DNA of 64,000 nucleotides from Terebella lapidaria (taxonomy: Eukaryota > Annelida > Polychaeta > Terebellida > Terebellidae): assembly GCA_949152475.1 (NCBI GenBank), contig OX424563.1:965001-1029000 (forward strand), written 5' to 3'. Positions 1 to 64,000 of the stretch are shown here, one piece after another. The notes beneath the pieces are model-generated. The model was not told where the DNA came from. It saw only the letters and a program-made list of their open reading frames with translations, and ran no database searches. Every line of letters begins with the position of its first letter. Position 1 is the stretch's first letter. A program made the position numbers and the translations under genes.

Positions 1-280
1 TTCACTTTAAATTTCAGTCTCGAATCATTTCATTCATATACTGTATGTATGATACTGGGTAAAACTAACAAAATGTTTTTATTCTGTTTTACTTTTATAC
101 AATACCCTATATTTGGCGCCATGTTTTTCCTACTTGTGCACATTGAGTTTGAACAACTGCCTCAACTTCACAGGTTGTGCAAATGGCAATTTCCCAGTTG
201 TGTCACGAATAGAACGCAAATTACTCCTCGGAAACCCGTGCGCACCATTTGCACAACGTGATTCACGTGTCAGCCGAGGT
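1..280. other. Intergenic, nothing recognised
   Basis: AT-rich single-copy-looking sequence at the window edge. Short open frames of 62-74 codons overlap on both strands and none shows a recognisable motif or splice context. No repeat was identified here. Confidence 0.4.
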
Positions 281-2335
281 GAGTCAGCCAAAGACGCTGG
301 CCGATGCGGCGATCCATGCGCTGTGCTATGAGTGCAGTCAATCAGTGCAGTCAATCAAAGGTTGACGCCGGTGCCCAAGAAACCTAGGGATGAGGAAGTC
401 CGTCTGGGGGAGGAAAAAATGAAAGATTTCTGGGGATTTGGCCGCGAGGAATCTGAGTACTGAAAAGACGAGGCGAACATCGGCCAGCGGGCAGATGGCC
501 GAAGTGACCCCGAAGAGGGAGCCCAAACTGCGGTCGTGGTGCAGATAGTTGATGCAACGAAATAGATGGTTTAGCTGATAGAAAGGGGTCAGAATCTGAT
601 CAGAGAACTAAAAGAGAAGTTTGGCGAAGGACCAAGGGAAGGAGGGCAGGACTCCCACTTTGGAGGGACGAGCGAGTCCTATGCTGGGGATGCCAAGGGA
701 GCTTCCTACGCTTCACAACCAGGGAGAGTAACGGCAGCACTAACAGTCAGCTGGAGGCACCAGCTTGAGGATGAACTGGGTGGGAGAAACTCGAGATGGA
801 CAGAGGCAACTATATGTCACATGCTGGCTAGACGGGTGCCCACATGAAATGCTGGTAGATACAGGCTGTTCGGTCACCATGGTGCGTACAAAGCAGTTCT
901 TAAGGAGAGGAGTACAGCCTGCTGGACTTGAGGCCCGAAACAAAGGCCTTTCATGGTGTCAGTGGGTCGGGACTGGTGACACACGGACTCGTGGGAAATG
1001 GAGGTGAACTTAGGAGGAGGGATCCTGTGGACTGAAGTAATTGTAGCTGACCTAGCGGTCACCGGAAACCCCCAGATACCTGATGAACGTCAGGAAGGAT
1101 GAAAGTTTACGGGGTATTCAACAGGCCCGAACGAACTTAGGGGCTTTCAGCACAGCTTTGAGGGGCAGCCCAGGAATGTTAGAGCACCTAGGCATAGCCA
1201 CACGGGCAGGGTAACTAGATACCCATCAGACCAGCGACTCCGGACCGTGGTGGTCGAGCCGCGGGAGCAGGATTCTCCCACTTCAAGGGCACCAGTCTCG
1301 CAGCTCCAGTCGAGGGCGACAGATATATGCCAGGATTGTGGGTTGGAGATGCTGAGGCACAACCTGAGCAGATACCGGTACCCGAAGGAGAAACAAACAC
1401 GAGGAGCTCACGAATTGCATTAAGTGCCCGAGATGCCCTCCTTTGACTAGCTGATTTGCATAGGCATATAGAAATTTTCATCATGAAAGTGAGCAACGCA
1501 CTGTGAAAGCGGTGAAGATGAAAAAGAAGTGAAAAACAACCGGCTCAATATAAGACGAGACAGCTACCTTCCACTAAGTATGTTGAGGAACAAGGCAAAA
1601 TGGGACCTGAGTCGACGCCATCGGAGGCATCTTCCTCCCAGATTGAGGGCTACACGCAATAGTTCTCGGAGGAGGATGTTACCATAACTGGTATGAAACA
1701 AAAGATCAGGATAGTTTCTCTGGGATGACCTTTTAGGGGGCGAGGGTGCACTGTGGGTGTGGTTACCAGTAGTCAGGCGGTGACGACAGCTAGAGAACGA
1801 GCTCCCACATCACCGTGACCGTGGCCGTATCAACAGGGGGATTGGCCGAGGGTAATCTAAACCACTGAACTAGCAATGCCACACAGACTAAGGGAAGAGA
1901 TCGCCCACGGCGGCATCCAGGGCAGGATGAAGCTCCCGGAGGCATAGGGGGTGAAGGCTTTAGGGCATCTGGTGGTTTGCCTACCCCCCAGGACCGTCTG
2001 TGACGAGACACAGGAGCGGCAAGTGAGAGAGGGCCAGCAAGTGGGAAGAGGCCCTACAGCAAGCCAGGGAATCACTAGTCCAGACAGAAACCGACCTACA
2101 ATGACGGGAACAGCGGTTCTATCATGTGCAACAAGATCGGGGTCCAGGAGCAGGACAGGGTGTGCGTGGAGGAGATGCATCATAGGGTCAGGGCCACAGA
2201 AGACCTGGAAGCCCGTCTGGCTGAGGTGAAGGACCGAGCTGCCGTGGCCGACAAGGCACAAGCACACTGGAAACAGGAATATCTGAACGCAGTGGCTACC
2301 CAGGTCTCTGTAGCCCACCAATAGGTTCCTTGGAT
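280..2335 (+). mobile_element. Decayed LTR-retroelement fossil with a retropepsin-like motif
   Basis: The stretch is richer in GC and purines than its surroundings and reads best on the plus strand. Around 765-905 it encodes a segment with the motif LVDTGCSVTMV, which fits the active-site region of a retroviral-type aspartic protease (D-T/S-G followed by hydrophobic residues), as in Ty3/gypsy-like pol. Around 2120-2320 a charged, Glu/Ala/Arg-rich stretch looks coiled-coil-like. No reverse transcriptase, integrase or flanking LTR pair was recognised. The element is clearly broken many times and looks old. Family assignment rests on the protease motif alone. A host aspartic-protease pseudogene is a less likely alternative. 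Confidence 0.4.
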
Positions 2336-2639
2336 ATTTCATCAATTATAAAAGTATTTCTCACAAACCTATCAATTAAAAGTTTGAACAAGGCTAGCAC
2401 ATTTCCAACGGGGGATGGGGAAGACAGGCAGAATTGCCTATCATCATGGACCGTCGTTAAATAAATCTGATTATTATACAATCACCAACACGATCTACAA
2501 TACCATTCACATGATTAAGTATCGACAATCAGCACCCGCATTAGTACTTACAAATGTATGAGCATTGTAAAATCACAAAACTACAAGGATCCTCTCCATA
2601 TCACTAAATCCCACATGGTATAATTATATCTCCAAATAG

Positions 2640-3190
2640 TCCTTGGAACGAATTTACACATTTTGTGGTGGGCATAACCTTGGAGACATCATATGGGAAG
2701 TACTATATGCTCGAAAAAAAAAACTTTCTCGTCAAGCGAAGATGGGTAATTTATGCAGTTTGATGTAGCTAGAACCGTTAGCTTCACCGCTCAAGGTCAT
2801 CAGAGATCAATTTCAAGGTCAATAGAAAATGCACCACACTTGACTTCTTGTATGTTCATAATTGGAATTTAAGCTTTGCCTTCAAGTTTGGTCTTGAAAG
2901 ACCAGTTTAGTTGAAAGATCACTTCGTGGTGGGCAAAACCTAGAATTTGAGTAGGAAGGGTCACCAAAAAATGCAACATATATAGCTTTGAATATTTTCA
3001 TAATAGAATTCATGTGCTCTCTTTAATGCTCTGTCTCCAGACAGCAATTTTAACATTTGTGTTACAAAATAACCTTGAGTTTGACTACAAGGTCATCTTT
3101 AGTCCAGTCCAGAGCTACCAAGAGACGCACTACATACAACTACCTATATGCTCATAATATGCACATAGGTTCTATTTCAAATTTTGTTTG
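2640..3190. repeat. Degenerate tandem repeat, about 150-bp period
   Basis: Three to four diverged units can be aligned by eye. 'atgcaccacac', 'atgcaacatat' and 'acgcactacat' start near 2829, 2970 and 3126, each followed about 20 bases later by 'ttcataat' or 'gctcataat'. AGGTCA-type half-sites (aaggtca) fall near 2794, 2813 and 3089, and 'gtggtgggca' occurs at about 2667 and 2928. The pattern resembles a worn version of the tandem cores at 15.8-17.1 kb. The rest of 2336-3873 is AT-rich and holds no recognised gene. Part of it is probably DCLRE1A 3' untranslated or downstream sequence. Confidence 0.35.
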
Positions 3191-3873
3191 CAAATATAAT
3201 TTATACATAAAGTAGGTCAAACCACAGTTGCAATAATTTTTTATTTAAAAATTACAGTCTGTTTCCAGGAAGTCTATTCCAGTACAGAGGTATTATTGTT
3301 GCACTATTTCATACACAGGGAGCAGCACCTATCCATACCCACAGACGAGTTGTCTGGACTACGATATATCCAGTATATCGTACTATCAACCTTAAACAAT
3401 AAAACAAAAGTGGAAAATTGAACAATAACAACACATGCAGTTGCTGAAAGGCGTCATATCTAAAATGTAAATTCAGTCTCAAAGATATTATGTATGGTTA
3501 AATTCACACATATTACAATTATAATTTGAAATACTGGTCAATAGTATCTTGACTTGAAACAAATCCTAAACTAGCAGATACACACATTGATATGTGTAAC
3601 AGTGCACACTATATTTCTGATTACATATCCACTATTCAAATAAAATTGCCAATCACTTTGCAATGGATTGCAGTTTCACTTTAATACAACCCATAACCAC
3701 TAAAATGTTAACAACATTAATTACTACTCATTCATGTTCTCATTCTCTGCAACAAACCTCTCCAAATTTGCACATCATGCACCTGAACCATCACAATTCG
3801 AAACTGAACATAATGGCAATGATTGTTAGACACCATCACATCTGCTTGTGCAAAGCAAACAATATGTTTCGCA

Positions 3874-6800
3874 TTATTTTGTCGGTGTTTGAACCCAACT
3901 ATTCAGAGCAGCCTGTTTCAAAGGTTTTTTTGTCAGATCTTCTTTCATCCAGTCTGTGAAGTAGGACTCCATCTTTCTGCGGCTCTGCCTGCTCCCGTTG
4001 TTCACTGTTGGCAGGATTTTATCTGGCCGCAGAAATTGAACGAATCGTTTCATTTCGGTGTAACTGCTGTGCTCACTGTATGGAATGCCTGTTAGGGTAA
4101 CAGAAGCAATTGAAACATAGTACACTTTGCACTCAATTGACCTTGATGTGATTTGGACAGGTGTAAACTGAATTTGACTTGTGTCATAGCAAATACTTTC
4201 ATTCAGATATTGATATTTCTAAATTATTTGAGAATCCTGATGCGTTACGATCAACAGAAATTGTAATTCCACTCAAATGGTTATGGCAATCCATGTATAC
4301 TTTTTTAACATAAATATTTGGATGAATTTTTTCAACCTCACAGAACCCCCCACCCACACGGACCATAGAGCGTGACTCTGTCTCGCTGTATCTTGGGCCG
4401 GATGTGCTCCAGACTTATGGTTTTCTTGCTGTGTGTCCAACCAGTCGGCTCAAAGGCAAGTACTTTGTCGTAGTGGCTTCTGAACTTCTCAACATAGGAG
4501 TCAAGTTCCTGAAACATAAAAGTCGAGGTCCTGAAACATAGGAGTCGAGGTCCTGAAACATGGGAGTCAAGGTCCTGAAACATAGGAGTTGAGGTCCTGA
4601 AACATAGGAGTCAAGATGATGAAACATAGGAGTCGATATCCTGAAACATAGAGGAGTCAAGGTCCTGAAACATGGGAGTTGAGGTCCTGAAACATAGGAG
4701 TTGAGATCCTGAAACATAGAGGAGTCAAGGTCCTGAAACATGGGAGTTGAGGTCCTGAAACATAGCAGTCGAGATCCTGAAACAGAGGAGTCAAGGTCCT
4801 GAAACATGGGAGTTGAGGTCCTGAAACATAGAGGAGTCAAGGTCCTGAAACATTTCAGTGAATATAGTTCATGAATCACAACAATATCACATGTGTGGTC
4901 CAAACGTCCTTATACATGAAATCTTTGTGCACTAATGTAACATTGTAATTAACTTAGGACCAAAAAAAATGTTTTGGTTAGCGTGGCCAGTGATGAGATT
5001 TTTGTTTTTTTTTGAGTACCGGTTGTGTATCGGTTTTCTTCGAATAAAAAGTGTGTTTGTAGCATATTTTTAATCTAGAACAATAAAAATACAGACTAGT
5101 ACAAAATCTATTTACTGGATGAAAAAACAACAAAACAAGTGAAAAATATTAAGTGATAACAAAATCACTAAAAATTATTATGTAATAAAAAAAAATCACA
5201 AAACTAAATGAATACCAAAAAAATCTTTTTGGCAGATTCTCCCTACAAAATATATCAACCATATAAACTCGTATTGTTTCTAAGCAAGAAGGCCTAGATA
5301 TCGCAAGCATGTAATTTGAAAGTTTGTAATCTGTATGAAAATCTGTATGAAAGTTTTTCACCGAGCAGTTTACTGGGGATGGGCTCGTATGGAAAATTAG
5401 GTGTCATTACTTCCGCGGCCAGGGATAAGCTAGTGTTGGAAAATTGTTTGCCGGATGATCAATAATCTTGAAAATGAATGTGTGAAGTATTAGTTTGCTA
5501 ATTGATTGGTTTGTAGCTTTCACAATCCAACTTCAGGAACGCTCACTGACTTGCACAGAAGAAATGCGGCCGCTGCTGGTGAAATACTATCATGGAAATA
5601 CTATCATCGTTTGGGACGACGCATGTGGGGACGCAAACCAAAACACTGATTTTGTTTTTGCCAAGGCTCTTCACCTGATAGTTTAGACTCTTCATTGGCA
5701 ACACGTGAACTCTGGCCTCCTCCGCTTTCATTGTCAATCGACGCCCCAGAGATTTGTCCTCCAAACACCTCAGGATGTTCAGCTTGTCTCGAGCTACACA
5801 AATCTTGCTTCCTAGTTCCTCCGCAACAGCTGTATGGCATCGTTACTCAAAATATTAACGGGATTATCAATATGAATAGAAGTGGTTATAAATAATTGTA
5901 TCAAATAACAGTGACAGAGTTGTAAATGTACAACGGAAATGATTATTGTTTTTTTTTCTAGTTCGATTCCTGCGAATGTCAGTTAAATATCTGCACCGTT
6001 GAAAACTTGTTGCAAATTTTAATGAGACAACAGCTACTATATATTGTGTGTACCATACCCTGGAATATTCTCTCTTTGCCAATCGTGTAAGATCCAACAA
6101 CCACTATCCCGTTGGGGTTTTCATACACAAATTTAGTGGCAAGGTCAACTGCCAACTGCACCACTTCACGTTGTGCTGGGAACGCGTAGATCGGATCACA
6201 GTAACTGCAAACAGAAGACTTATAGTTCTAGGCACCATAAACAACAGAATAGTACCCGGTTTCCTCCAATATGTTTTTGTACTGACTCAGTGCTTTTCAA
6301 TATGTATACATATATGTAGTATCAAATACTATACAAGTAGTAACAAATATACAGATGACTTAGAAATCAGCATTAGTCGGATTGATCAATTGATATGATC
6401 AAGAACTTGGACTGATCCTTGGAGTGACCAGTAAGTACGTACGTGGTATCAAGGTACAACTGGTGGACGTGCACGCCTTGGAGCTGAGGATAGTCCTCCA
6501 TCGCAGAGCTGGCTCGGAAGTCACCCGTATGCAGGAAGACACGATTGTCAGGCAGCTTGAACAGGATCAGCACCGAGCCGGGACAACTGTCAGAAAACAA
6601 CAACACACAGGGGGTGCTGCAATCAGTTCATTGTATTTTATTCAAAAACATTCCTGAATACTGTAAATATACTATTTTTCACGATGAATTTATACTACAG
6701 ATTTCATGGTAGATTTCATACTATCTTTTTATAACTATTGTGTATAGTACATATAGGGCAAGGAAATAATACTGCAAATATTAATCCTTACAGAACCACA

Positions 6801-7392
6801 CAAAATCTTATAGAACCGTACAAAACCGCAAAATTAAATCATACAGTGTTCCTGATGAAGGCAATAAATGTGTGCTTGATGTAACATGCAATAAAATTTG
6901 AATCGGGCTGTAAATTGAACATACAATACTAAACATGAAATCTGGGGACCAAGGGATTCATTAACTATTTACATATATCCTTTAACAACTTATGTTCTTA
7001 TCTATCCATGTAAGACAACATTCTTGTTATGGGGGGGGGGGGGGGGTTGTCACCACATGGTGCTTGTTAAGTTGTGGGGATAGAAGATGAAGGCTCTACT
7101 ATAGAGGTAATACATGTACCGGGTACATCATGAACTCACTGATTGGCTTCTAATAGAGTCACCTCCACTCCCTCAATGACATGAGCTTCATTCATCGTCA
7201 GTGGTCGGAGGTATTCGCTGCCTACTCTCAGTCGTTTCTCTACAAGGTTAGCTGTGATCCTACTGCTGTAGATCGGATGCTGGAAGCTTTTCTTCAAACC
7301 GTTGTAGTGATCATAGTGGAAATGTGAGAGAAAGTAAGCCTTGCATCCAGGAATGGTACCATATTGGAAGGCATCTACAGTGAAGGGAGTTC
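3874..7392 (-). CDS. DCLRE1A: DCLRE1A exons 4-9: metallo-beta-lactamase/beta-CASP nuclease domain
   Basis: Exon 4 (7392-7140) holds FTVDAFQYG and the metal-binding HFHYDH. The next metal-ligand motif NHCPG is split across the exon 4/5 junction. Exon 5 (6586-6443) holds HTGDF and LDTTY. Exon 6 (6204-6059) holds SYTIGKE, a beta-CASP motif. Exon 7 (5829-5675) matches the variable helical part. Exon 8 (4508-4364) has PTGWTHS. Exon 9 (4088-3874) starts [10 protein letters not shown] and includes the last conserved His. Phases at all junctions are compatible. The protein ends with a tail about 15 residues longer than the human one. Confidence 0.93.
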
Positions 7393-9711
7393 CTGGAAAA
7401 AGATGTAACACATACTACATGCATACTTTTACATTTACAATCTACCATAGAAATAAATATAGTTACCAGAGTAAAGATCTCTAGTCACATCTCTTGATAT
7501 ATCCTGCACATTAAATACCTGGTATTTTCTTGTAGAAGGGACAAGGTTTGCTGCCTCGTCCTGCCCACCCTGACGTAGATTGCGTAGGCTGTTTATCTGA
7601 GTCAGCATCATCAGAGCTTGCCTTATTTCCAACAGGTTTGCTAGATTTGTTGGAGGTCAAGACCCTTAAGGGGTTACTGGTGCCCTCATGGCTTAAGTGC
7701 CATGGTCGCTTAGCAGAGGCTGGCTGTTGGTCGGAGAGACATCCTCTTGATCCCACTCTCATGGTTGTGTTGGTCTTTAATGACACCTTGGGTTCAGAAT
7801 CGCTGTTGGACGTAACGGTAGATGTGGATGATATTTCTGAGTCCCCTGTGGCAGATTTTACTTGTGGTTTTGGCTTTCCTTTTTTCTCGAGAGGCTGGAA
7901 AAATGACAGAACTGTACGCTGTTTCTTTGATGGATCAGATGTTGAAACTGACCTTGTCATATCTTTTGTTGCTGTGAAGGATTTTGCTTTCTTTTTCTCA
8001 GCTGATTTTGTACTTTTCTTCAATCCAGCTTTTTTGGCAGAACCAGGTTTCCTGTCCCTAGGTGTCTTTTTCTGAGATGATGGAAGTTTTTGGCTTGGTG
8101 TATTCTGTGAGGCTTGAGGAATCAACATATTCAGGAACTCGGACCTGCTCAGTGTATCTCCAGCAGCAGAGGACACTGGAGTCAGAACTGGCTTCAGTGG
8201 CGTCAAATTGAAGGAGTTCTCCTTGGAGGAGCTGCCACCAGTGCATATCACAGAATCAGACGACTGACTGTCAGGAACTACCTGTGTGGAAACACTTTCA
8301 TCCTCATCACTAATAGCATCAGCAATCAACTCAGCTACATCTACAAGTTCATCAATACTCTCTGTCCCAACTTGTTCAGACTCGACACTACTACATCGTA
8401 CATGCACTAATGAATCAGTGCTTTGTTCATCAGCATCCTCATCTTGAGTAGTATCTAAGTTGAATATATCTGAGTCAGAACTGAAGGATTCCCCCTGGTC
8501 CATCACAGAGGCATGTACCTCTGCATGCTCCGGGGAATGTGCTCCTTTCAACTGTCCATTGGTAAAACTTGGGGTCTGAGGATTTGTTTTTCCCTGGAAA
8601 CTTTTGCTCAGGGATCTTCTTGCACTTGCTGTTGAACAAATATTTTTCTCCAAAGTTACGAAATACAGGCTTGTGGATCCAGTTGATTCTGGAGGCAGTT
8701 TGATCAACATAATATTTAATACAAAATATGTAATGATAAATCAACTATAGCCACTAATTAGCACTGATGAGTATAACACTAACACCACATGTATACTGGT
8801 AATACAAACCTTGCTGATGACTTGTAATCCCTGATCGAAGTGTAGCCAGCTGTGAATGCTTGAACTTTCTGTAGTGACTTGGTATCGTACAGTCACACTC
8901 AACTCCCTGGGCACACTCTGGGAAACCATCACATTCAAATTAATGACTTGTGATTTAATGGTATTTACTAAAGTACAGTCCTGAAAATACTGAAGTGACT
9001 TTTCCAGCGATGCTTCTCTGAGCAATGCTTGGTAATTATATACATGTAAATGCAGATCTAAAGCAGACACAAATTATCTTTTTCTTTTCACAAATGTTAT
9101 CAAAAAGTGCACATGTACATCGCCAAGGAATCACACACATTTCATGTCAAGAAAATACCTTGTGAATTGATCAGTGGCAAGTCCATACATTCTGTTACAT
9201 GTGTTCTTGGTGAATCCACAGTCAGAGCACAGAATGGCATTTGACACATCGGACAGTGACCCTCTACATTACGCTTCGATCCGGAGCTCTTTTTAACGTC
9301 TGACTTGGGCCGACATTGGTCACCATGTGCTACTGGTGTCATTGTTTTATTCTGTACCATTTCAAATTCGGATGATGAATTACCACTGTTGCGGGCACAT
9401 TTGTCTACTAGTATATCAGTCTGTGCTATTTCACCACTCTCAACTGATTTACGTTTTCTGTTGACGACCGGAGCAGGTTTTCGGGTGGTATGTCTTTTTT
9501 GTGACGTACTGGCTCCCTCATTCGTCAGTTCAGGCACTTTTTCTTTAGACAGTTTTGAAGACTTTTTAGAGGTGCTGATCGCCCCATATGGGCGGGCGAT
9601 AATGGGGGATTCTGTGCTGCTAAACTCTTGAAAAGAAGTAATCTTTGCTGTTTCCTTTTTTCTTTTTGTACTTTTATATTTCCAAATGTCTTCATCACTG
9701 GAATCATCCAT
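3874..9711 (-). CDS. DCLRE1A: DNA cross-link repair 1A protein (SNM1A nuclease), complete gene, 9 coding exons
   Basis: SNM1A is a nuclear 5'-3' exonuclease of the metallo-beta-lactamase/beta-CASP family. It trims DNA past interstrand crosslinks. Coding exons, in order on the minus strand, are 9711-9159, 9057-8810, about 8647-7519, 7392-7140, 6586-6443, 6204-6059, 5829-5675, 4508-4364 and 4088-3874. With these junctions the phases agree throughout and give about 995 residues, close to human SNM1A (1,040). The start at 9711 is chosen because it opens [14 protein letters not shown], matching the vertebrate N-terminus (SEEDIWEYKS). A UBZ4 finger is near residues 155-180 and the nuclease domain fills the last 350 or so residues, with HFHYDH, HCPG, HTGDF, LDTTY, SYTIGKE and SEHSSY all present. 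No broken catalytic motif is seen. The acceptor of exon 3 is the least certain junction: 8647 keeps frame, whereas the stronger-looking site at 8688 does not. Confidence 0.93.
4509..4856 (-). repeat. 22-bp minisatellite made from the exon 8 splice acceptor of DCLRE1A
   Basis: About 16 units of 22 bp (some 19-24 bp) fill the 3' end of DCLRE1A intron 7 and run straight into exon 8. Read on the gene strand, each unit is ATGTTTCAG followed by GACCTCGACTCCT. The last, real copy is TTTCAG|GAACTTGACTCCTATG, where exon 8 begins at 4508. So the unit contains a consensus 3' splice site plus the first 15 or so exon bases. Because 22 is not a multiple of three, the array is read in three frames in turn, yet no frame meets a stop across it. 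Confidence 0.9.
7024..7047 (+). repeat. Poly-G tract
   Basis: A homopolymer run of about 18 G lies in DCLRE1A intron 4. It could form G-quadruplex DNA on the plus strand. On the gene strand it is a C run in the intron, with no coding effect seen. Confidence 0.8.
7519..8647 (-). CDS. DCLRE1A: DCLRE1A exon 3: disordered linker ending at the nuclease domain
   Basis: A large exon rich in Ser, Asp, Glu, Lys and Thr, of low sequence complexity. It fits the long unstructured region between UBZ and nuclease in all SNM1A proteins. A Lys-rich stretch (about 8000-8060) may serve nuclear import. Near its 3' end it encodes QRTVLSFF, a PIP-box-like motif (Q-x2-hydrophobic-x2-FF), as expected of a PCNA partner. 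It ends at [11 protein letters not shown], the conserved entry to the metallo-beta-lactamase domain. Donor CCAG|GTATTT, phase 1. Confidence 0.85.
9159..9711 (-). CDS. DCLRE1A: DCLRE1A exon 1: N-terminus and UBZ4 zinc finger
   Basis: This exon encodes a basic, Ser/Lys-rich N-terminus followed by CPMCQMPF then HVTEC, the C-x2-C...H-x3-C pattern of a UBZ4 ubiquitin-binding finger. In human SNM1A the finger binds ubiquitinated PCNA and recruits the enzyme to stalled forks. The equivalent vertebrate segment is CPNCQMPF...HVFEC. The donor is CAAG|GTATTT, phase 1. An in-frame ATG lies upstream at 9801, but the conserved start is at 9711. Confidence 0.9.
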
Positions 9712-10140
9712 GGATTTTACATGAGAACACATGGCAAATGTTGAAGAGGTTGAAAGACAAATATAAACAATCGAATCCGCCAATTTCGCAAAAAAACACA
9801 TGGGCGTTCATGAAATTTAGAATGTTCGGAACAAAACCCGGTTTCGTGCCGACGGTCTGTCATAGCCCTAGCCTACAGCTTAATGTATGATATAGGTTAA
9901 TCATTGTTAACAGACCAACTAGAGGTATTAGAATCTACATTGAAGAAACACTGAAACAAACACACTGTTTTTATTTACAAAATCGGATTATCTTTATTAC
10001 GCTTTATTAGGTTTCGACATATTGAAGTTTTTGTGGGCACATTTTAAAAGGTGGAATATTGCCTCATTATAACCAGTATTCGTATCTTCACATCAGGGTA
10101 CCTGTCCTAATTAGTTATCCCAATGTGTTATCCTGGCATT
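9712..10140. other. Upstream region of DCLRE1A, no gene seen
   Basis: This is the 5' flank of DCLRE1A. No TATA box or other promoter motif is convincing. No further coding exon was recognised. Confidence 0.4.
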
Positions 10141-10149
10141 AATTTGCAT

Positions 10150-10400
10150 GATAAGTTAAAAAAATAAAAAAATAAAAAAAATATCTCCTTCCGGATTGAC
10201 GGACGGACGTCCCAACATTTTAGGTTGAAGCAACCTAAAGGGCTTATCACGTGTTAAATTTCCTATCTCTAGAAAGCCCCTTATCAACAAAAATAGCCCC
10301 TTAACCCTAAATGTTCACCCGGTTAGTCAGCTAGATGGAAGACGGACGCAACGCGACGGCAATATAGATTATCAGATCCGGTAACCTAAAAAAAGAAAGA
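10150..10400 (-). mobile_element. Fragment of the GGTTACCGGA element family
   Basis: The segment ends in 'tccggtaacctaaaaaaag', the reverse complement of the left terminus of the two large copies at 15.3 and 17.2 kb (ttttttaggttaccgga). It also holds 'gacggacgcaacgcgacggcaata', matching the CGTCCGTC-rich stretch next to that terminus. It lacks the 134-bp tandem core, so it is a short or internally deleted copy. Confidence 0.6.
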
Positions 10401-10749
10401 AGTAGAAAGGGGAGAAGAGAGGGGAGAAGAGAAAGAAAGTGTTTTCAAGATAAATTTATACCACATTTACTTACACCGGGAAATAGCTTTGGCTTCTGGG
10501 GCCTCATGTCACGAGCAGCGTATTCACTCTACAGCCACCCCACTCATTTTCAGTCAAAACACTTTATGGCTCTCACCTTCTATAAATGAATGGAGAGCAT
10601 TGAATGGGCAAATTACATGCACATAATCAAGGGAGAGCATTTAATGGGCACATAATCTTTTGATGGGGTCCAAAACCAGGTAATATTTTATGCCATATTT
10701 CATGCATTTCCGAGTCCAAGTAATGCTTGATAATTAGACCCAGGCCTGA

Positions 10750-11190
10750 GAGCTCTGCAATAATGTGCAAGGCACGCGAATACCTAATGCATCTGAGGTA
10801 CCCCCCGGCCGACGAGGGCTTGCTTCAGCTCGTTTGGAGCCTTCCCTCAAAATCCTAGATCTGCCCAGAATCAGCAATACAAAACCCTTTAGGAGCATGC
10901 TGGAAAATGGGCCAAAGGAAACCTTCGAAAACACACCCCTGGGGATGCATATATATCCCTACACCCTCCGCCTTCACTATCTTAATTGCTTCGAGACATT
11001 TCACATCTAGCCCTAGCCTTCAGAAACCTGGATCCGCCATAGCTCAGGCAATATAAGCTCTCCAGAGCCATGGAACTTGGACCAAGGAGAGCTCTAGAAT
11101 ACACCAATGTTGGGGATACATATAACCCTTCCGCGACCCCCGGCCGACAGGGGTTTTCTTTGCTGCATGCTAGATCCGTCAAAGGTTGAC
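10750..11190. repeat. Diverged duplication, about 320-bp offset
   Basis: Two diverged blocks share 'ccccccggccgacgaggg'/'cccccggccgacagggg' and 'ggggatgcatatatatccc'/'ggggatacatataaccc'. They look like an old tandem duplication of an unidentified repeat. No coding potential is supported in 10420-11380. Confidence 0.35.
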
Positions 11191-11389
11191 TGTATATCGA
11201 TGTGTATAGAATTTTTCAATTTGAAAGCAAACAACATGTCTAGAGATGTAGAGTCTAGTATGGTTCCAACTGTTATCAATAATCACGCATTGCTAGTAGC
11301 GTTAGATGAGGCTATGACGAGGGGTCAGACTCAGTCGACGTCACGATGGAATTCAATATCCTAAGTTACCATGTCTCCATTCCTGCCTT

Positions 11390-11760
11390 GATTTGCCCGA
11401 TTTTTAGTAAGTGCCAGGTACGTGATGTAGATGCTGACACCTGGCGAGAGAATATGAAATACGGGGCAAGTGCGCGCGCACTTATCCTGATGACCCGGTA
11501 TATAAAAGCCGCGTCTGCCTCACATGTGATTGGACAAAGAGGTTGGGTAGCCACTGACAGAAGGTGGAGTGATACCCGCAAGATTGTCAGATGAGTTACC
11601 ATAAGAAAAAGGCGATTATTTGGATCACAGACCGTTTTGAGCTTTTATAATTGTAAGTGCGTGTAGTGTACACATTTGTCATTGTAAATCTGGTGATAAT
11701 TACTTCGTAGTGAAAGTGTAAATGCAAAATAAATGCAATTTACTGACTGTCCGCGTTGAG
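11390..11760 (+). promoter_or_regulatory. TATA box and downstream AATAAA: possible solo LTR fossil or orphan promoter
   Basis: A strong TATA box (tatataaaag, about 11499-11508) is followed about 225 bp later by AATAAA (about 11727) and a TG-rich stretch. TATA plus polyadenylation signal within about 400 bp is the arrangement of an LTR. No internal coding region, matching second LTR or clear target-site duplication was found. If it is an LTR it is a solitary fossil. A lineage-specific promoter is the alternative. Confidence 0.25.
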
Positions 11761-11958
11761 TGCAGTCGAGAAAATTTGCCCGTGTGGATGGAAAATGGCG
11801 AGCCACGGCTCTGTCAGCGTGTCGAAGCGTCCTAGCGATCGATATACTCATAGATGGATGTACTCATCAACCAAAGACCAGTATATACTTTGTATGGTTT
11901 TGTGCATAGAAGTATCCATATGATGTGTACTTTTCTTGACTTCTGTTGGCTGAATCAC

Positions 11959-12613
11959 TCGCCAGTTGGGAAGAATCCCACTTGGTGGCATATATGCCCA
12001 AATCAATGGGATAGGCCACCAAATCATCCAAATGGGTATACTTCCTGTATACCCAAATGGGATATACCTGAGAGCTTGGTGGCAGTTTTGTGGTCATACT
12101 CATTGGGGGACTCAGGGGGCCTGGGTATTCATTTTTTTAATAAATATAAAGCAATTGATTCATTTCCCTTTGTGATTGGTTTTAATTTCACACTGTCTGT
12201 CCAATTTATTGCTGGGACATGGGATTTCTCCTAAATAAAAAATATTTTGCTGTGTAAACCTGTTTAGATGTAGTCAGTCAAACAAAAACAAAGTATGTCT
12301 TATGTATCAAAAATTTTCTCAACCCATACATCCTTGTTTATCATAAAAGGTAAACATAAATTTCACACCACTGAAATGAACTGGTCTGTGAAGATGGAAA
12401 AGACACCAAACTCTCCAAAAAGTATATCAGGCCTTTCTTATTAATTATTTCGATAAACCCTCAGACCCCCTCCGTTCTCCAGCATCTGGATCCAGCTACA
12501 TGGGACGAAGCCCTCAGGTATATCCCATTTGAGTATATAGGAAGTATACCCATTTGGTGGCATATATATCCCATTTGGGCATATATGCCACCAAAAGGGA
12601 TTCTTCCCAACTG
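11959..12613. mobile_element. Foldback/MITE-like element with about 150-bp inverted repeats
   Basis: The left arm (about 11959-12120) contains gttgggaagaatccc, ggtggcatatatgccc and ccaaatgggtatacttcc. The right arm (about 12470-12613) is its reverse complement, with small changes. The centre is AT-rich and non-coding. The arms hold internal palindromes such as ggcatatatgcc. No transposase is present, so this is a non-autonomous element of unknown superfamily. Confidence 0.75.
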
Positions 12614-12639
12614 CTCGAGGTTCTAGATCCATATACTAT

Positions 12640-12800
12640 TTTACACGTATTTGTTTTTTGCTGTCGCACTTCAACCTTTAATGCATCTTTCAGAAATACT
12701 TGAATAACTTCAGTGGCTTCTTGATACAATTTTTCACCTAGATGTGACAGTTTGGTTTTGACGGTCACTCGGCCAATAATGATTGGTTGGTAATGATACA
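12640..12800 (-). other. Possible isolated exon or gene relic
   Basis: The minus strand encodes about 55 well-mixed residues (IIIGRVTVKTKLSHLGEK, then YQEATEVIQVFLKDALKVE) that look more protein-like than nearby frames. A possible acceptor (GGTACAG|TTG) lies just upstream and GTATAT lies downstream. I do not recognise the family and no partner exons were found, so it may be a relic or chance. Confidence 0.2.
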
Positions 12801-13073
12801 ACTGTACCCAGCTCTATAGCAAGATTTTATTGAAAGAATAAAGTTAAATTGCCTGCCACCAACCCCCCCCCCCCCTCTCTCCCCCACTGTCACCATATAT
12901 TTTCACCACAACATCCCATAGTTACCCATATTACTGCATATTGAATTAACAGTATTTATCTAGAACAACATACATTTTTAATGAACCATGGGCCATTCAA
13001 GTTGATTGAACTCAACCAAAACTACATTAAGAAAAACCCATGCAGCCTAACTGCTTATAAATTATAACCTATA

Positions 13074-13367
13074 CCGTATTGCTCCTAATAGTAGCTCGGC
13101 GAGCCAAAGCAAGACCTCCTGTAGCAGCACGCGCAAATATGAGGTCAAAATTCATGTCAAATTTAAAAAGATCACTCAATAATATACTTATAGTCTTCAA
13201 TCCCCTTCATTATGATTCATATAACATAAATATGTGGATTGGAACACTGTAAGATTTTATTAGAAAGATATGAAGTGAATAACAAGGTTTCAAATATCGA
13301 ACATTTTTGGTGAAAAGAGGGGGACGCTCTAATATTAGGGCGCATGCCACTATTAGGACCACTACGG
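13074..13367 (+). mobile_element. TA-flanked MITE, family 1, complete copy
   Basis: The element begins CCGTATTGCTCCTAATAGTAG and ends with the inverted form (ctattaggaccactacgg), flanked by TA on both sides. A TA target-site duplication is typical of Tc1/mariner-type elements. It is about 294 bp and non-coding. The interior carries aggtcaaa-type motifs and a Y-rich block also found in the copies at 15.2/20.0, 20.9 and 42.1 kb. Confidence 0.85.
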
Positions 13368-13379
13368 TATGACTGTATT

Positions 13380-13740
13380 CTGTGCCAAGATTAGATTAAG
13401 TAAAGTTTATTATAACCTACACATAGACTATGCTGAGATTACTAGTATTTATTATAATAGACTATAGTTATAGACTATGCTTCATAGGTCTTATGACCTA
13501 TAAATAGGCTATGTTGAGATTACCAAGTGTTTATTATAACTGAAATATCGACCATGCAGAGATAACTACATGTAAGTGTTGATTATGATGTCCAAGTAGA
13601 CTATGCGGAGATTACCTAGTGTTTATTATAACTTACACACAGACTATGCTGAGATTAACTTGTTTAGTATAATCTACAGATAGACCATGCTGAGATTTGG
13701 GTAACTATAGATTACCTGAAATTAATTATATCTTGACATT
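13380..13740. repeat. Degenerate tandem repeat, agactatgctgagatta units
   Basis: At least six imperfect units around 'tagactatgctgagattac' and 'tgtttattataac' occur between 13425 and 13700, spaced 45-85 bp. This looks like an old minisatellite. From 13741 to 14880 I recognise no gene or repeat. Confidence 0.6.
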
Positions 13741-14882
13741 AAAGCCGAGAGGCTTTGTGGCATCCCCAATTTTTTTTCGTTTCTGTACTATTTGTGAAGT
13801 GGGGCAAACAAAGAATACATAGGACCATGGGGGCTGAATATGGGTAATGGTAGTCCTAAGCTCACTGGACAGTTGATCACTGGACTTTCTGCTAGAAATT
13901 GCTTGAATAATTGGTCAAACTAGTCATCTTAGAACTTGACGAAAAATAATAGGGGTTATAGCAAAGTATTTCAGATGAGCTTTGAAAGTTTTGACAAGAT
14001 TGGTCAAGGCATTCATGAAACCAGAAATCAAACCGCAGAAGAAGAAAAAACAAGGATGCCTAATTGTACAAAGATTATCACTTAGAAATCATTTTGTTCT
14101 TTTCCATGGCTCATCAAAGTGGAAATAGCCAAAACAACAAAATATTATGGGGTTCACACTCTTGATCCGACTTTAACGGGAAACCGACTTCTAGCTAGGT
14201 TTGGGATTCTGTCCCAAACTTGATGTTTTGTCAGGATTAACTTCTGTGTAAGTGCTGACTTGTCGACTTTCTAGTCGCTGGTCAAGTTTTCAAGGTTCTT
14301 ACAAAAACAAAACCTGGCCGTAAGCTATACAGTCAATGTTCAGTTGCCTGTCCAATCCATGCCCTAACATGGTCAGTATACTGTCATGGGTATATTATAG
14401 GAGTTCCAGGGGATTGAGAAATTATCACCCGCAGCAAAATATGTGGCACTTGGACTCCTCTCAAAGTTTTCCCGACTTTCATGTGATATGTGTAGATTCA
14501 AATCATTAATAAAAAGTTGGGGTCACCACAGTGGATGTTTTGCAAAACACTTTGAACACATTTGGCATTCATTCGAAATCAGCCATATTATCCAGTTCAA
14601 AATTATTATGGTAGAAACTCAGTCCATATGTCTAATGGATTGTACATATCAAAATAATGCAATAAAATGTTCGTCATTTGAATGCTGCATGTCAGACTAG
14701 AAATCGTGTGTCCGTTTGCCACCAAAAAGGTTGACCTACGTCACAACACTCACCGTCACGATCAACAGATCGCACCACAATTACTTGCATAACTAATACA
14801 TAATGAAAAAAACCTGAATATTAATTTTTCTCCATCCATCGTCTTTAAATTAAACTTGGACGAATAAACGTGCTTAACATAC

Positions 14883-15117
14883 ATGCCCAGTTAGCTCAGT
14901 TCGTATGTGGGCTGACTTCTCACCAATGCAGTCACGTGTGGGTTCCATCTCCGGCCTCGGCAGTATGTGAGGTGGTATGTGGTCGCCTTATCGGGCAAGT
15001 GGGTTTTCACCAGGTTCTCTGCTTTCCTTTCATGATAATGACCACCCTTAGGCCAAGATCCAAGCAAAGGAACTTAGGGCTGAAACTGGAGTGTAATAGA
15101 TATGTGGCATAAAGCCA
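14883..15117 (+). mobile_element. tRNA-derived SINE
   Basis: The 5' part resembles a tRNA: 'agttagctcagttcgt' fits an A box and 'gggttccatctcc' a B box, about 45 bp apart, with acceptor-like gccc at the start. Some 160 bp of unrelated body follow. Anticodon-arm and acceptor pairing are poor, so this is a SINE with an RNA polymerase III promoter and not a working tRNA gene. No target-site duplication was identified. Confidence 0.6.
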
Positions 15118-15306
15118 ATGGTCTAAATCAAGATACTTGTTAAATAAGTCTTAAAGTATTGGCATACCGTATTGGTCCTAATAGTGGCACGTGCCCTAAT
15201 AGTAGAGCACCCCCTTCTCCCCAAAAATGTTCGATATCTGTAACCTTGTAATTCACTTCATGTCTTTCTGATAAGATCTTGGGAGTGTTCCAATTCACAC
15301 ATTTAT

Positions 15307-17230
15307 TTTTTTTTCTTTTTTTAGGTTACCGGACCTATGGTCCGTAACCTATTGGCATGGCGATGCGTCCGGCGTCGTCCGTCGTCCGTCGTCGTCGTCG
15401 TCGTCGTCGTCGTTGTTGTCCGTCAACAATTTTATCTTTAAAGTTTACGATCGAATTTTTCTGAAATTTTGCACAAAAATGCCTAAAAATATTTCGAGAG
15501 GGAGGTATTTTTTAGTTTTTTGATTTTCGCATTTTTTTCAAAATGGCGGCCGTTTTCGACGAAAAATGCCTGATTTTGGACTTTGGCGGCCGTTTTCTCA
15601 AAATCTGTTCAGTAACTTTTTTTTCTTATTGATGAAAAACACTCCTCATATGTACCCCTGTGACATGTATAAATTTCGTTGCGCTTGAATCGCTTGAAGT
15701 GGGCCATTTTTTGCCCAAACTCGGCCCAAATGTGACTTTCCCATGTTAAATTTTCCTATGCTTTATAATGGCACACATTAAGCCTAATATCTCACTTAAT
15801 ATTGAAATTAGAGACTAGGAATGAATTGTGGACATATAGGAAATGATATATGCTGAATATTCTCGTGACCTTGAATTTGACTTTTGACCTCATTTTCAAG
15901 GTCACAGGACAAAATGGCTAATATCTCGCTTATTATCGACTTTACAGCTTAGGAATCAGTTGTGAACATATAGGAAATGATATATGCTGAATATTCTTGT
16001 GACCTTGAATTTGACCTTTGTCCTCATTTTCAAGGTCACATGACAAAATGGCTGATATCTCGCTTCTTATCGACTTTACAGTTTAGGAATCAATTGTGAA
16101 CATATAGGAAATGATATATGCCGAATATTCTCGTGACCTTGAATTTGACCTTTGACCTCATTTCCAAGGTTGCAGGACAAAATTGCTAATATCTCGCTTA
16201 TTATCGACTTTACAGCTTAGGAATCGATTGTGAACATATAGGAAGTGATATATGCTGAAAATTCTCGTGACCTTGAATTTGACCTTTGACCTCTTTTCAA
16301 GGTCACAGGACAAAACGGCCAATATCTTGCTTATTAGCGACTTTACAGCTTAGGAATCAATTGTGAACATATAGGAAATGATATATGCTGAAAATTCTCA
16401 TGACCTTGAATTTGACCTTTGACCTCATTTTCAAGGTCACATGACAAAATGGCTAATATCTCGCTTATTATCGACTTTACAGCTTAGGAATCGATTGTGA
16501 ACATATAGGAAATGATATATGCTGAATATTCTCATGACCTTGAATTTGACCTTTGACCTCATTTCCAAGGTCACAAGACAAAATTGCTAATATCCCGCTT
16601 ATTATCGACTTTAACGGTTAAGAATCAATTGTGAACATATAGGAAATGATATATGCTGAATATTCTCATGACCTTGAATTTGACCTTTGACCTCATTTTC
16701 AAGGTCACAGGACAAAATGGCCAATGTCTTGCTTATTAGCGCCTTTACAGCTCAGAAATCAATTGTGAACATATAGGAAATGATATATGCTGAATATTCT
16801 AGTGACCTTGAATTTGACTTTTGACCTCATTTTCAAGGTCAACAGGACAAAATGGCTAATATCTCGCTTATTATCGACTTTACAGCTTAGGAATCAGTTG
16901 TGAACATATAGGAAATGATATATTCTGAATATTTTAATGATATTGAATTTGACCTTTGACCTAAATTTCAAGGTCAGTCATTTTATTTTCAAAGTCAGAT
17001 TACAAAATGGCTTATATCTCGCTTATTATCAAATTTACAGCTTGGGGTCCATAGTGAACATATAGGAAATGATGTATGCTGAATAGTTTGGTGATCTAGA
17101 ATTTAACCTTTGATCCCATTTTCAAGGTTAGAGATATGGCGATTTCAGTGGTCACCTTCAATTTGACCTTCAACTTTCTCGGCTTAACTCTGTATATTTC
17201 TCCGGTAACCTTTCTAGCCCATTGGGCTAA
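15307..17230 (+). mobile_element. Pearl/Helitron-like non-autonomous element A, copy 1
   Basis: The left end is a T-rich run then GGTTACCGGACC-tat-GGTCCGTAACC, a near-perfect hairpin, followed by a CGTCCGTC-rich block. The centre is a 134-bp tandem array. The right end is tccggtaacc then TAGCCC-att-GGGCTA, a second hairpin. No coding capacity. The plan (unique left end, tandem core, unique right end) resembles the bivalve pearl-type and Helitron-associated satellites. Family assignment is inference. Confidence 0.7.
15770..17110 (+). repeat. 134-bp tandem array rich in AGGTCA sites
   Basis: About nine units. The phrase aaggtca followed by 'gacaaaatggc' recurs near 15898, 16032, 16166, 16299, 16433, 16567, 16701, 16835 and 16970, that is every 133-135 bp. 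Most units hold TGACCTTTGACCT, the reverse of a DR1 nuclear-receptor element (AGGTCA-n-AGGTCA), plus TGACCTTGAA and TTCAAGGTCA as inverted extended half-sites. Unit-to-unit divergence is low in the middle and higher at the edges. Confidence 0.9.
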
Positions 17231-19372
17231 TTTTTTTTTTTTTTTCTTTTTTAGGTTACCGGACCTATGGTCCGATAACCTATTGCCGTCGCGTTGCGTC
17301 CGTCGTCCGTCGTCCGTCCACATTTTTATCTTTAAATTTTACAGGCGGATTTCCCTGAAAATTTTGCACAAAGTTGCCTAAAAATATTTCAAGAGGGGGT
17401 TATTTTTTAGTTTTTTGATTTTCGCTTTTTTCTCAAAATGGCGGCCATTTTTGACGAAAAATGGCCAAATTTGCACCTGGCCTGTCTTTTCTCGAAAACT
17501 GTCTGATCAGTTTTGAGATTATTGTTTCAAAAGATTCCCCTTATGTACCTTTATGATGTGTATAAGTTTTGTTGCCCTTGAACCGCCGGTCTCCGTGTGG
17601 CGGCCATTTTGAATTTTTGACGGGTCAGCGAAAAAAATTTTGTTTGCCCCAAATCGCGTTACTATTCATTTTGGGTCATTCTAGACAAAAAAAAAATTTT
17701 CACCCTTTGAAAAAAATTTTGGACTTAGAAATTTTCGGCACTTTTTTCCTTCATAATGGGAGCTGCCAGGACTGTACTCATAGTTCGCTTGAAGATAGAG
17801 CTTAGATATTGGCACTTTCAAATAGGAAGTCATATATAGCGAGTAGGGAGGTGACCTTGAATTTGACCTTTGATGACCTTGAAAGGTCAAAACAGCCATT
17901 TTTGGGTGAAAAAAATATGCCCAAATTTGCCTCTACAGATGAAATGCATGTAGATAGAGCTTCAGTTTGCATTATGAACATATAGGAAGTCATATATTAC
18001 AGTGCAAATCAAAAACTTTTTGATACATCTGACATTGGGACAGATGTGAAAATTTATCACATAGGACATTGTCTCTCAATGTAGGACAAGAGTTTGAAGC
18101 CTACCAGAATCAGAAATACAGTCCATATTGGAATGACAAATGGCACAAGATACTTGCTCAATCATATCATAATAGCAATCTATGTAGACTCCGTAACAAG
18201 ACAAAATTCTGAGCTGAAACTCTCCACATTGCACAAGAATAATATTATATTGTAATGAAACAACAATACAAGTCGCCAAATGTGCACACTTTATAATAAA
18301 TTTATTGACTTATGGTTTCTGTTATGTTCAGAGTAGAGTACCGAAATCATCAAAACCAACACACTTAGCAGAACAAGATAGATCTACCTCAATAATCACA
18401 TTCAAATCTACACATCATGTATACATGATGTATACGTCAGGGTGCTGCTTGGACACTGTGTGAAATGTCAGCTAACATGAAACTGATAGTGAAATTCATG
18501 GTGATAATAATATCTAAGGTGATAACTGGTAAGGACAAGGTTTTCATATTTATGACAAGATGCAGACAAACAGTATCATAGTTGAACAATAGCCTCCAAC
18601 ACTTTGAAGACGATAGTATTGTGTTGGGTTTTTTGGGAATATCAAGTCTTGAGATTGTGTGTTGTATGCCCCAACCTTGGTATTCTCAAACGGCGCGATT
18701 TTACTCTTACTCAAACAACTTGTATTACGAGATGGTGTGTGCTTGAACAATTTACGAGAGGTTTCAAGATTGATCGAAGATCCAAGTTTGCGGGAGTGTC
18801 TAAAATTCGGAAAACAATCAAACCGCACTTGGACTCAGGCTGGATTATACACATCTGACATCTGGACAGAAGTGTTGCCGATTGACATCGGACATACAGT
18901 CATTTACACAGGACATGTCAGACGGTCCGACGGTTTTTCATATACACTGATATTATATGGAACAACTAATGATGACCTTGATTTTCACCTTGGGTGACCT
19001 TGAGTGCTAAATGTCTGACTTGAAATCTTGAAAATGGCCTCTGAAGCATAAACTTTTGCACATACAGGTTAGGATTGTGTATAAGCCTGTAAAAAAGTCA
19101 TGTATAAATGGCACATTTTTTGGTGACCTTGAACTTGACCTCAAAGACCTTGAAGGGCGAATCTCAAAATCTGAAATTGGCCTCTACACACGAAATACTT
19201 GTTGATAAAACTTATATGTTTGTATTATCAACATACGAAGTCGTATGCAGCATACCTGATGGTGACATTGAGATTCACAAAGATGACCTTGACTGGTAAA
19301 TCTTAAAATCATATGTCACCTACAATGCTTGAAACCAAAATTGTCCGGTAACCTATCTTAGCCCTTGGGCTA
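17231..19372 (+). mobile_element. Pearl/Helitron-like element A, copy 2, directly adjoining copy 1
   Basis: It starts at a new T run with GGTTACCGGACC-tat-GGTCCGATAACC and ends with tccggtaacc and TAGCCC-tt-GGGCTA. The termini match copy 1. The core differs: it has sparse, diverged 'gaccttga' units (about 17850, 18975, 19120, 19280) and about 800 bp (18030-18860) with no similarity I can see to copy 1. Copies 1 and 2 sit head to tail with no spacer. Confidence 0.7.
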
Positions 19373-19932
19373 ATTTTTCTTCTTCCGCTGTTTTGGTTTC
19401 CGGACGATAACTTTAGATTGCCTTGACGGATTCTTGTCAAATTTTCACCACAAGTCAGAAATGATATGTGGAAGAACCCTATTCTTTTTGAGCCGGATCC
19501 GAGGTCCGTGAGGATGAAATCAAGGCTAATTTTGAAACTTGGTTTCCGGACGATAACTGGAAAAATTTTAACGCAATAGTTGCAAAACTCTGCATGGAGG
19601 TTCATATGCCACCAGGGAAGAACCCTATTGACTTTGGGATTGATCGGTCAAACGACCTTTGACCTAGAGGTCAAAATAATTTTTTGCTGATTCATCCTTG
19701 AGGCTTTCTGCATATCTCAGAAACCGTGCGTCGTAGAGCGAAACGGACGTTATTTTCGGACTAGTCGCCCTAGACAAACATGTCTAAGGGGTATTACGGA
19801 TGAACTTTGAACTTGACCTGAAATTTTTTTGGTTGAGTCGATATTTTTCTTTTTCGTCGATATCTAGTAGATATTATAAATTAATCATCACACCGAAATG
19901 CCTTCAAGGCATCTTTAGGCCTTGACGTCTAG
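19373..19932 (-). mobile_element. Element B, short copy with a single repeat unit
   Basis: On the opposite strand this is the same element as 44703-46975: 'ttggtttccggacgataact', 'gcctcaagg...gtcaaaggtcg', one 'cgtcgtagagcgaaacggacg...' unit, and the terminus 'ggccttgacgtctagt'. Only one copy of the 147-bp unit is present, against about ten in the other copy. It lacks the terminal A-rich and 'aaggcatttctgccg' end. Confidence 0.8.
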
Positions 19933-20080
19933 TTTGAATCATAATAAAAAGGATTGAAGGCTATAGGTATATTATTCAGTGATTTTCTTAAATTTGACCT
20001 CAAGTTTGACCTCATTTTTGTGCGCGCTGCTGCAGGAGGTCTTGCTTTGGCTCACCGTGCCACTATTAGGACCAATACCG

Positions 20081-20940
20081 TAATCGGGTTTTGGTTTTCC
20101 CTGCGAAAGTGATCAGTAGATGCCTAAAAGTCAGACGAACACTAAAATTTCACTGATTTGCTTGTACCTCATATATATAAGCTGTATACTGATGGAACCC
20201 ACACTTTTAGATTTGAATTGTATATGCCCAAGATAACGGCATTAAATGTAAACTCGTGGCTTTGTTTATGTTAGCGCAAATGTAAACAATTCGTTCACAT
20301 CGTGCGTTTTCTCAGTATGTTCAAACTTCATTGTAGGGTCATTCGGGCGTAGTTTGAAGGATCTATTGGTGCTATATCATCAGGAATAAACTAGCCAATT
20401 GTTCTATAACAAATTCCAAAAACGGATTATGCAACTTTAATTATACTTTCTAATTAAGTTGTCACTAATTAGAGTTGAGTAACTGGGAGGCATGTTTTGC
20501 CTATTGTTAACTGAATCCGGAAAGATTATGCACATTATGCCCCCTACCAAATCTCATGATGACATAATCTTTATGATTATTATTACTGACTAATCCCGAT
20601 TACTAAATTACTAATTAGGTCACTAAAACCTTACAAATTTCAATTAATTCAAAATTTGGGGCTTCAATTCCTTCAACTACAAGGATATTACTGAAGTACC
20701 CTCGAATGGTCCCATACTCATATCATTCAATACTAATTAAAATAATTACCTACCGGTAATTATTTTCACCAAATTCCTTTACACTATAATTGTGTCACGT
20801 CCTACATTCATGCTTATCAGTGTTATCACGCCATGCCTCTGATATCTCTACCAAACATCTCTATCAAACAATGTCAGCATAGGCTCATGTACACGTAGGT
20901 TATAATTTCACTCCTGATAATGCTGAATTGGTAAACTACT
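20081..20940. other. Intergenic, no gene or repeat recognised
   Basis: AT-rich sequence without a supported open frame. Several aattag/ctaatta motifs occur but show no clear structure. Confidence 0.4.
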
Positions 20941-20941
20941 C

Positions 20942-21113
20942 CCCATATTGGTCCTAGTATTATATAGTAGCACGGTGTGCCAAAGCTTGACCTGAAGCAG
21001 CACGTGCAAAAATGAGGTCAAACTTGAGGTCAAATTTAGGAAAATCACATACATTGTAATAATATACCTATAGCCTTCAATTAGGGTGCATGCCACTTTT
21101 AGGACCAATACGG
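20942..21113 (+). mobile_element. Family 1 MITE, internally deleted copy
   Basis: The copy starts ccatattggtcctag, holds 'gtgccaaagc' and 'aatgaggtcaaacttgaggtc', and ends 'cacttttaggaccaatacgg'. At 172 bp it is shorter than the 294-bp full copy. Confidence 0.8.
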
Positions 21114-21236
21114 CAGTATCATGAGTATGATTATGATTTGGGTCTGAACTGCAATGTGATATTTTGAATTAGTGGAAATGGCAGTCGTACCATGTGTACC
21201 AGCCCCGTTCGTTCGGGCTGTTGGGTATTCTGAATA

Positions 21237-21283
21237 CCATATTGGTCCTAATAGTGGCATGTGCCCTAATAGTAGAGTAAGTA
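21237..21283 (+). mobile_element. Family 1 MITE, terminal fragment
   Basis: Only the terminal part (ccatattggtcctaatagtg...ccctaatagtagag) is present. The rest is missing. The following 21284-22340 has no supported gene. Confidence 0.7.
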
Positions 21284-22302
21284 CTTTTCAACCAGAATCA
21301 TCTACCAATCGAACAGAACTGCAAATTCTAGAACTGTTTGGCTAGTTACACATTTAAGATTCTGCTCATTTGCTGAAAAGACCAAATATCATGATTCCAT
21401 TCTGTCAATTCTAGAATGACAAATCAGTATACATGTATCATCAAACTGTTCATTAATTTTCGGAGTTCCAAAATTTACATAACGCTTTTTAATATGTTTA
21501 AAGGATGTTAGACCACACCCCCTCCGTTACTTAACACTTGAAGCTCTCTCTGCAATTCATTAGGAATTCGTGCATCAATTACGGAATTTTAATGCTATAT
21601 ATGCGCTGTATACATGTAGTAGATAGAGCACGAGCCCTTTTCCGAGTTTGCCTAATGTAAAAAAACTGTTCAGGTCGGCTCAATGAGGGTCTTCAAATGC
21701 ATCAATCAATATGTACGGTATTCTTTTTCGTAATATATACCTTATGAATAAGTGCCAAGTGCCCCCTTGGTTTCAATATATGCTCAAAACACACACAGAG
21801 AAACTTTTACCCTCAGCTTCTGGGGCACTGAGCGGGCCCCAGCCCCCACCCCCACGTCCATATGCATCGTCTCTTATATTCTCTCCCATTGCAAAATCCT
21901 GGATCCGCCTCTGGAGATCATGCTGTGTGGTCAATATTTTACACATTATCTCATTTTCCACATGTCACTGGACATTCAAATAAATACACGTACACATATA
22001 CATTCCCTAAAATGCACCAGAGACCACCAACATGTAAGATGCTTCAGCTTCTGGGGGCCACACCCCTGTCGGATTGAAAGTACATCCCCCCACTACCACA
22101 CTTCAAAACCCAGTGGTACGGCCCTGTCTACCGGTAGGTTTTTATTTCGGACCCAATTATAGCTATAGGATATATATTTTAAAACTGAACTGCGTGCGGC
22201 ATTTAGACTACGTTTGTTTGAGTGACATGCATCCGATACCTTATAGGTTGGGTTTGTGATTCTGTTTAATTTTTGCTTGTCCAAAAAAAATCGCTCCCAT
22301 CG

Positions 22303-22330
22303 CTCCCCCAAACCCCCCCCCCCCCCCCCC
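22303..22330 (+). repeat. Poly-C tract
   Basis: A C-rich run (about 19 C interrupted once upstream by 'aaa'). A similar C run is at 26238-26263. Both are prone to length change and assembly error. Confidence 0.7.
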
Positions 22331-22339
22331 TAAATCCAC

Positions 22340-22638
22340 CCTTGATCCCAGGTCTCGCTCACTGGTGAATTCAGCACTCGAGATGTTGTCCTTCGGCCCG
22401 GAGAGTACATTAAACTTGGTGCTGGGTGAGGATTACGGTTGCTGCACCGGGATTCTCAGCGGTGGTGATGGGGAAGCTGATAGATGTACCCTGATCAGCT
22501 TCAGGCCGCTGTAGAAATTCTGACAAAGCAGTACATACACCACACGAAACAGGACCCCACTGGAAATGAGTGCGTGGCTGCGTGCACTTTCGTGGGTTAT
22601 CCTGAAGGCTCACCCCCTGAATAAATCCATCCATCCAT
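22340..22638 (+). mobile_element. Probable SINE 3' part with (ATCC)n tail
   Basis: A GC-richer 290-bp block ends in 'gaataaatccatccatccatcc', a simple-repeat tail as used by SINE/LINE retroposons. The tRNA-like head was not identified, so this is either 5'-truncated or another repeat type. Confidence 0.4.
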
Positions 22639-22736
22639 CCATATGCAAGTAATTAAGAATGAAAGACGTACATATATTTATTACTGTTTGCCGGCATTGA
22701 TGGAAGACAACCACAATGTAATATACTTTTGCCTTA

Positions 22737-25700
22737 TACATACATACATACATGTTCATTTATATGAGCGCAAACGAAACCAATACCAGTTATTGTGGCG
22801 CTTAACAAAAACATGGAAATTGGTAGACATAATGATACGAGATTAAAATGATAACAAAATACATGTAAATTTAAAACCGATTAAACAAGTGTGTTTTGAG
22901 GGCAGATTTAAATTGTTCTAGTGTACGGCTGCGCTTTATCTCGTCTGGAAGGTCGTTCCAGAGTTGGGGTCCCCGAACGCTGAACGCCGTTGCCGCAAAC
23001 GTCTTCCTTTTGGTGAATGGAACAACTAGGTGTTGGAACTTGCGGGAACTGCGCAGACATCTTGTTGGCTGAACAATCCGCACCAAGTTTTGGAGGTATT
23101 TAGGAGCGTCCCCACGAAGAGATTTAAAAACCAAGCACGAAATCTTGAAGTCAATTCTGAGGTGTATAGGAAGCCAATGTAGCGTTTTCAAGGCTTGGGC
23201 AGAACTGTCAAATTTACTCCAAGATAGCACAGTTTTTGCAGCGATGTTCTGCACTTGTTGGAGTTTTCTGATGTCACATTCTGGTAAGCCACTGTACAGG
23301 GCGTTTCCGTAGTCCAAGTGGGACAGGATCAACGAGGAGGCGACAGTTTTCAGATCGTCGACCACCATGAATTCCCTTAGTTTCCGGACCTTGAAAACAC
23401 CTTGCATGGCACTCCTACATTTACTTTTGATCTGTTCTTTGAAAGTTACGCTTTGGTCGATGTGAACACCAAGATACTTTATACACGAGCTACGTTTGAC
23501 TCCGACGCCATTTACCATCAGCTGCTGGGTCTCACACTTAGCGAGCAAATGTCTGGATCCACATAAGATATATTCAGTCTTGTCCGAATTCATTTTAAGG
23601 CGGATTTGGCACATCCATGTGTTTACTTTATTGGCACAAAGTTCCAAACTGTTTATAACGTCAGATTCATTTATTAATGGAGAGAATGGGCGTTTTGTGA
23701 GGTGATCATCGGCGAATCCATGAAGGTCAATGTCATCTGGGATAATATCCTGCAAGGTACTCGCATAACAGGAAAACAACATAGGTCCTGCGGCTGAGCC
23801 TTGAGGCACAGAGAATGTCAAGTCCATCTCAGTAGAATACTGAGTATCCACACATACTTTGAATGAACGTGGTCGCAGGTATGACACGCACCAGTCAAGT
23901 GCCTGACCCGACACACCGTAGTAGCTGCTTAGTACCAGCGCCAGTGTGTCGTGGTCCACGGTGTCAAAGGCCGCGGATAAATCCAGGGCCATGACAGCCG
24001 TAACTTCCCCTCGTTCCATGGCCCACAGGAGATCATCAACAAACTTGACAAGGGCAGTTTCACATGAAAAGTTTTTTCTGTAAGCACTCTGGTAATCTGG
24101 AAATAGACTATTTTGCTCCCAGTGGTTGACTAGTTGATCCAAGGCGGCTGATTCAACCAGTTTAGCAATGAACATAAGATTGCTGACAGGCCTGAAATTT
24201 TTCATGATCAGTTCTAAGCCTGTTTTTTTCAAGAGTGGCCTAACTATGGCCGTTTTCCAGCTACGAGCAAAAGTTCCAGTTTGCAGTGAGAGATTGACCA
24301 GAAAGGTAAGTTCATTGATAACGCTGGGTAGTATTTGTTTCAGATGATGAGTGGGCATAATGTCTAGCTCGCAGGATTTATTACTGAGTCTGTTTATCAG
24401 CTTAGTCACCTGCTCTTCATCCAGAAGCTCAAACTCAGATATTTCAGGCACAGATCGATATCTTGGTGTGTATTTCTGATGAATTTGTAGTTGTTCCCTG
24501 ATGTCTAGTATTTTGCGATGGAAGAAATCAGCGAACTTTTCCGCTACGACTTCAGCATCTCCATCGATCATTGGGGCTTTTTTTTTTATCCCCAGTGTGT
24601 TGTTGACAATATTGTAAATAGCTTTCGTGTTTCCTCTAAGTTCTTTGATTTTTTCAGAAAGACACTTACACTTCTCCTCCTTAATGAGCCTATTGTATTT
24701 ATTTCTCTCCAGCTTGTAGGTTTTCCAGGAGAGGCTGGTTTTATGTTTTTTGAACAATTTAATCACACTTTTCACTTTCTCCTTTTGGATCTTGAGTTCA
24801 GCGGTGAACCATGGACGCTTCAGCCTGTGCTTCACACACTTTGACTTTTCTGGTGCATGTACATCTAAGACTTTGGTGACTGAACGTTCAAAGTTACAGA
24901 AGGCATTGTCAATGTTTGTCTCAGATTTAGATAGCGCGTCACTTGTCCTCAAATCGGCAGAGAATGCGCTCCAGTCAATTTGCTTATAGCTCCTGAATTT
25001 GACCATTTTCTTGGCTTTTGGATCACAATGAAATTGAACGTCACATGAAACCAGGCAGTGGTCAGACAGGAAGTCTCCTGCTTCACAATTCAGAACTTCA
25101 CAGTCAGCGTCACATTTAGTTATAATCCAGTCTAGAGTGTTCCCCTGTTTGTGAGTGGGGAAGTCTACATGATTGTCCAGGCCTATTGATTCTAGTGTAT
25201 CCTTTACCATAACTGCTACCGGATCTGTGTCATCGTTCCAGTGAAGGTTGAAGTCTCCCAACACAACGAAGTTTCCATATTTCATAAATATTTCTTCGAA
25301 CCAAGCCATCAGGTCTGTTAGAAACATAGTGTCTGTATATTTGTTTGCTGTTGAGTAGGGAGGTCGATATAGCCCAATCACTACCAACTTCACTCCAGCC
25401 TTTGACAATTCCCAGATTCCAAATTCCACAGACCCAAAAGATCCTACTTCATGGCGTTTACATTGGAATGTGTCTCTGAGTACGAGGGCAATGCCGCCCC
25501 CTTTACGATCCTTTCTATTTACAGGATCTATACTGAAATTATTGTTATTCAGCTCACACATCAAAGTCCAATTTTCGTCTCCATCGGTTAACCATGTTTC
25601 TGTAACTATTCCGATGTCTAAATTTCCATATTCTATCTCATGGCGTAGGGCGTAATCCTTTGTGTTTGCTTTTATTGCCTGAATATTAACCGTAAACAGC

Positions 25701-26010
25701 TTCCATGTAGCAGACCTATTTTTCTGCAATCGCTGGTCTGAACGTTCACATTTTATATCAATCAAATTGTCAAAATTCACAGACTTGTTTGGAGTGGACT
25801 TGCCTCCTCTACGGCCCCGTTTTCGTCGTTTCTTTATGCCGAGCTGCGAGATTTTCATAGCCAATGCAGGCGAAATGCACCGTAAATAATGCCGATGCTG
25901 GACATGATCGCGTATATCCAATAGCTGTTGGCGAGCGTAGGGTATACTAGTACATGTACCTAGTAGTTGTTCTGCTTGACTGGTCAAGATGGCCCTTCAA
26001 TTGTGAATTA
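22737..26010 (-). mobile_element. CR1/L2-type LINE, apparently near full length
   Basis: The element contains the long ORF listed separately, then a 3' UTR of about 130 bp ending in GCGCTCATATAAATGAA and a (TGTA)n tail at 22737-22753. The 'GCGC...TATAAAT' plus short simple-repeat tail is a usual 3' end for CR1/L2-group LINEs. No separate ORF1 was found upstream, so the 5' end is either short or lost. The C tract at 26238 may mark junction DNA. Confidence 0.8.
22871..25987 (-). CDS. LINE ORF: endonuclease plus reverse transcriptase, intact, 1,038 residues
   Basis: It copies the LINE RNA into the genome by target-primed reverse transcription. A basic N-terminus (KKRRKRGRRGGK near residue 52) precedes an APE-like endonuclease at about 95-330 (VTETWL, YRPPY, GDFNLHW, LSDHCLVS). 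The reverse transcriptase spans about 540-830 (FRPVSNL, ALDLSAAFDTVDH, SVPQGSAAGPMLF, FADD as the catalytic YADD box) and the C-terminus ends KTHLFNRF. No stop or frameshift over 3.1 kb, so the insertion is likely young and may be active. PQGSAAGP differs from the usual PQGSVLGP but keeps the PQGS core. Confidence 0.93.
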   Translation of the reverse strand: MTSQAEQLLGTCTSIPYARQQLLDIRDHVQHRHYLRCISPALAMKISQLGIKKRRKRGRRGGKSTPNKSVNFDNLIDIKCERSDQRLQKNRSATWKLFTVNIQAIKANTKDYALRHEIEYGNLDIGIVTETWLTDGDENWTLMCELNNNNFSIDPVNRKDRKGGGIALVLRDTFQCKRHEVGSFGSVEFGIWELSKAGVKLVVIGLYRPPYSTANKYTDTMFLTDLMAWFEEIFMKYGNFVVLGDFNLHWNDDTDPVAVMVKDTLESIGLDNHVDFPTHKQGNTLDWIITKCDADCEVLNCEAGDFLSDHCLVSCDVQFHCDPKAKKMVKFRSYKQIDWSAFSADLRTSDALSKSETNIDNAFCNFERSVTKVLDVHAPEKSKCVKHRLKRPWFTAELKIQKEKVKSVIKLFKKHKTSLSWKTYKLERNKYNRLIKEEKCKCLSEKIKELRGNTKAIYNIVNNTLGIKKKAPMIDGDAEVVAEKFADFFHRKILDIREQLQIHQKYTPRYRSVPEISEFELLDEEQVTKLINRLSNKSCELDIMPTHHLKQILPSVINELTFLVNLSLQTGTFARSWKTAIVRPLLKKTGLELIMKNFRPVSNLMFIAKLVESAALDQLVNHWEQNSLFPDYQSAYRKNFSCETALVKFVDDLLWAMERGEVTAVMALDLSAAFDTVDHDTLALVLSSYYGVSGQALDWCVSYLRPRSFKVCVDTQYSTEMDLTFSVPQGSAAGPMLFSCYASTLQDIIPDDIDLHGFADDHLTKRPFSPLINESDVINSLELCANKVNTWMCQIRLKMNSDKTEYILCGSRHLLAKCETQQLMVNGVGVKRSSCIKYLGVHIDQSVTFKEQIKSKCRSAMQGVFKVRKLREFMVVDDLKTVASSLILSHLDYGNALYSGLPECDIRKLQQVQNIAAKTVLSWSKFDSSAQALKTLHWLPIHLRIDFKISCLVFKSLRGDAPKYLQNLVRIVQPTRCLRSSRKFQHLVVPFTKRKTFAATAFSVRGPQLWNDLPDEIKRSRTLEQFKSALKTHLFNRF

Positions 26011-26119
26011 TCCATTGCAAATATATCAACTGCAATCCAGATATGGACAGTTAGGAACGTCAAACAAACACATGCACGGATGGCACTGACATTCATGACT
26101 CCAGATTTCCACACTGACA

Positions 26120-27010
26120 AGAGGAAGCGCAGCGAACACACCAGAAACAAGAAAATGCAGCTAACTGCGGGAGACGACATTAGAGCTCGAGCATATCACC
26201 AGAACCACGAAAGCTGAATGTATCTCACATAACGTTACCCCCCCCCCCCCCCCCCCCCCCCCCGCAAAAAATAATGATGGAACATATCCTCCCCCACATG
26301 ATTCCAATTCATTCCGTCCCGTATATTATGATGAAACACATAGGTCTTCAATCATATTCCTATAAACATTTATTTTGAACTCAATGAAACAGATACACCT
26401 GATAAAATGATATTCAACCTCAATAAAATATCCTTAGAATATTGGAAACTATGAGGAATATCTGCATCTGATATCATGATATAGCTAACACATGCATACT
26501 GGGAAAATTGAAAGACCGGTATAGAATAAAAAGGTTTCGCAACCCAACATGGAACACCTTGCCATGTGATAAAATACGTCAAATTACGGTAAACGTAGTC
26601 GTGGTATCGCAAACGAATTTCTGTGTTTCCTTCATTACGCTAAAGAAGGGCACAAGCAATGTTCCATGTACATGCATGCACGAAATGCTGCACGGAAAAT
26701 TGTACTTTCCAAAATACGAGTCATTGCGGTAAAATTTGCTTTGCATTCTGGGAACGTGAATTTCCATCGGCTCCGCCATTTTGACGTTTTTTTCAGACGA
26801 GCTGAGCATTTTGCGTAATTTTCTCAAACATAACACAGAATATTCAAAGCTTGCCATCAAATCGAGAGATTTTATGTCAAGGACGAAGAAAATCCTCATT
26901 TGAAGTAGGTATGCAAACGTTTACGCCCCCAAACGGGCGTCGATAGTTTGGCATGAAACCTCCACGAAAAAGTCAGCACATAGACATGTAGAGGGTTGGG
27001 GGCTTCGCCC
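26120..27010 (+). repeat. Dispersed repeat, partner of an inverted copy at 53.4-54.15 kb
   Basis: Long blocks reappear in reverse complement at 53390-54150: 'aagaaaatgcagctaactgcg', 'ccacatgattccaattcatt', 'aaacagatacacctgataaaatgat', 'tcatttgaagtagg' and 'gggcgtcgatag'. The homopolymer C run at 26238-26263 pairs with the G run at 54018-54047. A third partial copy is at 53080-53340. No coding capacity is recognised. The type of element is unknown. Confidence 0.75.
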
Positions 27011-27346
27011 CCAACGCTCTAATGTCAAAAAACATCAAATCCACAGGAGCAAATTGTGCAGTCGCCTTCACTCGGCGCCTCACACCACCACATTGCCTTA
27101 TAACTACATCTGTATTATAAAACACTGGGTACTGAGCTAACTTCAAATACATGTACTAGTAACCATGGTAACCATCACTGTGTGGTGTGATGCCTCTCTC
27201 TCTGGGTGCTGTTGATCATGTTGACTTTGATACGGGTTTATTACCAGGACTCCGCAGTAATTGAAGTGGTATGTAGTCACCTGATCAATAAAATTTGTTC
27301 TTTGATGTTTTTAGGTGATGGACTCTGTCCAGCAGCTGTAGATAGA

Positions 27347-30300
27347 ATGGACAGTGACAACCTCTCAGCAGTACCCACCGAGGCGAAGGACAGCACTCGC
27401 ACTGATTCGGAGGGCAGCACTCGCACTGAGGCAAAGGACAGCACTCGCACTGAGGCAAAGGACAGCACTCGCACTGAGGCAAAGAACAGTGCTCAGAGTG
27501 AGGCGGAGGACAACACTCGCACTGAGGCCAAGGACAAGGCTCGGACTGAGGCGACGGACACTGCTCGGACTGAGACCAAGGACAGCACTTGCACTAGTGC
27601 AAAGGACAGCACTCGAACTGACTTGAAGGACAGTACTCTCACTGAGGCGAAGCAGATGGAGGATGAACCATCAGCTTCTTTAATTATCGTCATCAAAGAG
27701 ACACAGGAGTCCACTGCGAGTGGTGGACATCTGTCTGTTGATGATACTCAGGGTAACACTTCTGTACAGAACACGAAGGACAATGTCGGTCAGGACGACA
27801 ACGATGACAACGACCACGCGAAAGTGGAGAATGCTTCTGGAAATAATGACAAGGATGAGCCTGAGAAGTTGTTGAGAAAGGACAGCGATCTGGAGATCAT
27901 GTCTGTCACAGCCGATGTCGCCCAAACAGTCCAGATGTGGGAGGCAGAGGACACTCTGCAGTGTACTTTCTGTAAGCAGGTGTTTGTTGAACAAGGCAGC
28001 TACCTCCTGCACCTCTTGACACACAAAGATATGACTTGTAAGGAACATCTTCCACTGCATAAAACCAAGCTCTGCTATTACAACAGTCGATACCAGTGTT
28101 ATAACTGCAAGCTCAAGACCAAACATAGAGTTGTTTTCCGTGAACATGTCCGACATCATGTCCTAAAGCTGCCATACAAGTGCTCTGTCTGTCTCTTAGA
28201 TCTCAACTCCATCGATGCTTTCCAGAATCATTTGTCACAGAAAGTCTGTTCAGCGACTCAGAAAAACCTGGTGGTGAAACGCACTGATATAGTTCGCCAA
28301 GTGATGAAGATGTTGGGTCCAAATGCTCCAGCAACTGAGCATTACTACGCTGTGGGGAAGAGTTCTGGCACGGGTAAGACTGGTGCCTCCTCCACAAGGT
28401 CTGACGATACGTCTAGTCCCAGCTCTACACCGCCACTGACTGCCAGCGTCACACAACTCGTGTCAGCGTCTAATGCAGCAACATCTACTTCCTCTTTTAT
28501 CAAAGTGACGAGACCTGTCCTGACCTTGGTCTCGGAATCCACCATTTGTCCTACTTCACAGTCAACTACAACTACAGCTTCAATAACTGAGAGTCGAGTC
28601 CAAACAAATCAAGACTCGTCAGTTGAACTGGCTGAGCAAATTGAACACAAGCAACGACTTGACCCGCAGCTTGATTCCAGTGCAGAAGATGGTGTACTGT
28701 ATATTGCCGAGTCACCCAAGGATGCATCTGTTCAGAAGCAGACTCAGGAGAAACTAACATTGGAAACAGAAAGCGCTACATTATGTGAAAGTCCAGCAAG
28801 AAAGAATGGAAGTACACAAGATAATATTGATGAAACTGATGTTCAGAAGGACAAAACCATTGACGAAGATGCTGGAATGTCAGTTAGTTCCGAATCTCAG
28901 ACGACTCAGACGTTGGTTGGTCAGGATCGATGGACTCCTGTCATCATAGGCTGCAGCTCAGTTCAGAAATCTGACGACCCCTCTCAGCCCTCTGTTCCCA
29001 CCACCGAGATCATCGGAGGTACTGCCCCATCAGACGTTGGGACTTCCAAACCTGCTGTAGAAGATGAAGATGGTATTAGAGTGATAGACTTCACAAAGTC
29101 CAGCTCCTCATCAGATGCACTGACCAAATCAACTGAGAGATCTGAGAGCTCCAGCTCTGTCGGTCTTTCGGCCGATCATCCCATCCTGATAAATGACGAT
29201 GACCTCCACAACGCCACCAAGGGTACCCAGAATAAGATCAAGATCGAGAAGAAACCCAACGGCATAGTTCTGCGACTGTTTCGTGATGTGGAGGGAGTGA
29301 TGGAAGACTTGTCTCAGCTAGGGCTTGAGATCAGGGGAAACTGTCTCTTCTGCTACAGATGTGAGAAGCTGTTTGCCAACATGACAGAGTTTGTACCGCA
29401 CGTGTCAACTGAGATCCACAAGATATTCTTTTTCTATGCGGGGCAGTGTCCAGTGTGTAAGCTAGACTCTGATGTCCCTGGAGGTGTACCCTGCAAGCTG
29501 GCTCGCATTCTCTGCCGAGTCCTGGCAGCTGTGTTCAGAAACCAAGCTCAGTCGAATGTCGGTGCAGTCCAAAGTAAGGATGAGAATGCTGCCACTAGTG
29601 CACCGAAAGCTACGGTTTCCCCAGCACGAGAACCTCTTCAAATCCCGGTGCTTCCCCTGCAAGGATCACCCACATTACAGCGCATGGACACACCTACAAG
29701 TCCAGTGGTCAACCCACAGCAGCTTCAACAATCCCCGCAGAAGTTTCTCATCGTTAATGCCAGCCCACAGCAGATTTCTCCTAGACTCCCTGCAGCTAGC
29801 TCAAGTCGGTGCATCATTCTCCAAAATCAAGTGATACCAGTCTCGGCTCCGCAGACTGTTCTCACAGGACAAGTGAACTCGCCTGGTATCCTGACTGGAA
29901 CGGTCAATCAAAAAGGCATTCTCACTGGTTCTGTGAACCAACAAGGTGTCTTGACAGGACCTGTTAATCCTTCGGCGGTACTCGTGCCTGTACAGCAAAG
30001 AGGAAATATGGTCGGAGTGAACCAGACTTCCCAGATCCTGACGGCGCCTTTGGTTCTGGCACCAGGAACACAACTAATCGCCCAAGGTCAGAAGTCCCCG
30101 AGAGTCATCCAAGGCATGCCAGGTCAACAGCAAGGTGGTCTGACTTCTCTACTGACAAGCTCTAGCCTGCCACATTCTCATCAGGCATCCGGAATCGCTT
30201 CAGTCGTCGTACAGCAAGCTCCAATTGTATCTCCCACTTCCCAGCTTGTAACCATGGTAACCCCCAGTACTAAAGTGATAGTACCAAGTGCAATAACAAC

Positions 30301-31754
30301 TCTTCCAGTAGTGACGACGTCAGCGCCAACAGCTAATCCCACCGCATCTACGACTGTAACCATGGCAATAAGCAAGGCATCCCCAATGGCCGCAAAGTTA
30401 CCAGCTGGTGATGTCACAGTACTGACCTACAAGCACACTGTATCATCAGTAGTGGTCACGACAGCATCTATATCATCTGTTACGACCAGTACATCAACTG
30501 CAGCATCGTCGGTTGTGACAGCGGCGAACCTCATAGATACCTCGGTCTCAAAAACTACAAATACAGTGGAAAGCACTGACGTGTCTGCAGCAGTCGGCCA
30601 AGATCCCACACAGCCGGACTCTGACACGTCTACATCTAGCAAGTTTCAGAACCAAGCTGTTGGAGTGAACAAACATTCCAGCAAGACCGATGAGATCTCA
30701 GGTGCTCCTCCTGATCTGTCCAATCAGAACGAGTCCTCCAGTATTGCTAGTGTCAGTCGCATGTTGGAGACTTCTCGGCACCCAGATGTGGCTCCCTTGG
30801 ACAGTGAAGCATCAGCTGATCCGTCAGTCGGAGAGCGATCCTCCAATCAGACTCCAGTATCCGTTAACATGCCCTCAGGAGCCGAATTGAATGAGGTTGC
30901 CACTGGCAATGGGCCAGTGAACTTGGTGAATGGAGGGGAATCTGTCGCCTCTGAAGAGTTGATGGAGTGTGCCGGTGAAGATCAAGCTGAAAGTGTTGAT
31001 CAGAGCGACACTGGCTCATCCATATCAGAAACTATCAGTTCCACTGTAAATGGAAGTCCAAGAAACTTGACAGAAGTTAAACCTGCTCCGAAAAAGAAAC
31101 CTCCTGGCCAAAGAATGTATGTTGGGAAATTCATACTCAAAGATGGTGTTTACAAGTGTGTGAAATGCAATGTCTCAACTGTGTCACAGAACGCTTTTAA
31201 ACTGCACGTCTCGAAGCATGTACACTTCAGAAGAAGACCCGGCGGAGTTGGATCATCTCACTATTGCACACACTGCCCTGAACATATAAAGTACAACAAG
31301 ATTGGACACTGTCCCGTCCTGAAACAAACAATGAAAATGCTGTTCGAACTAGGCTCCAAACATTCATCTTGGAGGCTAAAAATCTCAGATGGTCCAATGG
31401 AAGAGGTCAGGGCACCCAAAAAATCTCAGTCTGAAGACAAGTCAAAGTCAGCCGGTCAAAATCTGATATCATCCCTGGAACCCTCGGTGTTTCTCTCAAC
31501 TGAGGCAGCTTCACAATACCCTCGAGCTATTGCACCTAAGGTATCTGTGGCTGAGATCACATCCCCAGGCAACAAATCGGGACAGCAAGAGGAACAGGAG
31601 TCTGTGCAAGCAGCCTACCAGGGTCAGAGCTTGGAAGAAGATAGATCCGACAAGATGGCGTACCCGACACGAACTGATAGTTCAGAAGGTCAAGTACATG
31701 TGGATAGAACAGAAACAGCTAGAGTGAAAACGGCAGTTGAAGAACATGAAGAAG
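27347..31754 (+). CDS. Zinc-finger gene, coding exon 1 (residues 1 to about 1,469)
   Basis: It begins MDSDN and at once enters an 8-residue repeat. Three fingers follow at about 205-300 (LQCTFC, YQCYNC, YKCSVC), one near 667 (LFCYRC) and one or two near 1,268-1,310 (YKCVKC, YCTHC). The long spacers are rich in Ser, Thr, Gln, Pro and Val and probably disordered. A second short repeat, ILTGTVNQ-type, lies at about 835-880. The exon ends GAAG|GTTAGT, phase 1. Confidence 0.85.
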
Positions 31755-34700
31755 GTTAGTGAACCAGTTAGAAGTCAGAGTATATCTTGGACCTATGGTA
31801 GTCGTATCCTCAACATATTAGCAATTATGTCTATAAATAATTCGATCTCGTACAGAATTTGTGATACCAGTAATGTGTTTTATGTTGCAGATGAAAGCTG
31901 CCAAAGGATCACTCCATATACGAGAAGGGTCCGGCCCGACGGTGACTCGAGCATTTTGGCAAAAAGTCTGGACGTTGCCAAACTCGGCACGTCTCAGAGC
32001 AGCCCAAACTTCCTGGTGAAGTGTGCTTTCCAGGACTGTGACTACAAGACGACAGATGAGACCAGCTTCCAGCTCCACAACCTCACTAAACATGCCACTG
32101 AGAAGGTGTTCACTTGTGCGTACTGTCCCAAGAGCTTTGCTGATCTGGACGGGTTGATACAGCATCAAGACGACCACAAGGGATGGGTTTATAAATGTAG
32201 CTTTCACAGCTGCAAGTTTGGAGCGAGGAAAATCGCTGATTACCAATATCACCTGAGAGAACAGCATTCCAACGAGTACAGGTTCAATTGTTGTTTTTGC
32301 ACGAAGGTTGCCACGGCAATAGAAGATATCCTAAGTCACACAGAGCTTCATGTGCGGACAGTGACCAAATGTCCTTATTGTGAGAAGGCCTCCACAGACA
32401 AAAAGGACGTGCAGCTACATATTGCGGTCCAACATGTAGATAAACCCAAGAAAGTAATTATATCAACACAGATCATCAAAAACTTGGAAGACTTGGAAGA
32501 GCTGCACCGACAAGAGAGTGAGGCTGCTGCTGCCGCCATGCAGACTGAAGCACCCCAAGTACCCATGGACCCAGAGCCGGCCCCCCACGAGGCCACTGAG
32601 ATGCCTGAACTGCTTCAGCCACTAACTGAGCAGCAGGAGGACACCAGTCCGGAGGACTCTGAGATGGCTGAAGTTCTCCCTTCAGGTATGGAGATGGAAA
32701 CCCATGAAGACCGTGAGCTCTCGTCTCCTGAGTCTCCTGCTAATGTTGATCAAGAATCCCTGGGGGAGGAGCCGTACGAAGGCTACGAGCCAAAGAAGTG
32801 TGAAAAGTGTACATTCATGGCCACCGATGAGGTAATGATGGATGATCACTTGGCTCTACATGAGCAATCACAAAGCAAGGAGCTGAGGTTTTACTGCCGA
32901 CAGTGCCCGTTCAGTTCGGATGAGGTTCTTGACTACCGAATTCACATGCAGCACCACACGGGACCACAGACTCTCCGGGTTTACATCTGTGCACACTGCG
33001 ACTATTCCAGTATGCAGATGAGTAAGATTGAGGACCATCTGATGGATGTCCACCCTGAGGACCCGTTCAAGTTTGAGGTGTCTCAGGAGAAGCTAGAGCA
33101 CCTGCAGCTGATGAAAGCCTGCGAGTTCTGCGGGGAGTATGTGCTGAGCGTCTCAGACAACCACATGGCCGACCACATCCAGTCTTACCACCCGCCCGCA
33201 GTGGAGAAGGTGGACAAAAAACCTGAGAAATCTGCCGCCACTGCCACTGCTGGCGGTGTGGTCATCGAGAGTTTCCACTGCGACATGTGTCCGTACAGTG
33301 CACCAAGTGACGAGGACTTGACGCTGCACTTGAAGATCACTCACCGCGTAGAGCGATCGGAGCGAGAGGCTGCCATCAAATCAACAACTCAGGATATCCT
33401 CAGTGCATCAGAACGCATCGTCAATGCTGTCCAGTCCTCCAGGAAGAAACAAGCTCTGTACGAGTGTGATCTCTGCAGCTACAAAACTGCCAATAAGAAG
33501 ATATTCATTGATCATCATCGCCAACATGCAGAGGGCGGCACGATGGACATGTACAAATGTGAGTTCTGTCCATACCAGTCCGCCAAGTACAAAAACTTGA
33601 CACATCACCAGAAGATCCACGCACGACAGGTTGAGGAAGGATACAAGTGTCCCTACTGCTACTATGTACACGGACTCAAGTCCAGGGTCAGCTGGCACAT
33701 CAGTGCTTACCATCCAGGACGCGAGAAAAACATTGTGGAAATCACCAAGGGCAACCCAGTCCCAGCACTGATTGATGACTCAGCTCCAGCTAAAGAAAGT
33801 CAAAGTCAAGTCCCAGTAAAAAAACCGCCAGCCGCCAAGAAATCCACGACAAAACCAGCAGTGAATCAGCCGACCGTGCACCAATCGTCAAGTACTCAAG
33901 CTACCAGTAAAGTATACAAGCAGTCAAGTCAAGTCAACTTTGAGTATCAGGGACCGTACGCTACAACATCAGCACCTGCGGCCTCAGGTCAGCAATCAAC
34001 AAGTCCCAACAAACCCCGACCATCCGCCCTGCCCCAGTACCTGGAGGACGACTCCCTGAGGGACTTCGAGAGGAACCTCCCCAAAGACATGGTGTTCTCG
34101 CACCCAGTATTCTGTCCCCTGTGTTCCTACTCCAACCGGGTCCGCGTCAACATGCTGCGACATCTGAAGACACACGTAAAACCGAAGTCTGCACCTGAAG
34201 GACCTTCGACCAGTCAACAGGTTTGGAAAAAAATTGTTACTGTCGAATTTTTGCACAATTTAGACTTCAAAGTGATTAGTGTACTGTTTATATGATGCAA
34301 CACATTAGCATGTCCCCTGTCAACTCCATTCTAAGTGGACACCAATTTCAAAAATAATGGCCTATGTATATGAAATACATGTGCATGAATTTTTATTTTA
34401 TTTTCTTATTTCCAGACCAGTGGACCAGTGTCTGTAGAAATATCGGACCCAGTTGATGATTCTTCACTGTCTCAGATCCCAAAAGACTTCCTTTCATTTT
34501 TCAAGCGGTCCACAGAGTTGACTGTATTCCAATGTCGCCTCTGCTCATACGTCCATGTCAATGGCGCCGACATGGTGCGACATTTTCTCTGTGAGCACGC
34601 GGTGTTGGCTTGTGGACTCTGCGAGGAGCACGCGATCAGCATGACTCGGATGAGGGAGCACTACTCAGCAGCACACGGCAGTGCGAGTCTAGATGTGTAT

Positions 34701-37700
34701 TTGAAACGTGGCAGCGATATCCATAAGCTGAAGGCAGTTCACATCGCCAAGATTGACGAAATGGACAAGATGACGATGCTGGAAGAAGACACAGAGGTTG
34801 CCACAGCGTCCGATGAGGAAGAGGAAGAGGTTATCAATGAGGATACTTCGGCGCACATAGACTCTGAGACACGAGCCGTCACCAAACACTGCACAAAAGT
34901 CATGGTGGGAAACCACCTCCGCTACAAGTGCAAGATGTGTGATTACTTGAGCTCCCTGCAGATGATTAAGCGTCATGTGTTGTCCGTGCATATGAAGTTC
35001 TTTCCATTCAGATGCAAGTATTGTAAGACGACCTCCAGGGAGCGATACCACCTCCAGGTGCACATGAAGAAGGTGCATCCAGGCCGGCCTGTTGTAATGA
35101 ACAGAGTCAAGTTTGATCCTGAGAAACATGGCAGAATCGTCAAAACTGCCTGTCTCTCCAGCAGAAAACGCAAGAGAGACGATGATTCTTCCAGTTTGGG
35201 CAATGACGGAAGTGAATCCGAGCACAGCCAGAGTCAGGACAGGAGCAGTATGGAGCGAATGACTCCCAGTGAGTCGGTGTCCTCCATGGAGTCCACAGCC
35301 CACCGAGGTCGATCCACACCAACTGTTCCCACCACAGCTATCAAACAGGAGCCTGGAGAACCACCAGTTCCAGAAAGTGCCAACAGACGGCGCTCTGCCT
35401 CAGACCTTCCTCGGGTCCATGACTTGAGAGAGCACACGGAGCCGCCCAGACCACTGATTGCAGGCCAGCAGGACCCGGTACCTGCCACAGCCGACGGTGA
35501 CAAGATTAAACCCAGAAAGAAGTACTGCTGTGCTTACTGTGACTATGTCAGCATGTATCTGAAGCAGGATATCCAGCGACATATCCTTCTGAAACACTTA
35601 CTGATTCATGTGTTCATGTGTAAGAAGTGTAAGTTTGCTACAAATAACAAGAAGCAAGTGGAGCAGCATAAAAAGCAGAACAAGAACCACGCCTACCGAG
35701 ACTGGACGGAAATCAAAGATAAGATCGTTGAGATCCATCAGGAGGACATGGAAGCGGTGTTTGGTTTCCCCGAAGGACAACTTACTGAAATACAGCAGCA
35801 ACTTGACAAAATCCCAGGACTTTACCAGTTTGTCAATACCAGTCCCGCGAAGGGCGCCAGTACACCACAGAGTAAAACCTCAACGTTATCTGAACCTTCA
35901 ACGCCAAGCAGCAGTCGTGTGTCCTCTGATGTCGGCCAGGACACCTCCAGTCTCTCCGTCAATACGTCGGACTACTCTCAGTTCACAGAATTCACGAGGA
36001 ATGCCGGTCTGCTCTCTCCAACTGGCAGTCTCACCCAAGACAGAAAGCACAACTCCATGGCACTAGCCGCAGTGAAGATTCAAAAGAAGGCATCAGAAAT
36101 CAAGCTTCCCAAAATGGAGCTGTTCTGTTGTTCGTATTGCGACTATTCGTCGAAATATGGGCGAGGCGATGTCAAGAAACACATCATGTTCAAGCATTTC
36201 ATGAACAAGAAATACACCTGTGAGTACTGCGGCTTCAGTACCTGGACCGAGCACATCATAAAAAGCCACTCGGAAACTTCTCACCCAAACCAGCCACCAA
36301 ATGTCTACAACTTTGAGCTAGAGCACGAGTGTATTGTGCCAATACGAACAACTAGTGATCACCACATGATGATGGGCGTCAAAGCTCCACCGAACAGCCC
36401 CATCGAACTCCAGAAAAACACGCTCTTCCAGTGCAAACTGTGCAACGTGGAGGGTCCAAATATCGTCAAGATCAAGATTCACGTGGTGGTGAAACACTGG
36501 AACATGAAGCCTTTCCAGTGTCCTATCTGTGGCGACCAGCGCTGGAAGAAACAGACCGTCCAGGACCACATCGCTAGGGAGCATCCAGGCTCCACCGAGC
36601 AGGGTGTCGCCACCACCACCAAAAAGGCTACCGAGCTGGCCAACCTGGTCAAGAGGAGGATCGTCTTCTCATCTCAACGTGCGGGCAAGTCTGTAATCAC
36701 AGCTACCGCTCAAGGAGAGACGTCCAGGAAATGCTGTGCCTGTGACTATGTGGCTGCGGACCAGGAGGATCTCAATAGTCACATGTCATCTCACAGTGTC
36801 TTCTCCTGTATCTACTGCCCCTTCCAAGCACTCTGCAAAGGCGATGTGCAATCTCACATAACGAAGGATCACCCCGAGTACCCTGTACGCATAAAGACCT
36901 CAATGCCCTCCACCGCTCCTAATGACGGAAATGGTGCCAGCGGTGCCAAGAAACCAAGACCGGCGCAGTTCACTCAGCCACGTAAGAAACTGATGATTGG
37001 CCAGAAACTGTCCATCTCCCAGAAGTTGCCCGTCGCTCAGAAGCTACCTCTGGCTCAGAAGGCAGTGCTTGTAGCACGCAAGAAGTTTGACCGACTCTAC
37101 CAGTGTAAGGAATGTGGGCACCAGGTGGAGAATTACAAAAACATCATTGAGCACATTTGTAAGCACATTAACTACTTCAGGTTCCACTGTCTGCATTGCA
37201 CACAACGAACTCTGCGAGGCTACACGATGTCGAATCACATGGAGCAGCACCACCCCGACACGGACGGACTTTACAAGGTGCACAAGGATGAGGAGCTGGA
37301 GGAGAAGCTCAAGGACGGCTACATCATTGTCCACAAGACCAGCAAGAACAAGGACTGTCCAGCATCTTGTCCACTCTGTGGAAAGAGATGTGCCAGGCTC
37401 TCCACCTTGAGAGAACACATCATGCGAGAGATGAACTACCGACCGTTCCTCTGTCCGATCTGTGACTACAGCGACTGCACGGGAGGGAGAGTCAATTTTC
37501 ACATGAGGCTCCACCAGGGACTCTCGGGGAGTTACAAGATGAAGATCGACAACCAGCTAGCCGCTGAGGTTCAGAAACTCATCGATGAGGCCAAGAAGAG
37601 AGAGGACGAAGGGAGACAAGGTGATAAACCAGTGTCATTGACCCCCACTAAACCCACAACGTCCGCTGCATCCAGGTTCCCAAAGATCAACCTGAAACCG

Positions 37701-40250
37701 TCGCCGAGTCCTTCCACTCCCCAGTCCAGACCCCCGTCAGTGACTTCAATATCCTCAACGTCAGCAGCCAATTCTAGCAGAGAGACCTCACTCGAGCCAG
37801 CCACAACGGCATCCACTGCATCAGAGGAGAATGAGACACCTAAGGCCCACAGGTAGGGGGACTATATGTTCATTGTAGACACTCACTTGGAAACAATACT
37901 ACTTGATATTTTGCAGATTTTCATATCAGTACCTGTCCTGTACTGATTCGTACAGAAAGGAAAAATGTCTCAACTGAATGAGTAACTACCATACTTGTTA
38001 TTATCAGGTGCCATCTGTGTCCGTATTCGACCGATGTAGAGAAACTCTACAAGACACACTTGCTGCGGACCCACGGCAAGAAGCGCTGGAAGTGTCACTA
38101 TTGCGACTGTCAGACGGTGTATCGCAGCACACTCATCAAACACATGAAGGACACACACAGGCAGCTGCCCATGAAGCTTATCCAACTGCTTCCCGCCCCC
38201 AAAACTCCCATGAAACACATCCCTGACTTGCAGGTCGTCAAGACTCCCGGAGCGTTTGGAGTGGCTGAACCACAGCTGCCAGGCCTGGTCCCAGAAGGTA
38301 TTCTTTGCTAGATTCACACTCTGTTACTATTTCATTGTGCTAGTTAGTTCGAGAAAATCTTGATGTGATCTGTACTAAGAGTTATGAGTATGAATTGGCA
38401 ACATCTTGTCTGACAATATATCAATATATAGCATACCGTATTTATTCAATTAGTTCGAACAGCTAAAAATAATTAAATTTTGAAATGTTCGAATTATTAG
38501 ATTCAAGATAAAATCGTCCGTCAAAACGAAAAAAAAACCCAAACCCAGATCGATCATGCCATGGCAGATAGGCCTACGCGAGTTGACAGATGCCGCTCAT
38601 GCTGGCTGGTTAGGGCCTGTACGATTGGTAGGTTAACTGCAGACAACTAGCACTTCAAAAAAAAACTTGAATAACTGGCTGCTAAATCGCCGGGTAACTG
38701 TAATTTATAATCTCGCATTGATGCTAGATTCTAGTCATATTGCATGTGCAATCGAGTCACTCGACTCGGAAAATCTTCAATGGCCCGCAAACCGCCTGGC
38801 ACTATGAGGTCCGCGCTTTTTGTCCTATACCCTCGCATTGGTAGGCCTAATCGCACACACTGCCACCTGGAGAATATATCGCTGATTACTCATTTCGTAG
38901 TGCTGCCACCTGGCTAGTTGTAAGTTTTGGCAGCTGACAAGTTGATTTCATTCGTTGTTCTAATCGAAATTTCGATCGTAAATTTGACTGTTCGAACTAA
39001 ACGAGTCAATTTAAAAATTATTTTCTTGAATAATTTTTGGTGTTCGAATTATTAGAGTGTTCGAACTAATTGAATAAATACGGTACTAAGTACACTATAT
39101 TATAAAAATGTGGTTTAACAATAGATGTATATTTGCCTGTTTGCTTAGGTTCTCCTGTGACAATCAAGATTGAGAAAGCCCCGTCTAAGTCGACACCGGT
39201 CAAGAGTCACCCGAAGGCCCAGCCCAAGGCTCCCCTCCCACCTAATGTTCAGATCTTGGGCCCAAGTGATGACGGTCGATACTTGTGCAGTGCATGTCCC
39301 TACAGCACCACACAGAGGAAACTGATCGGCATGCATCTCAACAACCACCGTGAACCTGACCTCGAGTGCCACTACTGCAAGAAGATCTATCGTGTCAGGT
39401 GAGGTCTAATTCATTGGTCAATGTTTCCCATCAACAATCAAACATAGTCCTAAATGTATACGAGGTGTAATACATTGCAATATAATACTTTATGAAAATC
39501 CAAGAAAAATGTGTAAGTCAGTCTGAAGAGTTTCTTCTTTAGAGAAGAGTGATTTGTTTTGAGCTGATATAAATATTGTACTTTCCTGTCAGCTATCGCC
39601 TGCGTCGGCATTCAAGAGTTCGGCATCAAAATCTCCCGATTATCTGGAAGAACTTGACATCTGGAGACATGCACAGTGTACCTTGGAATTCAGTGGGTGC
39701 TACTGGAGCATTCACATCGGACCCGGGCGAGAACCCTCAGACCCTGTACTGTTGCCACGCTTGCTCCTACACGGGTGAAACCTCAGACGCTTTGTTCCGA
39801 CACATGCAGGACGTCCATGGTTCTGCTGAGCTGCTCGGAGATCCGGGAACCAGTTCCAGTCAGAACCAAAGTAGTAACTTGTCGCGAGAGGATATTGAGG
39901 TACTGCGCTGTGGTGTCTGCTCGTATTCGACATACATCGCTGAAGAGTTGACAGAACACGCCAAGACGCATCTACCGCAGAAACCGTTCCATTGTCAGCT
40001 GTGTTCTTACACTTGCAAACTGAAAACCGATGGACTACGACATGCAGCCAGAAAACATCCGCACCAGAAACCATCCGTTATTATACAAAACCTGGAGACT
40101 TCTACCAGTGACGAGCCGTCACCAATAAAAAGGCCAAGAATTGTAGTCCAGGACATCATGGAACTAGACGAGAATGATCTGCGCACCTTTATGAAGTCAA
40201 GAAATGTTCTCAGAGCTCACATCACTGAAAGCCGTACTGTGGAAGTATAG
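27347..40250 (+). CDS. Giant C2H2 zinc-finger protein, about 3,790 residues, 6 coding exons
   Basis: Coding exons are 27347-31754, 31891-34220, 34416-37852, 38008-38297, 39149-39398 and 39593-40250. All junctions are GT-AG with matching phases, and the sum is an exact multiple of three (11,373 nt). I count about 42 finger-like motifs, mostly of the form C-x2-C-x12-H-x3-5-H, often with C-x-Y-C-x-Y-S cores. They are spread through the chain without TGEKP linkers, so this is not a KRAB/Kruppel-type array. Such proteins are nuclear and usually bind DNA or chromatin. The layout recalls large vertebrate proteins such as ZNF462 or ZNF407, but I cannot assign an orthologue. The start is the first in-frame ATG after the acceptor at 27314. 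A 7-codon upstream ORF (27318-27341) ends just before it. At least one 5' non-coding exon is expected upstream. Confidence 0.88.
27377..27655 (+). repeat. 24-bp coding minisatellite, EAKDSTRT repeat
   Basis: About 11 units of 24 bp (gaggcaaaggacagcactcgcact) encode EAKDSTRT-like octapeptides directly after the start codon. Near-identical central units point to recent expansion. The unit length keeps the frame. The encoded peptide is highly charged and probably disordered. Confidence 0.9.
31891..34220 (+). CDS. Zinc-finger gene, coding exon 2 (residues about 1,470-2,246)
   Basis: Acceptor TTGCAG|ATGAAAGC, phase 1. It carries about 14 fingers, among them VKCAFQDC, FTCAYCPKSF, YKCSFHSC, TKCPYC, KKCEKC, FYCRQC, YICAHC, FHCDMC, YECDLC, YKCEFC, YKCPYC and VFCPLC. 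An acidic Glu/Pro-rich spacer lies at about 32500-32780. The frame stays open past the donor (CAACAG|GTTTGG) to 34295, so intron retention would give an early stop. Confidence 0.85.
34416..37852 (+). CDS. Zinc-finger gene, coding exon 3 (residues about 2,247-3,391)
   Basis: Acceptor TTTCCAG|ACCAGTGG, phase 0; donor CACAG|GTAGGG. It holds about 16 fingers, several in close pairs (YKCKMC/FRCKYC, YCCAYC/FMCKKC, FCCSYC/YTCEYC, FQCKLC/FQCPIC, ASCPLC/FLCPIC). A Lys/Arg-rich segment (SRKRKRDD near 35165) could be a nuclear localisation signal. A short KLPxAQK/KLSISQK repeat is at about 36975-37080. Confidence 0.85.
38008..38297 (+). CDS. Zinc-finger gene, coding exon 4
   Basis: It encodes two fingers in tandem, RCHLCPYSTDVEKLYKTH and WKCHYCDCQTVYRSTLIKH, then a Pro/Val-rich tail. 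The acceptor is TTATCAG|GTGCC, completing an Arg codon from exon 3; donor GAAG|GTATTC. Confidence 0.85.
38436..39083. mobile_element. TA-flanked MITE, family 2, in zinc-finger intron 4
   Basis: It is 648 bp with 25-bp terminal inverted repeats, CCGTATTTATTCAATTAGTT at one end and the reverse complement at the other, flanked by TA. Its first seven bases (CCGTATT) are shared with family 1, which suggests related transposases. No coding capacity. Confidence 0.9.
39149..40250 (+). CDS. Zinc-finger gene, coding exons 5 and 6 (C-terminus)
   Basis: Exon 5 (39149-39398) holds YLCSACPYSTTQRKLIGMH and the first half of a finger (LECHYCKKIYRV), which exon 6 (39593-40250) completes (SYRLRRHSRVRH). The intron therefore splits a finger. 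Exon 6 adds three more (LYCCHACSYT, LRCGVCSYST, FHCQLCSYTC), a basic PIKRPRI stretch and ends at 40250. Confidence 0.85.
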
Positions 40251-42070
40251 ACTGATTTATGTAATATCTGCTTTGTGGTTTATGTTGTATTTGTTATGGG
40301 TGCCAGCTTCCATATTGATACTGAGCAAAAGATAAAGAGTTTGTGTATTGTTCGTTAGTCCACACGACATTGTGCTGTTTGATGTATTGTTCTGTGTTGT
40401 TAGATTGGTGTAGTTTGTGTGACATGTTTGTATGTTGTTTATTGTTGTATACTTGGTCAGTACCATAGTTCATGTCATGTTGTACATTTTGTATCAGTAT
40501 TCTTTATTGCAAAGAATCATGGAGATGTGATGTGTGTTTTATAGTGGATTTTCCATATTTATATTTATCATGAACTAAAGCACACAAATGATTCGTGCTT
40601 TGCTGCTTGAGTGAAGCTGCTTCTTGTAGGTTGGTATACTCAAGTTCAACACAAAATCTTGTGTGATTTTTGGCGATAACTTCTTTTAGGATGGTTGGAT
40701 CAATTTGAAATTTTATATGTTTTCATTTGGCACAAAACCATATTTTTTCATCAAATTTCAGATCTGAGAAAATTGGCAATCTACTCCAAAGTTGGACACA
40801 AATCCGATCATGGGAATTCAAGAAAACTTGGGAAATTCATGGTCTTTTTTCCACCACGAAATGTAATATGAGGAAAGTTTTTGAGTTAGAAGAATCATGC
40901 AGGTGTATTTTAATAAAATATAATTCTTACAAAGTACTGTGCAATGTGCGCTTCGAACAACATAACAAATTCTGGTCAGACTCGCAAATTTCATGTTTGA
41001 TGTGAAATTTAATATTAGAGTAGATTGCCAATTTTTTTAGATAGAAATCTATGCCGAATGGAAGCAAACAAAATTTCAAATTGATCCGACCATCCTTTTT
41101 TACTCCTTTTTATGGAGTTATGGCCAAAAATCATACGGGATTTTGTGCTGAACTTGACTTTACCACTTCAATATCATGTCGTTTTGTGAATATCAGAATT
41201 AACTGTTGTACCGGGTAGTTAAAATTTACATGTACAGTTTCTGATTGTTTGAAAATTTTTTTTGCCAGTTTTGGGTTGATTGCTGTAGAGTTCATTACTA
41301 GGAGTTTCTGAAATGAAATCAGGCTATTACAGTTTAGCTCACCATATTGCCATATGGCCTGATAAACTTATGTCTTCAGTTGGCGTCCATCTGTGAGCAT
41401 AAAGTCAAAATGACAATTTTTGTTGGGCTGCCATTCCCTCAGAGTTCAGTATATATAAAGTTTGTATACCTAATTGATGCATAGGCCTGCAAATGCGTTA
41501 CGATGAAACCTATCGTATTCAGAAATATTGAATACATGTAAATGTCCCAAGATTCCAAAATCGAGGTGCCTGGTAAGCGATGTTCCCCTTGTTTTGTGAA
41601 TGTGCGTTCATGAGGTTGATGAAGATTCAAAATACATGTCTGAATACTTCAGATATCGGTAAAAATGTTTCATTAGTTATCTTTTTATGTATTCGTTGTG
41701 ATTTATACAGAATGTACAAATGAATTGGAATGGTATGGCTAAAAGTAAATTATAAGTTTGGTTCATTTGAATCTGTGTCTACAGACATGTGTACTAGGAT
41801 AGAGTGACTACATTTTCATGAAGTTAACATGACCAGCATTGTACACATTCTGCCTTCAAGAAAAAAATTGATACCTTTTGTTTTTTTGTCGAATTTAAGT
41901 AGTCCACATACTTTATGGTGCAATAGTTTAATTCTATGGAAACAATAATTGTTAATATTTTTATCCAATTCAAATATGAATAAAATGTCGCAAACTTATT
42001 TTCAGTTCTTGATATTAAAATTTTTAAATAGATAAAATGTATTGTAGAGAGCAGTTTACAAATACATGTA
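40251..42070 (+). other. Probable 3' UTR and flank of the zinc-finger gene
   Basis: AT-rich, with AATAAA at 40912 and 41981 as possible polyadenylation signals. A MITE occupies 40640-41157. No coding exon is supported. Confidence 0.4.
40640..41157. mobile_element. MITE, family 3, complete
   Basis: The arms 'caagttcaacacaaaatctt' and 'ttttgtgctgaacttg' are inverted. A long imperfect inverted repeat follows inside (ggatggttggatcaatttg / aaattgatccgaccatcc; agattgccaat). About 518 bp. A second copy is at 63472. Confidence 0.85.
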
Positions 42071-42296
42071 CCGTATTGGTCCTAATAGTAGCACGATGTG
42101 CCAAAGCAAGACCTGCAACAACATGTGCAGGAATGAGGTAAAACTTGAGGTCAAATTTAAGAGAATCACTGAAAAATCTTTTTTTAGAATTTTAGAAAAG
42201 ATATGTGGATTACAAGGTCACAAAAATCGAACATTTCGGGGGAAAGAGGGGGGCACTCTACTACTGGGGCGCATTCCACTATTGGGACCAATACAG
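42071..42296 (+). mobile_element. Family 1 MITE, shortened copy
   Basis: It starts CCGTATTGGTCCTAATAGTA with TA before it and ends 'ccactattgggaccaatacag' with TA after. It contains the 'gtgccaaagcaagacct' and 'aggtaaaacttgaggtcaaat' blocks of the family. Confidence 0.85.
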
Positions 42297-42299
42297 TAC

Positions 42300-42930
42300 A
42301 TTTACTGCCTTGGGGAAATTTTGGCATGATGGATTACTCACTGAAGGTAAATTTCTACCTGAGGGAGAAATAATTGATATATTACTTGATGAGCATTGAA
42401 CAATCAGATGGCATGAGTTTCACACGAGGTAAAATAATGCAAAATACTATCGAAATGTCCATTTCAGGTATTTCCATGTCAGAACTCGGGAGAGCATGAT
42501 GTGTGACACAGCTTTAGTCAGGTTGCAATCGGTGCACAACTAGCATAAATATCATGAGTCAGAAAATGCACTCTAAAGATCTGTTAGTTTCTCTAGGGAC
42601 ATGCACGAGATGACTGAAATAGGACAAGTAATTTTCCAGAAGTCATCTGCAAGAATTGACATAATCATCCTTTATAACGCATAGGTGAACACAACATATA
42701 TTCAGTATTTTCCCGAGCTAACATCACTTCGCATTATCCATTTCTTTCATTCAAGCATTAGCTATCTTGAATTTGCCTCGGTGTCAAAATTTTGTCACTC
42801 GTCAGGAGATCACGAAGAACCATATGTTTCTGAGTGAACTTGGGGTCAAGCTGACCTGCGAGGCCAAATTCAGTTTCAGGCTTTTAAAAGTGTTTGAGAA
42901 TTGGCTGTTTTAGCCACCAGTGACAATTGA
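42300..42930. other. Intergenic, nothing recognised
   Basis: Mixed AT-rich sequence with no supported gene, RNA or repeat. Confidence 0.4.
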
Positions 42931-42934
42931 TTAT

Positions 42935-43925
42935 TGCAGCTGTCAGTGAAGCAATGGCTATTGTAGCCACCAGCGATACAATGGTTATTGTAGCCACCAG
43001 GGAAGCAATGGCTATTGTAGCCACCCGTGAAGCAATGGCTATTGTAGCACCAGGGATACAATGGCTATTGTAGCCACCAGTGATACAATGGCTATTGTAG
43101 CCACCCGTGAAGAAATGGCTATTGTAGCACCAGGGATACAATGGCTATTGTAGCCACCCGTGAAGCAATGGCTATTGTAGCACCAGGGATACAATGGCTA
43201 TTGTAGCCACCAGGGATACAATGGCTATTGTGGCCACCAGGGAAGCAATGGCTATTGTAGCCTCCGGGAAGCAATGGCTATTGTAGCCACCAGTGAAGCA
43301 ATTGCTATTGTAGCCACCAGGGAAACAATGGCTATTGTAGCCACCAGTGAAGCAATGGCTATTGTAACCACCAGGGAAGCAATTGCTATTGTAGCCACCA
43401 GGGAAACAATGGCTATTGTAGCCAGCAGGGAAACAATGGCTATTGTAGCCACCAGTGAAGCAATTGCTATTGTAGCCACCAGGGAAACAATGGCTATTGT
43501 AGCCACCAGTGAAGCAATGGCTATTGTAACCACCAGGGAAGCAATGGCTATTGTAGCCACCAGGGAAGCAATGGCTATTGTAGCCACCAGGGAAGCAATG
43601 GCTATTGTAGCCACCAGGGAAACAATGGCTTTTGTAGCCACCAGGGAAGCAATGGCTATTGTAGCCACCAGGGAAGCAATGGCTATTGTAGCCACCAGCG
43701 ATACAATGGCTATTGTAGCCACCAGCGATACAATGGTAATTGTAGCCACCAGGGATACAATGGCTATTGTAGCCACCAGGGAAGCAATGGCTATTGTAGC
43801 CTCCGGAAAGCAATGGCTATTGTAGCCACCAGTGAAGCAATGGCTGTTGTAGCCACCAGTGAAGCAATGGCTATTGTAGCCACCAAAGAAGCAATGACTG
43901 TTGTAGCCACCAAAGAAGCAATGGC
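42935..43925. repeat. 27-bp minisatellite, about 36 units
   Basis: The unit is ccaccagggaagcaatggct followed by attgtag. A few units lose one base ('gtagcaccagg'), and agg/agt/agc variants define subtypes. Because 27 is a multiple of three and the unit has no stop on several frames, open frames of 183-238 codons run through it on both strands (GYNSHCFPG repeat on the minus strand). No exon signals flank it, so I treat it as non-coding. Confidence 0.92.
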
Positions 43926-44700
43926 GAGCATTATTGATATTGGGATATATCCACTCTTCATTATTCAAAATGCATAAGATCTCAAAAATAGGGTGTTGTA
44001 AAGCAAATTGGGCTTTATTTCCATACTGATTGCACTAGACAAACATGTCTGGGTGCATTCTCCTGCAGTCAGCTTAAAAAATCGTCTATGGGGTCATTCT
44101 GGTTTTACTATATTACAGAAAATGTATGCCATTATTGCGGAAATGGTGTGCTTGTGAAGAGAGAAACAAACATTATTCTGGACTCATCAGCCTACACAGT
44201 GCACGGACTTGTCTTCGGGGATATGTCACACCAAATCGCCTCCTTTGGCATCTCTAAGTTTAGACCTCGTTGTCAAGTTATAAATTGCTTCTCATATTTT
44301 GCTTCCAGTTTGTCACTTTTCGGATGTTACTTCTCAAGTGTCGCACAAGCATTCCCTACAATAATCGTCTTAATTGTCCATATATTGTGGTTCAATTCTT
44401 TTCTATTTATAGGCTTTTATAACTCCTTTCAATTTACTGTCATAGGTGAAGAATTCATCTTGCAAAATACACACATGATCTATACCAAAGTTTGGTGAAA
44501 AATAAAAACAAATACATTTTGTTTCTTCCAACTGAAACACTTTATTTTTCGTAATCAATCCCATTACTATGAGGTACATACCAGTCATTGTAGGACAATA
44601 TTTTACAAATGTACTGTGAAATTTCTGCGCATTAGGAACAAAATGGAGGTTGAACTTTTAGATCATCACACCCTCCTTCCTACCTAACACTTGATTTATA
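43926..44700. other. Intergenic, one unsupported 136-codon open frame
   Basis: The plus strand at 44088-44498 is open for 136 codons and rich in Phe, Ile, Ser and Cys. No family, splice signal or homologous repeat was recognised. 'agacatgtctgggtgcattctcctgcagtcag' near 44040 faintly recalls element B. Confidence 0.3.
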
Positions 44701-44769
44701 AACTAGACGTCAAGGCCTAAAGATGCCTTGGAGGCATTTCGGTGTGATGAATAATTTATAATACTAGAT

Positions 44770-46240
44770 ATCGACGAAAATGAAAAATGTCGACAAATTT
44801 CGGGTCAAGGTCAAAGTTCATCCATAATACCCGCTAGACATGTTTGTCTAGGGCGACGAGTCCGAAAATACCATCCGTTTCGCTCTACGACGCACCGTTT
44901 CCGAGATATCGACGAAAACGAAAAATGCCGACTCGGCAAAAAAATTTCGGGTCAAGGTCAAAGTTCATCAATAATTCCCCTTAGACATGTTTGTCTAGTG
45001 CGACGAGTCCGAAAATAACGTCCGTTTCGCTCTACGACGCACCGTTTCCGAGATATCGACGAAATCGACGAAAACGATAAATGCCGACTCGGCAAAAAAA
45101 TTTCGGGTCAAGGTCAAAGTTCATCAATAATTCCCCTTAGACATGTTTGTCTAGTGCGACGAGTCCTAAAATAACGTCCGTTTCGCTCTACGACGCACCG
45201 TTTCCGAGATATCGACGAAAACGAAAAATGCCGACTCGGCAAAAAAATTTCGGGTCAAGGTCAAAGTTCATCCATAATACCCCTTAGACATGTTTGTCTA
45301 GTGCGACGAGTCCGAAAATAACGTCCGTTTCGCTCTACGACGCACCGTTTCCGAGATAACGACGAAAACGAAAAATGCCGACTCGGCAAAAAAATTTCGG
45401 GTCAAGGTCAAAGTTCATCAATAATACCCCTTAGACATGTTTGTCTAGTGCGACGAGTCCGAAAATAACGTCCGTTTCGCTCTACGACGCACCGTTTCCG
45501 AGATATCGACGAAAACGAAAAATGCCGACTCGGCAAAAAAATTTCGGGTCAAGGTCAAAGTTCATCCATAATACCCCTTAGACATGTTTGTCTAGTGCGA
45601 CGAGTCCGAAAATAACGTCCGTTTCGCTCTACGACGCACCGTTTCCGAGATAACGACGAAAACGAAAAATGCCGACTCGGCAAAAAAATTTCGGGTCAAG
45701 GTCAAAGTTCATCCATAATTCCCCTTAGACATGTTTGTCTAGTGCGACGAGTCCGAAAATAACGTCCGTTTCGCTCTACGACGCACCGTTTCCGAGATAT
45801 CGACGAAAACGAAAAATGCCGACTCGGCAAAAAAATTTCGGGTCAAGGTCAAAGTTCATCCATAATACCCCTTAGACATGTTTGTCTAGTGCGACGAGTC
45901 CGAAAATAACGTCCGTTTCGCTCTACGACGCACCGTTTCCGAGATATCGACGAAAACGAAAAATGCCGACTCGGCAAAAAAATTTCGGGTCAAGGTCAAA
46001 GTTCATCCATAATACCCCTTAGACATGTTTGTCTAGTGCGACGAGTCCGAAAATAACGTCCGTTTCGCTGTACGACGCACCGTTTCCGAGATATCGACGA
46101 AAACGAAAAATGCCGACTCGGCAAAAAAATTTCGGGTCAAGGTCAAAGTTCATCCATAATACCCCTTAGACATGTTTGTCTAGGGCGACGAGTCCGAAAA
46201 TAACGTCCGTTTCGCTCTACGACGCACGGTTTCCGAGATA
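44770..46240 (+). repeat. 147-bp tandem array
   Basis: About ten units. 'actcggcaaaaaaatttcgg' starts at 45087, 45234, 45381, 45528, 45675, 45822, 45969 and 46116, always exactly 147 bp apart. An earlier copy at 44931 is 156 bp upstream because of a 9-bp insertion. Units differ at only a few positions (taatt/taata; ataacg/atatcg). Each holds GGTCAAGGTCAAAGTTCA, a DR1-like nuclear-receptor site. Confidence 0.95.
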
Positions 46241-46887
46241 TGCAGGATGAATCAAGGATGACTCAGCAAAAAATTATTTCGGCCTCTAGGTCAAAGGTCG
46301 TTTGAGGTATCGATCCCAAAATCAATAGGGTTCTTCCCTGGTGATATATAAACCTCCGTGCAAAATTCTGCAACTATTGCCTGAATATTTTTTGAGTTAT
46401 CGTCCGGAAACCAAGTTCCTCGATTTCATCCTCACGGACCTCACGGACCTCGGAGCCGGATCAAAAAAAAAAGTACACCCTAGAGATGTTTGTCTAGGGC
46501 GACGAGTCCGAAAATAACGTCCGTTTCGCTCTACGACGCACGGTTTCCGAGATATGCAGGAAGCCTCAAGGATGAATCAGCAAAAAATTATTTTGACCTC
46601 TAGGTCAAAGGTCGTTTGACGGATCGATCCCAAAATCAATAGGGTTCTTCCCTGGTGGCATATGAACCTCCATGCAGAATTCTGCAACTATTGCATAAAT
46701 ATTTTTCCAGTTATCGTCCGGAAACCAAGTCTTAAAATTAGCCTTGATTTCATCCTCACGGACCTCACGGACCTCGGATCCGGCTCAAAAAGAATAGGGT
46801 TCTTCCTCATATCATTTCTGACTTGCGGTGAAAATTTGACAAGGATCCGTCAAGGCAATCTAAAGTTATCGTCCGGAAACCAAAAGT

Positions 46888-46898
46888 GGCGGAAGAAG

Positions 46899-46935
<37 letters not shown>
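46888..46935 (+). repeat. Poly-A tract in element B
   Basis: 'gaagaag' is followed by about 40 A. It lies between the tandem part and the terminal hairpin. In the short copy at 19.4 kb the same place reads 'tttttcttcttccgc'. Confidence 0.8.
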
Positions 46936-46937
<2 letters not shown>

Positions 46938-47183
46938 CTGCTAAAACCATAAAGGCATTTCTGCCGAAATGCCTTAATTAACATAAAATATACACGTGAA
47001 TCTCATTTTTTCCGTTGCCAGTGGGTCCTGTTTGTGCGACATTGTACCTGTCTATAATTTGACAGTTACTGTGTAAGTTGGTGCTAGAAATTTGGGGAAA
47101 AGCAGCATTATGTCTGCTTTCCACTATAATTGATTGCATCTCGACTGTACAGGTACAAAGTGGTTACCAAGGTTACAAACATC

Positions 47184-50100
47184 CTAAGCTTTTCCGGCCT
47201 TCTCCATTGCCTGAAAAACCAAGTAATCCAGCTTAACTAGACATCCATATAGATGTGTACTGTTACAGTGTACACATATTTTATCAGACACGATGGATTT
47301 TGAATGAATTTCATTTAATTTTACCTTGAGAATAGTAGTTCCCATCTGGGCAGGACTTTGTGTCACGTTGACGCCGGCGGCTTTCAAGGCCTCGATCTTC
47401 TCTCGGGCTCCTCCCTTCCCACCAGCGATGATGGCTCCAGCGTGACCCATTCTACGCCCCGGAGGCGCAGTCATTCCAGCGATGAATGCTGCCACGGGCT
47501 TGCTGTTTGGGCCCTGTAACACGCAAAGGTTGTCATATCAAACACTACTTCAGCGATGAATGCTCCCACGGGCTTGCTGTTTGGACCCTGTAACACGGAA
47601 AGGTTGTCATATCAAACACTACTCCAGCAATGAATGCTGCCACGGGCTTGCTGTTTGGACCCTGTAACACGGAAAGTTGTCATATCAAACACTACTCCAG
47701 CGATGAATGCTGTCATGGGCTTGCTGTTTGGACCCTGTAACACGGAGAGGTTGTCATATCAAACACTACTCCAGCGATGAATGCTGTCATGGGCTTGCTG
47801 TTTGGACCCTGTAACACGGAAAGGTTGTCAAATCAAACACTACTCCAGCGATGAATGCTGCCACGGGCTTGCTGTTTGGACCCTGTAACACGGAAAGTTG
47901 TCATATCAAACACTACTCCAGCGATGAATGCTGTCACAGGCTTGCTGTTTGGACCCTGTAACACGGAAAGGTTGTCATATCAAACACTACTCCAGCGATG
48001 AATGCTGTCACGGGCTTGCTGTTTGGACCCTGTAACACGGAAAGGTTGTCATATCAAACACTACTCCAGCAATGAATGCTGACATGGGTTTGCTGTTTGG
48101 ACCCTGTAACACGGAAAGGTTGTCATATCAAACACTACTCCAGCGATGAATGCTGCCACGGGCTTGCTGTTTGGGCCCTGTAACACGGAAAGGTTGTCAT
48201 ATCAAACACTACTCCAGCGATGAATGCTGTCACGGGTTTGCTGTTTGGACCCTGTAACACGGAAAGGTTGTCATATCAAACACTACTCCAGCGACTGCCA
48301 CGGACTTGCTGTTTGGACCCTGTAACACGAAAGGTCGTCATATCAAACATTACTCCAGCGATGAATAATGCCACGGGCTTGCTGTTTGGACCCTGTAACA
48401 CGGAAAGGTTGTCATATCAAACACTACTCCAGCAATGAATGCTGCCACGGGTTTGCTGTTTGGACCCTGTAATACGGAAAGGTTGTCATATCAAACACCA
48501 CTGGTGCCCGCACAACCCAATGACAATCTAATACAGTGGCAAGAATATAAATTGATTGATACGAGTTGTACGGTATGAATAAAAAAAAGTTAGACTCACA
48601 GTATTATGTTCTGTCAAGAAGTCAGCTGCCCGCTCCTCGGCTTGCCCTCCAATCTCTCCTATCAACACAATACCTGAAACAACACAAGTCACTCGAAATT
48701 CAGGCACTTTAGGGTGTAAAACATCATCCAACTGTCTGTGACTTCAATTAAACTCCTGCCACAAGCCCACAAAGTCACATAGTACCATCAAGGAAACTTC
48801 ATACCAGCACCTTGGTCTTCAACATACTAACCTTCGGTTTCTGGGTCTTTCAAGAAGACATCTAAACAATCGACAAAGTTGGTGCCATTGAAAGGATCCC
48901 CACCAATACCCACACAGAGCGTCTGTCCGAGGCCGACTTGTGTCGTTTGATAGACTGCCTCGTATGTCAGCGTTCCTGATCTTGATACAATACCTTGGAA
49001 ACAGAACAGCTGGCATAAAATACAAATCTACTTACAAGCTAATACTCCGTGTGTCAGCTATACTTTATATAAGTAATATGTGATTCATCCACACTGCATC
49101 TAGCACACAAGATTTCTGTTCACCAAGAATGACTAACATTACTTGCCTATTTTTCCTTTTTTGTGGATATGGCCAGGCATGATTCCTATTTTGCATTCTC
49201 CAGGCTACAAAATAATTTTCACTAATGTATGTATGCAATATATTACAAAAGTTCAGTTGAATTTTCTATTTTGGAATTGAAATATGATTAAACATTTCAG
49301 TCTCTAGAGTGAGGATATACATGTAATGATTTTCATTTTACTGCAGACCAGATGCCACACATACTCGAATGATTCCCGGGCAGTTTGGACCAATTATCCT
49401 TGTACTGGACTGCCGCAGAAGCCTGTTCTTGACTCGCACCATGTCCTGCTGAGGTATTCCTTCTGTTATTACTACAACTAGTCCCATTTCAGCATCCATA
49501 GCATCCATAACAGCTGCGGCTGCGTGTGAGGGTGGCACATATATAACAGACGCATCGGCTCCCGTCGCATCTTTGGCCTGATAGGGAAACGTAAACATCA
49601 ACAACTGCCTTGTAACATTCACAACACCAAAACTTTTCGTGACGGAAAAAGCAAACACGAATAGGATAAATACACACCCAGTACACAGGTAAACCCAAAA
49701 TTTGTGATAAACCCAAACAACGAGGTTTGGAAACACCGGCATACATCATGTAGACAATCTATTGGAATCTTTACCTCTTTGACCGTGTTGAAGACCGGCA
49801 AACCCAGGTGCATGCGGCCCCCTTTCCCGGGCGACGTCCCTCCAACTATGTTTGTTCCATACTGGATTGCCTGTTCTGCATGGACAGTTCCCTACAAGAT
49901 ACGACAAGGGAGAGTGTGACTTCCCACAATAGTTGAACAGCCCACCATGCCATTCCAGTATCTATGGTTCACATATCATGCATATATACATTAGTGTATT
50001 GATCACCATTCATGCTGATCAGATCTAGTTGGAACAGTTCATCAAGTTACTTAGTGACTTTGTCTTCCTTTCTGATCGTTGGAGAAATATCAATACACAT

Positions 50101-52606
50101 TGCTGGCTACGAGTTCCATATGTGAATAATGTATGGATTTATAAAGTGTTACAATAGCAGGTTACATGTTTGGTAATGGTGATATTTACCTGTTTGCCAG
50201 TGAATCCTTGTACTAAAACTTTAGTATTTTTGTTTATGGAGAGATTGGAACGAGTTGCGTTGTATGCGCAGTGGCGAGCTCCTAGCACTTGCTGGACTGT
50301 TGATAAAACAATATTTAACTTCCATAAATTACATTAAATCTTTCCAGGCGAGCATGTATATTTTTACTGATGTCTGAGTTAAAGTCTAACTAGAGTGTAT
50401 CATTTTATGCTCTTATACCGTGGAGATGGTTTCCCTGATCATTTGGGTTTTTACAGAACTTGAAAATCTCAATCACAACCCGAGATATTTCTATTTTCGT
50501 GAACTACTTTTTTCCAATCTATCAGCAATTTGCAGGGCCTCATTAATTATTATAATTAGATATTCATGACGTCATATGAGTCAAGTACTATAATTAGCTA
50601 TCTAAAACTCATTTATGCAAGGGTTATAATGTAGATAAAGGTTCCTATAGAGACTGATATGTTTTGTGGTAATGCATAATCAGTCTTTTGTTATGCCAGC
50701 ATGTTGTCAAGGCTACACAATCAGAGCTAGCGCCCCTTAGCAACCAGTTGTTGGGAGGGTTGCTATGGACAATTGAACTGTTAGGACATGTGAAAGTGCT
50801 ACTTTCTTTTAACATTTTCACAAAGGATCATAATGTAACAAAAGTTGTGGTCCTAATAATGTGGAATCATCAATGGATAGCAACAGAATCTCCATAGCAA
50901 CGTGGTTGCTATGGGCCATATTCCGGCCCTGGTTGCCATGACAACAACGAAATTTTCTCAAAATTTGAATATTTTCTGTATGAAGCCATTTTGTGGAACA
51001 AAAATTATTTTTATGCTCTTCAATATTGTGCAGTACTGGTTTCAATGAGCTCATTATCTTTCAGTGACTCATATGACGTCATCATTGCTCATTTGCATAT
51101 TCGCAAATGACATCGAAAGGTCAATAGGACATGTCATAAACAAACCTCTGTAAAATAGTGACTATTCAAGATAATTCATTTTTGTAAAAACAGAAATGAT
51201 CCCCAGACTTCCGTCTTTGATATTGACACTAAACTAAAAAAAGTTATTTTTTCACTCTAGTTAGGCTTTAAATAACCATTGTCATAGCATACAAAGTACC
51301 ACCTTAAAAATTACCATGATTATTAGTAAAATACTTGCATTGTACAAAATCCAACTTATGAAGTTGATGGTGCCATTCATAAAGATGAAATACTAGCATA
51401 CTAGTGATGCATATTAGTCTATTAGACAGAGCTCAAACTGTTGCCAAAAAGGTGTTTGCATGGTTAACCTCACTTCAACAACATCAGCATGATCAGGGAT
51501 GAGTGTTAATTTCTCAAATTATCATAGACCAATTTGCAATAGTTGTGACCCCAGTCAGTGTCACCAATTTAAATGACACTGCCTATATGTATTGAGACAG
51601 ATCATGACCATAATCATACATAGGGAAAAATATACTGCCCACAAGTGAATCAAGCATAGCCGCGTCAGTGCAATACTTTCTATTCACAACTTAACTTTTT
51701 AATATTTTAATGACCACTTCATCATGTACATAAATGCATCAGCATCACAAAAATATCAACAACAAAAAACTGTGTAGATTTAGATCGAATGAGTTTTAAA
51801 AAATCAGAGTATGGATTTAGGCCTAAAAAATAAATCTTCATCATGTATGGATACTACAATACACCACACAAATATGTAAAGACATTGTTTCCATATTCCA
51901 AAAATAGCCATGTTAAATGCGCCCTTTTTTTCTAGGTCTTAGGTTTATACTCGTATGTTCAAAGCACGTACCCGGACCATGAGTTCAATTTTCTTATAAA
52001 ACCTTTTCTTATAAAACCTGCTTGGGATCATTGGGATGTGGCTCAATTCTGAAACTGGAGTTTGCATTGTTGTTTTGTGGGTTTGTTTTTTTTCGTTGGC
52101 TTTGCTTTGGCTTTGGTTGACAGGGACTGTCAGTGTTAACCAAGTTCAAGTTTGCCCTTCACCTCACCCAGATCTGAGCCTGAGGTCAGGAACACACCGC
52201 GCTGAGGCCTAAGCGTTTAGCTGTGCTCTACAACTGTACATGTTTGATGTAGGCCCTACCATAAAAATCCCATGAAGATTTATTTCGCCTGTACACAGAA
52301 ATGGATCTTAAGTGAATGTCAATTAGGCTACTTGAAAAGTTAAATATGACCTCTAATTATCGCAATCAATCAGGCGAATACACATGACATGTCAATAGTT
52401 TATCCGATCATGTGGGGGGAGGCGCTGACAAGAGGACTTTTAAAACTTCAATCCACCGCTAGTAATTTGCATGAAGTACTTTAGCAATTTAATAAATCAC
52501 TTCCACATCATATGTTTTCAGTGTAGAACACAACTATCCCAGTGCAGCCGTATTATCGGTGGCATTTACCAGCAATTCTGCCGAATAGTCTGCTTGCAGA
52601 GGCCAT
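47184..52606 (-). CDS. SUCLG1: Succinyl-CoA ligase subunit alpha, mitochondrial, complete gene, 9 coding exons
   Basis: The alpha subunit pairs with an ATP- or GTP-specific beta subunit in the mitochondrial matrix. It interconverts succinyl-CoA and succinate with substrate-level phosphorylation in the TCA cycle. Coding exons are 52606-52570, 50296-50190, 49891-49775, 49577-49365, 49204-49147, 48993-48832, 48673-48600, 47513-47325 and 47210-47184. They total 984 nt, 327 residues, with all phases consistent. The start [12 protein letters not shown] is a basic/hydrophobic mitochondrial presequence. Conserved parts: GFTGKQGT (CoA binding), [60 protein letters not shown] and [10 protein letters not shown], with the phosphohistidine in GHAGAI. 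All key residues are intact. Human SUCLG1 is 346 residues; the difference lies in the presequence and C-terminus. Confidence 0.95.
47520..48500 (-). repeat. 74-bp minisatellite made from the exon 8 splice acceptor of SUCLG1
   Basis: About 13 units of 73-77 bp (two shorter) fill intron 7 and abut exon 8. On the gene strand each unit is about 30 bp of intron end (ttgtcatatc side: CCTTTCCGTGTTACAG) plus about 40 bp that copy the exon start, coding [13 protein letters not shown]. The true exon 8 begins at 47513 after the same GTGTTACAG. Copies differ mainly by gtcc/gccc and ccacg/tcatg changes. Confidence 0.92.
49141..49147 (-). other. SUCLG1: Non-canonical GC donor of SUCLG1 exon 5
   Basis: After [19 protein letters not shown] the exon ends AAATAG|GCAAGT. 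This matches the known GC-AG intron class, in which the rest of the donor stays close to consensus. The frame into the next exon (GTATTGTATC) then gives the expected GIVSRSG. No nearby GT donor keeps frame. Confidence 0.8.
50379..51271. mobile_element. MITE with ttaaagtctaactagagtg ends, in SUCLG1 intron 1
   Basis: The ends 'ttaaagtctaactagagtg' and 'cactctagttaggctttaa' are inverted. Inner inverted blocks include 'gacgtcatatgagtca' / 'tgactcatatgacgtc'. About 893 bp and non-coding. The rest of intron 1 (51272-52569) shows no gene. Confidence 0.75.
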
Positions 52607-53050
52607 GACTGCTGAACACCCAGAATTCAGAGCGACGGAAGCAGCTTTCGAAATTGCGGACTGTAGTTTTTTGGTCAGATTTATGGTCTGGGTTTTGTGT
52701 ATCCACTGTCACCAGTCATCAGGGACATGACATGACGTTCAACCTAATGTACAACCTAATGTAGCATTATGACGTGATGGAGCTGTGCGAGTAGTGACAC
52801 CACAGTTATGGTGCTGCAGTGTGGGCAGATTAATAAGGCATTCGGTGACACTCCTGTAATGGAGTATACCTTTTTATCGTGGGGTCACCCAATGAGCTAA
52901 ATAAGTACTCCACACTATCATATATCCTAGTATATAATGGCCAGGTTCGCAAGACAATCTAACACATCATGAGGAGACTGCCTAACAGATTCTAGCCCTA
53001 TACAGGGGGCGGATCCAGTGCTCTTGTTAAATGTACGTAATCTTGTAATA
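52607..53050. other. 5' flank of SUCLG1, no gene seen
   Basis: It probably includes the SUCLG1 promoter. No TATA box is evident near the start codon. No other coding exon was recognised. Confidence 0.4.
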
Positions 53051-53079
53051 GTGTGAGCGAGCGAAGCAAGCGAAGCCTT

Positions 53080-54150
53080 ATGCGGTTCGGGGGGTGGCGT
53101 AAGCCCGAGAAATTTATGGAATTTAGTGTCTCGGAGATGGTTTCTAAGTTGTATTTTACAACTGTACCTTGTGAAATAAATACGCGTCATTGCGGTAAAA
53201 TTTGCTTCGCATTCTGGGAACGTCAATTTCCATCGGCTCCGCCATTTTGCCGTTTCCAAAACAAAGTTTGCCATCAATTTGAGAGATTTTATGTCGAGGA
53301 CGAAGGAAATTCTCATTTGAAGTAGGCGTCTAAACGTTTTATGCATTATACCATGCGAAGCCCCCAACTCTCTACATGTCTATGTGCTGACTTTCTTATG
53401 GAGATTCCATGTCAACCTATCGACGCCCGTTTTGGCATGTAAACGTTTAGACACCTACTTCAAATGAGAATTTTCTTCGTCCTTGACATGAAATCTCTCG
53501 AATTGATGGCAAACTTTGAATATTCCACAGATGTATAATGCATAAATTGATGCGTTAGGTTTGAGAAAATTACGCAAAATGGTGAGATTGTTTTGGAAAC
53601 GTCAAAATGGCGGAGCCCTCCTTGGTGTTATGAAGTGAACACAACGATTCGTCTGCGATGCCACGGCTACATTTACCATAGTTGAACGTATTCATATGTC
53701 AAGGTGTTGGGTGTGAGAAGCCTTCGGACAATCCTTTATATTTTAAACTGGTCTTTTCATTAGCCCAGTGGGCATATGTTAATTATCATGATATCAGATG
53801 CATATATTCCTCATAGTTTCCAATATTTTAAAGGATATTTTATTAAGGTTCAATATCATTTTAGCAGGTGTATCTGTTTCACTGATTTCAAAATAAATGT
53901 TTACTTATTAGTAATATGAATGAAGTAGGCATATGCTTTCATCCATAGATGCTTTCATCATAATATACGGAAATGAATTGGAATCATGTGGATATGGTAG
54001 CATTTTTATTATTTTTGGGGGTGGGGGGAGGGGGGGGGGGAGGGGGGTAACGTTGAGGAGGATACATTCAGCTGTCAGGGTGCTGATGATGTGCTCGAGC
54101 TCCAATGTCGACTCTCGCAGTTAGCTGCATTTTCTTGTTGCTACTATGTG
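53080..54150. repeat. Palindromic pair of dispersed repeats
   Basis: Positions 53080-53340 match 26600-26930 in the same orientation, and 53390-54150 match 26120-26990 inverted. The two halves here are therefore partly inverted copies of each other, centred at about 53370 ('cctacttcaaatgagaatttt' against 'attctcatttgaagtaggcg'). A G-rich run of about 30 bp lies at 54018-54047. Confidence 0.75.
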
Positions 54151-54474
54151 ACTGTGTCTTAGAACGACGAGCTTCCAGGTCCAGAATTGTCCCCAGGGCC
54201 CTCGCGGGCCTTAGCCGGCGAGATCGGACGTAGAGCTCATGGCCGAGCCCTCAGTCGTACTCTCGCCTTGCCAGCACTGAGATAGCTCAACTGAACAAGA
54301 CGGCTTGGGAGTATATATAACCCCCGATGCACGAGACACGAGGGATGACGTAAGACCATTGTTACAGTATAATGGAACGATAGAACACGAAGCGGCCAAA
54401 ACAAGAGTAATGTTTACAAAGAATCCTGCCGGGATCTTTGGGCGAAATCGCCACACCTCTTTTTCGTCACTCGA

Positions 54475-54850
54475 ATGGCTTGGAATTTCACTGGGTAGAA
54501 TTCCATGAGCCATCTGCCTTCCCAATGCCTAAGTTTCTCCAGATCTTCCTGTAGAATGCGGCCGTCTCCAACGTCCTTGATTGTATAATAAGACACAGTG
54601 ATCGGCAAAGAGTCTGGCTTGTGATCCCTTGGAGATGACATCCGGCAGGTCGTTTATGTACAACAGGAATAGGAGGGGTCTGAGCACTGACCCCTGTGGT
54701 ATGCTTGAGTCGACTGCTGATTTCCTGGAGCAGGTACCTCCTAGTTGTACTATTTGGGTTCGGTCGGCCAGGAACTGCTCTATCCATGACAAGGTGTTGT
54801 TTCTGATCACACATTACTTCAATTTCTCGATGAGTGTACCGACTTTATCA
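54475..54850 (-). pseudogene. Dead LINE reverse-transcriptase fragment
   Basis: The minus strand shows the RT core SSIPQGSV-RPLLFLLYINDLPD and ARLFADHCVLLYN in one frame, then LEKLRHWEGRWLMEFYPVKFQ in another. These are CR1/Jockey-like non-LTR motifs. The catalytic FADD has become FADH and the frame changes once, so it cannot act. It is unrelated in sequence to the intact LINE at 22.9-26 kb. Confidence 0.75.
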
Positions 54851-55562
54851 AATGAATGACTATGAAACCATCATATACATAATATCACTGTGAGTCTTTG
54901 ATACAAACTAAACACAATAGCGTCACAGAAGGAAATCAAAATACCAGTGCAGAATCATAGTTCCCTACAGGGTATTTTTGATGTGTAGTTAGTAAATAAT
55001 GATTATTAATTAGTCCAGCAGATTTGCCCTTAAACAATTACTTCATGCACGTTCTCACTTTCTATTTTATGTACAGGAAAGACATGCCTGTTTAGAACAA
55101 TAACAATCTTGGTTACATGTTGCTTGATGAGCTGGAAATAGAAATGGGTCTTGAGAGACAGTGCCAGTATCATAAAATCATAAAATCGTTGTACTTTTAC
55201 CCCTGATTCGTTCCAGTCAAAATAGCGGAAATTCCTATGTATGTGTCGTTGCTACTTATCACGCGATGTCTTAATAAACATGGAACCAGTACCCAAGTAC
55301 AAAGTATTGGAAATAGTACACAAAATATCATAATCGGCAAAGTGATTTTTTTCTGGGAAGTAATCCATGATCCACTGGAGTGGGGTCATTTAACATCGAT
55401 TTAAATGAACCTTGTTTTTGGTACGTTGTTCCCGTAATATTATGATGAACCATGGATGAATCGGATCTAACACTTCGCATTTTATAAAACGCCAATGGGT
55501 ACTTTGGATTGACCAATCGCCAACGAGAAGTAACGTCACGTGACGGGCAGATTTTCAACAAG
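54851..55562 (+). other. 5' flank of GOLGA7
   Basis: No gene recognised. It presumably contains the GOLGA7 promoter. 'aacgtcacgtgacg' at about 55533, 30 bp before the start codon, is a CRE/E-box-like palindromic motif. Confidence 0.4.
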
Positions 55563-58500
55563 ATGGCAGACAGTCAGGTAAACACGGATGAACTCACTTC
55601 GTCACAAATATATGAATTATTGTTTGTATGCGAATGATTTAATATACGAGCAGTAGCTAGTTCCATTAGTAACATATATTTCCCTGATTATGATTATCTA
55701 CACACACAGTGAGTCAGAGTGACTGAGTGTGGCTGGTGACAGTGGTGACACACGTCACTCGTCAGTCAGGCAGTGTCAATCACTCAATGACTGTCAAGTA
55801 AAGTGTTTTTTGTTTAGTTCAATGGTCACTGTGACTGCATGACAGCAAGCAATTTTTGTTTGCGGACTCAAAAATTCAATGATGAGGCTAAATTTAACAT
55901 GGGGGAAGATTGCCACCTTTTTAAATTTCTGCGATAAGTCTGAATTTCGATGAAAAGTTGCCATTCGACTACAGTGTATCAGATGAAATATGCCAAGTTA
56001 TAGTGCGATACCATTTAGTACCACCAAAATATAGCCTAAAAATGGTGTAAAACGATAGTAAGTTTTTGACTTACTTTGCCACATACTTCAGAAACGATTG
56101 CAACGTTTGAACTTTTGATCTGTCTACAGCGGGTATGTCATCATCATCGCGTGATCAAGGCCCGTTGTAGACGGATCGAAACGTCACAATCGTTTCTCAA
56201 GTATGTTCCAAAGTAAGTCAAAGTCTTACAATCATATTGATTCTGGAAGACATGAACACCATGGTGTGAACGAGTTAGATAATCAGAGTATAAGCTACTA
56301 TGAAGTTCATCTTGCACTTCCAAGTTCCAGACCGGCTAGCCTTGCTCCACAGCTGAACCTGTATTTTTGATTGATATTTTTAACATATTCTCTGCCTTTG
56401 GGGAATTGAAATACGCTTGCCAGAGTTACTCACCAGCCATCCAAAACCAAACCTTTTGGCAAAATTGGCAAAAGAAGATACATGTACATCTAGCCCATAG
56501 ATTTAAGTGCATTTTCTAAATGTTTTTAAATTTCTAAGCCTGCTATAAATATATGTAGATGACCAATCTTTTAAATTTTAAATCAGAAAATATCATACCT
56601 GGTATGGTTACTCACCATTTTTTGTAGCCTACATATGTACATGGCTATGTAACATAGTTTTTTACTCATAAAAAAATTATAAAAAAGATCTTAAAGCACC
56701 TTAAATTGGCTGTATAGAATGGTTGGCATCATTGATCTGAAACATGAAGTTGATCCCTTTGGCCAAGATATGTCTAATGAATCTTGTATAACAAATGCTG
56801 CGACTGTCCACAGCCGATTTCACCAGATTTTTCAGATGTCCATGATAATGTGCAAATAAAATTTAAAATCACCCGGGTTTTTTTTTCATTTCTATGTACA
56901 GCGCCATGCAGCTGATGTTTAATCTGGGACATGGAAGGACGGACAAATCTGCCTCTACTATTGCAGGTCAGTGTTCAGGTGCTTACTGAATCAGGTGGGA
57001 ATTTTGAAAAGGTCTTAGTTTTCAAGAATTTTGAATTTGAATATATCTGAAACTATTAAAACTGAGATTTGAGAAAAAACTCCTAGAAGTTGTTACGAGT
57101 GAGTGAGTCAATGACACCCTGACACATGTCATTCCATTGACAGAACATGGAAGACATCAGGAGAATTCCGACGGCACACTGTCCCAAGGTGTTTGTTCAG
57201 CGAGATTACACAGAGGGGACGTCTGTGCGCTTCCTGACAAAGTTCCCACAAGAGCTTGAAGACAAGGTCTGGTATCACTCGCATGCCGAGTGCTGTGGGG
57301 ATATTTTCTTCATTCATGTGTGTGTCAGCAGTTCTAACTAATTACCAGTATGTGAAAAAATTTATTTGATATGTTCAATTTCGAACATCCTGAAAGATAA
57401 CTATATGATGCTGAAGCAGGCATTGAACAGGAATGAAGACGAGTGAATAAGCTAATGAAATAGAGACAGTTTGATCAAGAATATTCTGCTATGACTATAT
57501 CACAGTGCTTACACAGATTAAGGTACCGCGCGGTACCTTAATCAAAGATGGCGGAAGGTAGGTTATGCTTCAATCTTTTACCGGCGATTTCTAGCATACA
57601 CATGAGAAATGCGCGTATATTTTTGTGTTTTCTGAGAAGGAGTTACATCATATACACTGTGGATAAGTTACAAGAGATGTTATACTGGCAGTCGCGAGTA
57701 ATTTGAGGGAGAAGAAATCGGCTTGATTACGGTACCACACAGAGCTGAGCGGCCTGTGATTACCGTACCACGCGTAAAAGATTATGGTACCACATCAGAA
57801 AAATGTGTGCACTTTCGAACATAAATACACCACTGCAGAGCAAGGAGTTCAGCAAAAACTCCTGACATTTTTTCACCAGCGGAATTGGGATGGGGTCACT
57901 TCGCGATGATCTCAATGGTGAAGATTTGATGATGTTACACACTTCGTTTGGTGTTAGCCTTTTGAAGTTCTCGAGTTTGTATGTGACCTGATTTAGCACT
58001 GGGTGATCATCAGAGAACGTTAATGTAATCTTGGCAATTTTGTTGCTGAAGACGTTTCAAAAACGATCACAGAACTTAGCCACCGAATCTGTGTCAGGAA
58101 ATTTGGAGACTTTTTTCTTGTCTAGCACTGCTGCAGGGTGTTAATGAAAGATGATTTAGATATAAGAGATTGCCAGCAGAACCGTTCATGTGAAATAAGC
58201 CGCGTTGTCAATCAATTGATTATATCAATTGAGTCCTCTGACACTATAGTGACAGCGAGGTTTATAACTGGCATACAATAGGATGGTGCACTGTGCAGTG
58301 ATGTATTTATGAAATGCACATAAATTGTTCTATTGGGGACTGTATGATTACTTGTTCTGTAAATTTTATAGTTTAAAAATGTAAAAATGTTTCTGTACTC
58401 AGTAATCATTTGAGTCATATGAATAGAATCTGACTATTAGCTGTACAAAACTGGCTCACAATAGAAACAAAAATTTGAGAGATATTGCAGTAAAATTGCG

Positions 58501-60594
58501 TTGAATGTAGGATATTGTTCTTCGGAAACTTGTCATTTACAACTGTATGTAATATATTCAATTCTTGCCGATTATCCTCGCTATTTATCCATTAACAAGC
58601 AGCCCAATCTTCATTATTTTGCCCTTTTGTGCAAAAAAATAGAACTGGCACGGATGGTTAAGACTGCCTGTTGCCATAGAAATGAGTCCCACACAGAGGC
58701 CATGCTGTTAGCATTCCATCCCTGTCCCACAGGTGGTTTATATCAAGGTTGTTGATCTTTCCTTAAACATTAACACTTTAAAGCAGCCCGATCTTCAATA
58801 TTTTTGCCATTTTGAAGGGAAATAGGCCTGTTGCCATGGAAACGAGCCCTACCTTGAGGTCGGTGGTATCAGCATGTCTATTTCATATATTATGTTCATC
58901 TAGGACAAAGTTGGTAACCACCATTAAACACTTTTAAACATTAAACACTTTTAAACAGACTGAACCTCGTAAATATTGCCATTTTCGGGTGACTGTGTGT
59001 CAAAAAAGTAACACTGGAATAGCACCTCTTTAACAGAAAAAAACATTAAATGAATAAATTGGGTAGTTGTGGTACCATAATCGACGATTCAAGGCTGTTC
59101 GTGGTACCTTAATCAACCTCACGCGGTACCATAATCGAGCCGATTTCTTCTCCCACAAATTACTCGCGACTGCCAGTATAGCATCTCTTGTAACTTATCC
59201 ACAGTGTATATGATGTAACTCCCTCTCAGAAACCACAAAAATATACGCGCATTCCTAATGTATATGCTAGAAATCGCCGATGAAAGGTCGAAGCATAACC
59301 TACCTCCCACCATCTTTGATTAAGGTACCGCGCGGTACCTTAATCTGTGTAAGCACTGTGTATATGCCATATATCGGAGTAGTGCTGGCCTCTGATCTGT
59401 TTTCACGCCCATCAGTCCTGTTACCGTGCTATGTTTCCACTTGTCAGATTGAGCGCAGTGCGTTTGAGTACACTCTGAACCAGTTAAACAGGATGTACAT
59501 CGAGGCGGAGATGTTGAGCAGCAAGACATACTGTGAAAGCTGCTTCGCCTGTATGACGGCGTATCTCGTGTATCTCTGTATGGACACACACTACGAGAAG
59601 GTGAGACTCACAGACACGTCAACAGCCACGAGAATAATCCACTAGACAAAATACACAAACGTATCAATTGCATTGTACATGTATCTGGTTTATTCGAGAT
59701 TATCACACAATGATACAACATATAATTGTCATCTTTTAGACATTGGTGTTTTGAAAAATAATTGCTGTATAATATTTGTCAAGTTATGAATTGATATATT
59801 TATGAGATTACTAACATTTTATGTTCAACATTTTCTGTGAAACCTATATTTGTATATCTGTACTTATTATCTGTAAACCTTTGATCTGCTGTAGATTATT
59901 GCTTAGACTGCACTTCAAAAAATTTATATGGTACGAGGCGAAACCTAGCCCCCATCGTTTTATTATACGATTTCTGAAGCTTTGAATGTAAAATGTAATT
60001 ATGAATATCCCATCTCAAGCAGCCAATGTTGATATCTATACTATAGCGCTATTGCAGCGGACCAGTGGATAGTTATTTTGGGCTGCTCGATGGACCAACA
60101 TAAGATTCCGCGGGTCACCTGCAGAAAATACGTAAAATTATGGGAACTCACAGGACAACATTTTTGACCAATCAGCATGCAGTAAACACCAACATCGTAT
60201 AATAAAATCTAATATTGTTTATAATGTCGTGCTATATATCCTACAGATGCTGAAGAAGATTGCACGGTTTATCCGAGAGCAAAACGAGACAATATACCTC
60301 CCTCGAGGACTGTTACTGATTGATCCAGCAGAGAGAGGCCTTAGAATTGTATCCTTAACTGTACACTGTCTATCTGAATTTTAAAATTCCAGGAAATTTT
60401 TGGTACTAATATTTGTCTGGTACATTTTTGTACATTATGCAGAACGTGGTGACTTTAAAACATGCATGTTCAAATTTTGCTAAATATGTGTAGCACCTGG
60501 CATGCCTCATTATGTTTCCATGAAAGTTGCTAATAACCTTGACAGAATTCTTCAGCTTGAAGTGTGTATCCTGAGTGAGGGAAGTCCCCGGTGA
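55563..60594 (+). CDS. GOLGA7: Golgin subfamily A member 7 (palmitoyltransferase accessory subunit), complete gene, 5 coding exons
   Basis: GOLGA7/GCP16, the animal Erf4-type protein, partners ZDHHC9-type palmitoyltransferases at the Golgi and stabilises them for S-palmitoylation of Ras and other proteins. Coding exons are 55563-55577, 57144-57266, 59448-59600, 60247-60348 and 60556-60594, giving 143 residues (human 137). All introns are GT-AG in phase 0. Conserved segments: KVFVQRDYTEGTSVRF, TKFPQELE, then LNQLNRMYIEAEML, CFACMTAYLVYLCMDTHYEK, and REQNETIYLPRGLLLIDP followed by AERGLRI. The cysteines (CESCFAC), palmitoylation sites in vertebrate GOLGA7, are present. The start gives MADSQ, followed by 12 or so lineage-specific residues. 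Confidence 0.95.
56060..56229. repeat. Long near-perfect hairpin in GOLGA7 intron 1
   Basis: The left arm 'tttgacttactttgccacat...gatctgtctacagcggg' is the reverse complement of 'cccgttgtagacggatc...agtatgttccaaagtaagtcaaa', with about 70 bp of stem and a 27-bp loop (tatgtcatcatcatcgcg...). It may be a small foldback element or the relic of an inverted duplication. Confidence 0.85.
57501..59360. mobile_element. Long-TIR DNA element in GOLGA7 intron 2
   Basis: Terminal inverted repeats of about 290 bp (57501-57790 and 59070-59360) begin CACAGTGCTTACACAG and hold the 16-bp palindrome GGTACCGCGCGGTACC. Flanking TATAT on both sides suggests a short target-site duplication. GGTACCNTAATC-like motifs recur in both arms. 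The 1.3 kb interior has no transposase and includes a LINE fragment. Superfamily unknown. Confidence 0.85.
57815..58135 (-). pseudogene. LINE fragment nested in the long-TIR element
   Basis: The minus strand reads KLENFKRLTPNEVCNIIKSS, PLRSSRSDPIPIPLVKKC, the conserved stretch just before the reverse-transcriptase core of CR1/RTE-like LINEs (F-x-x-L-T-x-x-E-V ... S-x-x-D-P-I-P). Only about 60 codons remain in frame. It must have entered the element before or after its own insertion into GOLGA7. Confidence 0.65.
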
Positions 60595-62160
60595 TGATGG
60601 TCAGGGTTCGGTTGCTAGGGACCTCCCACGACAAACTTCTGTACATAATCCACCAGCAGTCAACCTTGTGCCCTGTACATCCCGCCCCCCGCTCCCCCAG
60701 CCTCCCATTCCTAGAACTCGTCTACAAGTATACTCTGAATCCGCCACCAGCATCGCAGAATCATCAACTGTATAAATTATGATGTCAACACAGATTGTCA
60801 GCTTGCATTTACAAATTCACATTGTTTTGTCTAAATATTCTGACTCTGAAGCTAGGGGCCAAGTTGCTTGGAAGCGAAGGCAGGTTAGCCGAGTATCATG
60901 AGGATCAGTGGATGTAATAAGTTGTTGTGTGATGGATTCTTCTCTGCCGAATTTCTTTCAATTGAAACATTTTCTATGTTGAATTTCTCACTAGTATCAC
61001 AGAAAAAAGAAAGCTTTTCCATGTTTTCATTTTGTAAATGACGGTTGTGAGTTACAAAGTTTACAGGATGCTCTAATACAGTGTTTATTATGGAAATTAC
61101 ACTCTGATGATGTGCAATTAAATTGGCCATGTATGTATCACTGTTGCCTGGCCATTATGATACATGATCAAAATTGTACATTTTTGTTAACTTGCCATGT
61201 AATTAATATATTAAAATGAATGTTTGATATTTTATCTATTTAATGTGATGGCTAAAATTATAAAAAATATTCAAGTTGCCTGTCGGAGCTTTTCTTAGTT
61301 GTGCTTCTGTCTATTTCAGTGATGATTATATTGTTTTTTAGTTTACAGTAATGGATAACTAACTGCTAAGTACAAAATGTTCTTGCTATATTTATATTGT
61401 CAGATGTGTCATATAATGGTAAATAAGTGTACAGTACCCTGGGTACATGTACCAGTGTATTTTGTTTTGTACTCTTCGAACATTGAACAAAAGTGTCTTA
61501 CAGCCAATATCAAGTCGCTACAAATCATTTGTGTACATTGTACAAAGATCATGTTCGTGAATCATTTCGCTTGAGCTGCAATGCACTGAAGCACATACTA
61601 GTGATGGGCATCGTTTGTAGTCATGTCATGAAAATTAACCTTACCGATAATCATAGCCGTTCAAACAATAACGGTTTTCCTTCCACACTTTGTACCTGCC
61701 ATACTTGTAGTATCAATGGTTATCAGTTCATTGTATTCCATCCTTCTGTAATTCGAGAGCCTTTCATACTCATTGCCTGTGCAATACCACACTAACAAGT
61801 CATCATTATCTTGCTTACTATGTAATGGCAAATCACAGTGAACAAAATCAGCCAATGTTCTCAGTTTGCTTGGTGCATTCAGTATGAAAGCCTTACCATT
61901 ATAATAATTTCAAGGCTTTGAAAACAATCAGATATATTATGATTCAGACAGCCTGCACAAACATGACCTACATTTGCATTGCATGTAAATTGATTTTATA
62001 TTTTGCCCAAGATGTAATATTACATGTGTACATTTTTCAAGGTGTGATACTACATGTAGTATGTTTAAATTTTTAAAGTGCTAAGTACATATATTATGTG
62101 TAAATAATAATTATCAGTATTTATGACTTCTGTAAATAAAGTTCTGTGAAGCTGTGAATA
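60595..62160 (+). other. GOLGA7: Probable GOLGA7 3' UTR
   Basis: AT-rich with no repeat or other gene recognised. AATAAA at 62135-62140 is the best polyadenylation signal. Earlier signals may also be used. Confidence 0.5.
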
Positions 62161-62344
62161 TGTTTTCTTCGCCTAACATACATCCTGTGATTGCAAGAAA
62201 GAAAACTTGATCCCAGAAGAAGATAGTCCTCGGAAGGGAACATAAGAAAATACCAGCTTCTCCAACTGGACAATGTCTATCAAGGTTTTTCATTACATGT
62301 AAGAATTATTAATCAAAGATTGAAGCCAATTACAGTGCATAGAT

Positions 62345-62470
62345 CTGTAGTGACCTTGGAGGCAGGTAGTGCAGTGGTTAATGAACACGCCTCACAAACA
62401 GCAGGTTGCTGGTTTGAGCCGCAGTGCTGGCTAGGTTTCAATTAAAAATAACTTCACTAGCCAGGAAGTT
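62345..62470 (+). mobile_element. tRNA-derived SINE fragment
   Basis: 'aggcaggtagtgcagtggttaatgaacacgcctcacaaacagcaggttgctggtttgagccgc' has an A-box-like 'tagtgcagtgg' and a B-box-like 'ggtttgagccg' about 40 bp apart. It resembles a tRNA with an extended variable region. Downstream sequence is not clearly repeat. Boundaries are approximate. Confidence 0.5.
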
Positions 62471-63253
62471 GATTTCAAATCTACTCTTTAACTCCGACAC
62501 GAATAATGGCAGCATTGGGCCGCTGAAATTTGGGTTAGCTATACGGGTAATACATGTAATACCTGGAAGGTCCAGTCAGATGTCACGAGGTGCGTTATCT
62601 CATGATTAGGTTAGTCTCAAAATATATGGAATTGCCATACATTGGAAACTAAAGGCTTGATAAATCTAAATGATTAATCAAGCTTGGGCCTGATTTTTCC
62701 AGATATCTAGGAATATATTTAATGGATTGAGGAACTCGGAACTTCTAATGCAATTACACTTTATATGCATTGAGTTCTTGATAATGATCAAGAGGAAGAG
62801 TTTGAAAGATCCCAACTTGGACAAGTGTAGTTGAATTAAATAAACAAATTATCTATTTGATCTGCTCTTCCATGAGCATAATGACTGTATAAGGATATTA
62901 CAATATTAAAATCTTGTATTGTTTCATTAATGTCCTATAGTTGTCTATGTTGAATATATAAATGCCTGAGAAATAAACATATGCGATAAGAAATACACAA
63001 AGAATATAGAGATAGATAAGGCTATGATAAGTTTTTTCGTGTTATTTTTTCCATCCAAAAGGGTTGTTCACATATTTGGCCCCGTTGTGAGTACAATTTT
63101 TATTTTAAAAAGATCCAAACAATAATTGAAGGTCGGGAAAAGCAGTGGAAAAAAAACACGAAGTAATAATAGTATGTAATAATTATATAAACACTCAATA
63201 CGATAACTTGTATGTGATACTGTTATGCGTTACTCGTGTGTAGACTGTGGACA
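62471..63253. other. Intergenic, nothing recognised
   Basis: AT-rich. It probably contains the promoter of the next gene. No TATA box stands out at the usual distance, although 'attatataaac' occurs at 63181-63191. Confidence 0.4.
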
Positions 63254-63423
63254 ATGAAGTCGGACGGCCGTTTGTTGCTGTGTCTGCTGGTGGGAGTGGT
63301 ACTGAGTCAGGACTACCCCACCGAGCTGTGCTGTATGCCCGACAGTTTCGAGGGATTTCTCGGAGAGGCAGGTATCCAGGGGATACCGGGTAACCCACCC
63401 GACATGATCGCTACGGCATACGT
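63254..63423 (+). CDS. Secreted protein, probable ependymin-related, first coding exon
   Basis: The start at 63254 opens a signal peptide (MKSDGRLLLCLLVGVVLSQ, cut probably after SQ), then TELCCMPDSFEGFLGEAGIQ. The CC-x-PD-x-[FW]-EG pattern after a signal peptide is typical of invertebrate ependymin-related proteins, which are secreted and bind lipids or calcium. The exon ends TACGT|GTGAGT, phase 2, and the remaining exons lie beyond the window. A collagen-like G-x-y run (GFL-GEA-GIQ-GIP-GNP) is seen but is too short to call a collagen. Confidence 0.55.
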
Positions 63424-63471
63424 GTGAGTCACACATCGAAGTGCTCGGACAACTAGGATTTCAAAGTTCAA

Positions 63472-63952
63472 CACAAACGCTCATATGATTTTTGGCCATA
63501 ACTTCGTTTAGGATGGTCGGATCAACTTGAAATTTTGTTTGTTTACATTTGGTATAAAACCATATTTTCAGATTTTTCAGATTTTTTGCATCAAATTTCA
63601 GACTTCTATCTTGAAAATTTAAATTTCACATCAAACTTGAAATTTGCGAGTCTGAACCGAATTTGGCATAGGCCCATTGTCTATGTTCGCATTGCACGGT
63701 AAAAATGATATTTTATTAGAATACACTTCTATGATTCTTCATGCTCAAAAACTTTCCTCATATTACATTTCTTAGCGGAATAAAGATCATGAAAACCCTG
63801 AATTTGTTTGAATTCCTGTGATCTGATTTGTGTCCAACATTTAACATTGCCAACTTCTTCAGTTTTCAAGATAGAGGTATGAAACTTGGTGAAAATAATA
63901 TGGTTTTGTGCCAAATGGAAACATAAAATTTCAAATTGATCCGACCATCCTA
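63472..63952. mobile_element. MITE, family 3, second copy, in the first intron of the last gene
   Basis: It matches 40640-41157: 'aagttcaacaca', 'ggatggtcggatcaacttga', 'cataaaaccatattttcag', 'agtttttgag' blocks in reverse and the end 'tcaaattgatccgaccatcc'. The far terminal arm appears cut. The exact end is uncertain. Confidence 0.8.
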
Positions 63953-64000
63953 AACCTGCAACTGTGTGATTAATCCGACCTATATTCTATAGACCAACTT

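Follow-up and report, generated by a model that had tools for sequence, protein, structure and literature searches.

Why is intron 7 of the SUCLG1 gene of the annelid Terebella lapidaria filled with tandem copies of its own 3' splice site, and do these copies take any part in splicing? The gene lies on the minus strand of the window, the stretch of 64,000 nucleotides analysed here, which belongs to the contig labelled C9; positions are those of the window unless a contig is named. The protein joined from exons 2–9 matched 2fp4_A (succinyl-CoA ligase alpha) with an E value of 4e-157, thus identifying the gene. When the same protein was used as a query against the 761.6-Mb assembly (438 contigs), all six genome matches fell at the SUCLG1 locus (eight candidates scored), and a genome-wide search for a second gene or a retrocopy, a possible spliced form, revealed neither. 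Exon 7 (48600..48673, minus strand, donor ACT|GTGAGT) is separated from exon 8 (47325..47513, minus strand) by the 1086 nt of intron 7 (47514..48599, minus strand). Exon 8 comprises 189 nt, begins at the real acceptor 47514/47513, ends with the residues TTILK and is followed by the donor AAG|GTAAAA. Read from 47513 it contains no stop and aligns along its length with 2fp4_A. The coding part of exon 9 (47184..47210, minus strand) adds AMEKAGKA and a stop codon ending at 47184. Farther upstream, intron 5 showed an apparent GC donor (TAG|GCAAGT) at 49146 on the minus strand. An Rfam search of the window gave no matches.

Tandem Repeats Finder (TRF) delimited an array at 47475..48502 (minus strand) with a period of 74, 14.0 copies, 93% match and a score of 1783, while 200 dinucleotide shuffles of 47325-48700 yielded two hits with a maximum score of 66. 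The last copy consists of the real acceptor and the first 39 nt of exon 8. In gene orientation, 14 acceptors were found in register, 13 of them intronic and one real, with their first exonic bases at 48466, 48392, 48319, 48251, 48177, 48103, 48029, 47955, 47882, 47808, 47734, 47661, 47587 and 47513, the last being the real one. The initial annotation, which had intron 7 filled by about 13 copies of its own 3' splice site together with the start of exon 8, was thus borne out by both TRF and the register of the acceptors; the span given for the feature (47325..48500) holds the array and also takes in exon 8 itself (47325-47513). Once the 953 nt between the first and the last acceptor are set aside, an intron of 133 nt is left.

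The 13 intronic units, all upstream of the real exon 8 acceptor on the minus strand, share one layout: 34–35 nt of intron end, TTACAG|GG and the start of exon 8, which runs into GTAGTG where exon 8 itself has ATGACT. They are less uniform than initially described. The unit length of 74 bp holds as the TRF period, with single units ranging from 68 to 74 bp. The acceptor motif GTGTTACAG is present in 12 of the 13, unit 1 reading GTATTACAG instead, and the exonic part measures 39 nt in all units except unit 3 (48287..48319, minus strand), where a 6-nt deletion has left 33 nt. The 13-residue peptide of exon 8, ascribed to every unit, is encoded exactly by four of the 13 (units 1, 5, 9 and 12). GTAGTG, proposed as a weak donor, follows the exonic part in 12/13 units, with GTAATG in unit 2, so that splice-like AG and GT signals occur in 13/13. 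The upstream-most unit 1 combines a decoy acceptor with a 39-nt potential pseudo-exon (48428..48466, minus strand), as does unit 13 (47549..47587, minus strand), which ends in GAA|GTAGTG and lies only 35 nt from the real acceptor.

To model the splice sites, 53 exons were taken from chaperonin, kinesin and myosin genes of this genome. The 13 SUCLG1 decoy acceptors scored 8.0–10.4, compared with 10.07 for the real acceptor and a median of 9.39 for the 53 reference exons. Use of a decoy acceptor without its donor would lead to a stop after 29–40 codons in 13/13 cases. The exons behind the models had passed a filter on donor and acceptor scores, which retained 53 and discarded 21; the decoy donors are therefore better judged against the real donors of SUCLG1, of which seven were scored (E2–E8). 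These reached 3.8 to 10.0 and paired with U1 at -4.4 to -9.3 kcal/mol. The decoy donor GGA|GTAGTG scored -2.43 by position weight matrix, the variants in units 2 and 13 scored -0.23 and -0.53, respectively, and the decoy donors paired with U1 at -3.3 to -3.7 kcal/mol (GGA|GTAGTG at -3.7). The gap in U1 pairing between decoy and real SUCLG1 donors is small, and two of the 53 reference donors are weaker still (-2.5 and -1.9).

A second array, in DCLRE1A (4491..4853, minus strand), has a unit of 22 bp, made up of TCAG and the first 18 nt of the exon (GAACTTGACTCCTATGTT, with variants). It presents 14 decoy acceptors, scoring 5.6–12.6, and a real one at 4508, scoring 10.2. The motif ATGTT is common to the intron end and the exon at a distance of 22 nt, which equals the unit length and is what an origin by slippage predicts. 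The sole candidate donor seen leaves an intron of roughly 700 nt without the array. In keeping with the initial annotation, this array is real and unrelated in sequence to that of SUCLG1: the two have at most five 14-mers in common, the limit used.

The pair proved not to be isolated. We surveyed 244 kb around and including the window, 180 kb of which are flanks, for arrays with a period of at least 15, at least 100 bases and at least three copies. Of 29 such arrays 12 were unique in sequence, and five of these 12 ended at a splice site, a count that may be too low, as edges were inspected for 11 of the 12 and the array at 140461 was left out. From 36 arrays 138 edge ORFs were listed, and the profile scan took in nine proteins picked by eye. 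Three of the 12 were anchored strictly, that is, with a unit that includes exon sequence: those of SUCLG1 (39 exonic nt), DCLRE1A (18 nt) and a CHMP7-like gene with a Snf7 domain (7 nt). The last (C9 1,092,709-1,093,636) has 12.1 copies of 77 bp, and its 12 decoy acceptors scored 8.8–10.0 against 9.8 for the real one. The remaining two were looser. A 31-bp array at the acceptor of a zinc-finger gene (C9 882,376-883,548) has only ACAG|C in common with its real acceptor, and its 32 scored decoys were much weaker (-0.3 to 6.0) than the real site (9.7). A 51-bp array (C9 867,821-868,680) ends 2 nt before the AG of a Rad21/Rec8-like exon, which is weakly identified (12.6 bits against a cut-off of 22.7, E 0.083) and for which a search for a relative of solved structure gave none.

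Other repeats of this stretch were recorded as well. A 59-bp array at -66830..-66493 in window coordinates was not counted, since by eye it lies about 100 nt past a likely donor; sequence near it is longin-like (Pfam, 23.1 bits against a cut-off of 26.1). Satellite families of about 147 and 134 bp (44795-46241 and 15784-16976 in the window) recur in several arrays over the 244 kb. A 24-bp repeat at 27376-27652 lies within an open frame that continues into zinc-finger-like sequence and may code for an 8-residue repeat. A 27-bp minisatellite of about 37 copies occupies 42944-43925, its edges, judged by eye, being without a recognised exon.

If arrays were placed at random, 60 to 300 assumed splice sites in the 244 kb would give 0.16–0.75 anchored arrays. 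Under these assumed numbers, at least three anchored arrays have a probability of 0.0002–0.032 and at least five one of at most 0.0005, figures to be read with the fact that the choice of this window was prompted by two arrays noticed there. Within the 180 kb of flanks alone, three of eight unique arrays were anchored, one of the eight strictly.

Beyond this stretch, 17 gene regions were examined, hand-picked and thus not a random sample. Fourteen compact regions contained no array within the size limits, though small two-copy repeats occurred there, one adjoining an exon match. Three long-intron regions held four arrays within the limits, of which three were anchored, all in a chaperonin gene with a Cpn60_TCP1 domain on contig C16; in the other two regions the arrays lay 224 nt or more from known exon matches. 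For the Snf7 and the chaperonin gene we presume the names CHMP7 and CCT1, respectively. At an acceptor of the chaperonin gene, 34.2 copies of a 38-bp unit include about 9 exonic nt. Here the real acceptor scored 3.3, no better than the weakest of the 28 scored decoys (3.3–8.3). The other two arrays adjoin donors: a 20-bp unit in 119.1 copies begins right at the donor (region C16:33980516-33982855), and a 32-bp unit in 4.2 copies likewise starts at a donor. A rule that only acceptors are affected, drawn from the first five arrays, was dropped in view of these two donor arrays.

Minisatellites that span an exon–intron boundary and so repeat a splice site are known from humans, namely the 31-bp VNTR of CBS and the 37-bp repeat in intron 7 of factor VII. 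Both repeat donors, whereas SUCLG1 repeats acceptors. In amphioxus such structures go by the name of mirages, the original description of which is reportedly that of Canestro in 2002. They are minisatellite-like tandem duplications of an intron–exon boundary that bear cryptic AG/GT signals and leave the authentic boundary intact (PMC3087553). Examples are Adh3, the globins BflGb6 and BflGb9, and TnC, with similar repeats in PGBD5, and reported unit lengths span 10–160 bp (PMC3087553, PMC3902484). Their length varies between haplotypes, and RT-PCR suggests regular splicing (PMC3087553). The SUCLG1 array has the same features, being a tandem repeat with a boundary-spanning unit, AG/GT signals and an intact authentic exon, and resembles BflGb6 in that the unit joins an intron end to an exon start. 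Mirages by that name were all cephalochordate in the literature found, whereas the SUCLG1 array is annelid, and copy numbers at the strict annelid acceptor cases run from 12 to about 34, compared with 6 and 3 in the BflGb6 haplotypes described.

Another precedent is the human CBS allele 844ins68, like the SUCLG1 array a duplication of an intron 7/exon 8 junction. It is a human polymorphism with one extra 68-bp copy, in contrast to the multi-copy array of SUCLG1. Splicing there strongly prefers the more distal of the duplicated sites, and the repeated piece of exon is removed (PMC2630376); the paper calls these sites donors, while a title it cites (Romano 2002) speaks of a 3' splice site. Intron gain by tandem genomic duplication, as discussed in PMC3087553, also involves a tandem duplication carrying splice signals, but beside the SUCLG1 duplication an intron already stands. 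Among annelids, earthworm metallothionein genes contain intronic minisatellites, and one clone has exon 4 duplications absent from the transcript; unlike in SUCLG1, no unit is said in the relevant part of that report to span a splice site (PMC12783039). A search of the open-licence literature found no published case of a mirage or an acceptor minisatellite in an annelid. The SUCLG1 array therefore belongs to a kind already known from amphioxus and is, as far as we could search, the first in annelids.

We consider it very likely, judging from sequence, that the SUCLG1 array is a mirage minisatellite, a near-neutral product of duplication in a short intron of which the last acceptor is used. This reading builds on the array and its register, the near-equal acceptors, the weak donors, the intact last copy and frame, and the similar arrays elsewhere in the genome, all of which were observed. 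By chance, a tandem duplication would have taken in the acceptor at the end of a short intron, and the array would then have grown by unequal exchange or replication slippage. Under exon definition, the spliceosome would match the donor of exon 8 to whichever acceptor lies closest upstream, namely the 14th, which is the real one. Copies 1–13 would leave with the intron, making the array nearly neutral, and occasional use of a decoy would give a premature stop and a transcript expected to be degraded. Going by the acceptor scores, sequence at the acceptor is not enough, in most of the arrayed genes, to single out the last copy; exon definition is the answer we infer.

Splice sites may be hit often because many introns were short before their expansion and because a duplication leaves one good copy of the splice site in place. 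A unit of length u placed at random in an intron of length L overlaps a splice site with a frequency of 2(u-1)/(L+u-1). In SUCLG1, where the intron would be 133 nt and the unit is 74 nt, this comes to 71% of placements, and for four other anchored arrays to 59%, 25%, 15% and 48%. With the arrays removed, these five introns measure 97–228 nt and the overlap share runs from 0.15 to 0.71, a plausibility argument and not a test, as they were picked because their arrays are anchored. Duplication in short introns would thus produce boundary-spanning arrays without any special mechanism, and selection would have no need to purge them, since the exon and its last acceptor (or first donor) remain intact. 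Not every array fits this argument: unrepeated sequence of at least 700 nt precedes the 38-bp array of the chaperonin gene, and the DCLRE1A array probably also sits in a longer intron. Five of 12 arrays at splice sites exceed the random expectation of 0.16–0.75, which leaves room for an attraction to splice sites beyond that of short introns. The bolder proposal that in the lineage of this worm splice sites are favoured places for minisatellites to arise, giving many genes 12–34 decoy acceptors that are often as good as the real one, we regard as unlikely.

A role in regulated unproductive splicing, in which decoys would lead to premature stops and the copy number would set the output of the gene, seems to us quite improbable. 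The 13 near-equal SUCLG1 acceptors, each leading to a stop, would suit it, and so would the decoys of the CHMP7-like gene and DCLRE1A with their scores spread around that of the real site. The zinc-finger array with its much weaker decoys speaks against such a role, as do the amphioxus and CBS precedents, in which splicing is normal by the available reports.

The initial annotation had further proposed that a unit could act as a 39-nt in-frame pseudo-exon, adding copies of 13 residues before the active-site segment. An AG, 39 nt without a stop and a GT are indeed combined in 12 of the 13 units and the frame would be kept. From units 1–12 to the real acceptor the intron would measure 109–914 nt, so that length alone permits the inclusion of a single unit, and two of the 53 reference donors pair with U1 more weakly than the decoy donor. 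The decoy donor falls below all seven real SUCLG1 donors scored, although a low score does not prove that a donor goes unused, and splicing from one unit to the next would require introns of 34–35 nt, compared with 78 nt for the smallest of 39 reference exon gaps. In addition, an insertion of 13 residues within the Ligase_CoA domain would probably disrupt folding.

Variation among the units argues in the same direction. Over the 14 copies, 29 of 546 exonic cells differed from the majority (six of them through the deletion in unit 3), compared with 10 of 490 intronic cells; the exonic part is thus no more conserved than the intronic one. In the 12 units other than unit 3, omitted for its deletion, the distinct changes relative to exon 8 comprised seven nonsynonymous and four synonymous ones, so that the exonic part alters amino acids in seven distinct ways. 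Counted by cell, codon differences from exon 8 were synonymous in 18 cases and nonsynonymous in 12, while all possible single changes divide into 30 and 87. This lean is not what free drift alone would give, were the cells independent; we attribute it to a small number of inherited changes, one being GGC to GGT, which is common to most units. We read the exonic part as being under no clear constraint as protein, and inclusion of the units as pseudo-exons appears very unlikely. That the SUCLG1 copies are a false expansion made in assembly is scarcely credible: tandem arrays are difficult to assemble and a run of 37 A lies 540 bases away (46899-46935), but the units differ by up to 18 similarity-score points and carry distinct substitutions and indels, and the assembly was made from PacBio reads with a stated QV of 60 (PMC11364976).

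For the mirage reading, the interest lies in how frequent such arrays are and in how the last of many near-equal acceptors comes to be chosen. The annelid cases (SUCLG1, DCLRE1A, CHMP7-like and chaperonin) suggest that mirages are to be expected in any genome where minisatellites form frequently and introns are short to begin with. Each array is a natural test of acceptor choice, and if the last copy is indeed used, something beyond the acceptor sequence must select it. Were minisatellites truly born by preference at splice sites, they would lend themselves to studying how the last acceptor is selected, would act through unproductive splicing as a variable brake on gene output and would steadily supply new exons and introns.

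The genome searches brought further observations. On small contigs (e.g., C363, C414 and C150), kinase, kinesin and myosin matches contained many in-frame TAA and TAG codons. By this genetic code they look like ciliate genes, and the assembly probably includes contigs from an associated ciliate. The 15,973-bp mitochondrial contig carries 22 tRNAs on one strand, two adjacent ones being for methionine, a pair known from Terebelliformia; all genes recognised on it share that strand and follow the order usual in annelids. An amphioxus origin of the sequence, which the mirages had suggested, was rejected on these grounds. At C1:67002015-67016119, several myosin-head matches in tandem fell on identical parts of the profile (about 117-165 and 593-640), the pattern that mutually exclusive exons of a muscle myosin gene would give.
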